In this document: one piece after another, positions 1 to 64,000 of the stretch
Layout: the number at the start of each line of letters is the position of its first letter
Numbering within the stretch: position 1 is the stretch's first letter
DNA from: Desulfobacterales bacterium
Lineage (GTDB): Bacteria > Desulfobacterota > Desulfobacteria > Desulfobacterales > SURF-7
Reading direction: 5' to 3'
Assembly (NCBI GenBank): GCA_028277765.1
Contig: JANQFQ010000042.1
Coordinates: 1 to 64,000 of the forward strand
DNA length: 64,000 nt
Notes under the pieces: model-generated
What the model was told of the DNA's origin: nothing
The model's database searches: none
The model's input: only the letters and a program-made list of their open reading frames with translations
Translations under genes and position numbers: made by a program

Positions 1-16
1 TTAAAAGGAGATTATC

Positions 17-304
17 ATGGGTATGCACAATCCTCCTCACCCTGGAGAAATTATAAGGGAATTTTGTGTTGAGGCCTTAAGTTTAACTGTCACAGATGCG
101 GCAAAAGCTTTGGGGATCACCAGAAAAACATTTTCAGCATTGTTAAACGGACGATCAGGCGTTAGTCCTGAAATGGCCCTTCGCCTCTCAAAGGTATTCG
201 GTCGTTCTCCTGAAGGATGGCTTAAACTTCAGTTGCAGTATGATTTATGGCAGACTCAACAGAATGTTGATTTGAAAGGTTTAAAACGAGTTAAAGCCGC
301 CTAA
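17..304 (+). CDS. higA: HigA-family antitoxin (XRE-type HTH)
   Basis: 95-residue helix-turn-helix protein. The opening [15 protein letters not shown] and the following HTH (about residues 22-65, with [20 protein letters not shown]) are characteristic of the HigA/VapI antidote family, which binds its own promoter and neutralises the HigB RNase toxin. An AAAGGAG ribosome site lies just before the ATG; an ATG two codons in (position 23) is an alternative. HigB normally sits directly upstream, which is outside the window, so the pair cannot be confirmed. No toxin gene follows it. Family assignment is strong; toxin-antitoxin function is inferred. Confidence 0.88.
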
Positions 305-661
305 ACCAATCATGTCGGTTGTCATAATTAAATCCTGGTCTAAAAACGAAAAATGAGCGACAGTAATTCTGCACGAGTTATGATTTTCTTAGAAAAAACA
401 TAACATGTGGATCAAGGAAATGTTGATTAGATGGGAATTGGACTGCTTGGGGACAGGCAAGTTTTTTTAAGAACCTGTAGTGACAAATTTATTAACAGCA
501 CTATTAATTTTTTTTATAGTATATATTAAATATGTTTTTCACACTAAAGATAACATTTTAAAATGTCTACATTTATTTATCTTTAAGCCCAAAATGGCAT
601 ACCTGTTGCATTTTATAAAATCAGCGAAATTAACAAACAATGCAAATGCGAGGTATGAAAG
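305..661. other. Gap, no gene recognised
   Basis: 357 bases between higA and the PilZ gene. It is AT-rich with no convincing coding frame. A weak stem (CTTG...CAAG) followed by seven T at about 450-477 could be a terminator for the higA transcript, but the stem is only four base pairs, so it is not called. Confidence 0.4.
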
Positions 662-1156
662 ATGTTATCTGAAATTGAAGACCAGCCCATCAAGAAAACG
701 TTTATCAATAGTTTCAATAAAGCGACATTTGTCTGCCCTGAATGCGAACGGTCAAAAACAATAAATGTATCAAAATATAAGGAAACTAAAAAAGCCGTAA
801 AAGTTAACTGCATGTGCTCTTGCGGCCATTCCTATACTGTGCTGCTTGAAAGGCGTCAGCATTTCAGAAAGAAAGTAAGCCTGTCGGGTATATTTACTCA
901 AAACAAAAACAAAAAAGGGTTCATTACCGTTAATGACCTTTCCCGTTCAGGATTAAAATTTGAGCTGTTTGAGGATGAATATTTTCAAATTGGCGACAGA
1001 CTCTGGATAGAGTTTACTCTGGATGATCCGTCACAGTCATTAATAAAAAGAGAAGTGATCATAAAAAATATCCGGGGGCTTTATATTGGCGCCGAATTTG
1101 AGTCCCCAGAACATCTTGACAAGCTTGGGCCTTACCTTCTTTATAACTTTAATTAA
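662..1156 (+). CDS. Zinc-ribbon/PilZ domain protein
   Basis: 164 residues. The N-terminal third (about residues 20-60) carries two cysteine pairs (CPEC and CMCSC) spaced like a zinc ribbon. The rest is a PilZ domain with the two c-di-GMP binding signatures: an arginine motif RRQHFRKK near residue 62 and DLSRSG near residue 97. PilZ proteins act as c-di-GMP receptors controlling motility, adhesion or secretion. The stop overlaps tail-to-tail with the convergent ketosynthase gene. A zinc ribbon placed in front of PilZ is less usual; the cysteines could instead be redox or structural. PilZ identity is well supported, output unknown. Confidence 0.82.
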   Translation: MLSEIEDQPIKKTFINSFNKATFVCPECERSKTINVSKYKETKKAVKVNCMCSCGHSYTVLLERRQHFRKKVSLSGIFTQNKNKKGFITVNDLSRSGLKFELFEDEYFQIGDRLWIEFTLDDPSQSLIKREVIIKNIRGLYIGAEFESPEHLDKLGPYLLYNFN

Positions 1157-2397
1157 GCTCTTGAAAACACAAGCACCCCGTTCTGCCCCCCGAAACCGAA
1201 ATTGTTAGAAATAGCTGCGTTTACTATTACAGACCTTGCCTCATTCGGGACATAATCCAGATCGCATTCAGGATCCTTTGTATGATAATTTATAGTGGGA
1301 GGGATGATTCCGTTTTTCAGGGTCAGAACTGTAGCTGCGGCCTCAATGGCGCCTGCCGCACCAAGGGTGTGGCCGATCAAAGATTTTGTTGAACTCACCG
1401 GGATCTTCTTTGCATGGTTTCCAAACGCCTGTTTTATGGCAAGGGTCTCAACCCTGTCGTTTGCCTTTGTCGACGTCCCATGGGCATTGATATATCCAAT
1501 ATCACCAGGGTTAAGCTTTGCGTTGTCCAGAGCTGCGCTAATGGCCGCAGCCGCCCATTTCCCTTCAGGCTCTGGCAGCGCAATATTGTATGCATCACAT
1601 GTCATCCCAAAACCTTTCAGTAGCGCAACTGGTTCAGCCCCCCTATGGTCAACATGGACCATTGTTTCCAGCACAAGAACGCCAGCCCCCTCCCCGATGA
1701 CAAATCCATCCCTTTCAGCATCAAAAGGACGGCTCGCTTCTGTGGGTGCTTCATTCCTTGTGGACAGGGCGTTCATTGACGCATAACCATCTATAACCAT
1801 TGGGATAATCGTTGATTCAGTCCCGCCCGCAAGCATCACATCCGCCCGTCCCTGCCTCAGTATGTCAAGGGCTGTGCCAATGGCAAATGAACCGGTTGCA
1901 CATGCTGCAGCAGTGCCCATGTTTGGTCCGTGGAGTCCAAGGACCATGGCTGTATTGCAGGGGGGCATATTCGGAATGATCTTTGGGACTGAAAAAGGGT
2001 TGACCGATCCAGGCCCCTTTTTCTGGAATCTGACAAATTGATCCTCTATGTTATTGTAGTCCCCGGCTGCGGAACCGATAACACAACCAATTCTGCCAGG
2101 ATTCTCATTCTCTAAGTCTAGGCCCGCATCCCTAACCGCTTCAATTGACGCACTCACGGCAAGTTGTGAAAATCTTGCCATTTTCCTTATCTGTTTCCGG
2201 CTAAGATAATCTTCATGATTAAATGGTATTACCTCTGAAGCGATCTGGGATTTGTGACCTTCTGGATTAAAAGCCTGTATTTTCTTAACACCGGATATAC
2301 CGTTCACAAGGGAATCCCAGAACGTCTCTTTTGTGCATCCGATTGAGGTGAACACACCAATACCTGTTACTGCGATATCCATTTTATCGTCTGTCAT
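1153..2397 (-). CDS. fabF: Beta-ketoacyl-ACP synthase II (FabF-type)
   Basis: 414 residues, the usual length for KAS II condensing enzymes, which extend acyl-ACP with malonyl-ACP. The catalytic triad is intact: Cys166 in GTAAACATGS, His306 in INAHGTSTKAND, His343 in IGHTLGAAGA, with Lys338 nearby. Numbering is only three residues off E. coli FabF. It stands alone: no acpP, fabG or fabD adjoin it, so it may be a secondary copy or serve a specialised acyl product rather than bulk fatty acid synthesis. The alternative start at residue 6 (MDIAVTGIG) is equally plausible for the family. Confidence 0.92.
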   Translation of the reverse strand: MTDDKMDIAVTGIGVFTSIGCTKETFWDSLVNGISGVKKIQAFNPEGHKSQIASEVIPFNHEDYLSRKQIRKMARFSQLAVSASIEAVRDAGLDLENENPGRIGCVIGSAAGDYNNIEDQFVRFQKKGPGSVNPFSVPKIIPNMPPCNTAMVLGLHGPNMGTAAACATGSFAIGTALDILRQGRADVMLAGGTESTIIPMVIDGYASMNALSTRNEAPTEASRPFDAERDGFVIGEGAGVLVLETMVHVDHRGAEPVALLKGFGMTCDAYNIALPEPEGKWAAAAISAALDNAKLNPGDIGYINAHGTSTKANDRVETLAIKQAFGNHAKKIPVSSTKSLIGHTLGAAGAIEAAATVLTLKNGIIPPTINYHTKDPECDLDYVPNEARSVIVNAAISNNFGFGGQNGVLVFSRA

Positions 2398-2548
2398 TTT
2401 TAAATCTCATTTTTTCAGGCGACAAGTTTATTTGAAGTAAATATGATTTTTATTTATAGGCTAAAAATTCTATAATAAAAAAATGCACTACATGTCAATC
2501 ACTACTCAACTGAATCAGGCCCAACTCATTTTCCATCCGAATATTTTA

Positions 2549-2575
2549 TTGACGAATTAATGATACCGCTATAAT
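2549..2575 (+). promoter_or_regulatory. Candidate sigma-70 promoter of chemoreceptor 1
   Basis: TTGACG at 2549-2554 and a perfect TATAAT at 2570-2575. The spacer is 15 bp, shorter than ideal. It lies 77 bp before the ATG of the downstream chemoreceptor gene in an otherwise empty gap. Confidence 0.5.
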
Positions 2576-2651
2576 GTAAGTATGTTACACGATATCATAA
2601 AATACGTTTTTTATTGAAATTAAGATTTATCATTTCTCAAAAGAGGCTACC

Positions 2652-3953
2652 ATGGAAGAAATCCGTCTTTTTGCAATCGGCATTTTAATCTGGCTGATAC
2701 TATGCATTGTAAGCACGATTATCTGTTATTTCATTTATAAATGGACTTTCCGCTTGAAATTTATACTCCTATGTACTTTTTTTTCAGGGCCCTGTTTTAT
2801 TGCAGGGGGAATCCTATTTACTTATAAGATAACACCCTTCGTTGTCTGTATTACAAGCATTGTCGTCGGCCTGACATGTTTTTGCTCAGTGGAATGGCTC
2901 ATGAGGACTCTGGTCAAGCCGATAAACGAAATCAACCGGTGCCTAATCAGTCTTTCTACTGGTGATTTTACTGAACACGTTGATATGTCAACAAGAGATG
3001 AGTTCCAGAAAATATTTGATAAACTGAACAAAATGATCACTGATATATCTTTCCTGATTTCCGCCATAAAAACAAATACTAGTGAAAACCTTGAAATGGC
3101 TGACAACCTGGATGGCTTGTCTGGTGAACTGTACGAACACGCCGGCAGTACATCAGAAAAGACAAACATTGTCGCGTCATCTGCGGAGGAATTGAACGTA
3201 AGCATGTCCGTTGTAGACACAGCCATGGGGGAAGCATCCCAAAATATTGAATTAGTGGTGTTAACGGTTGAGCAGATGACTGAAAATATAATCAGAATAT
3301 CAGAAAACTCTGAAAAAGCGCGGACAGTTTCTAATGAGATTGTGGCAAAGACAAGGCATGAATCAAAAAGAGTTGAAGAACTTGGATCAGCTGCAAGAAA
3401 TATCAACAAGGTAACAGAAGCCATATCTGAAATTTCCGAACAGACAAACCTCCTTGCTTTAAACGCCACAATTGAGGCAGCCCGTGCCGGTGATGCTGGG
3501 AAAGGATTTGCCGTAGTAGCCGGCGAAATCAAGGAATTGGCAAGGCAGACAGCAGTAGCCACACTGGAAATCAAACAGATTATCGAGGGTATTCAGCAGA
3601 CAGCTGTTAATACCATATCAGGGATTGAAGAGATTTCTTCCATTATTGATGAGGGAAATGAAGTGATTTCCGCCATCGCTTCATCTGTGGAAGAGCAGTC
3701 TGTATCAACGCAGGAAATCGCGAATAATATTGGTCGTGCTTCCAGGGGTATTAAAGAAATCAGTGAAAACATCTCCCATAGTAAACTGGCAACCAACAGC
3801 ATCACAGAAACCATCTCAATTGTCAGCAAGGATTCCAATGAAATCTCAATAAAAAGCTCAGGGATTAAATCAAACTCAGAAGCACTGTCAAATCTAGCGG
3901 CCGTGTTGCAGGATGAAATGGAGGAATTCACTGTGTCTGAACAGGGCAGGTAA
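2652..3953 (+). CDS. Methyl-accepting chemotaxis protein, compact three-helix sensor (copy 1)
   Basis: 433 residues. Three hydrophobic segments in the first ~90 residues (about 6-30, 37-58, 65-85) are joined by very short loops, so there is no sizeable periplasmic ligand domain. A HAMP-like linker follows ([20 protein letters not shown]), then the cytoplasmic coiled coil with the universal hairpin tip ([20 protein letters not shown], about residue 265). Receptors of this kind signal to CheA/CheW. No C-terminal CheR-docking pentapeptide is visible. Three close paralogues lie in this window; no che genes do. The sensed signal is unknown; a membrane-embedded or cytoplasmic cue is an inference from the missing outer domain. 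Confidence 0.92.
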
Positions 3954-4008
3954 GTAAAAAGGCCCGTTTTATTTAATGGCACGCGGAATCATATGTAAAA
4001 GTAAACAT

Positions 4009-4027
4009 CCTGGCTCTGAGAGCCAGG
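4009..4027 (+). terminator. Hairpin after chemoreceptor 1
   Basis: An 8-bp perfect stem (CCTGGCTC / GAGCCAGG) with a three-base loop, 56 bp past the stop codon. Only CTTTAG follows rather than a T-run, so termination is possible but not certain. Confidence 0.4.
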
Positions 4028-4074
4028 CTTTAGTTACCCCTGAAAGTGATTGTCTGTGAATATTTATATATTAA

Positions 4075-4266
4075 ATCCGAAGCACGAAATCCGAAACTCG
4101 AAACAAATTCAAAATCTAAATATTCAAATGTTCAAAACCATAAACCTCTAAATTTTCGAATCATATTGCCTTTTGTTTTAGATTTTTAAATTTTGGTCAT
4201 TTGAATATTGTTTCGCTTGTCCCGTCGCCGGGGGATTTCGATATTAGGATTTCGAATTTTTTATGT
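4075..4266. repeat. Long imperfect palindrome, GCACGAATATCG family
   Basis: The left arm (4075-4140) reads like AATCCGAAGCACGAA...CGAAACAAATTCAAAATC and the right arm (about 4180-4262) is its approximate inverse, ending a few bases before the stop of the next minus-strand gene. The same arms recur at 27053-27216 (both arms) and singly at 29721, 33472 and 35299. This fills most of the 319-bp gap between the two genes. Confidence 0.7.
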
Positions 4267-4272
4267 CCAGTA

Positions 4273-5802
4273 TCACTCCTCCCTCACTACCCTTATCGCG
4301 GATTCCCCGTTCACCGGACATTTTTTCTCACATATCCCGCATCCCACACACTGATCTTTTATTACAATCGGGCGCTTCAGGCTGATCAGAACACCGCCAG
4401 AATCCCTGATAACAGCTTCTTCATATTTTATGGCCTTGTCATAAACCGGGCAGTGTTCTTCACATACAATGCAGGATGTGTTGGCCGCAAACGGCAGACA
4501 TCTGTCACGGTTTATATATGCCTTGCCAATGACGGTCTTGTGCTTTTCTTCCAGAGGGAGTCTTTTTATCGCTCCGGTCGGACACACCTGGCCGCACAAT
4601 GTACAGTTAAACTCACAGTATCCTATCCTCGGTATAAGCCTGGGTGTAAACATGTCTGCGTAACCATTTTCAAGGAACAGGGGTTGGAGGCCGTTCTGTA
4701 TGCACACCTTCATGCATTCACCGCATCTTACGCACGTATCAGAAAAAGAATCCTCAGCCAGAGCGCCCGGCGGCCTTAACAGATACTGGTCTTTACTGAC
4801 CTGCAGGATATGAACGCTTGATAAGGCAGGAAGCGCCATCCCTGCCAGGGCAGAGCTGACAAAAACTCTCCTGCTGATGTTTAGTCCGACTCCCTGTTTC
4901 ATCGGCATATACCTAATGCCTGATATGGACTCTTCACACTCACTGATGCAGTCCATGCAGAGAACGCACTCTCCTGAAACGGTTTTGCCGTTACTGTCAA
5001 ATACATCCATCCGGCATTCATCAGCACATTGTCCGCAGTCCGTGCACAGCCTGCTCGGAAACCGGTTAAACAGGGAAAACCTGGCAACAAGCGCCAGTAG
5101 CGCTCCTAGGGGACACAAATTCCTGCACCAAAAACGTCTATCAAGCTTTTCCAGGAAAACTATAGTAAAGAGGATGACAAATGAAACAAGGGAAAGGGAA
5201 AAAAACGACTGCTTAAAAGGGAGAAGCGTTAATTTAAAAAAGGCATAAACCGGTTCTGTAAGACTCGACAACCATTCTGGGCCATGCAGGTATATCCCTG
5301 AAAAAAAGCTTGAAACAACAGCATTCAACACTGGATCAACAGAAAAGGCAAGACCCCTGACCAATATGGAAAAAGGATCAAAAAAACCCGCAAGCTGCAT
5401 CCCGAAAAGAGAAGCGAAAATGATCACAAATAAAAGGATATATTTAACCTGCCGTAAAGAGTATACCTTATCCCCCGGGCTGATGAAGTGCCCCACACCG
5501 TCAAGAAGGGTTCCCATCGGGCAGATCCACCCGCAAAAGGCCCTCCCCAGAAATAGTGTAAACAGAATGATGATAAGGGACGGAAAGGTTAATAAAATAA
5601 TTTTTTTTGCCGCCAGCATTGAAGAGACAGCCAATAAAGGATCCCACCTGAAAAAAATATTAACCGCAAAAGAGATCTCATCTCTTCCAAAATAGTCCGT
5701 AAGACGGAACAGAACGAGAAAAAGTACAAGAAACAACACCTGTGATATCCGACGTGCCAGCCGGTATGGAAATTCTTTTTTCATAAAAAATAGGCTAGAC
5801 AT
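4273..5802 (-). CDS. Polyferredoxin membrane protein, NapH-NapG-like fusion
   Basis: 509 residues. The N-terminal half has about five membrane helices and the NapH/MauN signatures CGWICPMG and CRNLCPLG, followed by two [4Fe-4S] motifs (CTDCGQCADEC, CVLCMDCISEC). At about residue 308 there is an internal twin-arginine hydrophobic segment (SRRVFVSSALAGMALPA), then four more ferredoxin-like cysteine clusters resembling NapG. NapH/NapG pass quinol electrons to periplasmic partners; here both appear on one chain, though no nitrate reductase is present. It overlaps the DUF362 gene by 8 bp, implying translational coupling. The start may be MSSLFF or MKKEF six residues later; neither has a clear ribosome site. 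Confidence 0.85.
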   Translation of the reverse strand: MSSLFFMKKEFPYRLARRISQVLFLVLFLVLFRLTDYFGRDEISFAVNIFFRWDPLLAVSSMLAAKKIILLTFPSLIIILFTLFLGRAFCGWICPMGTLLDGVGHFISPGDKVYSLRQVKYILLFVIIFASLFGMQLAGFFDPFSILVRGLAFSVDPVLNAVVSSFFSGIYLHGPEWLSSLTEPVYAFFKLTLLPFKQSFFSLSLVSFVILFTIVFLEKLDRRFWCRNLCPLGALLALVARFSLFNRFPSRLCTDCGQCADECRMDVFDSNGKTVSGECVLCMDCISECEESISGIRYMPMKQGVGLNISRRVFVSSALAGMALPALSSVHILQVSKDQYLLRPPGALAEDSFSDTCVRCGECMKVCIQNGLQPLFLENGYADMFTPRLIPRIGYCEFNCTLCGQVCPTGAIKRLPLEEKHKTVIGKAYINRDRCLPFAANTSCIVCEEHCPVYDKAIKYEEAVIRDSGGVLISLKRPIVIKDQCVGCGICEKKCPVNGESAIRVVREE

Positions 5803-6709
5803 TGACTATTTTAATTTTACTCAGGTCCATCTCTCCAAGGCCCATTTTGCAGGCCGAGACAGTGGAAGGGATATCAGACGGTTCTAAACCGAAAAGCGTG
5901 GTCGCAAAGGCATCCGCTGCTACAGGATCTGTAGAAGCGATAACCGTATCTATCTCCCTCACATCTTTAAGGTTGCCACCGCTTGGACCATTTCTTAGCA
6001 TAATACGCGTAGCATCAATAACCGTGAGATCAGGACGGATCACAATATTCAGGTCTGCTATTCTTTGACCGAGATTCATATGGATTTTACCCCTTCTGCC
6101 GCCGATGACACCCATAACATTTTTAAGCCCCATGGTCAGCCTTGCGCTACCGTGGTGTTTTGCCACAGGAACATTAATATAACAGTCAGCCGAAAGAGCG
6201 TCTTTATAAAACAGCCATTCTTTCAAGGACCTGCCGTTATCTATCTTTACTGGTATATATTTGCGATCATCCATAAAACTGCATGTTGCGCGCCTGTCTT
6301 TAATTGCATTCACAGCTGACAGGATACCGCTGTTTTGATAGGAACGGCGAGCACTGTTGCATGACCGGTCAAACACTTGCACTTTTTTCGCTCCTGCATC
6401 AAGGGCCATGCGGACAAGTGCTTTAACAACTTCCGGATGAGTATTTGCGCCCTGTTCAACCGTTCTATCCCATCCTATATTCGGTTTGACAACAACACGG
6501 TCCCCTTTGCTGACAAACGCAACCATTCCGCCAAAAGGTTCTAGTACCTGTTCAACAATTTTTAAATACGGAAGCCCTTTACCAACAACCACTTCCGGCT
6601 TTCCTTTTTCTGCCGCAAACAGCTCCGGGGTAAACCGGAACACAGGGGGCGCTGCAATTACCCCTGCTGTGTAAAGCGCTAATTGTTTTAAAAAGTCTCT
6701 TCTGTCCAT
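5795..6709 (-). CDS. Tat-exported DUF362 protein
   Basis: 304 residues from the chosen start, which gives a canonical twin-arginine signal (MDRRDFLKQLALYTAGVIAA) and has a GAGG site six bases upstream; an ATG four codons earlier lacks one. The body matches DUF362, a family of uncharacterised, often iron-sulfur-associated proteins: VVKPNIGWDR, NVPVAKHHGSARLTMGLKN and VMGVIGGRRGKIH are its conserved blocks. It sits between a small unknown gene (4-bp ATGA contact at the longer start) and the NapH-NapG-like fusion, so an exported electron-transfer partner is a reasonable inference. The reaction is unknown. Confidence 0.85.
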   Translation of the reverse strand: MDRRDFLKQLALYTAGVIAAPPVFRFTPELFAAEKGKPEVVVGKGLPYLKIVEQVLEPFGGMVAFVSKGDRVVVKPNIGWDRTVEQGANTHPEVVKALVRMALDAGAKKVQVFDRSCNSARRSYQNSGILSAVNAIKDRRATCSFMDDRKYIPVKIDNGRSLKEWLFYKDALSADCYINVPVAKHHGSARLTMGLKNVMGVIGGRRGKIHMNLGQRIADLNIVIRPDLTVIDATRIMLRNGPSGGNLKDVREIDTVIASTDPVAADAFATTLFGLEPSDIPSTVSACKMGLGEMDLSKIKIVNV

Positions 6710-6717
6710 TGAAAACC

Positions 6718-7032
6718 TCATTTATCAGGAGTTATTTCAAATGTTACACTATTCTTTCCTCCAAGTTTTTTATAAATATGTCTAGCAGTATCCCTTCCAT
6801 TTGCAGGCAGTACGCTGTTATCCCTGAAAACAGGCATAATCATTTTCATCACATACTGAGTGACATCATTTTCAAAGTTCATGGCGCCCATGACAAAACC
6901 GGCAACAGGAAACCGCATAATATAAGCATCTAACTCCTCAGCATTCTCCTCTAAAACCTTGAATACTGCCTGCTTCACCTCATTATCGAGCGGGGCTTCC
7001 TCTATGCCCTGATAAATCTGATCGACTTCCAT
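6718..7032 (-). CDS. Small hypothetical protein upstream of DUF362
   Basis: 104 residues starting MEVDQIYQG, preceded by GGTGA. The frame stays open a further 28 codons upstream (to 7116), but that extension translates the GGGTGGGTT...AACCCACCC hairpin repeat, so it is probably not coding. The protein is acidic at its start, with no cysteines, signal peptide or membrane segment. It contains FPVAGFVMGAMNFENDV and ends in a possible beta-rich segment. I do not recognise a family. Its stop overlaps the upstream ATG of the DUF362 gene, so it is likely in the same transcript. Confidence 0.55.
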   Translation of the reverse strand: MEVDQIYQGIEEAPLDNEVKQAVFKVLEENAEELDAYIMRFPVAGFVMGAMNFENDVTQYVMKMIMPVFRDNSVLPANGRDTARHIYKKLGGKNSVTFEITPDK

Positions 7033-7085
7033 GTATTCACCATAACTAACAACGCCGTTAAACAGAATTCTGTCAATTACCCAAA

Positions 7086-7460
7086 CCGGGTGGGTTGTGA
7101 ACCCACCCCTACGCAATTTTTTAATCCTTCACCTGACCCAGTTTTTTAAAACTGGCAGAGCGGAGCGATACCACAACTTTAGGCACTTGTAACTTTTAAC
7201 CTATTCAAAACCGACCACGACCACCGCTTCGCTGACCACGATCACGACCACGATTTTTTTAAAACTGGCAGAGCCACAACTTTAGGCACTTTTTCCTAGA
7301 TACTAGATACTGGATACTAGATGCTGGATAAAAACTAGCTGGGCTGAGAAATCACCCATTCATCCAGTATCAAATACCCAATCCTTAGATCGCAAGCACG
7401 ATCATTTAATATGTCAGAGCGAAGCGATACATCAACTTTAGGCACTTTAGGCACTTTGAT
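7086..7460. repeat. Gap filled by interspersed repeats
   Basis: The 450-bp stretch between genes holds no coding frame of note. From left to right: a GGGTGGGTT-GTG-AACCCACCC hairpin followed by CCTACG (7088-7112); a CTGGCAGAGCGGAGCGATAC...TTTAGGCACTT element (7148-7196); a CGACCACGACCACGATT tract; a shortened copy of the same element (7256-7292); a CTAGATACTAGATACTGGAT tract (7299-7328); and a third element copy (7412-7457). Related copies lie at 8745, 13010 (inverted) and 49187. Confidence 0.75.
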
Positions 7461-7482
7461 CGTTGTTCCCGTATGTTTACCC

Positions 7483-8559
7483 TTAACTCCCTGCTCTCTG
7501 TTCTCGACTCCGATAAATTTCCATCGCCTTTACAGAATCAGGATCAAGATTCGTCAGGCCGTATGATTCTGCCCATTCCATGGCTTCAAGGTATTCCCGG
7601 ACAGTAATCCGTCTCCATATGGCTGGATAGTCAAAAGCCTTATATTCCACCCGATACTGCTTCATGATGTTCACGTAAGTGGTTTGTGAAAGATTTTCCG
7701 ATACCCATTTGGCAAATTCCAGGGCACCAGATACCCGGTTCGGCATGACAAGATGCCGAATCATAAGACCGCGGACCGCTATGCCGCGTTTATCAGTCAC
7801 GTGTTCTCCAACCTGGCGATTCATCTCAATGACCGCTTTTTTCGTGGCATCAGGATAATCTGCTGCCCCGCCTGAATATTTTTCAGCCATACGGGAATTC
7901 ATGAATTTCATATCAGGAAGATAGATGTCTGCTATTCCGTCCAGTACCTTTATCATCTCCACCCGTTCATACCCGCTGGTATTATAAACCAGGGGAATCC
8001 TGAGCCCTTTCTGACATGCAATTCTCAACGCGCGCAAGATACTCGGCATTATATGAGTCGGTGTGACCACGTTAATATTGTGACACCCTATCTTCTGAAG
8101 ATACAGCATCGTGCCGGCCAGGTCAGTCTCCTTAATCTTTTTCCCATGCCCTTCGTGGGAAATAGACCAGTTCTGGCAGAAAACACACCGTAGGTTGCAA
8201 TGGGAAAAAAAGATCGTGCCAGAACCACCCTTCCCTACCAGTGATCTCTCTTCACCATAATGAGGATTTGCAGAATAAATCTTCAGCCCGGCAGGCGCCC
8301 GGCAAAATCCTTTCTCTCCCTTGATCCGGTTAACACCGCACTCCCGCGGACAAAGCCTACATTCCTCATAAATCGCGTAAGCCTCCTCCACGCGTTTTGC
8401 CAGTATTCCCTCTCTTTCAAGTTTTACATAGGAAGGATAATCGATCTGTTCCCTGTTTTGACAGGCATAAATAGAACCAGGAAACAAAAGAAAGGAACCG
8501 CCCACAAAAAGGGATGTTTTCAAAAAATCCCGTCTAGGATTTCTACTGCTGCTTTTCAT
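7483..8559 (-). CDS. Tat-exported radical SAM protein, PflA-like
   Basis: 358 residues. The N-terminus is a twin-arginine signal (NPRRDFLKTSLFVGGSFLL) running into a Cys at residue 33. Next come a cysteine cluster (C67, C70, C74, C86) and the radical SAM motif CNLRCVFC (C121, C125, C128). The GKGGSGTIFFSHCNLRC context is that of PflA-like enzymes of the AmmeMemoRadiSam type. Radical SAM enzymes are almost always cytoplasmic, so a Tat signal is remarkable; it is also possible the segment acts as a membrane anchor or is not exported. It lies alone in a repeat-rich area downstream of the redox block. Substrate unknown. Confidence 0.85.
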   Translation of the reverse strand: MKSSSRNPRRDFLKTSLFVGGSFLLFPGSIYACQNREQIDYPSYVKLEREGILAKRVEEAYAIYEECRLCPRECGVNRIKGEKGFCRAPAGLKIYSANPHYGEERSLVGKGGSGTIFFSHCNLRCVFCQNWSISHEGHGKKIKETDLAGTMLYLQKIGCHNINVVTPTHIMPSILRALRIACQKGLRIPLVYNTSGYERVEMIKVLDGIADIYLPDMKFMNSRMAEKYSGGAADYPDATKKAVIEMNRQVGEHVTDKRGIAVRGLMIRHLVMPNRVSGALEFAKWVSENLSQTTYVNIMKQYRVEYKAFDYPAIWRRITVREYLEAMEWAESYGLTNLDPDSVKAMEIYRSREQRAGS

Positions 8560-8744
8560 GATATAAATACAACCTCAATCCCTTAGATCTATAATCCGCA
8601 AAGTGAGGCTATGAAAAAGTTCAATAAAATGAGAAAGCGGATCAAAGAAAATCGATAAAAGAGTTATAGAATTTGGTAGAATTCCTCAAGGCACTATGTT
8701 TTTTCACTATACAAAGCACTTTTAACTTATTCCTGCCCGATCAT

Positions 8745-8803
8745 TTAAAACTGGCAGAGCGGAGCGACACATTCACTTTAGGAACTTGTAACTTTAGGCA
8801 CTT
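8745..8803 (+). repeat. CTGGCAGAGCG...TTTAGGCACTT element
   Basis: Full-length copy of the element seen at 7148: CTGGCAGAGCGGAGCGACAC then CTTTAGGAACTTGTAACTTTAGGCACTTT. It lies in the 328-bp gap 8560-8887, whose remaining sequence shows no gene, promoter or further repeat that I can support. Confidence 0.7.
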
Positions 8804-8887
8804 TCACGTTTCAACAAAAGCTTCCGTAACCATCTATAACTGGTACGGTATTATTTACTCAGTTAAAAAGATAATACCCCTGTCTGC

Positions 8888-9571
8888 TTATATTTTCAAG
8901 TTGTTTGTAAAAAGGGCGCCAAGAATGGCAAGACTTTCCGCGTCCAGATACTGATCAGCACTCCCCTTAAATAGGACTGAACACCCTGCATTAAATTCAT
9001 CATCCGCGTCATTAAAAAGTATCAGCAGAGGTATTTTAGGAAGTGCGTTACATGCCATTGCCAGATCATACGGATATTCAGTCGAGGGCGGGACACAGCC
9101 AAACTTATCACACCTGGCCTCAAGGGCCTTGAGCCTCCCTGAAAAGCGTTTTGCGATGACCCCTTCCACATCATTTGCAAAAAAAACAGTCAATGGCCCT
9201 GAATCCTTTAAATCCCTGAATGATACCCAGTCATCACTTCCCAGTATATTGTCAGGACACATCAGCAGGTACCTGAAAAGGACAACGCATATCTCCAACA
9301 CCGGCTGTTCCCCTGACGGCCCTGTAATATCATCTTTGGTCACTCTGTAATCTTTGCCAAGTAATGGTATAATCGCTTTGTCACCGTCAATCCTTATACC
9401 GAGCTTCTCCTGTATAGAATTGAAATCAATCTCCGCTATTTGCGCAAGATAGGTCTGATATGTCTCTTCAAATATGGTTAAATTTCCAGGCATAGAATTG
9501 GTTTGATTGGTTTCATTGGTTTCATTGGTTTGATTGGTTTCATTGGTTTGTATGATGATGTTTTTAACCAA
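8888..9571 (-). CDS. DUF3786 domain protein
   Basis: Up to 227 residues. Residues from about 30 on match DUF3786, a family of unknown function common in anaerobes: YQTYLAQIAEIDFNSIQEKL, then LLGKDYRVT and FKGSADQYLDAESLAILGAL. The annotated frame opens at a TTG and its first 27 codons translate the ATTGGTTTCATTGGTTTG tandem repeat into alternating Thr-Asn-Glu/Gln, so translation more likely begins at ATG 9490 (MPGNLTIF), giving 200 residues. Neither start has a clear ribosome site. It follows the nitroreductase gene by 30 bp and may be co-transcribed. Often seen near corrinoid or Fe-S proteins, but no function is established. Confidence 0.8.
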   Translation of the reverse strand: MVKNIIIQTNETNQTNETNETNQTNSMPGNLTIFEETYQTYLAQIAEIDFNSIQEKLGIRIDGDKAIIPLLGKDYRVTKDDITGPSGEQPVLEICVVLFRYLLMCPDNILGSDDWVSFRDLKDSGPLTVFFANDVEGVIAKRFSGRLKALEARCDKFGCVPPSTEYPYDLAMACNALPKIPLLILFNDADDEFNAGCSVLFKGSADQYLDAESLAILGALFTNNLKI

Positions 9572-9592
9572 TTCAACGAATTAAACTAATGA
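9497..9592. repeat. ATTGGTTTCATTGGTTTG tandem repeat with inverted tail
   Basis: About seven units of the 9-bp word ATTGGTTTN (9497-9550), then TATGATGATGTT and AACCAATTCAACGAATT, whose AACCAAT can pair with ATTGGTT. A related copy with the same tail lies at 43848-43950. Both occupy gaps between two minus-strand genes. Confidence 0.75.
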
Positions 9593-9601
9593 AACAAATA
9601 T

Positions 9602-10426
9602 TTATCCCCCCCATGTAACCTTCGCTTTGCTCCTCGGCGGTAGCAGTTTATATTTGTAATTTGGATAGCCGAGCATCATGCCGCCATAATATTTGTGACC
9701 TTCAGGAATAACCAGTACCTCCTGCATGGGGGGCCAGAGGAGAACACCCATGTTTAAAATGCCGGCCCAGCAGGTGCCGAGGCCGAATGAAGGTGCGATA
9801 AGATCGAGATGGGTAAGGGCAATGATACAGTCCATATCACCAGTGGGGTTTTCTTTGGGTGAATGGGCGACAATAACATGTGGCGCTTCCCGGCAGACAA
9901 CATCAACCCCTTTTCCCCAGGCCATCACACAGTGTTTCAAAAGGTCGGATCCCTCAAACCGGGCCCCACCTTCCAGCATCGAGTTCATCCAGTCAACAGC
10001 TGTCTCTACCAGCTTAAGGATTCTCTCTTTTCCGGTTATGACACTCCAGTATACCTCCTGTGCATTATGACCTGTGGGCGCATATGCTGCGATATTCAAG
10101 ATCTTTTCAATGGTCTCCCTGTCAACGACTTTATCTTTATACGCGCGGATGGACCTGCGTGAACGAACAAAATATTCTACCTGTTCAGGTGTTAAAGATA
10201 GTCCTCCCTGTACTGAAGAAAATTCAGACGCCCCGATGTTTTTATTCTCAAACGCCTCTTTCGGACATATTGCCACACAGTGGCCGCACTCAATACAAAG
10301 CGCGTCCGCGTTCTTTAATGGAAAAGGGGGCTCATTCTCTTTAAACCCAATAATCTTTACCGGGCATACATCCGCGCATATACCGTCCCTATTGCACTGT
10401 TCGTCATTAATTGTAAAAAGGCTCAT
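9602..10426 (-). CDS. Ferredoxin-nitroreductase fusion
   Basis: 274 residues. Two [4Fe-4S] clusters at the N-terminus (CNRDGICADVCP, residues 10-21; CIECGHCVAICP, about residues 44-55) precede a nitroreductase-type FMN domain with SRRSIRAYKDKVVDRETIE and APTGHNAQ. Such proteins use ferredoxin-delivered electrons on FMN to reduce nitro groups, flavins or enoates; the true substrate cannot be read from sequence. A good Shine-Dalgarno (AAAGGAGA) precedes the ATG. The next gene on the same strand is DUF3786. Confidence 0.9.
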   Translation of the reverse strand: MSLFTINDEQCNRDGICADVCPVKIIGFKENEPPFPLKNADALCIECGHCVAICPKEAFENKNIGASEFSSVQGGLSLTPEQVEYFVRSRRSIRAYKDKVVDRETIEKILNIAAYAPTGHNAQEVYWSVITGKERILKLVETAVDWMNSMLEGGARFEGSDLLKHCVMAWGKGVDVVCREAPHVIVAHSPKENPTGDMDCIIALTHLDLIAPSFGLGTCWAGILNMGVLLWPPMQEVLVIPEGHKYYGGMMLGYPNYKYKLLPPRSKAKVTWGG

Positions 10427-10454
10427 ATTGTCTCCTTTGAGATAACAGGACTGA

Positions 10455-10730
10455 GTGCTGAATTCTAGATACTAGATACTGGATCCTAGATACTAGATAA
10501 AAGCCTATTGGGCGAAGAGACCCCGCCCCTACAATTCCTCAATCCCCTGCCCTCCATAGCTTCAGCGACGGAGGGCTCAATTTTTCAATAATCAATTTCT
10601 CGTTTCTTTGCCCTATACCATATATCATATCCCTTTTTCATCCAGCATCTAGCATCTAGTATCCAGCATTCCCGCTAAAAAGAAACGGGATCTACGCTTC
10701 ACTACGACCAGCCATCTAGCATCTAGTACC
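10455..10730. repeat. Gap made of composite repeats
   Basis: The 306-bp gap carries, in order: CTAGATACTAGATACTGGAT units (10464-10500); a GGGCG...CCGCCC hairpin followed by CCTACAATTCC; a CCCTGCCCTCC...GGAGGG palindrome (10547-10576) whose relative at 28281-28490 is split by an insertion; CATCTAGCATCTAGTATCC units; and a block CCCGCTAAAAAG...CGGGATCTACGC (10671-10730) that recurs almost unchanged at 37258-37312. Confidence 0.75.
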
Positions 10731-10732
10731 CT

Positions 10733-11722
10733 TCATCCTCTTCTCACCAGCTTCATCGCCCCTTGGTTACAGGTCGGAACACATGCGCCGCATCCGAGGC
10801 ATTCAGCAGGATTAACAGATGACCGTTTTCCTCTTATCACGGCATCAACAGGACACCGCATGGCGCACATGCCGCAGCTGTTGCACTCCGGGTAATCAAC
10901 TTGAGCCACAAATGGAGAGGGTACAAAGACCTGCACCCCCTGTTTCTGTCCGTGAAATATGGCGCAGCAGTCCTCACAGCAGTTACAGATGCAATTTTGG
11001 ATATTCAGTGTCTGGACAAGGCCGTCCTCGTTGCAGTCCTTCAGAAATTCAACCACTTCGTCAAATGAAAGCTCCCGTGCCATGCCGTGTTTGACTGCCC
11101 ATTTGCTGACGTCACCGGTATGAAGACAGGTCTCGAGCATGTGGTTGCAGTGGTTTCCCGGATCCACGGTCCAGTGGGAAAGCCTACACGGACAGGGTGA
11201 CACGCTCCAGTGCTCTTCATTTTTAATCGCCTCTGCAATGTTCTCTTCAGGTGTTGCATCTTCAGGCAGTGCATTTAATGCACCCCAGACCGGTGCAAAC
11301 GGTGCGCCGAGTTTACAGAGTGTCTGCTCAGACCATTCCTTAAGAAATGTGTGCATTGTTTTAATCAACTCCACGGAAAACGGATATTTTATATTGCACC
11401 ACAGACCGGTCTCAATAAGCCCAGGGGCTGCCATACCAACGGTTTTATAAGTGGGATCATCACTTGAATCATAAAACATTGTCCCCTTATCAGCCATTCT
11501 AAGAAGCATCCCTTTGAGGCCGTTCTTATTCAATCCGGTTTTTGCAACGATCTCATCAAGCTTCATCCCCTCAAACCTTATGAGCAGTGCCAGTTCAGCC
11601 TCAAAAGGGGTAAACTGCAAGGTCAAAATCTTTAAAAATGCAGGTGTGTTAGGCCCCCCAACCACATCTTCCTTTTCATACATCTCCGCCAGTTTTTCAT
11701 ATATTTCATTTTTATCAGTCAT
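10733..11722 (-). CDS. Winged-helix ferredoxin protein
   Basis: 329 residues. The first ~110 residues look like a DNA-binding-type winged helix (LALLIRFEGMKLDEIVAKTGLNKNGLKGMLLRMADKGTM). The middle has a cysteine cluster (CPCRLSHW, later CNHMLETCLHTG and CICNCCEDCC). The C-terminus has two [4Fe-4S] ferredoxin motifs (CNSCGMCAMRCP, CLGCGACVPTC). This architecture is known in anaerobes as a 4Fe-4S protein of unassigned function, possibly a redox-responsive factor or an electron carrier. AAGGAGG lies just before the ATG. It is separated from the nitroreductase by repeats, so co-transcription is uncertain. Confidence 0.8.
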   Translation of the reverse strand: MTDKNEIYEKLAEMYEKEDVVGGPNTPAFLKILTLQFTPFEAELALLIRFEGMKLDEIVAKTGLNKNGLKGMLLRMADKGTMFYDSSDDPTYKTVGMAAPGLIETGLWCNIKYPFSVELIKTMHTFLKEWSEQTLCKLGAPFAPVWGALNALPEDATPEENIAEAIKNEEHWSVSPCPCRLSHWTVDPGNHCNHMLETCLHTGDVSKWAVKHGMARELSFDEVVEFLKDCNEDGLVQTLNIQNCICNCCEDCCAIFHGQKQGVQVFVPSPFVAQVDYPECNSCGMCAMRCPVDAVIRGKRSSVNPAECLGCGACVPTCNQGAMKLVRRG

Positions 11723-11872
11723 CCTATTATTACCTCCTTATCATTCCAGGTTAACTGTCCGAGAGTACGAAAGAACGCACGTAAATTCAAGTACAAACCT
11801 GCTAATTTGGAATTCGCTTAAGGGATTTATTTATAAAAACTGCTTATTCAAGGCAAAATAATTTTGGGCAAA

Positions 11873-12889
11873 ATGATTAAAAACGAATTCTGTGCCATAA
11901 GGGTGGGCCTGATTATCTCATTTTTCACACTATTGTTTTTAATCATCATCTGTCATATAATAATCAAAAATTCAGGACAGCATGGGAAAAAACTGATTAT
12001 GGATGAATACACCGTACTTAACTTCTTTATCGCAGGTATCCTTTTTCAGGCACTCATGATTACGCGATCCTTTGAAGGCGTATTAACAGTGACAGCCCTG
12101 ACGCTCATCTCCTTTATCGCCGCGTCTTATCTTGCTGACGTTAATGGTGACAACCGTTTTGAGATCGCTCTGATGTCAATTCTCTTTTTCCTCTTAGGGT
12201 TTGCTGCTTTTTATCATGATAAAATAATGCCCCTGATTTCCATTAGAACGCTCATTCATTATACACTCCTTTTCTACTATACTGTCTGGCTGCACATAAG
12301 TCAGGCAGAAATAGCAATGCCCCTTTCAATAATCATTACAGGTTTGGTTCCCGCTGTCTGCATCCTCGGTATCACCGCGTTCCCCCGCCTGCACGGAAAA
12401 GCAATAAAGCTTCTCAGCTATGTATGGTTTCTTATTGTTCTAACAACCATCATCGTCAGCCAGTTTTCCATAGAAGATGTGAAGGGTATTGTTGAACAAA
12501 GCGGTTTTTCTGGGGAACTCTTTACTTACAGTTTCTTTGCAGGAACGGCTTTCCTTTATTTCTTTTCAAACCTTCTGTTCCTGCTCCTGCTGATACCAGC
12601 ACCCCGGCGGCGGAATGTTTTAATGGACGCCATCTTTGGTAATGAAAAAGACATTTCAAAAGAGTTTGCTGAATCAATGACAAAAAAAATGATCATGGAA
12701 CGTCTCTCTTTAATTTCGTTGTTCCTTATCATCGCACACGCGACACTCTTATTCGCGAACATTAAGTTTGAATACATCTCTCACGGACTTCTCATTAATA
12801 TATCCATTGCCGGTATCGTATGGGTATCAATGATACCAGGCAGCAATAACAAAATCGAGGGGGATTGTAAGACGAGTATACCTTCATAA
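11873..12889 (+). CDS. Multi-pass membrane protein, unknown
   Basis: 338 residues from ATG 11873 (a TTG three codons earlier is possible). About nine hydrophobic helices spaced along the chain, few charged loops, and no recognisable catalytic or transport motif. One cytoplasmic-looking loop (GNEKDISKEFAESMTKKM, near residue 256) precedes the last two helices. I do not recognise the family. It is divergent from the winged-helix ferredoxin gene and followed by a repeat-rich gap. Confidence 0.65.
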   Translation: MIKNEFCAIRVGLIISFFTLLFLIIICHIIIKNSGQHGKKLIMDEYTVLNFFIAGILFQALMITRSFEGVLTVTALTLISFIAASYLADVNGDNRFEIALMSILFFLLGFAAFYHDKIMPLISIRTLIHYTLLFYYTVWLHISQAEIAMPLSIIITGLVPAVCILGITAFPRLHGKAIKLLSYVWFLIVLTTIIVSQFSIEDVKGIVEQSGFSGELFTYSFFAGTAFLYFFSNLLFLLLLIPAPRRRNVLMDAIFGNEKDISKEFAESMTKKMIMERLSLISLFLIIAHATLLFANIKFEYISHGLLINISIAGIVWVSMIPGSNNKIEGDCKTSIPS

Positions 12890-12911
12890 TAAATGATCAG
12901 CTTTAAAAAAA

Positions 12912-13076
12912 TCGTGGTCGGGTTAGGGGAAAGTTACAAGTGCCTTAAGTTATAAAGCTGAGTTGAATAGTGTCGTTTACTATTCATACGAAACTTATAC
13001 CCTTGTGGTGCAAGTGCCTAAAGTTGTGGTATCGCTTCACTCTGCCAGTTTTAATAAATCGTGATCGTGGTCGGTT
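12912..13076 (-). repeat. Inverted repeat cluster between unknown membrane protein and phosphatase
   Basis: Contains an inverted CTGGCAGAGTG...TTTAGGCACTT element (13010-13053), a partial second one (12931-12954), CGTGATCGTGGTCGG tracts on both sides, and a 47-bp stretch (12955-13001) repeated in inverse orientation at 22955-23001 with about three mismatches. Confidence 0.7.
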
Positions 13077-13151
13077 TTTGTTTCTCCTTTTTTCCGATCC
13101 CGATAAAACCAAACCTCAAAACAGTGAACACAAGATTCGCCCCTTCATTGT

Positions 13152-13607
13152 TTAAAAATACTCAGCAATTTTTTTAACACACCCATTGATCAATTCCGCG
13201 CAAGCCATATAGTCATCTATGGTCATACCGTAAGGATCAAATATCCTATCCAGGTTTTTATCTGGATGAAAAGCGCTTAAAACACCTATCCTTTCAACTG
13301 GTATATGGAACTCCCTCTTAACAAAGGATGCCTGCTCAGGCTCCATGGTCAAAAAACAATCTGATTGATGAATGATCTCTCTGTTGAGCCGTCGCGCCCT
13401 GTGAAACGATATATCTATGCCGAAATTGAGCATGGCCTTGATAGTATTCGGTTCTGCCCTATTACCGTCACCCGCGTGGGTGCCGGCTGAACTGATCTCA
13501 ATCCCCCTGTCCGGAATCAGATTCTTCAATAAAGCTTCAGCCATTGGGCTTCTGCATATATTGCCGTAACAGATCATCAGTATGCTGCTGTTTTTAGATA
13601 TATCCAT
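13152..13607 (-). CDS. Low-molecular-weight protein-tyrosine phosphatase
   Basis: 151 residues. The P-loop CYGNICRSP (residues 14-22) fits CX5R(S/T), and the general-acid DPYG motif is near residue 117, both diagnostic of LMW phosphatases, relatives of Wzb/Etp and of arsenate reductase. It dephosphorylates phosphotyrosine on partner proteins, often polysaccharide-export kinases, but none is nearby. It is divergent from the second chemoreceptor. Confidence 0.9.
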
Positions 13608-13761
13608 TGCAATCCTATTTAAAATTTATAATATTGTTTGTTCTCATATCACAATCAGTAAAAACAAAAAAGACCGAACTAAAAACCATTTCTTGAAAAC
13701 TGGTAAAAAATATGAAAAAATAGTAAAAATAAATATTTACTATTACTTGGAGAGGAATAGT

Positions 13762-15054
13762 ATGGATCTTATTCAAATAGGTATAGTAGCCATCCTTTAT
13801 GTGATAGGGAGCTTTATCGTTGGTTTGATCGTTTTTTTAGTATTAGGCTGGTCCCTAAGGTATAAAATCACAATAGTGCTTATTATTATGACAGGAGTCT
13901 ATTTTTTTTCCGGAGCAATCATATGCCTCTACAAATTTTCATTGCTAAACGTTACCCTTGCAGCGCTTATTATGGGCTTTGCGTCTCATATCGTGCTCAC
14001 ATGGTTTATGAAAACGATTGTAATCCCTACAAACGATATCAATAACTGCCTTCTCGCACTTTCAAACGGTGATTTCACCATGGATGTCAGCACCCAACGA
14101 AAAGACGAATTCGGTGTTATACTCAGGAACATTGACACTATGATTCGTAGTATTTCCATACTGATCAATGCTATTAAAAATAATGTGGCGGAAAACTTCG
14201 ACAAAGCTGAACATCTGGCCGGTCTTTCTGCCCAGATGTCAGAAAAGACTGAAAAAACATCCCAAAGAGCGGATACCGTATCTGAGGAAGCAGATGACAT
14301 GAATGCCAACATATCCGCAGTCGCCGCTGCCATGGAACAGGCTTCCACAAATATTGAAATGGTTTCTGAAGCTGTCAAAGGTATGGAGGCCAATGTAAAA
14401 GAGATCGCGCGGAATTCTGAAAAGGCCCGCACAGTATCGGATGACGCGGTTACCCGGGCCAAAAGCGCTTCTTCCAGTGTCAAGGAACTGGGAAACGCTG
14501 CTCGGGATGTAAGTAAAGTTACTGAAACCATAACTGAAATATCAGAACAAACAAACCTACTGGCCTTAAACGCGACAATTGAGGCTGCACGCGCCGGAGA
14601 TGCTGGCAAAGGTTTTGCGGTTGTGGCCGGTGAAATCAAGGAACTGGCAAGACAGACTTCTGAAGCCACCCAGGAGATCAAGGAAATGATAGATGGCATT
14701 CAGACCTCAACCTCCAGTACTGTGGCGGAAATCGGAGAGATTACCACGGTGATTAATGACGGAAATGAGATTACGTCGATTATTGCTTCCGCAGTGGAAG
14801 AACAGGCAGTGACAACAAGCGAGATCGCGAATAATGTTGCACAGGCGTCATCCGGCATTAATGAGATTTATCAGAATACCGCCCAAAGTCTTACGTCATC
14901 AAAAAAAATTTCCAGTCAGATGTCAGGGGTAAATACGGATGCCGGTGAAATTTCTGAAAGCTGTGTGTTGCTCAAAGACAGTACAGATGAAATGTCATTT
15001 CTCTCTGTAACCCTTCAAGAAAGAGTTGAAAAGTTTAAAGTTTTGGAGCGATAA
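13762..15054 (+). CDS. Methyl-accepting chemotaxis protein, compact three-helix sensor (copy 2)
   Basis: 430 residues from ATG 13762, chosen because GGAGAGG lies 7 bases upstream and this start aligns with the paralogues; the frame is open a further 60 codons upstream but that part is lysine-rich and unlike them. Three N-terminal membrane segments with short loops, a HAMP-like linker ([20 protein letters not shown]), then the methyl-accepting coiled coil and the invariant tip. No pentapeptide at the C-terminus. Confidence 0.92.
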
Positions 15055-15090
15055 TTGCCGCTCAGTCTATACAGGAAAAAGCAGACAGGT

Positions 15091-15774
15091 TTATTGTTTA
15101 AACGCGGCCAGAAGCCGTTTTAAAAGCTGATAAGCGTTATTGATTTCATAAAACCGTTCATGGTTCTTTCCACCATGGTCCGGATGATATTGTTTGGCGA
15201 GCTCCCTGAACTTCCTCTTTATCAGGCTGATATCATTTGTTTCCGGCATACCTAACACATCAAAACTCTTTTTAAACGCGTCATAATGTTCCATTATTTC
15301 CCAGGTGCCGTTGATGAACGCTTCTGCTGATTTTTCGTCTAAGGTGTCATAATTATTCGTGTCAAAATAGAACCACTTCACTGACAGCATATCCAGGGCA
15401 GTTGTTTCACTCTTCTTAAAATGAAAATCACAATATGCCTTATTCTCAACGCAGGAAGCCCTACAGAAGCTGTTCAGGTCTTCCTCATAATACCGGCATT
15501 TCTCTTTTTCAGGATAAGGTGTCAAAAATGTCCTCATAAAATGCACATTCAGGTATTGACCTTCCTGCTGGAATTCATCCTGAAGCTTGTAAAGCAGGTG
15601 GAACAGAAGAAAGTGGTTCTGGTAAAGTTCCAGTACCCCTGCTTTAAACAGATCAAATTCAGGAAAAATAATTTTCAGCATACTGCTTTCATAACAAGGC
15701 GATTCTAATGAACGCAGATATCCCTTCAGTTTTTCACTATCAATCTGATTCAGCCGTTCCCGAAATTCATTCAT
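15091..15774 (-). CDS. C-terminal J-domain protein
   Basis: 227 residues. The last ~60 form a J domain with the HPD signature intact (AKQYHPDHGGKNHERFYEIN), which stimulates the ATPase of a DnaK partner. The first ~165 residues are unrelated to DnaJ and unrecognised, with a cysteine-containing stretch (CRYYEEDLNSFCRASC) that could bind a metal. The J domain at the C-terminus marks it as a specialised co-chaperone, not DnaJ itself. It follows the EF-hand hydrolase gene by 8 bp. Confidence 0.85.
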   Translation of the reverse strand: MNEFRERLNQIDSEKLKGYLRSLESPCYESSMLKIIFPEFDLFKAGVLELYQNHFLLFHLLYKLQDEFQQEGQYLNVHFMRTFLTPYPEKEKCRYYEEDLNSFCRASCVENKAYCDFHFKKSETTALDMLSVKWFYFDTNNYDTLDEKSAEAFINGTWEIMEHYDAFKKSFDVLGMPETNDISLIKRKFRELAKQYHPDHGGKNHERFYEINNAYQLLKRLLAAFKQ

Positions 15775-15782
15775 CTACATTC

Positions 15783-16781
15783 CTATCCCCATTCCACTTC
15801 CCCCACCACCATTACCCCTTCTCCTTTCATTTCACGCACAGCTGTTTCAACAGCGGATAATCCATTGTATATTGATGATCTGGCATAATTTCGGGAACGG
15901 GCACCACACAGGCTTAGATCCACAACGACTTGGAGTCTTCCCTTAACATATTGCTGAACTTCAATGGATGAAACACGCACACAACTGTTAAGTGTGCATC
16001 CGCCAATGACAAGCATTTGTTTGCCGTTCTTGATAACCCCTTCCATCCACTCCTTGAAACCGTTTGAAGGCGGGAACATTACACTGTTGCCCGGCTTGAT
16101 AAAATAAAGCTGTGTGCTGCTGATGACCTTTCCTAGTTTTTCATACCAGCCATAGCTGTCCGGCGGGAAAGGGCATCTTGTAAACATAGTTTCAACACGG
16201 CTGTAATTTTCAGCTAAAAACCGCGTGCACTTATTAAACGCGAGTTTAATCGGTTTTACTTCATTCTCCCCATGTTCACCCATTGACCGCATCCATACGC
16301 CGTGTGTGAATGATCTTTGCGGGTCGATAATCAGCACGGCCGCTTCATCCGCTGAAACATGATTTCCGGTGTTTTCAAGGCTTTCGAGGAGCTCTTGATA
16401 ATCATCAGCTGCGTCAGGGCCCGATGTATTTATTAAAATAGAAGCCTTATTTTCGTACGGTTTTCTATATGGCATCATGTTATTGCAGCTTTCTTGTACA
16501 TGGTTCTTCCTGCCCGGCATAAAATGAGGCGCGTTTAAAAGTACTCTGCCGTAGGGGCCAAGGGGATCTTCAGCTATCTGTTCCATATAATCAATAAAAC
16601 TGTTCCTTGGAACAGGATCGATAACCGTAAAAAGATCAAGAAGCGCTAGCAGAGGCGCTTCATGCCAGTACCATCCCATCTGTTGTGCTGCATCGTGGAG
16701 TTCTGCTCTTGAAAGCTTTCCGTCTTTATTTACATCCAGCTTGTTAAAAAGTTCATTAAATGTGTCGGTATATGATGTCAA
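15783..16781 (-). CDS. EF-hand/isochorismatase-like cysteine hydrolase fusion
   Basis: 332 residues. An N-terminal EF-hand loop (DVNKDGKLSRAE, residues 16-27, with ligands D16, N18, D20 and E27) precedes an isochorismatase-fold domain with Asp153 in LIIDPQRSF, Lys229 in FIKPGNSVMF and Cys267 in GGCTLNSCVRV, the triad of this amidohydrolase superfamily (nicotinamidase, isochorismatase, carbamoylases). A second helix pair around residues 40-75 may be a degenerate EF hand. Calcium control of a cysteine hydrolase is an inference; the substrate is unknown. It lies in a four-gene run with the esterase and the deacetylase-like gene. Confidence 0.85.
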   Translation of the reverse strand: MTSYTDTFNELFNKLDVNKDGKLSRAELHDAAQQMGWYWHEAPLLALLDLFTVIDPVPRNSFIDYMEQIAEDPLGPYGRVLLNAPHFMPGRKNHVQESCNNMMPYRKPYENKASILINTSGPDAADDYQELLESLENTGNHVSADEAAVLIIDPQRSFTHGVWMRSMGEHGENEVKPIKLAFNKCTRFLAENYSRVETMFTRCPFPPDSYGWYEKLGKVISSTQLYFIKPGNSVMFPPSNGFKEWMEGVIKNGKQMLVIGGCTLNSCVRVSSIEVQQYVKGRLQVVVDLSLCGARSRNYARSSIYNGLSAVETAVREMKGEGVMVVGEVEWG

Positions 16782-16864
16782 CGATCTGTCCTGACTTCAA
16801 TGCATCTTATTTTATTACCTTATTTCATTATCATCATACATGTTAACAATTTTTCCATAAGAAA

Positions 16865-17770
16865 TTACGCGTTGAAATGTTCACAAATAAATTCTCCGGC
16901 CCGCTTAATGGCGTTCCTGCTCTCAGGCATATTTGCCGGTGCAAACGTCTGCCAGACATGCCACATCTTATCCCATACATCCAGCGTAACATCCACTCCA
17001 GCAGACGTCGCGCGTTCTGCGAGCCTTTGGGAATCGCTTAATAGTATTTCATCTGTACCTACTTGGATGAACAATGGCGGCAGGCCTTTCAAGTCTGCAT
17101 GCAGGGGTGAAATCAGCGGGTTCCCAAGATTATTCTCACCTGCGTAGTTCACGGCCATATTGCTGATCCATTGAATGTTTAGACAGAAATCAGAATCAGC
17201 ATTTGTCCTTATCGTTTCTCCTTTCCCCTCCAGATCGACCCATGGAGACATGCAAACAGCTGCTGCGGGAATCGGTTTCCCCTCATCCCTAAGTCTGACC
17301 AGAGAAGCAATCGCTAGTCCCCCGCCTGAAGAATCACCAGCCATAGCGATTTTTCGCGGGTCATACCCCTGCTCCAACAGCCAGGTATAGACCAACACAA
17401 TGTCATCAAGCGCGGCCGGAAAAGGATGCTCAGGGGCCAACCGGTAATCCGGCAAAAACACATTGGCTCCACATGCTCTGGAAAGGTATACCGCAAGTCC
17501 GCAGTGCGTAACTACTGAACCGGTGTTATATGCCCCGCCGTGCAGAAAGAGCAGCACCTTGTCCCCTGATGTGCCGGGTACAATCATATGAGTTGTAGGA
17601 ACACTGCCGGCGTCTATTGTCTGTGTCTTTGTGTCTGACAAAGGTTTAGACAACCTGCCGAATTTTTCAAAAACCACCCGATACTCATCCACAGTCGAGC
17701 ATCTGTTCATCTGCGGACTGACAATATATTTTGCGATAAAACGGAAAAAATGGCTTCTCAGACTCAGCAT
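16865..17770 (-). CDS. Alpha/beta hydrolase, HSL-type esterase
   Basis: 301 residues of the hormone-sensitive-lipase group. The oxyanion motif HGGA is at 77-80, the nucleophile Ser147 in GDSSGG, Asp240 in VGTDEILL and His271 in KMWHVWQ. These enzymes hydrolyse short acyl esters. It begins 6 bp after the deacetylase-like gene ends and so is very likely co-transcribed. No signal peptide. Confidence 0.9.
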   Translation of the reverse strand: MLSLRSHFFRFIAKYIVSPQMNRCSTVDEYRVVFEKFGRLSKPLSDTKTQTIDAGSVPTTHMIVPGTSGDKVLLFLHGGAYNTGSVVTHCGLAVYLSRACGANVFLPDYRLAPEHPFPAALDDIVLVYTWLLEQGYDPRKIAMAGDSSGGGLAIASLVRLRDEGKPIPAAAVCMSPWVDLEGKGETIRTNADSDFCLNIQWISNMAVNYAGENNLGNPLISPLHADLKGLPPLFIQVGTDEILLSDSQRLAERATSAGVDVTLDVWDKMWHVWQTFAPANMPESRNAIKRAGEFICEHFNA

Positions 17771-17776
17771 AATACC

Positions 17777-18718
17777 CTATTCCACAAAGGCCTTCATCAT
17801 CTCCTCTACACCCTCAGACAAGCCAGTTAGATCATATCCCCCTTCAAGCATCGATATTATTCTATTGTTTGAATGTTTTGCAGCCACATTTTGCAGCATC
17901 TTTGTGAACTCGTAAAACATCCCTGATGAAAGGTTTATTCCCGAAAGCGGATCATACGCATGGGCGTCAAAACCGGCTGAGATCAGTATAAACTCTGGTT
18001 CAAATTTTTCCAGCTCAGGTATGATACTCTCCTTAAAGGCCGCCCGGAATTCATCATCCCCGCTCCCTGCCCGCATAGGGATATTAAGTGTAAACCCTTC
18101 TCCTGCTCCTTTCCCGGTTTCCACGCTCGATCCTGTTCCCGGGTAATGGGGGGATTGGTGCGTGCTCACGTAATAGATGGTAGGATCATCCTCAAGAGAA
18201 TGCTGGGTGCCGTTGCCATGGTGAACGTCCCAGTCTATTATGGCGATCTTATTGATTCCATGCTCTGCCTGGAGGTATTTCGCACAGATAGCGATGTTGT
18301 TGAAAATACAAAAACCCGCTGCAAAGTCGTATTCCGCGTGGTGCCCCGGCGGCCGGGTTGCGCAAAAGCCGGTGTCAGCATTCCCATTCATCACTGTGTC
18401 GCACATGTTCAGACAACCGCCCACAGCATATAGGGCAATTTCAAAGGATTTCGAGCAGACAACCGTATCCATAGAATCAAAGAACCGTGTCCCCCCCTCA
18501 ATCTCCCTTTTGACCCTCTCGATATAATCAGCTGAATGTATCATCTCAATATATTGATAATCTGCTTTCTTTTTTTCCACTCTGATCAGCTCATCATAAA
18601 AAGCGTTTGTCTTTAGCTTATCATCAATCGCTGTGAGCCGTTCTGGACGCTCCGGATGTCCACCGCCTGTATCATGTGCCATAAATATGTCGTCAAAAAG
18701 ATAAGCTGTTTTCCCCAT
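17777..18718 (-). CDS. Histone-deacetylase-family hydrolase
   Basis: 313 residues. Metal and catalytic residues of the class I/II deacetylase fold are present: RPPGHHAE (His126, His127), DWDVHHGNG (Asp164, His166) and SAGFDAH (Asp251). Bacterial members act on acetylpolyamines, acetoin-system proteins or acetyl-lysine; the substrate here is not assignable. First gene of a minus-strand run with an esterase, an amidohydrolase-like enzyme and a J-domain protein. AAGGAGA precedes the ATG. Confidence 0.9.
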   Translation of the reverse strand: MGKTAYLFDDIFMAHDTGGGHPERPERLTAIDDKLKTNAFYDELIRVEKKKADYQYIEMIHSADYIERVKREIEGGTRFFDSMDTVVCSKSFEIALYAVGGCLNMCDTVMNGNADTGFCATRPPGHHAEYDFAAGFCIFNNIAICAKYLQAEHGINKIAIIDWDVHHGNGTQHSLEDDPTIYYVSTHQSPHYPGTGSSVETGKGAGEGFTLNIPMRAGSGDDEFRAAFKESIIPELEKFEPEFILISAGFDAHAYDPLSGINLSSGMFYEFTKMLQNVAAKHSNNRIISMLEGGYDLTGLSEGVEEMMKAFVE

Positions 18719-18816
18719 TGAAAGTTCTCCTTATATTGAATGATAATATGCACAAAATTATAAGGTATAATTGTAAATGTATTCTGACATATTTTCAATC
18801 ACAATCTAACACTAAT

Positions 18817-18845
18817 TTGACTTCGATTATAAATAGGTATATACT
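18817..18845 (+). promoter_or_regulatory. Sigma-70 promoter of chemoreceptor 3
   Basis: TTGACT (18817-18822), a 17-bp spacer and TATACT (18840-18845), 48 bp before the ATG of the chemoreceptor. Near-consensus on both boxes with ideal spacing. Confidence 0.65.
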
Positions 18846-18893
18846 ATTATAAATATTAAAGATTCACACTCATTTTCAATTAGGGGCTATTAA

Positions 18894-20198
18894 ATGGGAA
18901 CTATTGATCTTATTGTCTACGTAGTTTTAGGTTTGTTGTTCTGTGTCGTCGCAGCATTGATCATGTACAAACTTTTCGGTTTATCCCTTAGATTTAAATT
19001 CATGATGATGATCGCGATTACAGCGCTTATTGTATTCGCCTGCGGTGGATATGTGTTTTATATAAATAATTTCTCATTAACCCGCTATATCGTAATAGGG
19101 GTCATTATCGGGCTCAGCAGTCACATGGCAATGATCTGGTTTCTTAATAAAATCCTAAACCCCATGAAACAGATGCTTGAATGTATGGAGTCATTAGCCC
19201 ACGGAAATTTTCAAGTAAGGGCACCGGAACTCACTTCTGCTGACGAAGTAGGTCAGCTTTCCAGGGAAATGAACAAAATGATAGAAGAAGTATCTAAACT
19301 GATTATTTCCATAAAAGACAACTCCCAAACCAACCTTCAGATGGCAGTGGACCTTGATAGTCTCTCTGAAGAGATGGCTGAAAACGCGGATAACAGTTCA
19401 AAACGGGCGGACACTGTTGCGGCAGGAGCTGAAAAGATGACCTCCCATATGACAACGGTTGCAAGAGCTGTAGAACAGGCCTCGACCAACATAGAAGTTG
19501 TTGCCACGGCCGTGGAATCAAACAGCGCCACTATTAATGAAATAGCAGAGAATTCCGAAAAGGCGCGAGCTATAACAACGAATGCGGTTGAAAAGGCGCA
19601 GAGTACCACAAAAAAAGTAGTTGAACTCGGTACCGCTGCCCGTAATATCAGTAAAGTCACGGAAACGATTACTGAAATTTCCGAACAGACCAACCTTTTG
19701 GCCCTGAACGCGACAATCGAGGCCGCCCGCGCCGGAGATGCGGGCAAAGGTTTTGCGGTAGTTGCAGGTGAAATAAAGGAACTGGCAAGACAGACAGCAG
19801 AGGCCACTCAAGAAATAAAAGAGATGATTGACAGCATCCAAGATACAGCTACTGGTACCTCCAGGGAAATTGACCAGATAACAAATGTGATCAACGATGG
19901 CAATGATATTGTATCAAGCATCGCAGCATCAGTAGAAGAACAGGCAGCGACCGCTCGAGAAATCGCCGGCAACTTAAGTCACGCATCCCAGGGGATGAAT
20001 GACATCAATAAAACACTAGCAAAGAGTTTGGATGTGTCCGATAAAATTGTAAAAGACATACAGGTAGTCAGCAAAGAATCAAATAGTATTTCTGAAAAAA
20101 GTTCCCAGGTTGAAGATAAAGCCGGCGACCTGTCACATGGAGTGCAGGTTCTCAAAGAAGAGGTGGATAAATTTACCGTGACGGAAGAAGCAGCCTGA
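18894..20198 (+). CDS. Methyl-accepting chemotaxis protein, compact three-helix sensor (copy 3)
   Basis: 434 residues. Membrane segments at about 6-27, 36-56 and 66-86 separated by short loops, a HAMP-like linker ([20 protein letters not shown]), methyl-accepting helices and the conserved tip around residues 265-305. AGGGGC precedes the ATG. Convergent with the Fe-S aldo/keto reductase 29 bp downstream. Confidence 0.93.
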
Positions 20199-20226
20199 AC
20201 AACATTATTCATTCAATCTGTTTTAA

Positions 20227-21456
20227 CTAATCCTCTTTCCTGGCCTTTCTCAAATCCAGCCACCGTTGGAAAGCGTAGATTTTCTTCGCGATCCAGACAA
20301 GGACCGCGCCCTGCTTGTCTTCAAACTCATTAGCCACATCTTCAAGCAGGTCCTGAATCGGGAGATGCTGAGGACAAGCCTCCTCGCAGGTCCCGCAGCG
20401 CTCGCACAAGGAAGCATAGGACGGCGCTGATCTGAACATGTCGTATAACCGGCCAAGATACCACAGCCTGGCATTGATTTTATCACCAAACACATGAAAA
20501 TTGTTGTAAAGCTCAAAACAGGCGGGAATATTGACACCAGATGGACACGGCATACAGTACTGGCACCCGGTACACCCGGCCTTCATCAATCCGCGGAATG
20601 TTTTTTCCGCCTGTTTAACCAGTGCCAGTTCTTTTCCCGTAAGGGTATCAGGAAACGCCTCTCCCGCTATTCTGATATTCTCCTCAATGTGGGTTTCCTC
20701 GTTCATGCCGGAAAGTACCACCGTCACTTCAGGATGATTCCAGATCCAGCGGAGCGCCCACTCAGCCGGTGTGCGCTTCACATCAGCCTCGTCCCATACA
20801 GCCTGTACCTGTGGAGGCGCCTTTTTACCCAGGTTGCCGCCCCGTAAGGGTTCCATAATCACCACCCCAATATCTTTAGATGCAGCGTACTTCAGCCCTT
20901 CTGTACCAGCCTGGTATGTTTCATCAAGGTAATTATACTGAATCTGGCAAAATGCCCAGTCATAAGCATCAATAATATTTTTAAACAGGTCCAGGCTGTC
21001 ATGAAAAGAAAAACCCGCGTTGACAATCCTGCCGTCTTTTTTGGCCTTGTCCAAAAATTCAAGGACGTCAAAAGACTCCATCTGTTCCCAGTATTCTTTT
21101 AAAAGACCGTGCAAGAGGTAATAATCAATATGATCTGTTTTCAGTTTTTTCAGCTGGGCGTTTAAAAGAAGGTCCATGTCTTCACGAGTCTTAACCAGCC
21201 ATGGTGAAAGCTTCGTAGCGATCTTTACCCTGTTTCTAAATCCATTAGAAAGGGCCCGCCCCAGGAATGGTTCACTTGCCCCTACGTGATAAGGCATTGC
21301 CGTGTCAAAATAATTGACACCATGATCAATGGCGTAATGCACCTGTTTTACGGCCCGCTTCTCCTGAATCCGGCGGTTCTTTTCGGGCAGACGCATGCAT
21401 CCGAAACCGAGTATGGACAGTTCATCTCCTGTTTTTTTCATTTTCCGGTACAGCAT
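20227..21456 (-). CDS. Aldo/keto reductase with C-terminal Fe-S domain
   Basis: 409 residues. The N-terminal TIM-barrel has aldo/keto reductase signatures: FDTAMPYHVG with Asp51 and Tyr56, IATKL with the catalytic Lys, and YLLHG. From about residue 290 two cysteine groups follow (CTGCQYCMPCPSG and CERCGTCEEACPQ), giving a ferredoxin-like [4Fe-4S] extension found in anaerobe members. It probably reduces carbonyls using NAD(P)H or Fe-S electrons; substrate unknown. The chemoreceptor on the same strand starts downstream after 11 bp toward the other end (21468), i.e. it is the upstream neighbour. Confidence 0.9.
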   Translation of the reverse strand: MLYRKMKKTGDELSILGFGCMRLPEKNRRIQEKRAVKQVHYAIDHGVNYFDTAMPYHVGASEPFLGRALSNGFRNRVKIATKLSPWLVKTREDMDLLLNAQLKKLKTDHIDYYLLHGLLKEYWEQMESFDVLEFLDKAKKDGRIVNAGFSFHDSLDLFKNIIDAYDWAFCQIQYNYLDETYQAGTEGLKYAASKDIGVVIMEPLRGGNLGKKAPPQVQAVWDEADVKRTPAEWALRWIWNHPEVTVVLSGMNEETHIEENIRIAGEAFPDTLTGKELALVKQAEKTFRGLMKAGCTGCQYCMPCPSGVNIPACFELYNNFHVFGDKINARLWYLGRLYDMFRSAPSYASLCERCGTCEEACPQHLPIQDLLEDVANEFEDKQGAVLVWIAKKIYAFQRWLDLRKARKED

Positions 21457-21467
21457 ACTGGGATCTC

Positions 21468-22772
21468 CTATGTTACAACCTCGTTTTCAATGATGCTGAA
21501 CCGTTCCGCCTGCTTCTGGAGAGATTTCGCGAGATCAGATAATACCAGTGTGCTCATTTTAACACTGGAACTGATACCTGATATTTCCATGGTATCCTCA
21601 TTAATCCCTGTCATCTGTGCAGAAATATCTTCTGTCATGACCAAACTCTTTGCCACACGTTCATTGATAGCGCTGATCCCCTGGGAAGCCTGCCCCACGT
21701 TATCCGCGATCCCGCGAATGGTTATTGACTGTTCTTCAATATCAGATGCAATGGTAGATACCACATCATTCCCTTTAATAATAATTTCCATAATGCTGGC
21801 AATCTCATTAACCGTTGTTTCAGATGTTTTCTGGACCCCTTCAACCATGTTCTTGATATTCTGTGTTGCTTCAGCGGTCTGACGGGCAAGCTCTTTTATC
21901 TCCCCGGCGACAACGGCAAACCCCTTTCCAGATTCACCGGCCCGCGCAGCCTCAATGGTAGCATTCAGAGCAAGCAGGTTCGTCTGTTCGGATATATCGG
22001 TAATCGTCTCTGTTATCCGGGTAATATCTTTTGCCGCCCTGCCCAGGTCCTCCATGTTTTCCGATGTAACGCGTGACCGTTCAACAGCATCGTCTGTAAT
22101 ATTCTTTGCCTTATCGGAGTTTTTGGCAATATTGCTGATGGTGGATGTGGTCTCTTCAACTGCGCCAGCGACCTTCTCCATGTTTTGGGTTGCCTGTTCT
22201 ACATCAGCTGAAATAGTTGTCATATTCATATTCACTTTTTCAGAAGAAGAGGCCACCGCATTTGTCTTCCCGGATGTGCTCTCTGCCTTTTCAGCCATGT
22301 TTTTAGACAGGCCGGACAGGTTTTCAGCCATCTCATGATTTTCACCGGTATTCTCTTTTATGGCATTAATCAGAAGGGAAATCTCTGAAATAGTCATATT
22401 CAGGTTTCGTGCGATTTGACCAAGCTCATCATTATTTTCATTATCCACCCTGGCTGTAAAATCTCCCTTGGACAGAAGGACCAGGCAATTATTGATGTCC
22501 CTGACCGGATTGATCATCTGTTTTTTAAACCATACCACGATAAAATGTGAAATAACGCCGATGAGACCTCCCACAAATACAAGTCTGGGGATTGAAAATG
22601 GATTTATATATATATACGTCATGCTGAAAAAGACCATTATCAGGAAAATATAACAGCATAACAATATTTTAAAAAGCAGGGTCCATTTGTGCATTATATA
22701 GTTGGCAATAGTTCCGACGATCATGCAGATGGTAAAGATAATGCAGACATAGCCTATTTCCTGTAGTTCCAT
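21468..22772 (-). CDS. Methyl-accepting chemotaxis protein, compact three-helix sensor (copy 4)
   Basis: 434 residues with the same architecture as the other three: three N-terminal membrane segments, HAMP-like linker ([20 protein letters not shown]), coiled coil and tip. The tip shows [14 protein letters not shown] where the others have AGDAGKG, a small divergence. AAGGGGG precedes the ATG, and the Fe-S aldo/keto reductase follows by 11 bp, so the two may share a transcript. Confidence 0.93.
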
Positions 22773-22826
22773 ACGGCCCCCTTATGATCAAACCACCATG
22801 TGAATTTGTTTTAAAGATTGGCATGG

Positions 22827-22856
22827 ATTATACATTATTTTATGGTCAATTGGCAA
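22827..22856 (-). promoter_or_regulatory. Candidate sigma-70 promoter of chemoreceptor 4
   Basis: On the minus strand TTGCCA (22856-22851), an 18-bp spacer and a perfect TATAAT (22832-22827), 54 bp before the ATG at 22772. Confidence 0.5.
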
Positions 22857-22954
22857 TCCCTGATATTTAATTTGACTAAAGAATCGTTTTAGATTATGTT
22901 AATAATATAGAGATTCATATTCTAATATTATTCATTTTTTGCATATACCGAAAG

Positions 22955-23001
22955 GGCATAAGTTTCGTTTGAAAAGTAAACGACACTATTCAACTCAGCT
23001 T
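22955..23001 (+). repeat. 47-bp repeat, inverse copy of 12955-13001
   Basis: GTAAACGACACTATTCAACT and its flanks match the reverse complement of 12955-13001 at about 44 of 47 positions. It lies in the 495-bp gap 22773-23267, which otherwise holds the chemoreceptor promoter, a GTCATGGAAGACACCATGGC palindrome-like stretch near 23115 and no gene. Confidence 0.7.
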
Positions 23002-23267
23002 GATCGGTACCTAATTTTCTTTCTAGTATTCTTGCTCTCGTATGAATCGCTATAACTTTTAATTCTGGGCAAAACGTTATGGGACCAGTAATGAAAATGC
23101 CGATTTCCCGCTGTCATGGAAGACACCATGGCAGCTTCAATACAGGATAGGCCCCTTTTTTTCACTCAAACAGTATCGCCTGTCTGTGCAAACAGTGTTT
23201 TGGAAAATTCTCCGTGCACAGGCGGTTGGTTAATCTATTGTTTAATTACAAATCAAAGGAGGGCACA

Positions 23268-23885
23268 ATGGAAGACCACTCATTATATTATGATACCATC
23301 GTCAAGGTTACCGAGGCAATTTCCCACTGCAGGGATCCTGAAGAAGTGGCCCTGTTAACCGCGGGAAGTGTTAAGACCGCCTTTAAGGCCAAAGGATGCG
23401 CTGTATTTCTCATAAAAAGAGATACTGGTGAACTCGGGCTTGCCGCGTCTTCCGGTTTAAGCGATGAATACATTAATAAAGGCCCCCTAAAATTCATGCA
23501 GTCCATAAAGGATGCTCAAAAAGCCGGGCCCATCGCCATTTATGATGTCCAGGATGACCCGAGAATTCAGTATCCTGAAGAAGCAAAAAAAGAGGGGATT
23601 TCATCCTTCCTTGGTGTCCCGATTGTGGCTCATGGAAAGATAATCGGCGCCCTGCGTGTCTATACGGCTGAACCTTGGGAATGTACTATCCATGACATAA
23701 CACTTGTTCAGGCAATTGCCCAGATCTGCGGCATGGCAATGGATATGTGCAGAATGCTTAAAGGTTATAAAACAAGTATTGAAGTCCTAAAAAATATGAG
23801 GGATAAAGATTCTATAAAATCAAAAAAATGGACCCCCCATGAAGGAGTCCCGACCAGTGTAAAACCGTCAATATGCAATTACTGA
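23268..23885 (+). CDS. GAF domain sensor-like protein
   Basis: 205 residues from ATG 23268, chosen for the strong AAAGGAGGG upstream; the frame is open 18 codons further. A single GAF domain spans about residues 8-165: KAKGCAVFLIKRDTGELGLA, SSFLGVPIVAHGKIIGALRVY and ITLVQAIAQICGMAMD. GAF domains bind small ligands or dimerise signalling proteins. No output domain is attached, so it may be a stand-alone sensor or partner protein. The C-terminal ~30 residues are lysine-rich and variable. Confidence 0.85.
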   Translation: MEDHSLYYDTIVKVTEAISHCRDPEEVALLTAGSVKTAFKAKGCAVFLIKRDTGELGLAASSGLSDEYINKGPLKFMQSIKDAQKAGPIAIYDVQDDPRIQYPEEAKKEGISSFLGVPIVAHGKIIGALRVYTAEPWECTIHDITLVQAIAQICGMAMDMCRMLKGYKTSIEVLKNMRDKDSIKSKKWTPHEGVPTSVKPSICNY

Positions 23886-23931
23886 CAGAAATGCTCATAA
23901 ACCGTTGATACTCGGGGATCAACCAGTGGTC

Positions 23932-24004
23932 GGTGGGCACAGCCCACCCTACAATTACGATGAACGATAATTATAAATCTCTTGTAGGGTGGGCTGTGCC
24001 CACC
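23932..24004. repeat. Paired hairpin repeat GGTGGGCACAGCCCACC
   Basis: Two perfect 23-bp inverted arms (23932-23954 and 23982-24004) around a 27-bp loop. Each arm is itself a palindrome (GTGGGC-ACA-GCCCAC), so the unit can fold as one long stem or as two small ones. A sister copy with 21-bp arms is at 49089-49161, also just after a gene end. It may serve as a terminator or be a non-autonomous mobile element. Confidence 0.8.
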
Positions 24005-24095
24005 ATTTTGATGTCACTTAAAACCTTTTATAGTCCTTAACCCCCTATATCCTATACCTTACACCATTTCCTTTTCTGCTCTATGCTTCTAAGCA

Positions 24096-24884
24096 TCATG
24101 CTGTAAATAAAAAAGTAGCATAAATCGGATAATGGTCTGACGGAAAATACCCTGCAAATTTATCTTTCACAACTTTACTTTCTTTGGAATGAATATCTCC
24201 TCTGTATAACATCCAGTCAATCCGGCCATTGATCCTGGATCCTGTAAATCCGTGATGCGTGTAAATATCTTCCGTTGAAAATGCGTCCCTGAAGCCGCCT
24301 TCTTCTGATGTTTCCGGTACCAGTTCCCTATAGCAGGCATCAGCCGGTTCAGCGTTAAAATCACCCATTAAAAGAACAGGAACATCCGACGGAAACATGG
24401 AAAGCCTATTCTTAATCACCCCAGCGCTTTGTATCTGCACACTCTCCTTAAAATCGAAATGGGTATTCACGCATATCAAAGAATGGTTTCCCTTTTTAAA
24501 CATACCGATAACACACTGTCTCGGCCATCTGCTCTCTTCAAACTTGCTTAAAACATCAGGGGTATCACTCAAATAAAAATGGTCCTGATGTATACATTCC
24601 CATGTTTTTTTAAAAAAAATTATATTATCCTGCCAGTCTTCCGGCGCAGTATCTTTTCTGCCAATATATCCATATCTTCCCAGCAACCCCTGGATAAAAT
24701 CGACTTGAAAACCATTCGCCTCCTGCATACCGATAAAATCAGCATGATATGCTTCAAAAAGAGGCGCAAGGCTGACCTGGCGGAATTCCCAGCTATTTTC
24801 CCCGTCATCTGCGAGACCAAACCTGAGGTTTATGGACATTACTGTGAACATATTGTCAAAGTTTTTTATGACGAGTGTTTGCAC
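24096..24884 (-). CDS. Endonuclease/exonuclease/phosphatase family protein
   Basis: 262 residues. Conserved blocks of the Mg-dependent EEP fold: MSINLRFG, IGMQEANGFQVDF, CVNTHFDF, LLMGDFNAEP and SDHYPIYA. The family covers DNase-I-like nucleases, sphingomyelinases and phosphatases, so the substrate is open. No signal peptide is visible, arguing for cytoplasmic action. No operon partner; the VOC gene lies upstream after 58 bp on the same strand. Confidence 0.87.
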   Translation of the reverse strand: MQTLVIKNFDNMFTVMSINLRFGLADDGENSWEFRQVSLAPLFEAYHADFIGMQEANGFQVDFIQGLLGRYGYIGRKDTAPEDWQDNIIFFKKTWECIHQDHFYLSDTPDVLSKFEESRWPRQCVIGMFKKGNHSLICVNTHFDFKESVQIQSAGVIKNRLSMFPSDVPVLLMGDFNAEPADACYRELVPETSEEGGFRDAFSTEDIYTHHGFTGSRINGRIDWMLYRGDIHSKESKVVKDKFAGYFPSDHYPIYATFLFTA

Positions 24885-24942
24885 GGATGAAGAAAAATTG
24901 TTAGGTTGTCAATCCGAGGTAACAGACACCGCTTCTCTGTTG

Positions 24943-25386
24943 TTAAGATTTCCAATATAAAAGTTCCAGCATGAGTCCGCCGAACATAGATGTATCAAAA
25001 TAAGCAAATTCCATGACCACCATATCATGGTGAAAAACCGGTTCAAATCCCCTGGCTGCGAATTCTTTTTTCCATGTGATCATGTCATCGACATTAAACG
25101 CAAGATGATGGATGCCGTCGCCTCTAGTTTCGAGGAATTCAGTATACACGTTCTCGCCTTCAAGAGGCTGAATAAACTCAAGCTCAATTTTATCGGACTT
25201 GGCAAATGCGACTTTAATTTTCGTACTTATCAGTTTACCGCGCAAGATAGCCCCATCCATATCCACTTCATCGATGATTTCAAACGGTCCAATATCATAA
25301 ACAGATGTATAAAAGTCACCAGCTTTTTCAATATCCTTTACAACATAGCCAAGTTGATATACTGGCGGCAATTTAAAATCAGTCAT
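24943..25386 (-). CDS. VOC-family protein, methylmalonyl-CoA-epimerase-like
   Basis: 147 residues. One glyoxalase-fold unit pair: YQLGYVVKDIEKAGDFYTS at the N-terminus with a conserved His-position replaced, GIHHLAFNVDDM near residue 93 and a C-terminal Glu in MLELLYWKS. It resembles methylmalonyl-CoA epimerases and glyoxalase-like lyases, which bind a divalent metal. AAGGAG lies 12 bases before the ATG and the preceding Fe4S4 mini-gene ends 17 bp upstream, so it is part of the glyc(yl)-radical-linked operon. Substrate unknown. Confidence 0.85.
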   Translation of the reverse strand: MTDFKLPPVYQLGYVVKDIEKAGDFYTSVYDIGPFEIIDEVDMDGAILRGKLISTKIKVAFAKSDKIELEFIQPLEGENVYTEFLETRGDGIHHLAFNVDDMITWKKEFAARGFEPVFHHDMVVMEFAYFDTSMFGGLMLELLYWKS

Positions 25387-25403
25387 TATCTTTAATCTCC
25401 TTA

Positions 25404-25583
25404 TTAATCTTTAAATATTTCTTTATAATACTTAGCCGTAGCTGCCCTCCCTCTGGCACATGTCCAGCCCCGGCTAACAGGGTGAGCTGTATTACCCTTA
25501 ACACGGGTTATCTTGTTCTCGTTGTGGTGAATCACCATCCCGCATCTACTGGCGCAAAATTTACATGAAACATTTGTTGTCAT
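25404..25583 (-). CDS. Stand-alone molybdopterin-oxidoreductase-type Fe4S4 domain, 59 residues
   Basis: A short gene easily missed by length cut-offs. It reads MTTNVSCKFCASRCGMVIHH and continues to a TAA after GRAATAKYYKEIFKD. Cys7, Cys10, Cys14 and Cys42 have the CX2CX3CX27C spacing of the N-terminal [4Fe-4S] domain of molybdopterin oxidoreductases, including the NTAHPVSRGWTCARG block. The rest of such an enzyme (700 or more residues) is absent: the VOC gene begins 17 bp later. AGGA stands 11 bases before the ATG. It is flanked upstream by a DmsB-like ferredoxin. Either a real mini-ferredoxin or a remnant of a lost catalytic subunit; clean boundaries favour the former. Confidence 0.75.
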   Translation of the reverse strand: MTTNVSCKFCASRCGMVIHHNENKITRVKGNTAHPVSRGWTCARGRAATAKYYKEIFKD

Positions 25584-25601
25584 CTTGGTTTATCCTGCCA
25601 G

Positions 25602-25618
25602 CCCCGTCTTTAGCGGGG
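25602..25618. other. CCCCG hairpin between ferredoxin and Fe4S4 mini-gene
   Basis: CCCCG-TCTTTAG-CGGGG, flanked by the direct repeat ATCCTG(C/T)CA. It lies in the gap between two operon genes and could attenuate or process the transcript; it could equally be a dispersed repeat. Confidence 0.4.
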
Positions 25619-25639
25619 TTAATCCTGTCAAAAAAACGC

Positions 25640-25978
25640 CTATTTGGGCGCAAACAGAACTGTCTTATGCTTAAGCTCCATATATTCAGCAAGCTCTTTA
25701 ATAGAACCATATTTCATCACACCTGCCTGGCAGTGTTTAACACATGCTGGTTGCTGCTTTCCCCCTTTTATCCTGTCTTTGCATAGATCGCAAAGGTCGG
25801 TCGGTACTGGAATAAAATCATATGTCCACTTTTCTTCTTTATACTGCATTGGTCCCTGCTGGGTAATTTTAATCCCCCATTTCCCAACATCAATATTGTG
25901 TTCCTGCTTGCAGGCAACCTCACAGGTATGACAGCCGATACAGTATTCATAATCGATTAATAATCCCTTCCTAGACAT
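25640..25978 (-). CDS. Two-cluster DmsB-like ferredoxin
   Basis: 112 residues from MSRKGLL, chosen for AAAGGGG just upstream; 16 further codons are open. Two cysteine groups are seen: CIGCHTCEVAC (residues 13-23) and CDLCKDRIKGGKQQPACVKHC with the long CX2CX11CX3C spacing typical of DmsB/NrfC/PhsB electron-transfer subunits. Those proteins usually carry four clusters; this one has two, so it is a half-length version. It normally partners a molybdopterin enzyme, and the next gene encodes only an Fe4S4 fragment of one. A role in passing electrons in the glycyl radical cluster is an inference. Confidence 0.82.
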   Translation of the reverse strand: MSRKGLLIDYEYCIGCHTCEVACKQEHNIDVGKWGIKITQQGPMQYKEEKWTYDFIPVPTDLCDLCKDRIKGGKQQPACVKHCQAGVMKYGSIKELAEYMELKHKTVLFAPK

Positions 25979-26052
25979 GTTTACCCCTTTATTTTCTACA
26001 AGCATTTGATGAAAGTCTGTTAACATTTTTTAATAACTCTTTAATATTAAAA

Positions 26053-26982
26053 TTATGGTTCCAATACAACCTTTATCGCACCCGCTTGTCTGTCTTGTGC
26101 AACTGCAAAGGCCTGATTCACTTCAGCTAGAGGAAAGCGGTGCGTAATCATGACATTGGCAATCGAGGCATTCTTGGCCAGCAGATCCGCAGCAGTATCA
26201 AAGTCGCTAATTTTACCGTCTGAACCATACGTATAGGCATTAATCACCTGGATCTCTTTCATCATGGCTGCAAGCTGGGGAAAAGAAACATCTTCCCAAT
26301 AGGTTCCGAGTATTAGAAGTTTACCGCCCGAACGGCAAAGGTCCATAGCCTGGTTTAGAGCGCTTTCCGTTCCCGCGCACTCCACAACTAGATCGTACTG
26401 GCCATCAATACTTTTTGCTCCCAGGTTTTCTCCAGCATCTATTTGATGGGTATATCGCGCTGATAGTCCCACCTCCTTGCAGTTTTGTTCAGCAGCAATA
26501 ACCGCACAAAGGCCGACCGCCCCGCCACCGATAACAGCTACTCGTTCGTTACCACTTAAACCTGCCTTTCGAATGCCGTTTACAGCTACGGCAAGTGGTT
26601 CAATCAAGCAAGCATCTTTCACGTCAATCGTTGACGGCAAATAGACAATACACCGCTCAGGGATAATCACCTCATCCGCCATCCCCCCATTTCGACCAAT
26701 GCCGAGTGTTGTCACGAGCTGACATAAATTATAATCTCCAGCCTTGCAGTAGTCACAATCATCACAAGGAATTAAAGGCTCCACAGCCACAGGCGTTCCA
26801 TCATCAAGTACTCCCGCGATCTCATGCCCTGCAATACAATCCATTGGAAACTTCATATCAAGCATATGCAAATCCGAACCGCAAATGCCGGCTGATTTAA
26901 CCCGTACCTTTATCCCTTCATCGGGAAGTTCCGTTAACTCTCGCAGTTCTATATTCCCTTCATTTAAATAAACAGCACGCAT
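26053..26982 (-). CDS. Zinc-dependent alcohol dehydrogenase (MDR family)
   Basis: 309 residues, slightly short for the family. Catalytic zinc site: CGSDLHML and GHEIAGV; structural zinc cysteines in CDDCDYCKAGDYNLC; Rossmann fold in VAVIGGGAVGLCAV. It oxidises a secondary or primary alcohol, or a polyol, with NAD(P)+. In the gene order it follows the glycyl radical enzyme, Gfo/Idh dehydrogenase and activase, as expected for processing an alcohol or aldehyde in a pathway that includes radical elimination. Substrate not assignable from sequence. Confidence 0.9.
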   Translation of the reverse strand: MRAVYLNEGNIELRELTELPDEGIKVRVKSAGICGSDLHMLDMKFPMDCIAGHEIAGVLDDGTPVAVEPLIPCDDCDYCKAGDYNLCQLVTTLGIGRNGGMADEVIIPERCIVYLPSTIDVKDACLIEPLAVAVNGIRKAGLSGNERVAVIGGGAVGLCAVIAAEQNCKEVGLSARYTHQIDAGENLGAKSIDGQYDLVVECAGTESALNQAMDLCRSGGKLLILGTYWEDVSFPQLAAMMKEIQVINAYTYGSDGKISDFDTAADLLAKNASIANVMITHRFPLAEVNQAFAVAQDRQAGAIKVVLEP

Positions 26983-27052
26983 TCTTTTCTTCCTCCCTTA
27001 ATAAACCTCAATAACAATTTTACAGACTTAAAAGTATCTATATCAACAATAA

Positions 27053-27216
27053 AAATTCGAAACACGAATATCGAAATCCGAAACAAATTCAAAATCTCAA
27101 GGCTCAAATGTCCGAAACGTTTCTAGATGCTAGATCCTAGATACTGGATTGTTTTGAGCATTTGAATTTTGGTCATTTGATATTGTTTCGGATTTCGATA
27201 TTCGTGCTTCGAATTT
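27053..27216. repeat. Long palindrome of GCACGAATATCG family with a nested CTAGATACTGGAT tract
   Basis: Left arm 27053-27110 (CGAAACACGAATATCGAAAT... CAAATTCAAAATC) and right arm 27155-27216 are near-perfect inverses. The loop contains TCTAGATGCTAGATCCTAGA (27122-27149), a different repeat family, which looks inserted into the palindrome. Sits between the alcohol dehydrogenase and the activase genes. Confidence 0.78.
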
Positions 27217-27220
27217 GTTT

Positions 27221-28156
27221 TTAAATCCTCCCTGTCATCTTCTGCAAACCATACCCTTCAACAATCTTTTTAAGGTCCTTCAAATTATCCGTCGTCAATG
27301 TCTCTGTTCCATCAAGGAGGTAGTCCATACCGTATTGCTTATATTTTGAAACACCAAGCCTGTGATATGGCATTAACTCAATCTTCGTAAAGCCGAGTTC
27401 AGAAATATACCTTGCTGTTTTATCAATATTTTCAGCAGAATCATTGCATTGGGGGATGACGGGTATCCTGATGATCACATCCTGCGATTCTTTTATGGAA
27501 AGCACTTTTTTTAGATTATCCAAGATCAATTCATTTGAAACCCCTGTCAGCTTTTTGTGTGTTTCAGGATCCATATGCTTGAGATCCATCTGCAGCAGGT
27601 CAACGTGTTGTATCACGGCTTCAAAATGCTCCCATTTGGCATGGCCTGTGGTTTCAATGGCAGTATGAATGTATTCTTCTCCGGCTGCTTCAAGCAGCGC
27701 AGCGGCAAATCCGTACTGAGCAAGCGGTTCACCTCCGCCCACTGTCATACCGCCGCCAGACCGCCTGTAAAACGGCCTGTCTTTTTCGATCTCAGCCAGC
27801 ACTTCAGCCACACTCATTTCATGGCCAACCAGTTTCAGTGCGTCATGGACGCATGCCTCAGCACACTTACCGCAGGCATTACATTTATGCCTGTCAAGAT
27901 CCGGTTTGCCGGTTCCATTAAGGCTGATCGCTCCTTCCGGGCATGCCGACACACAAGAAGCGTCACAGGTATTATTCCCATCGCATCTGGCTTCAATAAA
28001 TCCAAGCTCCGGCCCGTGCTTCTGTGATTCGGGATTCGAACACCACAGGCACTTCAGAGGGCACCCCTTAAAAAAAACCAGTGTCCTGATTCCAGCACCA
28101 TCATGGATAGAATACCGCTGAATATTAAAAATTCGTCCTTTATTTTCATCACTCAT
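27221..28156 (-). CDS. Glycyl radical enzyme activase (radical SAM)
   Basis: 311 residues. Radical SAM motif CPLKCLWC near residue 32 inside the activase hallmark RYSIHDGAGIRTLVFFKGC, followed by an inserted two-cluster ferredoxin domain (CDGNNTC...CVSACPEGA and CNACGKCAEACVHDA) and the GGGEPLAQ loop. This two-cluster form activates the dehydratase/lyase type of glycyl radical enzymes by abstracting a hydrogen from their Gly. Its partner is the enzyme encoded upstream at 29857-32292, separated by the Gfo/Idh gene. Confidence 0.93.
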   Translation of the reverse strand: MSDENKGRIFNIQRYSIHDGAGIRTLVFFKGCPLKCLWCSNPESQKHGPELGFIEARCDGNNTCDASCVSACPEGAISLNGTGKPDLDRHKCNACGKCAEACVHDALKLVGHEMSVAEVLAEIEKDRPFYRRSGGGMTVGGGEPLAQYGFAAALLEAAGEEYIHTAIETTGHAKWEHFEAVIQHVDLLQMDLKHMDPETHKKLTGVSNELILDNLKKVLSIKESQDVIIRIPVIPQCNDSAENIDKTARYISELGFTKIELMPYHRLGVSKYKQYGMDYLLDGTETLTTDNLKDLKKIVEGYGLQKMTGRI

Positions 28157-28245
28157 AAATTTTTTATCCCTAAATATCGCTTTGCCTATTTCCTCATCTC
28201 TCTAAATTTTACTTACTTGTGACACGCAGAATTGTTGCGCCTTAA

Positions 28246-28300
28246 TCCTGGGCAGACACATAGGTCTGCCCCTACAATTCCCCTGCCCTCCATTGCTTTA
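28246..28300. repeat. Composite hairpin repeat split by an insertion
   Basis: GGGCAGAC-ACATAG-GTCTGCCC (28250-28271) followed by CCTACAATTCC and CCTGCCCTCCATTGCTTTA. The same composite is seen at 10509-10576, where it continues directly into AGCGACGGAGGG; here it is interrupted at 28300 by the MITE and resumes at 28484. Confidence 0.7.
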
Positions 28301-28483
28301 GAGGCTGTGTCATAATTCATTTTTTGCGAACTATCATGTTGGGTTTCGCTTCTATCCTTTTTTCGCGTATACACAATTTAGTAGGTTGGGTTACGTTTTT
28401 TAACCCAACAAAGCCATAACCGCTCAACCCAACCTACGATGTTGTTTCGTGCACAAGCACGATCTTAATTATGTCACAGCCTC
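28301..28483. mobile_element. MITE-like element with 17-bp terminal inverted repeats
   Basis: Begins GAGGCTGTGTCATAATT (28301-28317) and ends AATTATGTCACAGCCTC (28467-28483), 16 of 17 positions inverted-identical. A TTA is present on both sides (28298-28300 and 28484-28486), consistent with a target duplication. The uninterrupted target is visible at 10555-10576. No transposase is encoded in its 183 bp. Inside is another palindrome: TAGGTTGGGTTACG... and CAACCCAACCTA (28382-28437). Likely mobilised in trans by an unknown transposase. Confidence 0.75.
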
Positions 28484-28524
28484 TTAGCGACGGAAGGTCA
28501 ATTTCTAAATCCCCCAATCCCTTC

Positions 28525-29637
28525 TTAGTTCAATTCCACCCAGCAACGTTCCTCGGATGATTTCCTTACGGCATCAAGCACAGCTTGGCAGCGGGCCCCG
28601 TCCGCGAAAGAAGCATGAACCGGATCTGGCGGCACGTCACGGCCTAGGATCTGATCACGCATACTTTCAAACACCCTGGTGCAGGGACCGATATCAAATC
28701 CCGCAGCATGCAGACAGTCGTAAGCAGTCTGCATAAACTCCACCGGCGGTGGTGACGGCGGCAGGGTTTTAAGTTCTTCCGGGACATCCAGTGTTCGGGT
28801 ACCTGAGCTGTCCGCCACATTTACACTAATACCTTCAAGCCAGTCACCTTCAAACCAGAGGGTCCCCTTTGAACCTGTAATGCGGGTACCCATCAACATC
28901 GGGCCCCAGGAGCTGGCTGTACTCTGCATGATACCGTCACATCCGTTTTCTGTTCGAAAATGGATCGAATAGGAGTCGTCAGCGCTCCATTCACGATCAA
29001 CAACCAGACACAATGATGCACTCAGGCCAGAAATTTCACCAAGAGTAAACCGAACCTGGTCAATGATGTGTGATCCGTAAGCGCCAAGCCAGCCGCCCCC
29101 ATCTTCCTTAGAAGACCACCAGGCAGGGACCTCACTTTCAGGATCAGCCAGTACCGGCACATGCATCAAAAAAGTGGCCATACGCGGTTCACCGATAACA
29201 CCTTCTTTAATGGCTCTGGCTGCAAGCGCTTGCCATGTGTCAAATCGGAACTCCATACCCACAGCGTTAACCACACCGGCTTCTTCTGCTGCAGCTTGCA
29301 TTTTTTTCGCTTCTTCAAGATCACGGGCAAACGGTTTTTCACAATGGATATGTTTACCTGCCGCAATCGCCTCAAGAACAATTTCAGCATGCGTATGAGG
29401 CGGAGTAGCAACAGAAACCATATCCACACCCGGAAGGGCCAGCGCTTCAGCAAGAGAGGTGAGACCAAGGGGCACATCGCTCCGTTTAGCGCGATCTTTA
29501 GTTTTCTCAGGATCACGCCCCACAAGTGCGTGCACCTCAATACCCGCCAAACGCATGGCGCGAAGATGTGTAAGTACGCCAAAACCAGTACCCACAATTA
29601 CCGAACCCAACCCAGACGGTTCAATTTGTTCGTTCAT
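28525..29637 (-). CDS. Gfo/Idh/MocA-family dehydrogenase
   Basis: 370 residues from MNEQIEPSG, preceded by AGGAAAG; the frame is open 19 codons further. N-terminal Rossmann fold (GSVIVGTGFGVLTHLRAM), the family block CEKPFARDLEEAK near residue 100 with the catalytic Lys, and a C-terminal substrate domain with GGGWLGAYGSHIID. Members oxidise or isomerise sugars, inositols and related polyols with NAD(P). Located between the glycyl radical enzyme and its activase, so it probably acts on the same substrate series. Substrate unknown. Confidence 0.9.
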   Translation of the reverse strand: MNEQIEPSGLGSVIVGTGFGVLTHLRAMRLAGIEVHALVGRDPEKTKDRAKRSDVPLGLTSLAEALALPGVDMVSVATPPHTHAEIVLEAIAAGKHIHCEKPFARDLEEAKKMQAAAEEAGVVNAVGMEFRFDTWQALAARAIKEGVIGEPRMATFLMHVPVLADPESEVPAWWSSKEDGGGWLGAYGSHIIDQVRFTLGEISGLSASLCLVVDREWSADDSYSIHFRTENGCDGIMQSTASSWGPMLMGTRITGSKGTLWFEGDWLEGISVNVADSSGTRTLDVPEELKTLPPSPPPVEFMQTAYDCLHAAGFDIGPCTRVFESMRDQILGRDVPPDPVHASFADGARCQAVLDAVRKSSEERCWVELN

Positions 29638-29720
29638 TTTAATCTTTCCTTTTTTAGATAGTAAATATAAAGACTGAAAAAAAATCTGTTTCACACAGAT
29701 TCATCAATTAATTTGTCTGT

Positions 29721-29787
29721 TTTGAAAATTTGAATTTTGGTCATTTAATATTGTTTCGTATTTCGTGCTTCGTGCTTCGGATTTTAT
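29721..29787 (+). repeat. Single right arm of GCACGAATATCG family
   Basis: GAATTTTGGTCATTTAATAT then GTTTCGTATTTCGTGCTTCG, matching the right arm of the palindrome at 27155-27216, without a left arm nearby. Between the Gfo/Idh and glycyl radical enzyme genes. Confidence 0.65.
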
Positions 29788-29856
29788 TAATCAAACGGTA
29801 GTTTAGCGCTCCACGCCAAACACAATGATCGGGCTTTAACTGTAAGAAGCAACTAA

Positions 29857-32292
29857 CTATACCGCATGTTCTGTCCTGCTGATGATATCATCTTGAACCG
29901 ATTTCTCCAGTTCAGTAAAAAAGGCGCTATAGCCGACAACACGGACCACAAGGTCTTGATAATCATCCGGATACAACTGCGCCTGTTTTAAGGTCTCAGC
30001 ATCCACCACGTTAAACTGAATTTCCCATCCGCCAAGATCAAAGTAGGTTCTGATCAAATCCGCCCATTTCATCATTCCTGCTTTTGTCTCCAGCGGTCCG
30101 GGATGCATTTTCATGTTGAATATCGTTCCCTGCACAAAGTTGATATGCTCAATAGTAGCCACAGACTTGATGGAAGCTGTCGGCCCGCTTACATCCGTAC
30201 TCTGCGCAGGAGAAACGCTGTCAGAAAGGGGTTCTCCTGTCTTCCGGCCGTCCGGTGTGGCGCCGCAAAGCATGCCCAGAATAACATGCGTGGAGACCGG
30301 GGCTATCGTCACCTCATAGCCACCGCCCTGTTTGGTTCTAAAACGTTCCTGTTCTTTTACAATGATATTCAAATAATCTTTTGTAAGGTTATCCACATAT
30401 GGATCATCATTACCGTATTTAGGTGATTTAAGACACATCTGGTGGATTTCCGGGCCGGTAGGGCTTGTGGTGTCATCTTCAAAATTTGTTTCAAGCGCGT
30501 GCTTCAGCTGGGCCATTGTGATGACTTGATCATCAAAGACAAGCTTTTTGATCGCCGCAAGGGAATTCCCCATGGTGGCGATGCCCACATAACAGACATT
30601 CACGACACCGTTTCCATAAATAGCGCCGCCATCATAATAGCTCTTACCCCTATCAATGCAGTCCATTGTCAGCGAAGAGAGATACGGGCACGGCCGATAC
30701 TGGGTGTGACCTTCCACAAGCGGGAGCACCTGCTTAAACATAACATCTATAAGAATCTTCGCACGTTCCGTATAAGCCTGCATCATGTCTTCAAAAGTTT
30801 CCCACTGCAGCATATCTCCGGCACCTTCAGTCATCTTCTCACCGGTAACCGGATGAAGCCCTCCCATCATCAATTCAAACAGCCTTGCAAAGCTTAAAGC
30901 ATGATAAGGGATGCCTTCGGTCCCTTTACCCGCAAACGAGACTTCTGAACAGCCGATAACACTGTAATCATAAGCATCCTCTTTGGTTATATCTTTAACA
31001 TTAGCCAGCTGGCTGGGGATGATCACGTCATCATTAAACAGAGCGGGATTCCCACCACCATGGTTTTTTATCGCCTCACAGCATTTCATGAAAAACTTTT
31101 CAGGCGTCCGTTTGTGTATGCGAGCAGACACAGTCGGCTCAGCCATCTGAAGATTTGTTGACACATCGAGTATGAGATAGGACAGCTCATTAGTGGCATC
31201 ATAACCGTCCGACGTCTGCCCGCTGATGGGAACTTGTACCCAGAAAGGATACCCGTAATGGACAGTTGTAAAAATTTCAGAAGCAGCGCGGTTTGACTCC
31301 GCCAGTTTCATAAACAGGCATTCCATAAGTTCCAATGCATTATCTCTTGTGATGACACCTTGGTTTATGTCTTTTTCGTAGAATGGGAAACAATACTGGT
31401 CAACCCTTCCAGGACCGACAGAAACACCATTGGTTTCAATCTGTATCGAGGCCATGATGAACGCAATAACCTGTAGCGCTTCCCTGAAATTCTGTGCTGG
31501 TTCTGCTGGCACGCGTTCACAAATATTTGCGATCTCTTCAAGTTCAGATTTTCTTTTTTCATCCTGCTCAACAGCAGCTTTCTCACGCGCAAAATCGGCG
31601 AACCTGTTTGCCCACTTAATTACCGCCTTGTCCGCAATGATGACTGCTTTGAGAAAAGGCACTTTTTCAAAATCGCTGGGATCAGCAAGATCCAGGCTGT
31701 TCAGATGAGTTTCTGCCTGTTCAATCAGCCCATTCAGCCCTTTTGAAATCACGCCAGCAATATCAGGTGCAATATGACCAATCCCCCCCTGCTTTCCCAT
31801 GTCAATATTGATAATGGATGTTGCTTCTGCCTGTTTGACCACATCAGGGGTAATGGCATCAACAATGGCCATAAGATTTTTCCCTGGCCAGTATTCAAGA
31901 CTCTCTTTTAACATCCCCCTGTCTTCTTCACTCAGCGTCCATGGATCACCCGCCCGATTTGAAATTGTGTCGAGTTCAGGCACGATCCAGGTTTCATCGT
32001 ATTCCGGAAAAAGGAAGACACCTTTGAGCCTGGATGCAATATTCGATACAATGAGTTCATTCTCCTGGATCCATATCGGCATTTCACTCAGTACTTTATC
32101 AAAAGCGATCGCCTGCCTAAGCACCGGCGGCATCGCCTCTGTCGCTTTATATGATTCTGTGACCAGGGCGCTTCGGTCACCGCAAAGGCTCGGCTTTTGC
32201 GTCATGTAGGCCTGCCGCAATTGCTGTGTTCTTTGTGTACTCGGGTTAGCATGCCGTATATACCCTTTATCAACCTTTGCGTCATCGTTCAT
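29857..32292 (-). CDS. Glycyl radical enzyme, dehydratase/lyase type, substrate unassigned
   Basis: 811 residues from ATG 32292, which has AAAGGAGGA just upstream. The C-terminal glycyl radical loop RVVGYSAFF places the radical at Gly787. The thiyl cysteine is Cys448 in IGCSEVSFAGKG, followed by Glu450 as in the CxE of glycerol/diol/hydroxyproline dehydratases and choline lyase. However, the usual GCVEP is here GCSEVS, so it does not match the common named subfamilies I can recall. A PFL_like block MGKQGGIGHIAPDIAGV is near residue 175. It is made oxygen-sensitive and active by the activase gene two positions downstream. Substrate is likely a hydroxylated small molecule; this is an inference from the flanking dehydrogenases. 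Confidence 0.9.
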   Translation of the reverse strand: MNDDAKVDKGYIRHANPSTQRTQQLRQAYMTQKPSLCGDRSALVTESYKATEAMPPVLRQAIAFDKVLSEMPIWIQENELIVSNIASRLKGVFLFPEYDETWIVPELDTISNRAGDPWTLSEEDRGMLKESLEYWPGKNLMAIVDAITPDVVKQAEATSIINIDMGKQGGIGHIAPDIAGVISKGLNGLIEQAETHLNSLDLADPSDFEKVPFLKAVIIADKAVIKWANRFADFAREKAAVEQDEKRKSELEEIANICERVPAEPAQNFREALQVIAFIMASIQIETNGVSVGPGRVDQYCFPFYEKDINQGVITRDNALELMECLFMKLAESNRAASEIFTTVHYGYPFWVQVPISGQTSDGYDATNELSYLILDVSTNLQMAEPTVSARIHKRTPEKFFMKCCEAIKNHGGGNPALFNDDVIIPSQLANVKDITKEDAYDYSVIGCSEVSFAGKGTEGIPYHALSFARLFELMMGGLHPVTGEKMTEGAGDMLQWETFEDMMQAYTERAKILIDVMFKQVLPLVEGHTQYRPCPYLSSLTMDCIDRGKSYYDGGAIYGNGVVNVCYVGIATMGNSLAAIKKLVFDDQVITMAQLKHALETNFEDDTTSPTGPEIHQMCLKSPKYGNDDPYVDNLTKDYLNIIVKEQERFRTKQGGGYEVTIAPVSTHVILGMLCGATPDGRKTGEPLSDSVSPAQSTDVSGPTASIKSVATIEHINFVQGTIFNMKMHPGPLETKAGMMKWADLIRTYFDLGGWEIQFNVVDAETLKQAQLYPDDYQDLVVRVVGYSAFFTELEKSVQDDIISRTEHAV

Positions 32293-32495
32293 GGCCTGGT
32301 CCTCCTTTATTATGCTATCTGTTTGTATTTCCAAACAAGATTGATCTATTTTAAAAAAAGATTATATTCATTTAATTTCATATAGTTATAATTGCCTCCA
32401 GCTGAATTGCCGATAATAAATCCATATCATCGTCACATGATAGTTTTTATTATAATATAAAATGATTTACAAACAAGGTGCTATTGTGGTAGAGG

Positions 32496-32520
32496 TATAG
32501 TATATAAAAAACATACTATA
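32496..32520. promoter_or_regulatory. Candidate operator between divergent regulator and glycyl radical genes
   Basis: Inverted repeat TATAGTATAT-AAAAA-ACATACTATA (9 of 10 paired). It lies in the 294-bp divergent region, 91 bp before the PAS-LuxR start and 204 bp before the glycyl radical enzyme start. Size and position fit a dimeric regulator site; binding by the adjacent LuxR-type protein is a guess. Confidence 0.45.
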
Positions 32521-32586
32521 AAAAATCCACTTTTTGAGTTTTTACCAGGATTCATAACAATTTACAAACGTTGAGAGAGAGTAAAA

Positions 32587-33432
32587 ATGAAAACCAGAAA
32601 AAAAAACAGTGTTCCAGATGGGACCTCCCTTAAATATAAAAAAATGGTTAAACATTCAATTCAAGGTATCGTCATTATTCAGGAAGACCGCATTGTATTT
32701 GCCAACCTTTCATTCGCAAAAATAACAGGCTATAGTGTGGATGAACTGTTATCACTATCTCCAAAAGAAGTTAGGGGACTTGTTCATCCAGATGACCAGG
32801 CAATTGCCTGGGAACAATACCGCAAACGTATGGTAGGAGAAAAAGTGCCTAAGGTACATATATTCCGTACCATCAGAAAAGACGGTACAGACTGCTGGGC
32901 TGAAGCACACTCAACACGTATTGAATATGATGGAAAACCAGCCAATCTTGCCACCTTCATTGATATTACGGAACGCAAAAAAGCTGAAGACTTGCTGAAA
33001 GAAAAAACGCTCGATCTTCAGGAGACGAACTCAGCCTTAAATGTTTTACTGAAACAACGGGACCGGGACAAAATCGATATGGAGGAAAAACTGCTTTTAA
33101 ACATCAAAGAAACTGTGTTTCCCTATTTAGAAAAACTGAAAAAAAGCAAGCTCGATCATCAACAGAAAAATTATGTAAATATTATCGAGTATAACCTGAA
33201 TGATATGGCCTCCCCCCTGATCCGCAGCCTTTCATCCCGTTTTCTCGGATTAACACCTGCTGAAATGCAGGTGGCAAACCTCACAAAACAGGGAAAAACC
33301 ATGAAAGAGATCGCCCAAATGCTGAACCTCTCACCCGGAACAATAAAAACACACAGGATACATATCAGGGAGAAGATCGGGATAAAGAAAAAAAAGGTGA
33401 ACTTGAGGACGTACCTTTTATCGCTCCAGTAG
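32587..33432 (+). CDS. PAS domain LuxR-type transcription regulator
   Basis: 281 residues. A PAS domain (about residues 18-135: IVIIQEDRIVFANLSFAKIT, ITERKKAEDLL at its end) is joined by a coiled coil (about 136-190) to a C-terminal LuxR HTH (LTPAEMQVANLTKQGKTMKE, IAQMLNLSPGTIKTHRIHIR). No phospho-receiver domain, so it probably senses a ligand or redox state directly via PAS. Divergently transcribed from the glycyl radical operon, which is the usual place for its regulator. GAGAGAG precedes the ATG. Confidence 0.9.
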   Translation: MKTRKKNSVPDGTSLKYKKMVKHSIQGIVIIQEDRIVFANLSFAKITGYSVDELLSLSPKEVRGLVHPDDQAIAWEQYRKRMVGEKVPKVHIFRTIRKDGTDCWAEAHSTRIEYDGKPANLATFIDITERKKAEDLLKEKTLDLQETNSALNVLLKQRDRDKIDMEEKLLLNIKETVFPYLEKLKKSKLDHQQKNYVNIIEYNLNDMASPLIRSLSSRFLGLTPAEMQVANLTKQGKTMKEIAQMLNLSPGTIKTHRIHIREKIGIKKKKVNLRTYLLSLQ

Positions 33433-33471
33433 GACAGTTCAGATCACTTCTTAGCTCAGGCTGCCTGATAA

Positions 33472-33510
33472 AAATCCGAAGCACGAATATCGAAATACAT
33501 GAAACATAAT
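33472..33510 (+). repeat. Single left arm of GCACGAATATCG family
   Basis: ATCCGAAGCACGAATATCGA and following bases, directly after the LuxR-type gene. Together with the right arm at 35299-35366 it brackets the FAD dehydrogenase gene as an inverted pair about 1.9 kb apart. Confidence 0.65.
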
Positions 33511-33546
33511 TCGATTTTATACTTATCAGTTATACTATATGTCTTA

Positions 33547-35202
33547 TTAGGTCTCCTCAATAGCATGATGCGCTGCGATCCATCCCCAGGCTATGCCACG
33601 CGTGTTTGACACACCGCTCTGATATCCTGACCCAACATCAATAAGGGCAGCGGAGTTTCCAGCTGCATACAATCCCTTAATCGGTGTTCCCCGAACATGC
33701 ATGACTTGGGCATTGGTGTTTATTTTCAGGCCTGCAGCGTTTATCCCCACGTTTGTTGGTTTCAGTTCAATACCGTAAAAGGGCTGTTTTTCTATCTTCC
33801 CCATGTTGGGATTGGGATAGGTCCTGTCTGAATGCATTGCCCTTGCCCACGGGTATTCTCCCCGGTCAAAATCAAGATCCTTCCCTTCATCAACCAGCTG
33901 GTTATACCGCTCAACCGTACTTTCCAGGTTTTCCGCATTGATTCCGAGTTTTTCAGCCAGAGCCTTGAGGGAATCCGCCCTGGGTACCAGTTTTTCAGGA
34001 ATATCGTCGCCTGGCATATAGGTCCCGAATGGGTATCTTTCACAAAAGTTGCTGTCAAATATCAGATATGGCGGGTAATTCTGTAGCGTATTATTTCGAC
34101 CGTCATACATCATGACTCTTGGCGCGTAGTCCTTGTAAAATGTCTCATCACAAAACCGTTTGCCCTCTTTGTTGACCCAGATAGCATGGGGATTTGCCCC
34201 TTCATATGAGGCGCGCCACAAGGGTTTATTGTCATGTTCTTCACCAGGAATATGGTATCCGAAAAAAAGGCCTAGGTTGCTTGGCGGAACACCGGCAATA
34301 GCAGCACCGAGCTCTCCGCCAAGAATCAGGTTGTCACCTGTCACATGGGGAGGACACAATGACTTCCACTCCTTAAGGTCCTCATAATACTGGGCCATCT
34401 CCTCGTTCAGGTCATAGCCGCCCATGGCAAGGAGCACACCGCTTTTAGCGCGTACAAAAAAATCCTTCCCTTCCTTTTCCGCCCGCACACCGATCACCGC
34501 GCCATCTTCTGCGATAAGCTCGCATACCGGTGTATTGACAAACGCGGGTATATTGCGGTCGACCATGGCCGCCTTGATCATAAAGCCCATTACTCCCGGT
34601 CCGAAACCACGCATATCTTCAGCAGCATTTTTGGCGATCTGTTCAAAATCCCACTGGCCCACGGCACATAATCCGCCCCATGCGGCCATATCATTAAATG
34701 TATATCCAGGCATAAAGATCGGTGCCAGGTATGATTTGTCCTGCCATTCCCCCAATTCAGAACCCCTGAAAAGGACTGTCTCCATATACCTCCCCTCAGG
34801 TACTGTACCAGGAGCGTGCGGATAGTAATAATCCGGAAAATCTTTCATAATACTCCATTGCACACCACACTCCTTGTCAAGGTAAAAAACCGCCTCATGC
34901 GCGGCTTCCAGCATCCTGTCAAGGAGTTCAGGCTCATTATATCCAGCAGCAAGCCAATCAAAATACGCCCGGCCAGCTTCATTTGAATCCGAAATCCCTG
35001 CTTCCTGCATTTTATGGTTGTTTGGCAGAAAAACATTACCCCCGGAATAAGCTGATACACCGCCAAGTTTTGGCGCTTTTTCCAGCACAACAGCGGTTTT
35101 ACCAAGCTTGTGGGTTGCTATAGCTGCAGTTATTCCTCCCAGACCCGAACCTGCAGCAACCATGTCAACTTCCATATCCCATTTAATTCTATTTAATCCC
35201 AT
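33547..35202 (-). CDS. FAD-binding dehydrogenase, fumarate-reductase/ketosteroid-dehydrogenase type
   Basis: 551 residues. FAD-binding N-terminus MVAAGSGLGGITAAIATHKL with a Glu 28 residues on (VVLEKAPKLGG), a GG doublet for the pyrophosphate, and the C-terminal FAD motif LYAAGNSAALIDVGSGYQSG. This is the FAD_binding_2 family (soluble fumarate reductase, KstD, aspartate oxidase); members move hydride to or from an activated C=C. Reduction of an enoate formed by the glycyl radical branch is attractive but unproven. AAAGGGG precedes the ATG. No haem domain or signal peptide. Confidence 0.88.
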   Translation of the reverse strand: MGLNRIKWDMEVDMVAAGSGLGGITAAIATHKLGKTAVVLEKAPKLGGVSAYSGGNVFLPNNHKMQEAGISDSNEAGRAYFDWLAAGYNEPELLDRMLEAAHEAVFYLDKECGVQWSIMKDFPDYYYPHAPGTVPEGRYMETVLFRGSELGEWQDKSYLAPIFMPGYTFNDMAAWGGLCAVGQWDFEQIAKNAAEDMRGFGPGVMGFMIKAAMVDRNIPAFVNTPVCELIAEDGAVIGVRAEKEGKDFFVRAKSGVLLAMGGYDLNEEMAQYYEDLKEWKSLCPPHVTGDNLILGGELGAAIAGVPPSNLGLFFGYHIPGEEHDNKPLWRASYEGANPHAIWVNKEGKRFCDETFYKDYAPRVMMYDGRNNTLQNYPPYLIFDSNFCERYPFGTYMPGDDIPEKLVPRADSLKALAEKLGINAENLESTVERYNQLVDEGKDLDFDRGEYPWARAMHSDRTYPNPNMGKIEKQPFYGIELKPTNVGINAAGLKINTNAQVMHVRGTPIKGLYAAGNSAALIDVGSGYQSGVSNTRGIAWGWIAAHHAIEET

Positions 35203-35298
35203 TATTACCCCTTTATTCCTTGTAATTAAAAAAAATATTAGCTGTATGATAGTCTAATTAAACATTAAGGACGTTAATGCAATTCCTTTAGCTATTAT

Positions 35299-35366
35299 TG
35301 TTTTGAACATTTGACAATTCGAATTTTGAATTTGTTTCGTGCTTCGATATTCGGGTTTCGGATTTA
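35299..35366 (+). repeat. Single right arm of GCACGAATATCG family
   Basis: TTTTGAACATTTGACAATTC through GTTTCGTGCTTCGATATTCG and GGTTTCGGAT, the inverse of the arm at 33472. Located just upstream of the FAD dehydrogenase gene. Confidence 0.65.
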
Positions 35367-35393
35367 ATTCTTATCGGTCATTTCCTATCAAAT

Positions 35394-36074
35394 TCAAATC
35401 GGTTCTGCTTCATCATGAAAATCCCCTTCTATCCCTCCCCCATCATCATATATTTCCATTGGATAATGCTTTGCGTATATATCGATAATCTCCTGGAGGG
35501 GAAGATCAGCATAATGGCCGTGATATTTCAAGTATTCCATGTGCCTTTCCCCTCTTTTATCATATTCGTGAAAAAGAGAATCTTCAGCCCCGTCAAATTC
35601 CAGTGGCTTTATCTGAAACTTCTCGCATAAAGACAAGTTAAACGCCGGTGTCGCCTTTACCCATCTTCCATTGAGATAAAACTCAGTAAAACCATGATAA
35701 TAAAACACCTCTGTCTGCATTGATTCCCTGAGCCTTTTTGTTGAAATATGATTCTTCACGTCTGCATAACCAAGCCTTGAAGGAACCCCGACCGCCCTGC
35801 CGCACGCCGCTAGGAGAACCGCCTTTGTCACGCAATACCCTTTTCCTCTTTTTAATGTATAGCTCCCCTTAAGCTTCTCAGGGTTGATACTGACGTTATA
35901 AGGATCATAAAAGATGTCATCACGAACCGCGTAAAAAACCTTGATCGCCTTATCCAGGTCTGTGCCGGCTTTTCCTACCACAGCTTCAGCGTATTCAATA
36001 ATGTCACGATTATCAGAATCGATGATCTGTGTAGCACTAAGGTAAATATCCAAATTATTGTTAGCACCGGTCAT
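35394..36074 (-). CDS. Transglutaminase-like domain protein
   Basis: 226 residues. The transglutaminase-like cysteine protease core is recognisable: GKGYCVTKAVLLAACGRAVG (catalytic Cys near residue 82), then YHGFTEFYLNGRWVKATPAFN (His and Asp/Asn region near residues 125-145). Bacterial members cleave or transfer peptide amide bonds. No signal peptide is visible, so the protein appears cytoplasmic. It stands apart from the FAD gene across a repeat. Function unknown. Confidence 0.87.
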   Translation of the reverse strand: MTGANNNLDIYLSATQIIDSDNRDIIEYAEAVVGKAGTDLDKAIKVFYAVRDDIFYDPYNVSINPEKLKGSYTLKRGKGYCVTKAVLLAACGRAVGVPSRLGYADVKNHISTKRLRESMQTEVFYYHGFTEFYLNGRWVKATPAFNLSLCEKFQIKPLEFDGAEDSLFHEYDKRGERHMEYLKYHGHYADLPLQEIIDIYAKHYPMEIYDDGGGIEGDFHDEAEPI

Positions 36075-36276
36075 ACTGTTTCTCCTTTGGGCATGTATAC
36101 CAGGGCATCATAATACATAAAATAGAAAAAAATTCAAACATCCAATTTTATGAATCGGATTATATTCCTGGATGACTCAATCGTCTGATGATGGGATTCG
36201 TAATGTGCCTTCCCCACAGGTTGGCTATTAAAATCGTTGGCAAAGGTATCAAGACGGTTCTGAAGAATACTGAACG

Positions 36277-36513
36277 CTAAAAAGGACTGTCTTTAAAATA
36301 TTCTAGGCAGGGATCACACTGGCATCTCTGCCCTGGCATCGATGTATTGTCACCGCAAGGCAAACCGGTCTCTTCACACACCAGGGACTTCGTATCCGCC
36401 GGGGGTTCCAGGCAGGCCTTACATACAGGAAACGGACCATTTACACTGTCTTCGTTAATCTCGCTTTTATCCTTTTCCTGCTTGCATATATTGCATTTAA
36501 TCATCTCCGCCAT
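36277..36513 (-). CDS. Small cysteine-rich protein, probable zinc binder
   Basis: 78 residues with ten cysteines, arranged as CNICKQ, CKACLEPP, CEETGLPC and CQCDPC, suggesting two zinc knuckles. AAGGAGG precedes the ATG. No family recognised. The 202-bp gap upstream of the transglutaminase gene contains a second minus-strand frame (stop at 36134-36136) running open without an ATG, coding RLDTFANDFNSQPVGKAHYE; it could be the decayed tail of another small gene. Confidence 0.7.
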   Translation of the reverse strand: MAEMIKCNICKQEKDKSEINEDSVNGPFPVCKACLEPPADTKSLVCEETGLPCGDNTSMPGQRCQCDPCLEYFKDSPF

Positions 36514-36624
36514 TCTTCAGACCTCCTTTCTTATCTGCGTATTTAAACTAACATTATAAATTTATACGATTCTCCAGTTCTGTCAAGGATGAATATTATT
36601 TCTTTCTTAAAACAGTTTATTCTT

Positions 36625-37206
36625 CTATTCAAGCAACCTGTTCACCGTTGCCTGAAAATGGCCAAGGTTGATCTCTTTAATCTCCACAGGAACCTGTACA
36701 AGATCATAAAACTCAAGTATTTCCTGATCTGTATAAGGCGTAACTCCAGGATCAAGCAATAGGATCCTATCAAACCAGCCGATGGTTATTCTTGCATCAT
36801 CTTCATTCAGGAGTTCATTCTTGATCGCCTTATGCATCATCCGCATCCACGCCGGTGTTATAAGCATTGTCCGATTCTGCTGTAAATCCTTTGCATTATC
36901 AGCGCCGATCAATATTTCAATACAGTTTTTCTCCAGAGGATGTTTTGCATTACACGCTTTGGCGATATCATCAATATGATGATCACAATCACATCCGTTA
37001 CCGACCAGGAACCTGATTTTTGCGTTAAGGCTTCTCGCTTCAGATATTCCCTGAATCAATTCTTTCTCTAGGCGGTCCGGATTATTATGGATCCTGTAAT
37101 CCATTTTATGAACAGCCAGGGAGGAATGTTCAGACAATACCGCGTTTAATTCATCTTCAAAAATTGGACATGCAATAAGATATTTAAGTTTTTCCCCCGC
37201 CACCAT
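36625..37206 (-). CDS. DUF1638 family protein
   Basis: 193 residues. LKYLIACPIFEDELNAVL at the N-terminus, GNGCDCDHH near residue 72 and the C-terminal FDRILLLDPGVTPYTDQEIL are the conserved blocks I associate with DUF1638, found in methanogens and sulfate reducers often near corrinoid methyltransferases. No such enzymes are visible here. Cysteines in CDCDHH could bind metal. Function unestablished. Confidence 0.72.
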   Translation of the reverse strand: MVAGEKLKYLIACPIFEDELNAVLSEHSSLAVHKMDYRIHNNPDRLEKELIQGISEARSLNAKIRFLVGNGCDCDHHIDDIAKACNAKHPLEKNCIEILIGADNAKDLQQNRTMLITPAWMRMMHKAIKNELLNEDDARITIGWFDRILLLDPGVTPYTDQEILEFYDLVQVPVEIKEINLGHFQATVNRLLE

Positions 37207-37242
37207 ACATCACTCTCATCACTATGCTTTCACCTTATGGCC

Positions 37243-37312
37243 ATCCAGTATCTAGTATCCCCGCTAAAAAGAAGCGGGATCTACGCTCCGCTACGACCAG
37301 CCATCTAGTATC
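37243..37312. repeat. CATCTAGTATCC / CCCGCTAAAAAG composite repeat
   Basis: CCATCCAGTATCTAGTATCC, then CCCGCTAAAAAGAAGCGGGA with a small CCCGCT...AGCGGG hairpin, then CTACGACCAGCCATCTAG. The same 60-bp order occurs at 10640-10730. Located in the 149-bp gap between DUF1638 and the FecR-domain gene. Confidence 0.7.
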
Positions 37313-37355
37313 CCTTCTTTCACTCAGTCCTCAGTGTCCTACTTCCCATCCAGCA

Positions 37356-38306
37356 TCAGGGATAGCAGGGAGGATCCTGACGTTGATCAGGCGGGGGCTC
37401 AGGCGGATGATCAGGTTTTTTGCTAGGCTCAATTGCCTCCCCGGTATTGACATCATCTAAGGCATTATCAGCGTCATCGCTCTCTTTTACGCCAGTATCA
37501 GTTGTATCCGTATTTTTGCCCTTCTGGTCTTGCTGTTTCTGAATTCTCTTTGATATACCGAAATCAGATTCCATATTATCCGGTGATGGCCCAGACCAGG
37601 TATTACCATCTGAATCTACCCAGCCTGATTCACCCTTGGTCAGCGTAACGCAGTTCCCGCCGTTTACATTACATAACTCCACGGTTCCCTGAAAAGTATG
37701 TACTGTAGTCACCCCTTGAGATGAATCAGCCGGTTTGGGACTACCGTCTAATGCAGGATCAGCTTTCCCGTACATAGTCCCAAACTTTGTTCCTCGGATA
37801 CCGACCGTTGCTGTAGCTGTTTTGACTCTCGCTTTGCTATTTCTGTAACTGAACAGCTTTATAAAATAGAAAATAGCTTTACCCCGAACGAGGTTGATTG
37901 TAGAGTTCTTTGATCTGTTTTTCTTGTCATTTACATATTCATCAATGCCAATTTTCGTGTTTGCACCCAGTGTTATGATATCCCTGGTGTCAAACCTGAT
38001 TTTGCAACTGGAATCTTCCAATGTAAAAAAAACATCCTGGGTATAAATCTTGTCATTTTCAGCCGCGTAATAAGCCTGCCCCGTGTTCTTATGCAATACC
38101 ACCGTATGTCCTACTGTACTCTGGATAACACCTATTGTATCAGCCCCGGCTGGTATATATTCCTGCTTTATAGAAAATCTCCTAAGATCAAACGGAAAAG
38201 AACCAGCCGGCGCCGCGTTCCTGCTTCCGGAAGATGATAACACAGGATGTGATCCGGCAAAAATAAAAACAAGTGCTACAAGCTGAATTAAAACAGTCTT
38301 TTTCAT
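37356..38306 (-). CDS. Secreted FecR-domain protein
   Basis: 316 residues. Sec signal peptide (KKTVLIQLVALVFIFAGSHP) with likely cleavage after residues 25-27. Residues about 60-210 carry a FecR domain: YTQDVFFTLEDSSCKIRFD, NLVRGKAIFYFIKLF and ATATVGIRGTKFGTMYG. FecR domains were named in iron sensing but stand-alone secreted copies often function in envelope assembly or surface structures. The tail is Asp/Glu- and Pro-rich. First in a minus-strand envelope block (37356-41600). Confidence 0.87.
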   Translation of the reverse strand: MKKTVLIQLVALVFIFAGSHPVLSSSGSRNAAPAGSFPFDLRRFSIKQEYIPAGADTIGVIQSTVGHTVVLHKNTGQAYYAAENDKIYTQDVFFTLEDSSCKIRFDTRDIITLGANTKIGIDEYVNDKKNRSKNSTINLVRGKAIFYFIKLFSYRNSKARVKTATATVGIRGTKFGTMYGKADPALDGSPKPADSSQGVTTVHTFQGTVELCNVNGGNCVTLTKGESGWVDSDGNTWSGPSPDNMESDFGISKRIQKQQDQKGKNTDTTDTGVKESDDADNALDDVNTGEAIEPSKKPDHPPEPPPDQRQDPPCYP

Positions 38307-38324
38307 ATGCTGTCTTCCTTTTTT

Positions 38325-39116
38325 TTATCTCTTTCTGATATTTGTATTTTTTACTTTTTTGAAAAAAGCGTAAAAATAATTTGCAGCTGAATTATTATCA
38401 AGTCCGTTGATTTTAGGATATTTAGCTAGATCATAATTTACATCAAACATGTCAGGGATGTGCCTGTTAAAAAACAACCGTTCAATTTTACCGAAAAGGG
38501 TGTGTTTTTTAAAAGTCGGTTTTGTGTCATATTTCTCAGTATAGGTCTCTTGTTCCACAAACACATCACTCGATTTTGCCAAAAGCAGGCTGCGCTTTAA
38601 ATCGATTAATAGAGCTTCAAATTCCACATAGTAGCGGGTTGTATATTTATAACGTACCTCATCATAAGGCTCACAGTCCTCATCCTTTTTCGACTTGTCA
38701 TCATCATCCTCTTTTGATTTTTCAGAACAGTCTTCCCGGGTAACTTCCTTATTAAAGTACTGGCTCTCCTTTGGTTCATCCTCCCAGACGACAATTGCAT
38801 AACGCAAATCCGGATGTTTTGCCCTAAGGTCAGTAACCATGCTGACCATTGTTCTTTCTTCATTGAGGCTAACCAAGGGGGCAATATCCTGGTAGAAAAG
38901 CTGTCGTTCAGCAAATGTGTTTACATCATCCATAATATAATCATGAATTAACGGGATATTATCCCCATAGGCAGCAATCCCCACAGTAGGGAAATATTCA
39001 AAATTTGTTTTGGAGAATGTAGAGTGCTTCCCCTGGTCCCGATGAACCAGGTGTACATTAGCGCATCCTGTAAACAGCAGGGCAAATAAAATATATAGTA
39101 ATAATTTTTTTTTCAT
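38325..39116 (-). CDS. Putative outer-membrane lipoprotein, unknown family
   Basis: 263 residues with a lipoprotein signal (LYILFALLFTGCANVH; lipobox FTGC, Cys18). The middle contains a very acidic/lysine loop between two cysteines (CSEKSKEDDDDKSKKDEDC), perhaps disulfide-closed. No family recognised. Its stop is 18 bp from the start of the FecR gene, so the two are likely co-expressed. Confidence 0.7.
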   Translation of the reverse strand: MKKKLLLYILFALLFTGCANVHLVHRDQGKHSTFSKTNFEYFPTVGIAAYGDNIPLIHDYIMDDVNTFAERQLFYQDIAPLVSLNEERTMVSMVTDLRAKHPDLRYAIVVWEDEPKESQYFNKEVTREDCSEKSKEDDDDKSKKDEDCEPYDEVRYKYTTRYYVEFEALLIDLKRSLLLAKSSDVFVEQETYTEKYDTKPTFKKHTLFGKIERLFFNRHIPDMFDVNYDLAKYPKINGLDNNSAANYFYAFFKKVKNTNIRKR

Positions 39117-39135
39117 TTATACTCCGTTCGATCGA

Positions 39136-39750
39136 TTATTTTATAAGCCCAGCCCTCCTTTTAACATTAAGTAGACCCGGACTGTTGTGCAAATACATGG
39201 ATGGAGATTGATATCCCGCGTCAATAAAATGCTGTTCCAATCTGTCAAAAAGTACCGGCTGATCAGGCCATCTGAATGTTTTGTCTGTTCGCCGGAATCC
39301 TTCCCATACATCCCTAAGACTCGGTTCATTAGAAAACACTTTATCCATCGCCCTGTCGCACAGGAACAGAGCACATACGATCGGTTTAACTTTCCACATG
39401 CAACCTGATCCATTTAGATAAACACATTTGATCCCGCTATTCGGCTGCCTGAGACGGTCCATTATCATGCTAATATCGCTTTTTTTAGATAAAAGCACAT
39501 TTACGACAACATCAGCAAAAAATATAATGATGCTGTCTTTTCCGCAACAGGCGCTCAGCTTGCTATGATAACATTTCTCAGTGCATTCATCCGTAAAATG
39601 ATCGACTAGAAACACATCAATTTGTTTGCGAAATTGAAGATACCCGTCAAGTTCAATAAGGAGTAATTGTTTATCTTCACTCGCAATGGAAGCAAGATGT
39701 TCTGTTACAATGATATAGTCATCTAACTGGTCTTTCTGATATGCATTCAT
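39136..39750 (-). CDS. Cysteine-rich protein of unknown function
   Basis: 204 residues. Cysteine positions DECTEKCYHSKLSACCGKDS (about 55-74), CVYLNGSGCMWKVKPIVCAL (about 108-128) and LCDRAMD suggest a metal or Fe-S site like that in YkgJ-type Cys-cluster proteins, though the order differs. No signal peptide. The gene ends 20 bp before the lipoprotein gene starts. Confidence 0.6.
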   Translation of the reverse strand: MNAYQKDQLDDYIIVTEHLASIASEDKQLLLIELDGYLQFRKQIDVFLVDHFTDECTEKCYHSKLSACCGKDSIIIFFADVVVNVLLSKKSDISMIMDRLRQPNSGIKCVYLNGSGCMWKVKPIVCALFLCDRAMDKVFSNEPSLRDVWEGFRRTDKTFRWPDQPVLFDRLEQHFIDAGYQSPSMYLHNSPGLLNVKRRAGLIK

Positions 39751-39876
39751 ACAAAAATTATTTCAAGTATATGGTCAAGTGTTTAAAAGATATTAAGCCT
39801 TCTGATAAGAAGACATAGGTTTCTCCTTATAGGGGCACCCATTAAAGAGCTTCTCAAACACTCACCAACGGATAGT

Positions 39877-40929
39877 TCACTTCCCTTGTAATCCTCTTTT
39901 TACTATTTCATCTTTTATTATTTCCGCAATAACCTGGTTGCCATAAGCGGTTGGATGCCATTGGCACCAGTGCAGCTTTGTCGCGTCATGATCATGGACT
40001 TTGCGGAAATAATCTAAAAGGTTAATGTACTGCAGACCCAGCCTGCCGCAAGTATCTGTGATATAATCATAATCGCTTGTATAATCCGAAAACTTGTCAC
40101 TCCCTTCGAATTCCGGGAAGATCAGTACAAGAGGTTTGAAACCATTTTTTTGAGCAGCTATACTGAATTCATTAAGACCAATATCAATAATATCTCCATC
40201 ATAAATATATCCATTATTTCTTAACCATATATTCAGATCGCCTACATTTTTTTCACCATGGCGTTGCAGCGCCTTTATCCTTACAGCGCAAAAAAGAAAG
40301 AGCTTGCTCCTTGATAAACTCCTTAACGCAGGGTTTACCAGATAATATAAAAGTGTCTTGTTTTCCTGTAATGCTTGAATAAATTTTGGGCTCTGCAGGT
40401 CAGAGTCATTACTATTGTCATTAACACAGGTCTGTAGTATCACGATGTCAGGATCATATTTAAGCCCCTTAACCTTAAGATACTCGACTTCGTTAATCGT
40501 GTTATAACCGCTTACACCAAAATTCATGACCTCCCATGATTTTCCAAAAATATTATCCTTGTTTAATATTGTTTCAAGTTTAGAGCAGTAAGTGGCCTCA
40601 TCTTCCGCAAGCCCGCATCCAAATGTTACTGAGTCGCCTAAGCTCATTATCCTTACATGATCACCGCTCTTTTTTTTCACAGGACAAATCTTTCCTCTGT
40701 AACCATCTTTGTTGATATTTATGGTTGGCCCGGCCATTTGTCCGTTCGGTCGCGGCACATAGCGGAGTTTGGGGTTTGTTGAGAAAATATAGCCTTCGTA
40801 TGTAATATCTTCAACTTTCGGGGCAAGATCCAGACCTCTTATCACTGCTTCAAGAACTAATAATACCAGCAGGAAACTAGCGATTACCAGAAAGCCATTT
40901 TTCAATATTCGCTTCGATTTTCTTCTCAC
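39877..40929 (-). CDS. Membrane-anchored SGNH/GDSL hydrolase
   Basis: 350 residues. A membrane anchor near residues 13-32 (VIASFLLVLLVLEAVIRG) leads to an SGNH hydrolase fold: block I SLGDSVTFGCG (nucleophile Ser near residue 95), block III NDNSND, and block V WCQWHPTAYG (His near 327). Such enzymes cleave or transfer O-acyl groups on polysaccharides or lipids at the cell envelope. No acetyltransferase partner is nearby. Substrate unknown. Confidence 0.87.
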   Translation of the reverse strand: MRRKSKRILKNGFLVIASFLLVLLVLEAVIRGLDLAPKVEDITYEGYIFSTNPKLRYVPRPNGQMAGPTININKDGYRGKICPVKKKSGDHVRIMSLGDSVTFGCGLAEDEATYCSKLETILNKDNIFGKSWEVMNFGVSGYNTINEVEYLKVKGLKYDPDIVILQTCVNDNSNDSDLQSPKFIQALQENKTLLYYLVNPALRSLSRSKLFLFCAVRIKALQRHGEKNVGDLNIWLRNNGYIYDGDIIDIGLNEFSIAAQKNGFKPLVLIFPEFEGSDKFSDYTSDYDYITDTCGRLGLQYINLLDYFRKVHDHDATKLHWCQWHPTAYGNQVIAEIIKDEIVKRGLQGK

Positions 40930-40961
40930 ATAATGTCCTAATTAATAAAGGCTTCAACTAT

Positions 40962-41600
40962 TTATCTGAAAGAAAATACCATTTCCGAGCGTCGGTTCAG
41001 TGCTCTGCCTTCCTTTGTATCATTATCAGACACGGGATGTGTCTCTCCAGAATACTCCTGGTCCGTTTCAATGTCATCCATGATAATCTGGGCAGAGACT
41101 GTCTTATAAGCTGTCAAAGCCCGCCGTTTAGAAAGTTTATCATTATATGCAGACGGACCGATTGAATCCGTATGTCCTTCTATGGCAATCTTTACAATGA
41201 GGTCACTATTTTCCGAGACTCTCTTTAATGTCTTAATAAAATGATCCTGCGTAGCAGTGTCTAGCTCTGATTTGTCAAATCCGAACCGGACAATAATCTG
41301 ATATTCATTATCCGACAGCTTCCCTGCGGTAATATTTTTCAGGTTTAGTACTGGCAGTTCTTCAACAATATTCGGGCTGATAATTTCCTCTGGCTCAGGT
41401 TGGCTCACTTCTGCTGTCACTTCATCAGCTGCTTCCTCTGATGGCTCTTCTGGTACCACTGTTTCCTGAACCGGTTCCGGAGCAGGCGGTTTTTCTTCCT
41501 GATCTTTTTTGCCGGCAAAGAATAACAAACCTGCGGCTAAAAGGAGAATTAAAATTACAATCACGATCACTTTTGTTTTTTTGTTATCATACGCTGTCAT
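40962..41600 (-). CDS. OmpA-like peptidoglycan-binding protein with N-terminal membrane anchor
   Basis: 212 residues. One membrane helix at 11-29 (VIVIVILILLLAAGLLFF), a Pro/Glu-rich linker (36-75), then an OmpA-C domain: FGFDKSELDTATQDHF, IAIEGHTDSIGPSAYN and SKRRALTAYKTV. It should tether the inner membrane to peptidoglycan. AGGAGG precedes the ATG. It is the promoter-proximal gene of the minus-strand envelope block. Confidence 0.9.
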   Translation of the reverse strand: MTAYDNKKTKVIVIVILILLLAAGLLFFAGKKDQEEKPPAPEPVQETVVPEEPSEEAADEVTAEVSQPEPEEIISPNIVEELPVLNLKNITAGKLSDNEYQIIVRFGFDKSELDTATQDHFIKTLKRVSENSDLIVKIAIEGHTDSIGPSAYNDKLSKRRALTAYKTVSAQIIMDDIETDQEYSGETHPVSDNDTKEGRALNRRSEMVFSFR

Positions 41601-41854
41601 TTTTACCTCCTTTAATTAAAAAAGGGATTAAAAACGCTTACATTAATATCTCTTTTTTACATTTCTTTTAGCTGCAGCACCAGGCCAGGAAATACCATAA
41701 AACTGAAATTAAATGCCTGCGGATTTATTTCAAGAGCAAGAAGATAGATGAACACAACTATCAATATCCCATTCTTTAAGTAAGGTCAAGAAATTTAGAT
41801 AGTTGAAAAAAAACAAGTCGATCCGCACACTGCCACATTGTGGTACTTTTTTCC

Positions 41855-41882
41855 TTGACAAAAAAACTACCATCCTTACATT
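41855..41882 (+). promoter_or_regulatory. Candidate sigma-70 promoter of small protein gene
   Basis: TTGACA (41855-41860), a 16-bp spacer and TACATT (41877-41882), 34 bp before the ATG. The remainder of the 316-bp gap 41601-41916 has a CCACATTGTGG palindrome at about 41833 and no gene. Confidence 0.5.
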
Positions 41883-41916
41883 TTTGTTAGGTAACAACCC
41901 AATAAAGGAGGCAGTA

Positions 41917-42114
41917 ATGATCCGATCACCATGTAAAGGCTGTGATAATGAGCTTAAATCCAAAAAAAAATGTCTGAAAAGGTGTAGAACCCTTCATGGC
42001 ATACAGAAATATTCTGCAATCTTTAATGAAGAGGCTTATACAGACCAGGACTATATTATAGAAGAAGGGATGGTCATCATCGACGTCTCTTGTTTATCTG
42101 ATGATGAGCAATAA
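41917..42114 (+). CDS. Small cysteine-containing protein
   Basis: 65 residues from ATG 41917 with AAAGGAGG just upstream; the frame is open further but that part has no initiation signal. Four cysteines near the N-terminus: CKGC and CLKRC. The rest is acidic (EEAYTDQDYIIEEGMVII). It could bind zinc. No family recognised. Confidence 0.7.
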   Translation: MIRSPCKGCDNELKSKKKCLKRCRTLHGIQKYSAIFNEEAYTDQDYIIEEGMVIIDVSCLSDDEQ

Positions 42115-42139
42115 TCCTTCAATATAATTCTTCAATATT

Positions 42140-42718
42140 TTAAACAGCGTTTATTTTCTTCAACAGCCATGCCATGTTCTGCCCCAATTCCTTCATGGTC
42201 AGGATGCCTTCTTCATCTTTCTCAACATCCCCCTTTTCAAGCCCAAAACCCATGTTCCAGTAAACCGATCCGGGGATAACCATGCTATTTATCAGAAAAA
42301 AATGGTTGATGGAATTAAACGCGTGTATCTCCCCGCCGCGTCTGACAGCCACAACTGCCGCGCCAACCTTTCTTCTGTACATGTTGTTATTCGCCTTCCC
42401 CACGAGTCCGGCCCTGTCAATAAGCGCCTTTAATTCAGTTGAGATATTCGCGAAATAGGTGGGGGACCCTAAAATAATGCCGTCTGCTTCATCCATTTTC
42501 GCAATACACTCATTTAAAACATCGTCCTTGACAGTGCATTCTTTGTCTTGTTTTTCAAAACACTTGTAGCACGCAAGACATCCCCTGATCTGTTTCCCGG
42601 CAAGCTGATACAGCTCAGTTTCAATCCCTTCGCTCTTGAGTTCTTCAAGTACATAATTGATAAGAATGGCAGTATTGCTATCTTTCCTGGCGCTCCCGTT
42701 AAACGCTATAACTTTCAT
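42140..42718 (-). CDS. Iron-sulfur flavoprotein-like reductase (flavodoxin fold), copy 1
   Basis: 192 residues. Flavodoxin-fold FMN site: FNGSARKDSNTAILINYVLE at the N-terminus and GSPTYFANIS. A compact cysteine array CLACYKCFEKQDKEC (CX2CX2CX7C, near residues 48-62) matches the [4Fe-4S] site of iron-sulfur flavoproteins of methanogens and sulfate reducers, which transfer electrons to O2, quinones or other acceptors. A paralogue is encoded at 43189-43764. Confidence 0.85.
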   Translation of the reverse strand: MKVIAFNGSARKDSNTAILINYVLEELKSEGIETELYQLAGKQIRGCLACYKCFEKQDKECTVKDDVLNECIAKMDEADGIILGSPTYFANISTELKALIDRAGLVGKANNNMYRRKVGAAVVAVRRGGEIHAFNSINHFFLINSMVIPGSVYWNMGFGLEKGDVEKDEEGILTMKELGQNMAWLLKKINAV

Positions 42719-42897
42719 TATTATTCCTCCTAACTATATTTAAAATAAGATTTTATATCGTATCCTTTTGAAATATGCAATAAAACTGCGTTTTTTATCA
42801 TTCTCTAAACAAAGTCCTTATGAAAAATTCGGACTAATCAATAACCTTGACCTGTATATCTTTTTTATAATATCTTTCAAAAAGAAGGATATATTTC

Positions 42898-43167
42898 ATG
42901 AGCGACAATAAAAACATAATAAACTCTTTGGGCATATGGTCCATTCTGCTTCTTTCCTTCTGCCTGCTTTTAAAGGGCGGTTTTGATATAAAAATGAATA
43001 AGGACTGGGGCGAAACCCTGATTGTAAGCGGGGCTGTTGGTATGATTTTAGGATTTTTCTGGGATTTTAATTCTCATAGGAAAGAAGGGAATATCATAAA
43101 CTCCCTTATCTCCCTTATCTGCGCTATCATTCTCATCTTCGCGCTTTATTTTGCTTTTCAAGGTTAA
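42898..43167 (+). CDS. Small membrane protein, unknown
   Basis: 89 residues with three hydrophobic segments (about 10-26, 43-62 and 70-88). AAGAAGGA precedes the ATG. The last segment contains NSLISLICAIILIFALYFAF. Between the two flavoprotein genes but on the opposite strand. No family recognised. Confidence 0.6.
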   Translation: MSDNKNIINSLGIWSILLLSFCLLLKGGFDIKMNKDWGETLIVSGAVGMILGFFWDFNSHRKEGNIINSLISLICAIILIFALYFAFQG

Positions 43168-43188
43168 AAAAACAGGAGAGCTCTACTT

Positions 43189-43764
43189 TCAGCCATCAAC
43201 TAAAACTCTTTTTGCTGTTTCTTCAGCCATCCCCAGCACATCATCTCTTTTAAGTACGTCGTCAGGCCCCATAAGTCCACAGCCGCGAATAAGGTGATTA
43301 TCTTCGAAGCCCATCATTTGAAAAATAAAATCGTATTTTGGAAAGATATCCGCGAAAAAATCTTCATCAGGCTGGCCTTGGGTGATAATAAACACAAGCT
43401 TTTTCCCGGACAGGCGACTAGTTGGAGACTGGTTCTGAAAATCAGGAACAAGAAATGAAAACGCGCGGTCAATAAACGCCTTAGTCTGTGATGTTACATC
43501 AGCCAGATAAACCGCGGTTGAAAACAGCAGTATATCCGCTTTCTCCACTGCTGCGAGCACCCCTGTCAGATCATCATCCAGCGCGCACCTGTCATGGGTG
43601 GCTTTACACGCCATGCACCCCTGGCATCCTTTAAAATCAAGTTTGTTAAGAACAAATGTTTCCGTCTTTGCACCTAGTTTTTCAGCAGTCTCAATAAAAC
43701 GGTTTGCTATTGCTGCCCCATTTCCCTTTGCCCTTGGACTTCCTGTTAGACATACAATTTTCAT
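43189..43764 (-). CDS. Iron-sulfur flavoprotein-like reductase (flavodoxin fold), copy 2
   Basis: 191 residues. LTGSPRAKGNGAAIANRFIE for the FMN phosphate and STAVYLADVTSQTK for the isoalloxazine loop; the cysteine array CQGCMACKATHDRC (CX2CX2CX6C) lies near residues 48-61. Similar to the 42140-42718 gene, probably from duplication. Function as an oxidoreductase is inferred. Confidence 0.85.
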   Translation of the reverse strand: MKIVCLTGSPRAKGNGAAIANRFIETAEKLGAKTETFVLNKLDFKGCQGCMACKATHDRCALDDDLTGVLAAVEKADILLFSTAVYLADVTSQTKAFIDRAFSFLVPDFQNQSPTSRLSGKKLVFIITQGQPDEDFFADIFPKYDFIFQMMGFEDNHLIRGCGLMGPDDVLKRDDVLGMAEETAKRVLVDG

Positions 43765-43802
43765 ATCAACTCCTAAATTACACTATCAATTTTTATAGCA
43801 CA

Positions 43803-43950
43803 CGGATGACACTGATAACACAGATTTTCACGGATAAAGACGGTTTTGTTGGTTTCATTGGTCTAATTGGTTCCATTGGTTCGAATGATGATGTTAACCA
43901 ATCTAACGAATTCAAAAAACTTAAACCAATTAAACCATTTATCCTCTTAT
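43803..43950. repeat. ATTGGTTTCATTGG repeat, second copy
   Basis: ACGGATGACACTGATAACAC dispersed repeat words (43801-43845) followed by TTGGTTTCATTGGTCTAATT, GATGATGTTAACCAATCTAA and CGAATT, closely related to 9497-9592. Located between the RidA gene and flavoprotein copy 2. Confidence 0.65.
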
Positions 43951-43969
43951 CTCTATCCACTCAGCTCTT

Positions 43970-44362
43970 TCAGGCATCTAACTTAGACCCAGCAAACGCC
44001 ACACACTCTATCTCCACTAACGCATCCAAGGGCAGGCGGGCCACCTCTACGGTCGCCCTTGCCGGCTTATACATGTCGAATGTCTCAGCATACACAGCAT
44101 TCATAGCGGCAAAATCATCTATATTTTTCAGGTACACGGTGGTCTTAACAACATTTTTCATTCTAAGTTCGGAGGTCTTCAAAACCGCTTTCAGGTTTTT
44201 CAGCGCCTGAGCTGTTTGAGCTTCAATGTCCTCACCGGCAAGTTCGTTCGTTTCAGGATCGATCCCCACCTGTCCTGAGCAAAACATAAAATCCCCTGCC
44301 CGGACAGCCTGGGAATAAGGTCCTATAGCAGCAGGAGCTTCTTGTGTGCTTACAAATTCCAT
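43970..44362 (-). CDS. ridA: RidA family enamine/imine deaminase
   Basis: 130 residues. Conserved RidA blocks: APAAIGPYSQAVRAG, CSGQVGIDPETNEL and ATVEVARLPLDALVEIECVA, with the substrate-binding Arg in RATVEVARLP. RidA hydrolyses reactive 2-aminoacrylate and related imines produced by PLP enzymes. Single gene with GGGAGGAAAAA before the ATG. Confidence 0.93.
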   Translation of the reverse strand: MEFVSTQEAPAAIGPYSQAVRAGDFMFCSGQVGIDPETNELAGEDIEAQTAQALKNLKAVLKTSELRMKNVVKTTVYLKNIDDFAAMNAVYAETFDMYKPARATVEVARLPLDALVEIECVAFAGSKLDA

Positions 44363-44594
44363 TTTTTCCTCCCTGTATTTATCATTGAGACATGATATTT
44401 AATTGTGTACTTTGTTAATATACAGCAATAAAATTCCGGTCAAGATAAAAACCAGTTTGCCGCGCGGCTGAAGGTTTTAAAAAAAAGCTTTCTTAACGAA
44501 ACATTCATTAAACAAAAAAATGAACAGGTATAAATCAATGATGTTATTGACTTTTCTGGATCATTATTATAAAAAGAACATTACGGTGTACGAT

Positions 44595-45446
44595 ATGAAA
44601 CGGAGAGTTTTCCTTAAAATACTCGGTTCCGCTGTTGTTGGCAGCGCATTTGCTTCAGATGTGCTGGCAGGTATTTCCATCATCGCCCGTGATCCTTCAA
44701 CATTAAAGGACGACGCGCATATAAAGGACTACCTGCATAGAATGCGGAACTTTGATGACCACCACCCTGGTGATATATACCTCGACAGGAAGAACTTCAT
44801 GCTCCTGGAGTCTTCCGTCAAAAGGCTTAAACGTGTTCAGCGGATAGTGGGACATGGCAACTTCTACCTGCTGAACTTTGATGGCGCAGTAAAAACCGCC
44901 CGTAACTTTTCAAAAGTCGGTAAGTTCTCAAAAGAAGAACTCAAATTTCTTGAGATGATCTTTTATGCTGATGGGGCTTCCTACGGCTTTATGGGAGAAA
45001 AGCCCTTAAAAAACATGACCGATAGGGTTCAACGATCAAAAGTGACCAAAATACCTTATACGGGCAATTATCTTTATAAAGGCCGCCCTGTTGAAATCTA
45101 CAATAAGATTATAAAGGAAATCGGTAACAGAGCAGTACTAACCTCAGGTGTTCGAAGTGTTATCAAACAATTCTACCTGTTTTTGAATAAAGCCTATAAG
45201 TGTGAGGGCAACCTCTCCCTTGCATCACGGTCCTTGGCCCCGCCAGGCTATTCTTATCATGGTATCAGCGACTTTGATGTGGGCCAGAAAGGCTTTGGGG
45301 TAGACAACTTTTCCGACAAGTTTACAAAAACTGAGACTTTTAAAAAACTGCAAAACCTGGGTTACATCAAAATCCGCTATAAAAGAGATAACCTGCTTGG
45401 CGTACGGTATGAACCCTGGCACATCAAGGTTAATTCCTTGGTGTAA
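44595..45446 (+). CDS. Tat-exported VanY-type carboxypeptidase
   Basis: 283 residues from ATG 44595, chosen because it begins a twin-arginine signal (MKRRVFLKILGSAVVGSAFA); the frame is open 25 codons further from 44520. The C-terminal metallopeptidase core has YSYHGISDFDVG (His-Asp zinc ligands) and EPWHIKV (second His), the VanY/D-Ala-D-Ala carboxypeptidase signature. It should trim peptidoglycan stem peptides in the periplasm. Tat rather than Sec export is less common for this family. Confidence 0.87.
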   Translation: MKRRVFLKILGSAVVGSAFASDVLAGISIIARDPSTLKDDAHIKDYLHRMRNFDDHHPGDIYLDRKNFMLLESSVKRLKRVQRIVGHGNFYLLNFDGAVKTARNFSKVGKFSKEELKFLEMIFYADGASYGFMGEKPLKNMTDRVQRSKVTKIPYTGNYLYKGRPVEIYNKIIKEIGNRAVLTSGVRSVIKQFYLFLNKAYKCEGNLSLASRSLAPPGYSYHGISDFDVGQKGFGVDNFSDKFTKTETFKKLQNLGYIKIRYKRDNLLGVRYEPWHIKVNSLV

Positions 45447-45452
45447 TCCCTT

Positions 45453-46562
45453 TCACTCCCCTGACAGAACCTTACATCTAAGCTGTTTTAGAATATCCCC
45501 TGACTTACTCCCAAGATTCTTCTTGTCATCAGGAAGCTTCACCAACAGGATAGCATCAAGGTCCTTTTTTGCCTGGGATCTAAAATCCTTTCCTTTGTCT
45601 GCCCTGACCAGCTCAAACATCTCTTCCACAATCCCCTGTCTGTAAAGCATCATCAGAAGATCAACCTTGGTGCCAGGCCTGAGGATATCATAGTCGCCCG
45701 CAATCATATGTTTTTTCGCTGCAAAAGAGCCTGCACGGATAAACTTACTGGGAAGTTTTAAACGGTCTCCTATCTCCTCTGCAATCTTTTCTCCTGCAGC
45801 ATCATGACCGTAATGTTTCGGCCATAGGGACGAATCAGTGGCTGTTTTTCCAAGATCATGGCAAAGCCCCATCCACACCCTTAAAGGGGATTCAGACAGT
45901 CTGTTCATGGTGTCAACTAAGTGGACCAACAGGCTTTCAGGGTGAAACTTAGGCGGACCAGCAGGCACTTTATCTGCTTGAGAGAGTTCAGTGAACCAGG
46001 GATCCATTGCTTTTGTCTTAGACAGCGTCATGAGAAAATTGCCGGGCACAGGCCCAGAACAGGCCTTTACTACTTCGTTTCCTACCCTTTCAGATGAAAT
46101 ATCTTTGAGCAGCCCTTTTTCCGCGATGCTGTCCATTAAAGGTAAAAGCGAAGCATGAAACTTAAAATCAGGAAGGCTCACTGAAAACCGGGCAGCACGG
46201 AATACACGTAAGGGATCAGCGATAAAATTTTCTTCTGAAACCGGCCTTAATATCTTTTTTTTAAGGTCTGAACGCGCATCAGGATGAGCATAAATCTTCC
46301 CGGTTTCATCCTGTAGAAAAGCGTTTATGGTAAGATCCCTTCCTGCCAGATCATCCTCAATGCTCTTAAATGCTGACAGGGTATACTCATCCCCGTCAAG
46401 AATATATACTGCTTCCCGTGCGCCCACTTTTTTTGCTTTTGGAAACCTTTTTAAAAACTTAGCTTCTGTTGCGCCCATGACCACATAATCTTTGTCACGG
46501 ACTTTTTTCCCCAGAAGCTTATCGCGGATGGCACCGCCTGCAAGATATATCTTCATATTCAT
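45453..46562 (-). CDS. cca: tRNA nucleotidyltransferase (CCA-adding enzyme) with HD domain
   Basis: 369 residues. The poly(A)-polymerase/CCA head is seen at the N-terminus (YLAGGAIRDKLLGKKVRDKD, then DLTINAFLQDE and FRAARFSVSLPDF) and an HD phosphohydrolase motif (GLCHDLGKTATD) near residue 235. It adds or repairs the CCA end of tRNAs. Its ATG overlaps the Fic stop by 4 bp (ATGA), implying coupled translation with an AMP-transferase. Cca alone is housekeeping; the pairing is notable. Confidence 0.9.
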   Translation of the reverse strand: MNMKIYLAGGAIRDKLLGKKVRDKDYVVMGATEAKFLKRFPKAKKVGAREAVYILDGDEYTLSAFKSIEDDLAGRDLTINAFLQDETGKIYAHPDARSDLKKKILRPVSEENFIADPLRVFRAARFSVSLPDFKFHASLLPLMDSIAEKGLLKDISSERVGNEVVKACSGPVPGNFLMTLSKTKAMDPWFTELSQADKVPAGPPKFHPESLLVHLVDTMNRLSESPLRVWMGLCHDLGKTATDSSLWPKHYGHDAAGEKIAEEIGDRLKLPSKFIRAGSFAAKKHMIAGDYDILRPGTKVDLLMMLYRQGIVEEMFELVRADKGKDFRSQAKKDLDAILLVKLPDDKKNLGSKSGDILKQLRCKVLSGE

Positions 46563-47755
46563 TTATCCGGAAATAAACTCGGGAACCAGTATGGTGCGGC
46601 CTTTGCCGAAACAGCAAGACGAACAGGCCCTCTAGGTGTATCAGAGACTAAAAGCCCTTCCTTTACTAAACTGCTCAAAATCACACGGGCCGTTCTTTCC
46701 GGCAGTCCTGTAATTCGTGAAGCTTGACCGCGGTTATATTCACCTTTAAGCAGTGCTTCCTGTAACAAACGTACTGCTTCAACTTTAATTGGTCCGTCCC
46801 CAGGTACCATCTTTTTATTACGGAGTTCTATATATCCTTTTATCCGATCAAGCATATCATCCAATCTAAGAAGCGTTCCCATAAATGAAATTTGATCCAG
46901 GCATGTTTCAAGAAAAAATCTGCAAAAAGCGGTTAATCCTTTAAGCGATAAATTCCCCCGCCCGTCATAGTCACCTTGCCTAGGTGCATCACCCCACGTC
47001 AAAGCTTTATAGTAATCATCCCTTTGACGGGCAAACCCACGGCTTATGGTCCATAAGCCATAGCCTTTAACTGGAATGTTATGCATAAAGGTATCGGTAA
47101 ACAGCCGCATGACACGGCCGTTTCCATCCGTAAAAGGATGAATCCATCCCAATCGGTGATGAGAAGCTCCGGCAGCAAGAATCTTCTGCTCTCCTTGTAG
47201 AGAGGTCCCCTCGTAGGATTCTTCGAAAAACCCCATAAAATCAGGGACAGCATAGTGTGTCGGCGGTACATGCTGTCCGACCACAACCTCATGCAAACGA
47301 TAATCCCCAGGGATGACCTCAACTTTTTCTCCTGTTTTCTTATTGTTAACTATTTTAAATTCAGCCGGCATCCTTTCATAAAAGCGTTTATGGATCGATC
47401 GAATAAATTCAGATGAGCATATTTTAATCTCTTTTTTCGCCAGGTCTCTTTCAATCGTTTCCTGAACCTCAATATGAATCAGGCTTTCTTCCTGAAGTGC
47501 ACGTTTTTCCGGGTCATCAAAATAAATCCTTTGCATGGCATGCTCAATGTCAATGGGATGGGTTTTGTGGCCTTCAATCAGGTTTGAATAATAGCTGTTT
47601 ATAATTCTTAAAAGATCCACCACACACCTGCGAGAGACTGGATGCAACCTGCCTGACAGTTCAGCAGATTTCCGAATGACATCAACAGCCAAATCAGAAA
47701 GATTTGCATTATCCGCAGGCATCATTGGCGTCATCTGTCTCGGATGATCAAACAT
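46559..47755 (-). CDS. Fic family protein with C-terminal winged helix
   Basis: 398 residues. Fic core HPFTDGNGRVMRLF (near residue 205, HxFxDGNGR intact) so AMP- or NMP-transfer should be active. The upstream helix SNLIEGHKTHP has the inhibitory (S/T)xxxE(G/N) pattern, pointing to an N-terminal inhibitory module. The C-terminal ~75 residues form a winged helix (GQASRITGLPERTARVILSS, LVKEGLLVSDTPRG), probably binding DNA. AAAGGAGAG precedes the ATG. It shares its transcript with cca and is preceded by iteron pairs around its promoter. Confidence 0.9.
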   Translation of the reverse strand: MFDHPRQMTPMMPADNANLSDLAVDVIRKSAELSGRLHPVSRRCVVDLLRIINSYYSNLIEGHKTHPIDIEHAMQRIYFDDPEKRALQEESLIHIEVQETIERDLAKKEIKICSSEFIRSIHKRFYERMPAEFKIVNNKKTGEKVEVIPGDYRLHEVVVGQHVPPTHYAVPDFMGFFEESYEGTSLQGEQKILAAGASHHRLGWIHPFTDGNGRVMRLFTDTFMHNIPVKGYGLWTISRGFARQRDDYYKALTWGDAPRQGDYDGRGNLSLKGLTAFCRFFLETCLDQISFMGTLLRLDDMLDRIKGYIELRNKKMVPGDGPIKVEAVRLLQEALLKGEYNRGQASRITGLPERTARVILSSLVKEGLLVSDTPRGPVRLAVSAKAAPYWFPSLFPDK

Positions 47756-47782
47756 TTTAATCGTTTCTCTCCTTTAACCATG

Positions 47783-47809
47783 TTTTTTTGCCGATATTTT
47801 TGCCGATAT
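47783..47809. promoter_or_regulatory. Iteron pair of GCCGATATTTTT, promoter-proximal
   Basis: Two tandem copies of the word GCCGATATTTTT/GCCGATAT lie between the Fic promoter and the Fic start (minus strand reads ATATCGGCAAAAATATCGGC). An identical pair is at 47869-47896, so the promoter is flanked on both sides by the same 12-bp direct repeats. Binding by the Fic winged helix is an inference. Confidence 0.6.
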
Positions 47810-47830
47810 ATAATCTTTTAATTTATTGTT

Positions 47831-47859
47831 TATATACAATATTTAATTTTTATTGTAAA
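47831..47859 (-). promoter_or_regulatory. Sigma-70 promoter of the Fic gene
   Basis: On the minus strand TTTACA (47859-47854), a 17-bp spacer and TATATA (47836-47831), between the two iteron pairs and 76 bp from the ATG. Confidence 0.55.
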
Positions 47860-47868
47860 TATTTTTTA

Positions 47869-47896
47869 TTTTTTTTGCCGATATTTTTGCCGATAT
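47869..47896. promoter_or_regulatory. Iteron pair of GCCGATATTTTT, promoter-distal
   Basis: Second identical pair of the 12-bp repeat, upstream of the Fic promoter on the minus strand. On the plus strand it also lies before the divergent mannosyltransferase gene, so both genes might be affected. Confidence 0.6.
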
Positions 47897-47985
47897 TTTA
47901 AAACAACCTTTTTGATAAGGATTATTGACTTAATCAAACATAAATCATACGTAAAGATATTTAAATTAACGTACAGTGTAAACTT

Positions 47986-49086
47986 GTGAAATATCTTTTT
48001 TTAGAATCATTCTACCAGGGATCCCACGCTCTTTTTGCGGACGGGCTGATAAACCATTCCGCTCACGACATAGACCTCATGACCATGCCGGGTGAAAACT
48101 GGAAGTGGCGCATGCTCGGATCCGCACTCTATTTTGCCGACAATATCCCTCCCCTTGATAACTACGATGGAATCATTGTCACCGATCTGTTCAACCTTGC
48201 TGATTTCAAGGCGGCTGTGGGTCCCAAGTGCCCCCCGGTTCTTGTCTATTTTCATGAGAACCAGATAACATATCCTCCCCCACCCGGAGACAAAGGCGCG
48301 TTTCAGATCGGTATCATCAATATCTCAACCGCTCTTTTTGCAGACATGGTGGTATTCAATTCCAACACCCACAGGGAAACCTTTTTAAACACGGTCCCGG
48401 AGTACCTGGAAAAAGGACGTGATTTCAGACCGCTAAACGTTTCGGAAAGGATCAGAGAAAAGTCATGCGTTTGCTATCCCGGGATAACACTTCCGGCTGT
48501 CAGCATTACCGAGGCTGAAAAACTGAAGACCCCACCCCTCATCATATGGAATCACAGATGGAGCTATGACAAGAATTACAAACTTTTCTTTAACGTTCTT
48601 AAAGAGATTGAAGAGATGGGGCTCGACTTTAAACTGGCTGTGCTCGGGGAAAGCGACGGCAGAAGACTTGATCAGTTTGAAGAAGCTGAAAAGCAGTTTA
48701 AGAACAGAATTCTTCAATTCGGTTTTGTCCCTTCAAGAAAAGAATACGCGGCATGGCTCAGCCGCGGTGCCATTGTTATAAGCACAGCAAAACAGGAAAA
48801 CTTTGGATTTTCTGTAATAGAGGCAATGACCATGGGATGCCTCCCCCTCCTGCCCAACAGGTTGTCATATCCGGAAATCCTCCCTGACCGGTTTCATAAA
48901 CACTTTCTGTATCACAACAATAAAGAGCTTGTTGAAAAACTAGCGGCAATGATCTCCGAACATAAAAAATATGACGACTTCAGTGAAAGCCTATCAAAAG
49001 AGATGTCGGTGTTTTTATGGGAGCATACTGCTGCAAAGTACGATGAGATTCTCAGACAACTCGCAAATACCAAGCGTTTGCCCTAA
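47986..49086 (+). CDS. tRNA-queuosine alpha-mannosyltransferase-like glycosyltransferase
   Basis: 366 residues. The N-terminal half has the DUF3524 signature of the QTMAN/GTDC1 group: FLESFYQGSHALFADGL, MTMPGENWKWRMLGSALYFA and YFHENQITYP. The C-terminal half is a GT4 domain (WNHRWSYDKN, KQENFGFSVIEAMTMGCLPL). Eukaryotic members mannosylate queuosine in tRNA-Asp; bacterial homologues are believed to do likewise. Translation starts at a GTG with a poor ribosome site. A possible promoter box TTGACT lies at 47925-47930. A paired hairpin repeat follows the stop directly. Confidence 0.87.
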   Translation: MKYLFLESFYQGSHALFADGLINHSAHDIDLMTMPGENWKWRMLGSALYFADNIPPLDNYDGIIVTDLFNLADFKAAVGPKCPPVLVYFHENQITYPPPPGDKGAFQIGIINISTALFADMVVFNSNTHRETFLNTVPEYLEKGRDFRPLNVSERIREKSCVCYPGITLPAVSITEAEKLKTPPLIIWNHRWSYDKNYKLFFNVLKEIEEMGLDFKLAVLGESDGRRLDQFEEAEKQFKNRILQFGFVPSRKEYAAWLSRGAIVISTAKQENFGFSVIEAMTMGCLPLLPNRLSYPEILPDRFHKHFLYHNNKELVEKLAAMISEHKKYDDFSESLSKEMSVFLWEHTAAKYDEILRQLANTKRLP

Positions 49087-49088
49087 GC

Positions 49089-49161
49089 GGTGGGCACAGC
49101 CCACCCTACGTAGGCATTAAGTTTTTCTGTTGCCAAAAATGTAGGGTGGGCTGTGCCCACC
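49089..49161. repeat. Paired hairpin repeat GGTGGGCACAGCCCACC, second copy
   Basis: Two perfect 21-bp inverted arms (49089-49109, 49141-49161), three bases after the mannosyltransferase stop. Same sequence as the arms at 23932-24004 but a different loop. A partial arm is at 49255-49277. Confidence 0.8.
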
Positions 49162-49169
49162 ATTTTCGA

Positions 49170-49277
49170 TCACGACCACGACTTTTTAATACTGGCAGAG
49201 CGAAGCGATACATCAACTTTAGGCACTTTAGCGCACTTTAGGCACTTTTTTATTGTAGTGTGGGCTGTGCCCATCAT
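49170..49277 (+). repeat. CTGGCAGAGCG...TTTAGGCACTT element and partial GGGCTGTGCCCA arm
   Basis: CGATCACGACCACGACTTTT, then CTGGCAGAGCGAAGCGATAC and ATCAACTTTAGGCACTTTAG followed by further TTTAGGCACTT, then TGTGGGCTGTGCCCATCA. It is the best-preserved plus-strand copy of the element also at 7148, 7412 and 8745. Confidence 0.7.
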
Positions 49278-49278
49278 C

Positions 49279-50097
49279 TTAGAACCTAAACCCAACCTCA
49301 ACACCAACACCGTCTTCATACGGATAAATAATAAAATCAAACCGGTCTTCCTCAGGGGCGTTCATGAATGCATCGTGAATAAAGGCAGATAGAAAGTGCC
49401 CGAGCGCAGCACCGGCAAGTACATCCGACGGATAGTGCCTTTTCCCTTCTACCCGTGCCCACGCCACACCTGCGGCAAGACAGATATTCCCTGTCTGCAG
49501 GGTACGTCTAAGTTTTTTCGGCATATCAATATTATCAAGATTTCTGTTTGAAAGAGTGGCAGCGGAAAAAGCACCTGACGCGTGAGCGGACGGAAGAGAA
49601 TTGTCCGTAGTATTGTCCGGCCGCGTACGGTCAGTGAGATCTTTCAGGCGGGCGGTAATACTTGATGTGGCGCCAAGCGCCGCGAGCTCAACTGACAGCC
49701 CTTTCAGTTTTGAAACACTCCAATGTTTTTTATCATCACCGCTCGGCAATATCATTACGGTAACAACCGTCTCTGCAAGAAGTATCCCCCTCAACACATC
49801 ACTCGCGTCCTTGGCGTCTTCTATGGAATCAAAAAGCCGGCTGTGATTTGATGCCCAGTCCGACACCTCCTCGTCATAGTCATCTATGGCAAATATAAGC
49901 GCGCCTGCAGCAGGCACAAGGGTCTGCAGATCAAAAAACGCGTTATGGGCCGCCTTTTTTATCTTGCCCATATTGACATGCCTGTAGGCGTCATCTCCCC
50001 AGCACCTGCCATTGCTCATGGTCCCGCAGCCTGAGGCGGAAAGCAAAAACAATACAGCCGGGAGAAAAAGGCACATACCGCGTATATAATACATCAT
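49279..50097 (-). CDS. PAP2-family phosphatase, probable lipoprotein
   Basis: 272 residues. A signal peptide ending ASGC (near residue 24) suggests lipid anchoring though the lipobox is not ideal. The three PAP2 motifs are present: KDLTDRTRP, LPSAHASGAFSAA and the R-x5-HxxxD stretch RVEGKRHYPSD. These enzymes dephosphorylate lipid pyrophosphates or phosphatidic acid outside the membrane. No transmembrane helices beyond the signal are obvious, unlike classic PAP2 membrane proteins, so it resembles soluble acid phosphatases. Substrate unknown. Confidence 0.87.
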   Translation of the reverse strand: MMYYIRGMCLFLPAVLFLLSASGCGTMSNGRCWGDDAYRHVNMGKIKKAAHNAFFDLQTLVPAAGALIFAIDDYDEEVSDWASNHSRLFDSIEDAKDASDVLRGILLAETVVTVMILPSGDDKKHWSVSKLKGLSVELAALGATSSITARLKDLTDRTRPDNTTDNSLPSAHASGAFSAATLSNRNLDNIDMPKKLRRTLQTGNICLAAGVAWARVEGKRHYPSDVLAGAALGHFLSAFIHDAFMNAPEEDRFDFIIYPYEDGVGVEVGFRF

Positions 50098-50162
50098 TTC
50101 CCCAGTCCTTTAATTCCTAATCGTCAACGCTGCAAAAGGGAATCCTGCCCATTCCCCAGACC

Positions 50163-50182
50163 GGGAGGGTCGTGACCCTCCC
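50163..50182. repeat. GGGAGGGT-CGTG-ACCCTCCC hairpin
   Basis: Perfect 8-bp stem and then CCTACATTTTT, same design (stem plus CCTAC) as the hairpins at 7088, 10509 and 28250. In the gap before the adenosylhomocysteinase gene. Confidence 0.6.
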
Positions 50183-50289
50183 CTACATTTTTCTAAATCA
50201 TTTATAATAATAATTAAGAAATTACAAAAAAAAATTGCATTAAAATTCTAAACCTGCCATAAAAATAAAAACTAAAAAGGAGATTTTTT

Positions 50290-51552
50290 ATGGATAAAGG
50301 CGACAATTACGAGGTAATGGACATATCACTTGCGGACCAGGGAAGAAAAAACTTAGAGCTTGCCGAACTAAACATGAGCGCTCTCATGGAGATAAAAAAA
50401 AGATTTAAAAAAGAGAAGCCTCTTCAAGGGATCAGAATCGGCCTGGCCCTGCATGTGACCAAAGAGACCGGTATCCTTATCAGGACCCTTATTGCCGGAG
50501 GAGCGGACATATCGATAACCGGGTGTAACCCTTTGTCCACCCAGGATGACGTGGCTGCAGCATTAGCTGAAGAAGGCGTAAAGGTCTGGGCTTACAAAGG
50601 AGAGACCACCGAGGACTACTACCGGTATCTCGGCTATGTGATTGATGAGAAGCCCCACATCACCATTGATGACGGATGCGACCTGGTATCGGAAATCCAT
50701 ATAAATCACCAAGACCTGATCAGCGATATTATATGCGGGTGCGAAGAGACAACCACCGGCATCATCCGCCTCAAGGCCATGGAGGAAAACAACGCCCTGA
50801 AATACCCGATGATCGCTGTCAACGACAACAAGACAAAACACCTTTTGGATAACTATTACGGGACCGGCCAGTCAACACTTGACGGTATCCTCAGGGCAAC
50901 CAATATGCTTTTTGCCGGAAAAACCCTTGTGGTCTGTGGATACGGCAGCTGTGGCAAAGGTGTCTCCCTCAAAGCCAAAGGTTTGGGCGCCAATGTTATT
51001 GTATGCGAAGTTGACAATTTCTGCGCGCTGCAGGCTGCTTATGACGGTTTCAAGGTAATGAAATTTGAGGACGCTGCTGCTTTGGGCGACATCTTCTGCA
51101 CGGTAACCGGGAACAAACATGTGATCCGGCTCGAACACATGAAGAAAATGAAAAACGGCGCCATCATGGCAAACTCCGGACATTTTGATATTGAGATTGA
51201 CCTTAAGTCCTTGAAAGAAGCAGCTGAATCAGAAAGAAGGGTAAGGCCGTTTATGGATGAATATGTTCTTGGCGGAAACAAACTCTTTGTTCTTGGAGAA
51301 GGGCGGCTGGTAAACCTTGCTGCTGCCGAAGGCCATCCAAGCGAGGTGATGTCTACATCTTTTTGCGGACAGGCGCTCGCATGTGAATATGGCGTAAAAA
51401 ACAGGGATAAAATGAAAAACCAAGTGATCCAGCTTCCAGAAGAAATTGACGATGAAATCGCCGGGCTCCAGCTAACAGCCATGGGGCTGAATATAGACGA
51501 GATGACACCAGATCAGGTTAAATACATGAGTTCATGGGAGGAAGGAACATAG
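50290..51552 (+). CDS. ahcY: Adenosylhomocysteinase, archaeal-type
   Basis: 420 residues. NAD-binding motif VVCGYGSCGKGV, substrate blocks DDGCDLVSE, EETTTGIIRL and AVNDNKTKH, and the C-terminal NLAAAEGHPSEVM. It hydrolyses S-adenosylhomocysteine to homocysteine and adenosine, keeping methylation running. The length, the GYGSCGKGV variant and absence of the eukaryotic/bacterial C-terminal Lys-Tyr extension place it with the shorter archaeal-type enzymes, which can also use S-inosylhomocysteine. AAAAAGGAG precedes the ATG. Confidence 0.92.
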   Translation: MDKGDNYEVMDISLADQGRKNLELAELNMSALMEIKKRFKKEKPLQGIRIGLALHVTKETGILIRTLIAGGADISITGCNPLSTQDDVAAALAEEGVKVWAYKGETTEDYYRYLGYVIDEKPHITIDDGCDLVSEIHINHQDLISDIICGCEETTTGIIRLKAMEENNALKYPMIAVNDNKTKHLLDNYYGTGQSTLDGILRATNMLFAGKTLVVCGYGSCGKGVSLKAKGLGANVIVCEVDNFCALQAAYDGFKVMKFEDAAALGDIFCTVTGNKHVIRLEHMKKMKNGAIMANSGHFDIEIDLKSLKEAAESERRVRPFMDEYVLGGNKLFVLGEGRLVNLAAAEGHPSEVMSTSFCGQALACEYGVKNRDKMKNQVIQLPEEIDDEIAGLQLTAMGLNIDEMTPDQVKYMSSWEEGT

Positions 51553-51928
51553 ACCATATCTTTTAAATCCTTACAATTTTTTTTGTACTGACAATTTCCA
51601 TAGTATATTTTCAACCCATTGTTATTATTTGCAATAACCTCTAAATGCCAGTATTAAATACAACTTCCATTGTAATTTTGCCAGCATTTACACACCAAAA
51701 TCAGATAATTGTTGCTAATTTCAGCTGACGCTTATCGTCATTAAGCCTCCAAGTATAAAATTTTTTAATAATCCTTTTCTCATTTCAACCAGCCAGAAAG
51801 CTCTTTTTTTAACCGAATTATATAGTATTGGGGGTTTTTTTAAAATTAAAAGTTATATATACTATTATTTTAATAAGTATTAAATTAATTAATATTTGAT
51901 TATTAATTTTTTTTATAATCATTGCTTT

Positions 51929-52064
51929 TTGCAACAAATAATGTAATTTCTCTGGTAAACATTTTGTTTGTTTAACTACCTTAATTTATTCCATAAATTG
52001 TCGAAAAGGGCTTTTTGCTAATAATTACAGCTAGTTGCCATTTGCTACAAATTGTGTAACTTCT
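51929..52064. promoter_or_regulatory. Direct repeat pair, candidate upstream activator sites
   Basis: TTGCAACAAATAATGTAATT and following TCT at 51929-51951, and TTGCTACAAATTGTGTAACT and following TCT at 52042-52064; 19 of 23 positions agree. Each has a dyad look (TTGCA...TGTAA). The second ends 5 bp before the sigma-54 -24 box, the first is about 140 bp upstream of it, matching enhancer positions of NtrC-type activators. Confidence 0.5.
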
Positions 52065-52068
52065 GTTT

Positions 52069-52084
52069 TGGCACTTATATTGCT
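52069..52084 (+). promoter_or_regulatory. Sigma-54 promoter (-24/-12)
   Basis: TGGCAC-TTATA-TTGCT: the -24 GG (52070-52071) and -12 GC (52082-52083) are exactly 12 bases apart as required. It lies 103 bp before the ATG of the giant C25 protein gene and, because the genes downstream are closely packed on the same strand, probably drives the whole cassette. RpoN promoters need an activator ATPase, not encoded in the window. Confidence 0.75.
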
Positions 52085-52187
52085 TATTTAATATCGTATG
52101 TTGCTTTTTTTAGCTAATATGTTAAGATCATTGATATTAAGACCTGTAAAGTCTGCTAAGGCGTTTATGGGAAACTAAGGAGGGACC

Positions 52188-55100
52188 ATGTTTCTGCCTG
52201 AGATCGTTTTGATCCTTGTATGTCTGGCGAGCATCATCACCCTGTTTATTCATCATTTAACACCTAAAACTTCCTATTGCCCGATTAAATCAAAAAAAAC
52301 AGACAGGATTAAACACATCAGCTGTTTGGTAATTACAGGCCTGATATTCTTTAGCATATCTGATGCCTATGGCGCATCCACATCAGGATATTCCGAATAT
52401 TATATTCCAGGTGATGAAGAGAATATGCTCCGGATTTTTCAAGAAATCGGTGGCGCCGTGGGAAATAACATGCATTCGGTGATTTCCGTTACAGCCTGGT
52501 CTGACAATACAATTGTTTATTATGATCACTGGGAGACCGGCGGGTACGATTTTGATCCGGACAATCCCGGCGCTACAGCCGATGAAATCCAAGTGCTTGC
52601 CAATAAAGGGGACAGTTATACGTTTACAAGTTCAAATATCCCTGCAAACCCGCGGGTTCCAGCAGACGAATATTATGACGGGATGGATTATATTTATGTG
52701 GCTGGAGGGGCTGCAACCGTATGCAGGGCCAGCTGGACAGAAACAGCCGGACCTAATCTATCCCTGGCCTGGGAAGTCTACCCGGTCAGGCCCCAGCTGA
52801 CCACCTATATCCTCCCCTTTGGACAAGACCTGGATAGGAATGACGGTCTGGATGATTTTGAACGGGTTTTTGCCCTGGCACAGGCCACCCAGGATAACAC
52901 GGTCGTCACTGTTGATTATGATGGGGATGGTAATGCTGACAATATTGACCCCAACCGGGACGATGACTGCACTGACCAGGTTTCATCCGTTACCCTGATG
53001 GAGGGAGAAGTTTTTCTTTTGGATGATGATTGTATTTGTCCCACCACAGATTCTCTTGATACAGGAACAGTTATCCAGGGATCTGAAACCCTGCAGGTTC
53101 AGTATGTGATAGGAGACGAAGGAACCACCTATGAAATCAGGGGCATGAGTTCATTTCCAAGGGGTTTCTGGGATAATGAATATTACGCGCCTGTGGACAG
53201 CGCCAATGTTGGCAATGATCCCACGGACGTCTATCTCCACAATCCTCATTCAACACCCCTTACCATCGAATATGAAACATCTTCAGTCTCAGGCAATTTT
53301 GTTGTTGACGCCAATGACACCAGCTCCTTTAACGCGGAAACCGGAAGTTATGCGCCGCAGAATTCCGCGCTCTATCTGAGTGCGGATGACGTATTTTGGG
53401 GAGTTTCCACTATTGACTATGAAGGCACCACACACGACTGGGGATACAGCCTGGTCCCGGCCTTTCTCCTTGAAAACGAACATTACATGGGATGGGCGCC
53501 AAGCTCTTATCCTCTTAATGTTGCTAACGCGGATGATTCAGGTATTTTTATTGCCACTGCCCAGGACAATACCCGGGTATATGTGGATATGGACAATGAC
53601 GGCACTGCTGATGCAACTTATGACATGGACCGTCTGGATACCCAGTATGTAACTGATGCAGACGCTGACATTTCTGACACCAATGTCTGGGCAACTGGCG
53701 CATATACCATTGCCTACGGCCAGAATCCTGATACAGCTGCAACCGGCAACCCTGCCCTGGATGTGGGGTATACCACGCTGCCGGGCATCGGATTTATCGA
53801 CCTGGTGCTCACAGCCGAGATCACTGCTGACCCGGTTATCGTCCCGACCGCTGCAGGTTCTCAGTCCACTTATACCATCGTGGTGGGATCCCATAATTTT
53901 ACCGTGAATGATATCAACATATACGACTATCTTCCCACAGGATGGCAGTATGTTTCAGGCACCACCACTATCACCCTCGCAGACATGAGCCAGATCACCG
54001 GCGCCTCTGCTGACCCCAATGAATATATTGCCTATCAGGACACGTTCGAAACACAGGCATATAATAGGAACATGGACAATCTGCCTGTAGGTACTAACTG
54101 GGCAACCAACTGGCTTGAAGAAGGCGAAGCAAGCAATCCAGCTGCCGGGCGAATACGGATTATCAATGATGGCGGCACTGGTGTTCTAAGATTAAATAGA
54201 AACAACAGAGCCATTGCGCGCATTGCTGATCTATCCGGATATACCAAGGTTACTCTCAGCTTTGATTACCGTCGTGTAAATCTTGAAGATGCTGATGACG
54301 GGGCAGTCTGTGAAGTTTGCATGGACGGTTCCGGCGATCCGGTTACCTGCAATGATCCGGGAAGTTGGACCCAGGTTGTCAGTATTCCCGGCCCAACCAA
54401 TGATGCTACATATCAGCCTTATGAAGTAGACCTGAACACCCTCCTGCCTGATGTAAATTCCGCCACCTTTGCAATCCGGTTTTCCACATACGGCAGCGGC
54501 AGCGACGCCGGAGACCACGTCCGATTTGATAATATTCGATTGGATACCCCCTCCCTCACATGGCCGGACACACAACTTGACAACATGGGCGAAAACCAGG
54601 AGATTACCATTGAATTTACTGCGGAAACCACACAGGTCTTCAGCACCGGTGACATTACCCGTAATTACGTGGAAGCAACCGGAGACCGGTCAGTGGGAGC
54701 CGTCACCCAGACCTTTACAACCTCGAATTTTGCCTTTAACAGCTTCGGTGACATGGAAGTATCCATATCGTCAAACGCCGCAGACCCTCTTTATCCAAGT
54801 GACCAGTATACCTATACCGTCGTTGTAACCAACCCCGCGTCTGCTTCCGGAAGCCTTACCGGGATTGCCATATATGATCCCCTTCCGAACGGTGTCACCT
54901 ATGTGGACGGGTCCTCTTACATTGACCATAGCACCGCAGGACCGCCGACCACCTTCTTTTACGATTTTGAATCCGGCGCCCAGGGATTTACTGTCGGGGC
55001 AACAGACGGGACCCCCGCCATGAACTGGGAACTGGGTAATCCCACAAACCGGAATCCCCTTAACAGCGGTAAGTGCGGCGCTAACTGCTTCGGCAATGGA

Positions 55101-58100
55101 GGGCCGGAAGACGATCACACCTCCGGGGCTGGTGTCAACTGCTGGGGCACGGACTTGGACGACCTTTACTCGAACGATATTAATACTGTTCCCGGTATCT
55201 TTCTATACTCTCCCACCTATGATCTTTCCTCCTATGTCACGGTTGAACTCTCTTTCTGGCAATGGCTCGAAATAGAAGGCAACCCCTATGATTACGCCTA
55301 CCTCCAGCGAAATGTCAATGGAGCAGGCTGGACCAATATATGGGTATACGGTGACGTCGGCAGTGAAGGTAATCGGGCGGATAACGGATGGACCGAGGAT
55401 GTTCATGATGCATCAGCCTACGCTGCCGGCCAGGGCGCGGTGCAATGGCGCTGGATGATACAGACTGATAACATGTGGCAATGGGCAGGATGGTCTGTTG
55501 ATGATGTCACCGTCACCGCCACAACAACTGCAAGCGCCGGTGACGGACCTGGCGGAGATCCTCCAAATTTTGTGAGCAAAGATGACGGCTATGTTCTGGC
55601 ACCGGGAGAAACATTAACCCTGACATTTGACGTAACCGTGAATGACCCCCTGGAAACCGGTATAGAGGAAATAACAAATACAGCCTATGCTAATTCCAAC
55701 GAAATCATCCTGCCCATAAGCGACTCAGTGACCGACATTGTGGTCAATCCATCCACTGAAAGCTGTGAAGTCGGCGGCAGGGTATGGCTGGATGAAGACG
55801 GCGATGCTGTGGAGGATGTTGGTGAAGCTGGCATCTCCAATGTGGAAGTAACGCTCAGGGACGAGTTCGGCACCCCCATTGATGTAGATATTACTGATAC
55901 TAACGGCAACTATCTGTTTACGGATGTTGCGGCTGGTGATGACTATTACGTGGAAATCACTGACAACCTGCGGGGAGGATTGGTTCAGAGCGCGCCTGTG
56001 GGACATAGTGACGACCGTACCGACCCCTTTGATTTGTCACCTGGCGACGAAAAACTCGATGCCGTCCTTGGGTACGATAATGCTCCGGGCACAGCCACCA
56101 TCGGCGGCCTGATATGGAGTGATGACGATGCTGATACCGTGCGCGACGCCGGTGAACCTGGCCTGGGAGGGATTACTGTTGAACTGTGGCTAGATAGAGA
56201 TGATGATAGTGCCTATGAGCCCTCAGGTGATGACGCACCTGTTCTGACAACACAGACAACAGCCGCGGACGGCAGCTATATGTTTACCGGTGTAACTGCA
56301 AGCGGAACCGAGAACTACTTTGTCAATGTGGATGAATCACAGACAGCCCTTACCGATTATACGGCAACCACCGTTAGCCTATACTCGTTTATAGATGTAG
56401 ACGCAGGAGACGCCCTGCTTAATTATAATATGGGTTTTCAGAACACCGGCGGTACGGCTTTTTCTATCAAAAGCAGGATATGGCGTGATGAAAACAACGA
56501 TCTGGAAGATGACGGTGAAAACGGCATCTCCGGGGTTACCGTGGATCTATTAGATGCCAGCGAAAATGTGATCGCCACAACCACCACAGATGTAGATGGA
56601 TATTTTATCTTTACTGGCGTACATGGTGATAATAACGATTATACAATAAAAATTACTGACACCAGCGGCGTGTTGGACGATTATTACGGCATCACTCCAG
56701 CAGCCATCGCAAACGAAAAAGATATTATTGATCTTAGCGCCAATGTTGATGATACCGTGGAACCGGATGAACCGAGCTTTGGCTATGATATTGCAAAGAG
56801 CATTGGCGGCAATGTATTTAATGACACCAATAGTGACGGTGATCAGGATGATGGGGAGCCGGGCATCAGCGGTGTTGCTGTGGAACTGTGGCTTGATATG
56901 GATTCTGACGGACTCTTTGAACCAGCAGGAGATGATTCCGCGCAGACTCCATCGTCTGACACAACTGATGGCAGCGGCGGTTATATCTTTTCAGGCCTGG
57001 ATGACGGCACCTATTTTGTTCATATTGATGATACTGCGGCACCAATAGATGCATATGATACCCTTACCACCCCTGATGATGACCTAGCAGCAACAGGCCA
57101 CCAGCAGGAGGAGGTCATTTCAGGCGGAAACAGCTCCCTTGACACTGATTTTGGCTATACCAATTCAGTAACATGGGACATGTCAGGCACTATCTGGGAT
57201 GATGAAAACGATGATGGCGCAGGCTGGGGATCTGAACCCGGGCTGGAAAACGTAACCTTAGAGCTTTACCTGGATGACGGTGACAGTGCCTATGATGCCG
57301 GCGACACCCTTGTCACATCAGCGACCACAGATTCGAACGGAGATTATTCTTTCAGCGCACAGCCGCCTGACAACTACATTATCCTTGTCACAGATGACAA
57401 CAGTGTGCTGACCGGATACGACCCCACTTATGAAAAAACAGAAGGGACCACCTCCCCGTTTAACGGCTGGGAATTCATGAGCCTGGGGAGTGACATCAGC
57501 GATCTACATTTTGGATATAACAATCCTGTCCCGCTCCATGTTATCATATCCGCCTTTAGGGCTTATACAGATGACGACGATGTCATTATCGAATGGGATA
57601 CTGCCTCAGAAACCGGCACACTCGGTTTTGACCTGTACCGCAAGGAGAGGCATAAAGGCAGCCGCTACATAAAGATTAACGACCAGCTTTTACCCGGTCT
57701 TCTGGTATCACGCGAAGGCGGAACTTATAGGTATGCTGACACGACCGCCAAGTCTGGTAAAATCTATAAATATAAGATTATAGAAGTTGAAGTTAAAGGG
57801 AAGAGACGCTCTTACGGTCCGTTTATAGTTGCAGTAGACGGAAAAGGGGTTGACTACACCTATGAGTCAACATCATGGTGGCGGACGGAAAGACGCGCGC
57901 GTTTTAAACATATAAAAGACCTAAAATACAGCAGAAAAGTCCGCAAGCTTTCCCATTCAGCAAAAGTCCGGAATGATTCTAGAAAGGCCTGGAGAAAAAC
58001 TGCCAGGAGTTTAAAAAAATATCGAAAAGGGAATAAGCTGAAAATCGCTGTTCAAGAAAGCGGTCTGCACTATATCAGCGCTACTGAAATTGCTGACGCG

Positions 58101-60095
58101 CTGAAAATCAGGCTCAACTGGGCTAAAAGATTGATAAGAGCCAATGCGATAAGTTTAGAGAATAAAGGAGTAAAAACCGCCTATATGCCTGCTCACGGAA
58201 ACGACGGTATCTATTTCTACGGTGAAGCTGTGGATAGTATATATACAGACAAAAATATTTACTGGCTTAAAAAACGAAGAAGGGGTTTAAGGATGACCGC
58301 CTCTGAAGGGGACGTTCTTTTTCCTGCAGATTCCAATGTCGTATATAGTGAGACAATTCATCTTGAGGAGGATATCTACCCGGTTCTCCAGATAAATGCC
58401 GATCCTCAATCTGATTACTGGAGATGGGATTATGTTTACAGCGGCTATCCTGGGATGGAGAGTAAAACATTTACGTTCACTGCTGATGCAAGGGTGGATA
58501 TTTCATACCCCGCGTCAATAGCAGTACATCTTCAGGCCGCAGCAGACATTTCCAGCAATACTGACCACCATGTCAGGGTCAGCATAAACGGAACAGATAT
58601 ACTTGAGGAACTCTGGGACGGGACAGAACCGGTCACCTTTAATGCTTATTTTGATCAGCTTATTCTTAATGACGGTGATAACACAATAGAAGTAACAGGC
58701 ATTCTCAACTCAGGAATACCCTATAGTATTTTTTATATTGATTCCTTTGACCTGACATATCAGCGATACTACCGGGCCAGGGACAACGCCCTTACGATCA
58801 CTGCTGAAAACACGAACACGGTCACAGTCCGCGGTTTTACAGGACAGAATGTGATGGTGTTCGATATTACTGAACCGACCAGGCCTAAAATTGTCGAGAA
58901 TCTGATTGAAACAGAAGATGACGGCAGTTTTAGCACAAGTTTTCTCCCGGCAGGTTCAGGCGCAAGCTACTTGACAATTGAAATGGATTCTGTTCTTGAA
59001 CCGGTTTCAATACTGGCGGACACTCCCTCCAAGCTGAAAAGAAGGTTTAACCGCGCGGAGTATGTTGTTATCGTACCCCATGAACTAAAAGAGGCTGCGC
59101 GTTCCCTGGTCGAATACCGCAAATCCTGTGGATACAGATCAATGCTTGTGGATCTTGAAGATATCATGGATGAATTTAATTACGGTCTGTCAAGCCCAGA
59201 AGCAATCAGGGACTTTCTGTCTCATGCTTACAATAGATGGAGAATACCGCCTGCTTACGTGGTGCTTGCCGGTGAAGGGACCTTTGACTATAAAGATGTA
59301 AAAAAATATGGTGACAATCTGATCCCTGTCATGATAGTAAATACACCATACGGTCTTTCTACTTCTGACAACCGTTTTGCAGATATAATAGGAGATGACC
59401 GTGTACCTGAAATAGCTGTCGGAAGGCTTCCTGCTGCCACACCCGATGAATTGACAACAATGATTGACAAGATTAAGAATTATGAAGACAGTAGCGGCGA
59501 TGACTGGTCAGACCGTGTTATGATGATGGCTGACGATCCTGATGAAGGGGGCAACTTCCCGGCGGACAGTGATGATCTGGCTGAGATTATCCCGCTGGAT
59601 TACAGGGTCGACTATATCTATCTGTATGAACATACAGTGGAAGAGGCCAGACAACTTGTGCTGGAAGGTATCAATGACGGTGCCCTGATCGTCAATTATT
59701 TGGGACATGGGGCTGTGAACCGGCTGGCCCAGGAAGGGATGCTCATGACTGAAGATGTACCGTCCTTATTCAATGAAGAAAGGCTTCCGGTGATAACTGC
59801 AATGACCTGCGTTGCCGGGCAGTTCGCCATACCCGGATATGATTCAATAAGCGAAGCGCTTGTCCTGCGCGACAATGGCGGTGCCATCGCCACATGGTCA
59901 CCAACCGGACTGACATTAAATACAGAGGGCAAGGCCCTTGATGAAGAATTTTTCACATCACTTTTTATAGATAAAGACTCAATTCTCGGGGATGCGGTTC
60001 TTAAAGCAATCACCAGATACAGCACGGGCAAAAGGAAAAAATATATTATCGATATTTTTAGTCTGCTCGGGGATCCGGCATTGCAGATGAGATAA
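52188..60095 (+). CDS. Giant secreted protein with SdrD-like B repeats and C-terminal C25 (gingipain-type) peptidase
   Basis: 2635 residues. A membrane segment at 5-25 and a signal-like segment at 43-63 (LVITGLIFFSISDAYGA) indicate export. Then a beta-rich domain resembling IgGFc-binding/surface proteins (about 64-540), two DUF11-like repeats (from about 540 and 855), jelly-roll-like inserts, five SdrD-B-type Ca-binding repeats (starting near 1192, 1302, 1424, 1536, 1662), a FN3-like unit (about 1783-1880), a C25 pro-region, and a C25 peptidase (about 2287-2635). Catalytic His2507 in NYLGHGAV and Cys2541 in MTCVAGQF are 34 apart, as in gingipains. No sortase or T9SS C-terminal signal is seen. 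GGAGGG precedes the ATG; the PqqD gene begins 55 bp after its stop. Surface adhesin-protease; link to the RiPP genes is inferred. Confidence 0.85.
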   Translation: MFLPEIVLILVCLASIITLFIHHLTPKTSYCPIKSKKTDRIKHISCLVITGLIFFSISDAYGASTSGYSEYYIPGDEENMLRIFQEIGGAVGNNMHSVISVTAWSDNTIVYYDHWETGGYDFDPDNPGATADEIQVLANKGDSYTFTSSNIPANPRVPADEYYDGMDYIYVAGGAATVCRASWTETAGPNLSLAWEVYPVRPQLTTYILPFGQDLDRNDGLDDFERVFALAQATQDNTVVTVDYDGDGNADNIDPNRDDDCTDQVSSVTLMEGEVFLLDDDCICPTTDSLDTGTVIQGSETLQVQYVIGDEGTTYEIRGMSSFPRGFWDNEYYAPVDSANVGNDPTDVYLHNPHSTPLTIEYETSSVSGNFVVDANDTSSFNAETGSYAPQNSALYLSADDVFWGVSTIDYEGTTHDWGYSLVPAFLLENEHYMGWAPSSYPLNVANADDSGIFIATAQDNTRVYVDMDNDGTADATYDMDRLDTQYVTDADADISDTNVWATGAYTIAYGQNPDTAATGNPALDVGYTTLPGIGFIDLVLTAEITADPVIVPTAAGSQSTYTIVVGSHNFTVNDINIYDYLPTGWQYVSGTTTITLADMSQITGASADPNEYIAYQDTFETQAYNRNMDNLPVGTNWATNWLEEGEASNPAAGRIRIINDGGTGVLRLNRNNRAIARIADLSGYTKVTLSFDYRRVNLEDADDGAVCEVCMDGSGDPVTCNDPGSWTQVVSIPGPTNDATYQPYEVDLNTLLPDVNSATFAIRFSTYGSGSDAGDHVRFDNIRLDTPSLTWPDTQLDNMGENQEITIEFTAETTQVFSTGDITRNYVEATGDRSVGAVTQTFTTSNFAFNSFGDMEVSISSNAADPLYPSDQYTYTVVVTNPASASGSLTGIAIYDPLPNGVTYVDGSSYIDHSTAGPPTTFFYDFESGAQGFTVGATDGTPAMNWELGNPTNRNPLNSGKCGANCFGNGGPEDDHTSGAGVNCWGTDLDDLYSNDINTVPGIFLYSPTYDLSSYVTVELSFWQWLEIEGNPYDYAYLQRNVNGAGWTNIWVYGDVGSEGNRADNGWTEDVHDASAYAAGQGAVQWRWMIQTDNMWQWAGWSVDDVTVTATTTASAGDGPGGDPPNFVSKDDGYVLAPGETLTLTFDVTVNDPLETGIEEITNTAYANSNEIILPISDSVTDIVVNPSTESCEVGGRVWLDEDGDAVEDVGEAGISNVEVTLRDEFGTPIDVDITDTNGNYLFTDVAAGDDYYVEITDNLRGGLVQSAPVGHSDDRTDPFDLSPGDEKLDAVLGYDNAPGTATIGGLIWSDDDADTVRDAGEPGLGGITVELWLDRDDDSAYEPSGDDAPVLTTQTTAADGSYMFTGVTASGTENYFVNVDESQTALTDYTATTVSLYSFIDVDAGDALLNYNMGFQNTGGTAFSIKSRIWRDENNDLEDDGENGISGVTVDLLDASENVIATTTTDVDGYFIFTGVHGDNNDYTIKITDTSGVLDDYYGITPAAIANEKDIIDLSANVDDTVEPDEPSFGYDIAKSIGGNVFNDTNSDGDQDDGEPGISGVAVELWLDMDSDGLFEPAGDDSAQTPSSDTTDGSGGYIFSGLDDGTYFVHIDDTAAPIDAYDTLTTPDDDLAATGHQQEEVISGGNSSLDTDFGYTNSVTWDMSGTIWDDENDDGAGWGSEPGLENVTLELYLDDGDSAYDAGDTLVTSATTDSNGDYSFSAQPPDNYIILVTDDNSVLTGYDPTYEKTEGTTSPFNGWEFMSLGSDISDLHFGYNNPVPLHVIISAFRAYTDDDDVIIEWDTASETGTLGFDLYRKERHKGSRYIKINDQLLPGLLVSREGGTYRYADTTAKSGKIYKYKIIEVEVKGKRRSYGPFIVAVDGKGVDYTYESTSWWRTERRARFKHIKDLKYSRKVRKLSHSAKVRNDSRKAWRKTARSLKKYRKGNKLKIAVQESGLHYISATEIADALKIRLNWAKRLIRANAISLENKGVKTAYMPAHGNDGIYFYGEAVDSIYTDKNIYWLKKRRRGLRMTASEGDVLFPADSNVVYSETIHLEEDIYPVLQINADPQSDYWRWDYVYSGYPGMESKTFTFTADARVDISYPASIAVHLQAAADISSNTDHHVRVSINGTDILEELWDGTEPVTFNAYFDQLILNDGDNTIEVTGILNSGIPYSIFYIDSFDLTYQRYYRARDNALTITAENTNTVTVRGFTGQNVMVFDITEPTRPKIVENLIETEDDGSFSTSFLPAGSGASYLTIEMDSVLEPVSILADTPSKLKRRFNRAEYVVIVPHELKEAARSLVEYRKSCGYRSMLVDLEDIMDEFNYGLSSPEAIRDFLSHAYNRWRIPPAYVVLAGEGTFDYKDVKKYGDNLIPVMIVNTPYGLSTSDNRFADIIGDDRVPEIAVGRLPAATPDELTTMIDKIKNYEDSSGDDWSDRVMMMADDPDEGGNFPADSDDLAEIIPLDYRVDYIYLYEHTVEEARQLVLEGINDGALIVNYLGHGAVNRLAQEGMLMTEDVPSLFNEERLPVITAMTCVAGQFAIPGYDSISEALVLRDNGGAIATWSPTGLTLNTEGKALDEEFFTSLFIDKDSILGDAVLKAITRYSTGKRKKYIIDIFSLLGDPALQMR
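55765..57530 (+). repeat. Five tandem SdrD-like B domain repeats (coding)
   Basis: Each unit of about 110-125 residues begins with a glycine-Xaa-hydrophobic-W/F stretch (GGRVWLDEDGD, GGLIWSDDDAD, KSRIWRDENND, GGNVFNDTNSD, SGTIWDDENDD), contains a DxDxDG-like loop and ends before a YxFTG/FSG turn. The Asp-rich loops are calcium sites in SdrD. Five copies are visible in sequence; nucleotide identity between them is modest, so they are old duplications. Confidence 0.75.
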
Positions 60096-60150
60096 GAATA
60101 CAGCAGTAATAAAAACGAGCGCTATAAAGGTTGAATAATAGGATAGCCTA

Positions 60151-60465
60151 ATGAAACAGGATGTTCCCATATGGGATAATGTCTATAAAAAGAAAGATGA
60201 TATTGTTTCTCGGGAGATAGCAGGAGAAGCTATACTGGTCCCAATACGCGGTAAGCTGGTTGATATGCAGAAAATTTTTTCATTGGAAGACGTGGCTGAA
60301 TATATTTGGCAGAACCTTGACGGCAAGAACCGGCTTTCAGATATCAGCAGCCGTGTGTTGCAAGCATTTGACGTGGAAAAGGAGCGTGCTGAAACAGATC
60401 TCCTTGAATTCATAGACGAGCTTCTAAACGCTGAACTGATTGAAAAAGCAGGCTCTGAATCGTAA
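60151..60465 (+). CDS. PqqD-like RiPP recognition protein
   Basis: 104 residues. Hydrophobic core pattern of PqqD: residues 28-95 include LVPIRGKLVDMQKIFSLEDV, AEYIWQNLDGKNRLSDISSR and LLEFIDELLNAELIEKAG. PqqD proteins bind RiPP leader peptides and hand them to a radical SAM enzyme. 55 bp after the giant peptidase, 6 bp before the radical SAM gene. I would match it to the ScmD position of the SynChlorMet cassette. Confidence 0.85.
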   Translation: MKQDVPIWDNVYKKKDDIVSREIAGEAILVPIRGKLVDMQKIFSLEDVAEYIWQNLDGKNRLSDISSRVLQAFDVEKERAETDLLEFIDELLNAELIEKAGSES

Positions 60466-60471
60466 AAAGAG

Positions 60472-61590
60472 ATGGTTATGGACTGCACACAAACAGAATG
60501 GCTGAGCAATAAAGAGTATTTAGAGCTGTTCCATAAAAAGGTAGTCAGCCAAAGGATACCATTATCAGGCAGCATTGACCTTACATGGAAATGCAATCTG
60601 AACTGTGCTCACTGTTATATCAAAAGGAGCGCGAACACACAGCAGAATGCCAGGCGTGAATTGAATACATCCCAATGGATCAACATTATCGATGAAGTTA
60701 CTGATGCAGGATGCATCAGTTTTCTAATAACCGGCGGTGAACCCCTCATCAGAAAAGATTTTGCCGAAATATACACCCATGCCAAAACCAATGGCCTGCT
60801 GGTGACGATTTTCACAAACGGTACACTGATCAATAAAGACATACTGGAACTTTTTAAAGATCTCCCGCCCCGTACAGTCGAGATAACCCTTTATGGGGCA
60901 ACCCCTGAAACCTATGAAAAGATTACTGGCAGCAGGGAAGCATTTGATCAATGCATGCATGGCATTCACCAGCTTTTAGAAGCGAACATTCAAACAAAGT
61001 TAAAAACTATATTAATGTCTTTTAATTTCAAAGAGTTTCATGCTATAATGAAAATAGCTGATGATTTAAACCTTGATTTTCGATTTGATGCAGATATTTT
61101 CCCAGGCCTTGGCGGTAATATGGATCCGCTCAATGTACGGATAAACCCTCGGGAAGCAGTAGAGATAGAGTTCTCCGTCAAAAAAAGACATGAACAATGG
61201 TTCGAATTATTCAACAGAATGGATAATATATCTATCCCTGACACACTTTATAACTGCGGTACCGGATGCAGTACGTTTCATATAGACCCATACGGTAATC
61301 TTCAACCATGCTTGATGGTAAACAGTCTTACGTATAATATTTTAAAGGGGAGCTTTTTTAAAGGCTGGCATAATGTCATACCCGGCATAAAAGAAAAAAA
61401 AGCAAGCAAAGATTTTAAATGCAGAACATGTGATAAAATTCATCTATGCGGTTTTTGCCCCCCTTTTTTTAAAATGGAAACCGGAGCAGAAGAGACACCT
61501 TCTGAATTCTTGTGCGAGATCGGACATTGCCGGTATGAAAAGCTAAAGAGCATCTATGCGATGGAAAGCAGAGGTGCAGACCATGCATAA
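60472..61590 (+). CDS. Radical SAM/SPASM peptide-modifying enzyme
   Basis: 372 residues. Radical SAM motif CNLNCAHC (Cys41, Cys45, Cys48), GGEPLIRKDFAE for SAM, and a C-terminal SPASM region with cysteines in CGTGCSTF, PCLM, CRTCDKIHLCGFC and CEIGHC binding extra Fe-S clusters. PqqE-like; it should install a carbon-carbon or thioether crosslink in a ribosomal peptide. Its last 8 bases overlap the start of the candidate precursor gene. Corresponds to the ScmE position by gene order (my assignment). Confidence 0.92.
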   Translation: MVMDCTQTEWLSNKEYLELFHKKVVSQRIPLSGSIDLTWKCNLNCAHCYIKRSANTQQNARRELNTSQWINIIDEVTDAGCISFLITGGEPLIRKDFAEIYTHAKTNGLLVTIFTNGTLINKDILELFKDLPPRTVEITLYGATPETYEKITGSREAFDQCMHGIHQLLEANIQTKLKTILMSFNFKEFHAIMKIADDLNLDFRFDADIFPGLGGNMDPLNVRINPREAVEIEFSVKKRHEQWFELFNRMDNISIPDTLYNCGTGCSTFHIDPYGNLQPCLMVNSLTYNILKGSFFKGWHNVIPGIKEKKASKDFKCRTCDKIHLCGFCPPFFKMETGAEETPSEFLCEIGHCRYEKLKSIYAMESRGADHA

Positions 61591-61759
61591 AAATGATAGA
61601 GAAAAAAAAGAATATAAAAAACCAAGGCTAAGGACTATAGAGCTGGCAGCGGAAGAAGTCCTAGGTACCGGTTGCAAATCGCCTTCAGATGCTCCACTGA
61701 CTCCAGCCGCGCCGCCCAATTGTCTTGCAGGCGCACCTTGCTCAGGCATAGGATCATAA
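61583..61759 (+). CDS. Candidate RiPP precursor peptide, three cysteines
   Basis: 58 residues, ATG overlapping the radical SAM stop by 8 bp, GAGGTG 7 bases upstream. Lysine/arginine-rich leader (YKKPRLRTIELAAEEVLGTG) ending in a TG/GTG turn, then a Cys31, Cys47, Cys53 tail rich in Pro, Ala, Ser and Gly (CKSPSDAPLTPAAPPNCLAG, then APCSGIGS). Layout - hydrophobic IELAAEEVL leader plus small cysteine core - is that of substrates of SPASM enzymes that form thioether bonds. No other small peptide gene is seen in the cassette. Identity as precursor is inferred from position, size and composition. Confidence 0.75.
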   Translation: MHKNDREKKEYKKPRLRTIELAAEEVLGTGCKSPSDAPLTPAAPPNCLAGAPCSGIGS

Positions 61760-61812
61760 ACTTACTTTATCCAACCACGCTTACGATCATTCGCTAAGCA
61801 TCCCTTTTTTAT

Positions 61813-62694
61813 ATGGAAATCGCCGAAGTAAAATTTGAAATAATAAATAACACACATATCATATTTAAAGCTTCTGATATTGCCTATCATTCATTCATAA
61901 ATCCGGACAACAGCGGGATTTCACGGCCGCTCACGATAACAATCCACCTGCAGGTTGGGCCGCCTGATACCAGCAATTTGGAAACCGTATTTGACAGTGG
62001 CCTGTCATGGTCGCTATACCGTGACAAAAATAATTATATCATTTCCATTTATTCTCCTGCGTTTAAATCACCATTTAGGGTCGCAGATGTAAACCATACA
62101 TTTTCAGAAGCAACGATCTATTGTAATGAAGAATTGATACAGCAAAAAGATGGGAAAGCGGTTGCCATCAATCCGGTATGCTATCCCATTGATCAAATCC
62201 TGCTTATGCATATACTCGCTCCCAGGAAGGGGATGATAATCCACGCGGCCGGTGCCGGCATAGGAGGAAAAGGGTTTGTTTTCCCGGGTGTTTCAGGTGC
62301 TGGTAAAAGCACGCTCTCTTATCAGTTTTCAGGCAAAAAAAACATAACTCTTTTGAGCGATGACCGGATTGTTCTCAGGAAAATTGATGATCAGTTCAAG
62401 GCCTTTGGGACACCGTGGCCCGGCGAAGCACGCGTCGCCCTGAACAAACACTTTCCCCTTGAAGGTATCTTTTTTATCCACCACAGCAAAGAAGACGTTA
62501 TCAAAGAGCTTAAACCAGCTGAAGCTGTTAAGCGCCTAATGCCTGTTTCGTCCATACCCTGGTACGATCGTAAAGCAGTAACTGACATCCTCAGTTTCTG
62601 TGAAGATCTTGTTTCTAATATTCCCGCGTATGAATTGCACTTTAAGCCCGGCAAAGGGGTAGCAGACCTTCTAGAAGATTTCACCATCAAGTAA
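61813..62694 (+). CDS. HPr-kinase-like P-loop protein of the RiPP cassette
   Basis: 293 residues. The HprK-type P-loop PGVSGAGKSTLSYQF (Lys165) sits in the middle, with HAAGAGIGGKGFVF before it and LLSDDRIVLRK, GTPWPGEA and PWYDRKAVTDI after it. HprK-like proteins of this size accompany lasso and radical SAM peptide cassettes and are presumed to phosphorylate or shuttle the peptide; the true role is unknown. No clear ribosome site before the ATG. Corresponds to ScmC position by order (my assignment). Confidence 0.8.
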   Translation: MEIAEVKFEIINNTHIIFKASDIAYHSFINPDNSGISRPLTITIHLQVGPPDTSNLETVFDSGLSWSLYRDKNNYIISIYSPAFKSPFRVADVNHTFSEATIYCNEELIQQKDGKAVAINPVCYPIDQILLMHILAPRKGMIIHAAGAGIGGKGFVFPGVSGAGKSTLSYQFSGKKNITLLSDDRIVLRKIDDQFKAFGTPWPGEARVALNKHFPLEGIFFIHHSKEDVIKELKPAEAVKRLMPVSSIPWYDRKAVTDILSFCEDLVSNIPAYELHFKPGKGVADLLEDFTIK

Positions 62695-62777
62695 AACCTT
62701 CTATAATGTCTTGACAATTTCATCTTAAAGATATTGATTCTAATTGAATATGCAAACATCTATACACATATAAGGCC

Positions 62778-64000
62778 ATGTCAAAAGTAACTCCTGAAAA
62801 AATATACACTGTCCAACCGGATATTTCCGGGCGCATACTGGATGACAATAGAATTGTCCTTTTTAAAGCGGATTCCGAAACGGAAAAGGAGCTGAATCCT
62901 GCTGGATTATTCATCTGGCAGCGGCTGAACAAGGGCTATACGGTTAAAGCGATCGCTGCAGATATTTCAGACGCTTTTGAAACGATTACTCTAGACAGGG
63001 CTATAGAAGACACGTCTGTGTTTCTGGAGGATCTTCTCCGCCAGGGCTTTGCTGTGGAACACACCGATGCCATATCATCCCGAAAACCCTTAATCGAGTA
63101 TCCTCATGTTTCTGATGCGCCAAAGAGTATTGACATTTCACTTACCGGGAAATGTAATCTGTCGTGCAAATACTGTTTTTACGCTGATGCCATGCAGGCG
63201 AGAAAAGACCTGCCCAAAGAGGAGTGGTTCTCCTTTTTTGATGAACTCGGCAGCCTGTCTGTCCGTTCGGTCTGCCTGAGTGGCGGTGAAGTGTTTATCC
63301 TGCCGCACCTGTTTGAGATTATCGATTCCATCATCGCCAACCGTATGCGATATTCCATCTTAACAAACGGCTCGCTGATAACAGAAAAGATCATTGCAAA
63401 ATTTAAAAAAGGGAGAAGAAGGGCCAGGTTCAGCAATATTCAGGTTTCCCTGGACGGATCACGCCCTGAAATCCACGATAAAAGCAGGGGACAAGGCGCC
63501 TTTGAAAAAGCAGTCCGGGCATTAAGGCTCTTAAAGGAAGCGGGGTTGCCAGTAACCTCAAGGGTCACTGTAAACAGGCACAACGTGGATGATCTTGAGA
63601 ATATAGCGGCCCTTCTGCTTGATGATATCAATATCGCGGCCTTTGGCACAAATGACGCCATACCCATAGGAAAGGGGTGCAGCAACCAGGATGAGATTAT
63701 TCTTCAGCCGGAGCAGAAAATAAAAGCCATGAAAACCCTTGCCGACCTTGCTCAGAGATATAACGGAAGGATATCTGCCACAGCCGGCCCTCTTGCCAGA
63801 TGGCGAACCTACCATGACATGGAACACGCCATGGCCACAGGGGATAAAAATAAAAAGTGGCAGATGGGCCTTCTTTCAGCCTGCGGATGCGTGTTCAGCA
63901 AACTGTCAATCAATCATGACGGCATCATAACCCCGTGCAACATCCTTTCCACCCTCGAACTGGGGAGGATAAACACGGATTCCATTAAAACAATCTGGAA
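62778..64000 (+). CDS. PqqD-radical SAM fusion, partial at window end
   Basis: Runs off the window after 407 codons. Residues 1-95 form a PqqD-like leader-binding domain (ELNPAGLFIWQRLNKGYTVK, VFLEDLLRQGFAVE), then radical SAM motif CNLSCKYC (Cys126, Cys130, Cys133), LSGGEVFILPHL, and the start of a SPASM region (CGCVFSKLSINHDGIITPCN). A second maturase besides the 60472 gene suggests a two-step modification, as in ScmE/ScmF pairs. AAGG just before the ATG. The end of the enzyme is beyond the window. Confidence 0.9.
   Translation, partial: MSKVTPEKIYTVQPDISGRILDDNRIVLFKADSETEKELNPAGLFIWQRLNKGYTVKAIAADISDAFETITLDRAIEDTSVFLEDLLRQGFAVEHTDAISSRKPLIEYPHVSDAPKSIDISLTGKCNLSCKYCFYADAMQARKDLPKEEWFSFFDELGSLSVRSVCLSGGEVFILPHLFEIIDSIIANRMRYSILTNGSLITEKIIAKFKKGRRRARFSNIQVSLDGSRPEIHDKSRGQGAFEKAVRALRLLKEAGLPVTSRVTVNRHNVDDLENIAALLLDDINIAAFGTNDAIPIGKGCSNQDEIILQPEQKIKAMKTLADLAQRYNGRISATAGPLARWRTYHDMEHAMATGDKNKKWQMGLLSACGCVFSKLSINHDGIITPCNILSTLELGRINTDSIKTIW

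Follow-up and report, generated by a model that had tools for sequence, protein, structure and literature searches.

Two questions are raised by a 58-codon open reading frame lying between a radical SAM gene and an HprK-like gene in a Desulfobacterales genome: what does it encode, and which neighboring enzymes act on its product? We analyzed a window of 64,000 nucleotides (GenBank assembly GCA_028277765.1, contig JANQFQ010000042.1, positions 1 to 64,000). The earlier note had read the frame as a 58-residue peptide with Cys31, Cys47 and Cys53 whose gene shares 8 bp with the radical SAM gene and is followed by an HprK-like gene, and the same features were obtained when the sequence was read again; that note mentions neither the C-terminal Ser nor its connection with the kinase. 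The peptide's cassette has the following gene order.

52188 to 60095, forward strand: protein of 2635 residues that combines SdrD-B repeats with a C25 (gingipain-type) peptidase domain at its C-terminus (PF01364, E 1.3e-82, residues 2292-2634)
60151 to 60465, forward strand: PqqD-family (RRE) protein (PF05402, 57.0 bits, cut-off 23.4)
60472 to 61590, forward strand: radical SAM protein with SPASM-like cysteines, the proposed maturase (PF04055, E 1.1e-23)
61583 to 61759, forward strand: precursor peptide gene, 58 residues with three Cys and a C-terminal Ser, with homologs behind related radical SAM genes
61813 to 62694, forward strand: HprK-like kinase, the proposed C-terminal-Ser kinase (TIGR04355, E 5.5e-8, under cut-off)

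The 5′ end of the peptide gene lies within the end of the radical SAM gene, and the HprK-like gene begins 53 bp past its end. An AGAGG stretch is found 8 bases 5′ of the ATG at 61583, and this start was therefore preferred over the in-frame ATG at 61556. As sole query, the peptide matched 27 of 146 genomes sampled from relatives of the source organism (E ≤ 0.1, own genome included, the weakest matches being noise), so the frame is no chance ORF; the best match outside its own genus reached E 1.0e-12, and the better matches sit directly behind a radical SAM gene. The role of precursor in a PqqD/radical SAM cassette, as the earlier note had proposed, is thus borne out by homologs at the same place, and the similar frames that it suggested looking for were found. 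These share the pattern KKxYxKPxLxxIxLxAEEVLxxGCK ... C ... C ... GS in an alignment of 23 hand-picked sequences, window included (L009, which is incomplete, L013 and weaker matches were left out), in which all three Cys are conserved without exception. No NCBIfam or Pfam model matched the peptide, NCBIfam having been searched up to E 10, and the 23 aligned relatives gave at most chance-level scores with known RiPP models (best E 0.076 and 0.25). Judged by its sequence and setting, 61583-61759 is a RiPP precursor of a widespread, apparently undescribed family. Its landmarks are the following.

61613 to 61630, forward strand: YxxPxL-type leader motif, residues 11-16 (YKKPRL), the probable, predicted PqqD/RRE binding site
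61673 to 61741, forward strand: span of the conserved Cys codons (Cys31 61673-61675, Cys47 61721-61723, Cys53 61739-61741), based on Cys spacing compared in 88 three-Cys peptides
61754 to 61756, forward strand: codon TCA of the C-terminal Ser58, proposed as phosphorylation site from the conservation of Ser/Thr as last residue

An aromatic-xxP-x-hydrophobic leader motif was present in 112 of the 117 unique peptides collected at E ≤ 1e-3, 114 of which are complete. The available part of PMC10368454 describes the YxxPxL motif for lasso precursors. Cleavage by the C25 peptidase at the Lys following the first Cys was considered and is at most conceivable: this Lys occurs in 102/117 unique peptides with or without a C25 gene nearby and is therefore not C25-specific. 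A lipoprotein assignment was rejected; lipobox-like leaders precede the first Cys in some peptides, but the N-terminus is charged and holds no hydrophobic stretch. At one locus (L129, 5733-6074), two tandem precursor genes lie ahead of a single HprK-like gene.

The flanking enzymes were then compared with characterized models. Relatives of the radical SAM protein keep CxxxCxxC and seven C-terminal Cys invariant (15 sequences), and the Pfam SPASM model itself was unmatched by the window's protein, which also passed no maturase cut-off among the 25 NCBIfam models listed; its top NCBIfam scores were those of the heme-biosynthesis models AhbD/NirJ, far under their cut-offs. For the PqqD protein the best NCBIfam model was lasso_PqqD_Bac (37.7 bits, under the cut-off of 80). 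Together, the PqqD gene, the radical SAM gene with its extra Cys motif and the short conserved precursor are, as far as sequence can indicate, a PqqD/RRE-dependent radical SAM RiPP unit.

The radical SAM protein was matched in 35/146 genomes at E ≤ 1e-25, and gene order was followed in 95 loci, duplicates having been removed from the 100 examined that contain a radical SAM match. In the 81 whose downstream sequence extends for 1500 bp or more, the peptide was found within 700 bp in 63, the HprK-like gene within 1800 bp in 64 and both in 58; among the 68 loci with a single radical SAM gene, the counts were 59, 60 and 57, respectively. Loci without peptide or kinase include multi-radical-SAM cassettes, where the gene order is different. 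Among the 73 loci whose upstream sequence was long enough, PqqD was present in 67; an S24/S26-like protease was found in 46/65 loci and either an S24/S26-like or a C25 protease in 61/65. Since loci L061-L080 had been chosen through peptide or radical SAM matches and the 23-row alignment was itself selected, a leader-only model was applied to loci fetched by the radical SAM alignment alone (L081-L160, the best 80 matches of a scan of named genomes, from many phyla). It recovered the peptide in 46 of 64 loci overall and in 42 of 52 with a single radical SAM gene. A Ser-ending peptide stands beside an HprK-like gene in 49 loci among these best 80, carrying 19 origin labels, 17 of them phylum-level, a phylum count that may be inflated by mis-binning because most of the loci are MAG contigs. 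In nine unique proteins of ~660-720 residues, a radical SAM part belonging to this family is fused to an HprK part (L142, L143, L145, L146, L148, L149, L159, L160 and L228), tying both activities to one pathway. The source genome also holds a second, diverged cassette (L080, G000:C59, 3532-8245) with a WxKP-type peptide, two radical SAM genes, PqqD, an S26-like protein and an HprK-like gene.

Proteases and nucleotidyltransferases recur around these units; the figures for C25 and NTP_transf_5 are raw, uncorrected counts. The window's C25 protein carries SdrD_B at five stretches, and a C25 domain occurs upstream of the radical SAM gene in 18/73 loci and downstream in 7; the upstream placement was seen in 14 named loci with ten origin labels. 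One His (43/43 sequences) and one Cys (42/43) are kept in the C25 domain, which we take to be the catalytic pair. A role for the C25 protein as leader protease or delivery partner is a guess in either case. NTP_transf_5-like proteins were found with our own profile in 36/95 loci, on either strand, and Pfam confirmed NTP_transf_5 (PF14907) in 8 of the 91 neighbors scanned, six of them individually. None was seen beside the window's own cassette, and the second cassette of the genome (C59) has an NTP_transf_5-like gene at the edge of its contig stretch. The lasso proteins PsmN and BsfN presumably belong to PF14907; among the open-access matches listed, the accession was not tied to lasso peptides. 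At L090, L091 and L111 an S24/S26-like protease is fused to an NTP_transf_5-like domain, with a weak fourth case at L124. Adjoining the NTP_transf_5 gene of a related cassette, a gene at L102 (12127-13275) matches the arginine-methyltransferase oligomerization domains PF22528 and PF17286.

A further regular feature of the family lies at the C-terminus of the peptide. The last residue is Ser in 100 and Thr in 5 of the 114 complete unique peptides; among long ORFs of these loci, 7.1% end in Ser and 3.9% in Thr. The leader-only model, which is blind to the peptide end and so unable to favor Ser, gave 104 Ser and 9 Thr among 120 unique peptides, and 54 Ser and 2 Thr among 60 from the best 80 loci fetched by radical SAM. 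While the last residue is Ser/Thr in 113/120, the penultimate residue varies. With a Chloroflexota sample included, 110 of 137 unique peptides end in Ser, encoded by TCC (30), TCA (20), AGT (19), AGC (18), TCT (12) and TCG (11); as all six Ser codons are in use, it is the residue that is conserved and not the codon.

In the adjacent HprK-like protein, alignment shows H144, G159, G162, G164, K165, S166, D183, D184 and R185, so that the protein carries the His-Lys-Asp-Asp set (H144, K165, D183, D184) which the available part of PMC9266682 gives for lasso-peptide kinases; the related set H-G-G-G-K-S-D-D is given for BsfK in the available part of PMC10368454. As for lasso-type C-terminal-Ser kinases, the cognate precursor ends in Ser (Ser58). 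Overall similarity was low: the Pfam score was 17.3 bits (cut-off 33.3), a single-sequence search of the PDB returned only PEPCK at E 0.2 or worse, and a profile search reached HPr kinase at 2.6e-5, its top match and many others being unrelated P-loop proteins. An AlphaFold2 model (pLDDT 90) was searched with Foldseek, and all 50 matches listed were PEPCK or HPr kinase, with TM-scores of 0.29-0.43 by query length.

Kinase and peptide end were also compared in 92 unique adjacent pairs. Kinases with Arg or Lys at position 185 accompany peptides ending in Ser (71), Thr (4) or other residues (2), and those without accompany 0 Ser, 4 Thr and 11 other ends. The latter include a Chloroflexota clade in which E-D-Q/T/S replaces D-D-R and the peptide ends are various. 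In the Chloroflexota sample, 14 of 14 D183-D184-R/K kinases were paired with Ser/Thr ends (Ser in 11, Thr in 3), and the partner of one DEY kinase has Pro as its last residue; genomes G660 (L237, L254) and G888 (L232, L255) hold both kinase types, each with its own peptide. Residue 185 was picked after inspection of the data and changes once on a quick tree built with the columns concerned removed, so the covariation amounts to one event and is not significant. Asp183 alone was rejected as a predictor of the final Ser, being weaker than residue 185: 3 of 18 kinases without it are still paired with Ser peptides (L018, L147, L156). For two R-type kinases, the partner peptides end in Ile and Pro (L022, L147), and nearest-peptide pairing probably mis-assigned L123 and L142 in two of the pairing lists.

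The family, its gene order, the conserved residues, the final Ser/Thr, the kinase residues and the fusions are read directly from these comparisons; from them we infer the chemical steps and the role of the product. The PqqD protein (60151-60465) would bind the YKKPRL leader, and the radical SAM protein (60472-61590) would oxidatively modify the C-terminal half of the peptide, most likely linking at least some of its three conserved Cys to nearby residues. The HprK-like kinase would phosphorylate the C-terminal Ser58, which in many relatives could give an NTP_transf_5 nucleotidyltransferase a phosphate to extend. A peptidase would remove the leader, the C25 protein and an S24/S26-like protease being the candidates. 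We consider it probable that the precursor is processed in this way, with radical SAM modification of the Cys region, phosphorylation of the C-terminal Ser, leader binding by PqqD and removal by a peptidase. Counting against this reading are the weak sequence matches and low Foldseek TM-scores of the kinase, the single event behind the covariation with its exceptions at Asp183 and R/K, and the neighboring ScmC kinase described below, which goes with a Cys-rich peptide ending in Asn. In addition, according to the available part of PMC10368454, BsfK places its phosphate on Ser3 of a precursor whose last residue is Asp; since it does so with the same residues, the catalytic residues alone do not fix the site.

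The BsfK precedent also lends itself to a different account of the kinase, in which the radical SAM enzyme modifies the peptide and the HprK-like protein acts otherwise, on another Ser/Thr or in another nucleotide transfer, the final Ser serving recognition, export or ligation. The cores offer 12.4% Ser and 7.5% Thr as targets, and Chloroflexota-clade peptides without the final Ser still keep a P-loop protein. That same clade, however, has changed Asp183 and Arg185 as well, and Ser/Thr persists at the last position next to a variable penultimate one; we regard this account as unlikely.

PQQ and mycofactocin are cofactors made from precursor peptides, and the three Cys could similarly bind a metal or Fe–S cluster or form a disulfide, making the peptide a scaffold or cofactor precursor and not a cross-linked secreted product. 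The odd number of Cys, the wide spread in anaerobes and the AhbD/NirJ scores of the radical SAM protein point this way, but the sequences between the Cys vary freely, unlike those of a cofactor precursor, and protease genes recur; this proposal seems very improbable.

The HprK-like gene is followed by one further radical SAM gene, through which the remaining proposal enters.

62778 to 64000, forward strand: ScmE, a PqqD-radical SAM/SPASM protein that runs past the window (TIGR04250, 415.5 bits full length, cut-off 400)

That the peptide is the missing SynChlorMet (SCM) precursor, acted on by this ScmE, is hardly credible: the ScmE gene does follow the kinase gene in the same orientation at a distance of 83 bp, but an ScmA model exists and does not match the peptide, ScmD, ScmF and ScmC are encoded downstream together with a Cys-rich peptide of their own, placed between the latter two, and no genome is shared between the 26 other carriers of the peptide (E ≤ 0.1) and the 13 other carriers of a ScmE relative in the 146 sampled. 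The earlier note had provisionally assigned the peptide's own cassette to a SynChlorMet-like type and had taken that system to have no identified precursor. Both claims fail, as genuine SCM genes start only at 62778 and NCBIfam holds TIGR04252 (SCM_precur_ScmA). The cassette's own proteins fall far under the SCM cut-offs: PqqD scored 30.7 against 100 for ScmD, the HprK-like protein 27.7 against 125 for ScmC, and the radical SAM protein (60472-61590) 94.5 and 84.8 against 400 for ScmE and ScmF. ScmE relatives occur in 14/146 genomes (E ≤ 1e-60), of which only the source genome also has the peptide, and the ScmE gene probably lies outside the peptide's cassette.

Beyond the window, the contig encodes ScmD, ScmF, a Cys-rich peptide of 106 residues, ScmC, a protein resembling signal peptidases and an ABC transporter, with scores over the cut-offs for ScmF (563.4 against 400), ScmC (269.7 against 125) and ScmD (127.8 against 100). 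Window positions 62778-64000 and L002 6779-13825 (contig C64) thus hold a complete SynChlorMet cassette whose ScmE, ScmD, ScmF and ScmC all score above the NCBIfam cut-offs; a methyltransferase-like gene on the opposite strand (L002 8377-9663) breaks the series. The Cys/Gly/Ser-rich 106-residue peptide between ScmF and ScmC (L002 11693-12013) is the candidate ScmA of the genome; it had no NCBIfam match at E 0.1. Searched genome-wide, TIGR04252 found nothing at E ≤ 1; across 395 genomes of the phylum it gave two matches, both sub-cut-off, and the SCM peptide of L213 scored 28.6 against the ScmA cut-off of 35. The SCM cassette order in other genomes is PqqD-ScmE-ScmF-peptide-ScmC-S26. A Chlorobiaceae cassette (L147) was also tried as SynChlorMet and rejected, five of its proteins having no NCBIfam match at 1e-30.

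Radical SAM modification followed by phosphorylation of the C-terminal Ser remains the preferred reading. A bolder version of it, which we put forward tentatively and with less than even confidence, is a phylum-spanning RiPP class outside NCBIfam and Pfam whose crosslinked three-Cys peptide would be phosphorylated at the C-terminal Ser and capped with sugar or nucleotide where NTP_transf_5 is present, with Arg185 reading the terminal carboxylate and the giant gingipain-type surface protease as maturation or delivery partner. If the preferred reading is right, C-terminal Ser phosphorylation would be a tag common to unrelated RiPP chemistry, beyond lasso peptides, and radical SAM and kinase chemistry would converge on one peptide, even within one fused protein. 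The precursor model allows such clusters to be recognized and given a name across many phyla, most of them uncultured, and a defined peptide–enzyme set is available for expression; the cassette assignment is corrected, and a candidate ScmA of the adjoining SynChlorMet cassette is pointed out.

New here are the final Ser/Thr, the kept kinase residues, the radical SAM–kinase fusions, the NTP_transf_5-like companions and the joint change in Chloroflexota. No description of a radical SAM enzyme paired with a C-terminal-Ser kinase was found in the open-access literature searched, although one may be in print elsewhere, and the available parts of PMC7470986, PMC12710340 and PMC8326336 hold none of a radical SAM–kinase peptide pairing. 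The SCM cassette (TIGR04248-TIGR04252) likewise groups PqqD, radical SAM/SPASM and HprK-like proteins with a peptide that contains Cys; it differs in having two radical SAM enzymes (ScmE and ScmF), an ScmA with Cys/Gly repeats and, in two examples, no final Ser (the L002 peptide ends in Asn, that of L213 in Pro), and the SCM cut-offs are reached by none of the proteins encoded in the peptide's cassette. Sactipeptides and ranthipeptides share a Cys-containing precursor beside a radical SAM enzyme with SPASM-like Cys, whereas here an HprK-like kinase is attached, the peptide ends in Ser and a thioether is conjectural. A lasso peptide proper was rejected: the contig has no B2 transglutaminase-type peptidase (PF13471), the genome's only match being partial and on another contig, and no asparagine-synthetase-type cyclase was found among the contig proteins scanned or, for 91 neighbors of relatives, among the 25 most frequent of 104 Pfam families. 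The lasso kinase systems are nevertheless close in several respects. According to the available parts of PMC8498205, PMC9266682 and PMC10368454, the kinases PadeK, ThcoK, SyanK and PsmK and their precursors (paeninodin, pseudomycoidin) share the PqqD-type RRE, the YxxPxL-type leader, an HPr-kinase homolog with His-Lys-Asp-Asp, precursors ending in Ser and, in some clusters, a nucleotidyltransferase companion, as with pseudomycoidin, which has both an HPr-kinase-type kinase and a nucleotidyltransferase (PMC8498205). In the present family, by contrast, a radical SAM protein replaces the leader peptidase and the cyclase, and the peptide carries three conserved Cys.
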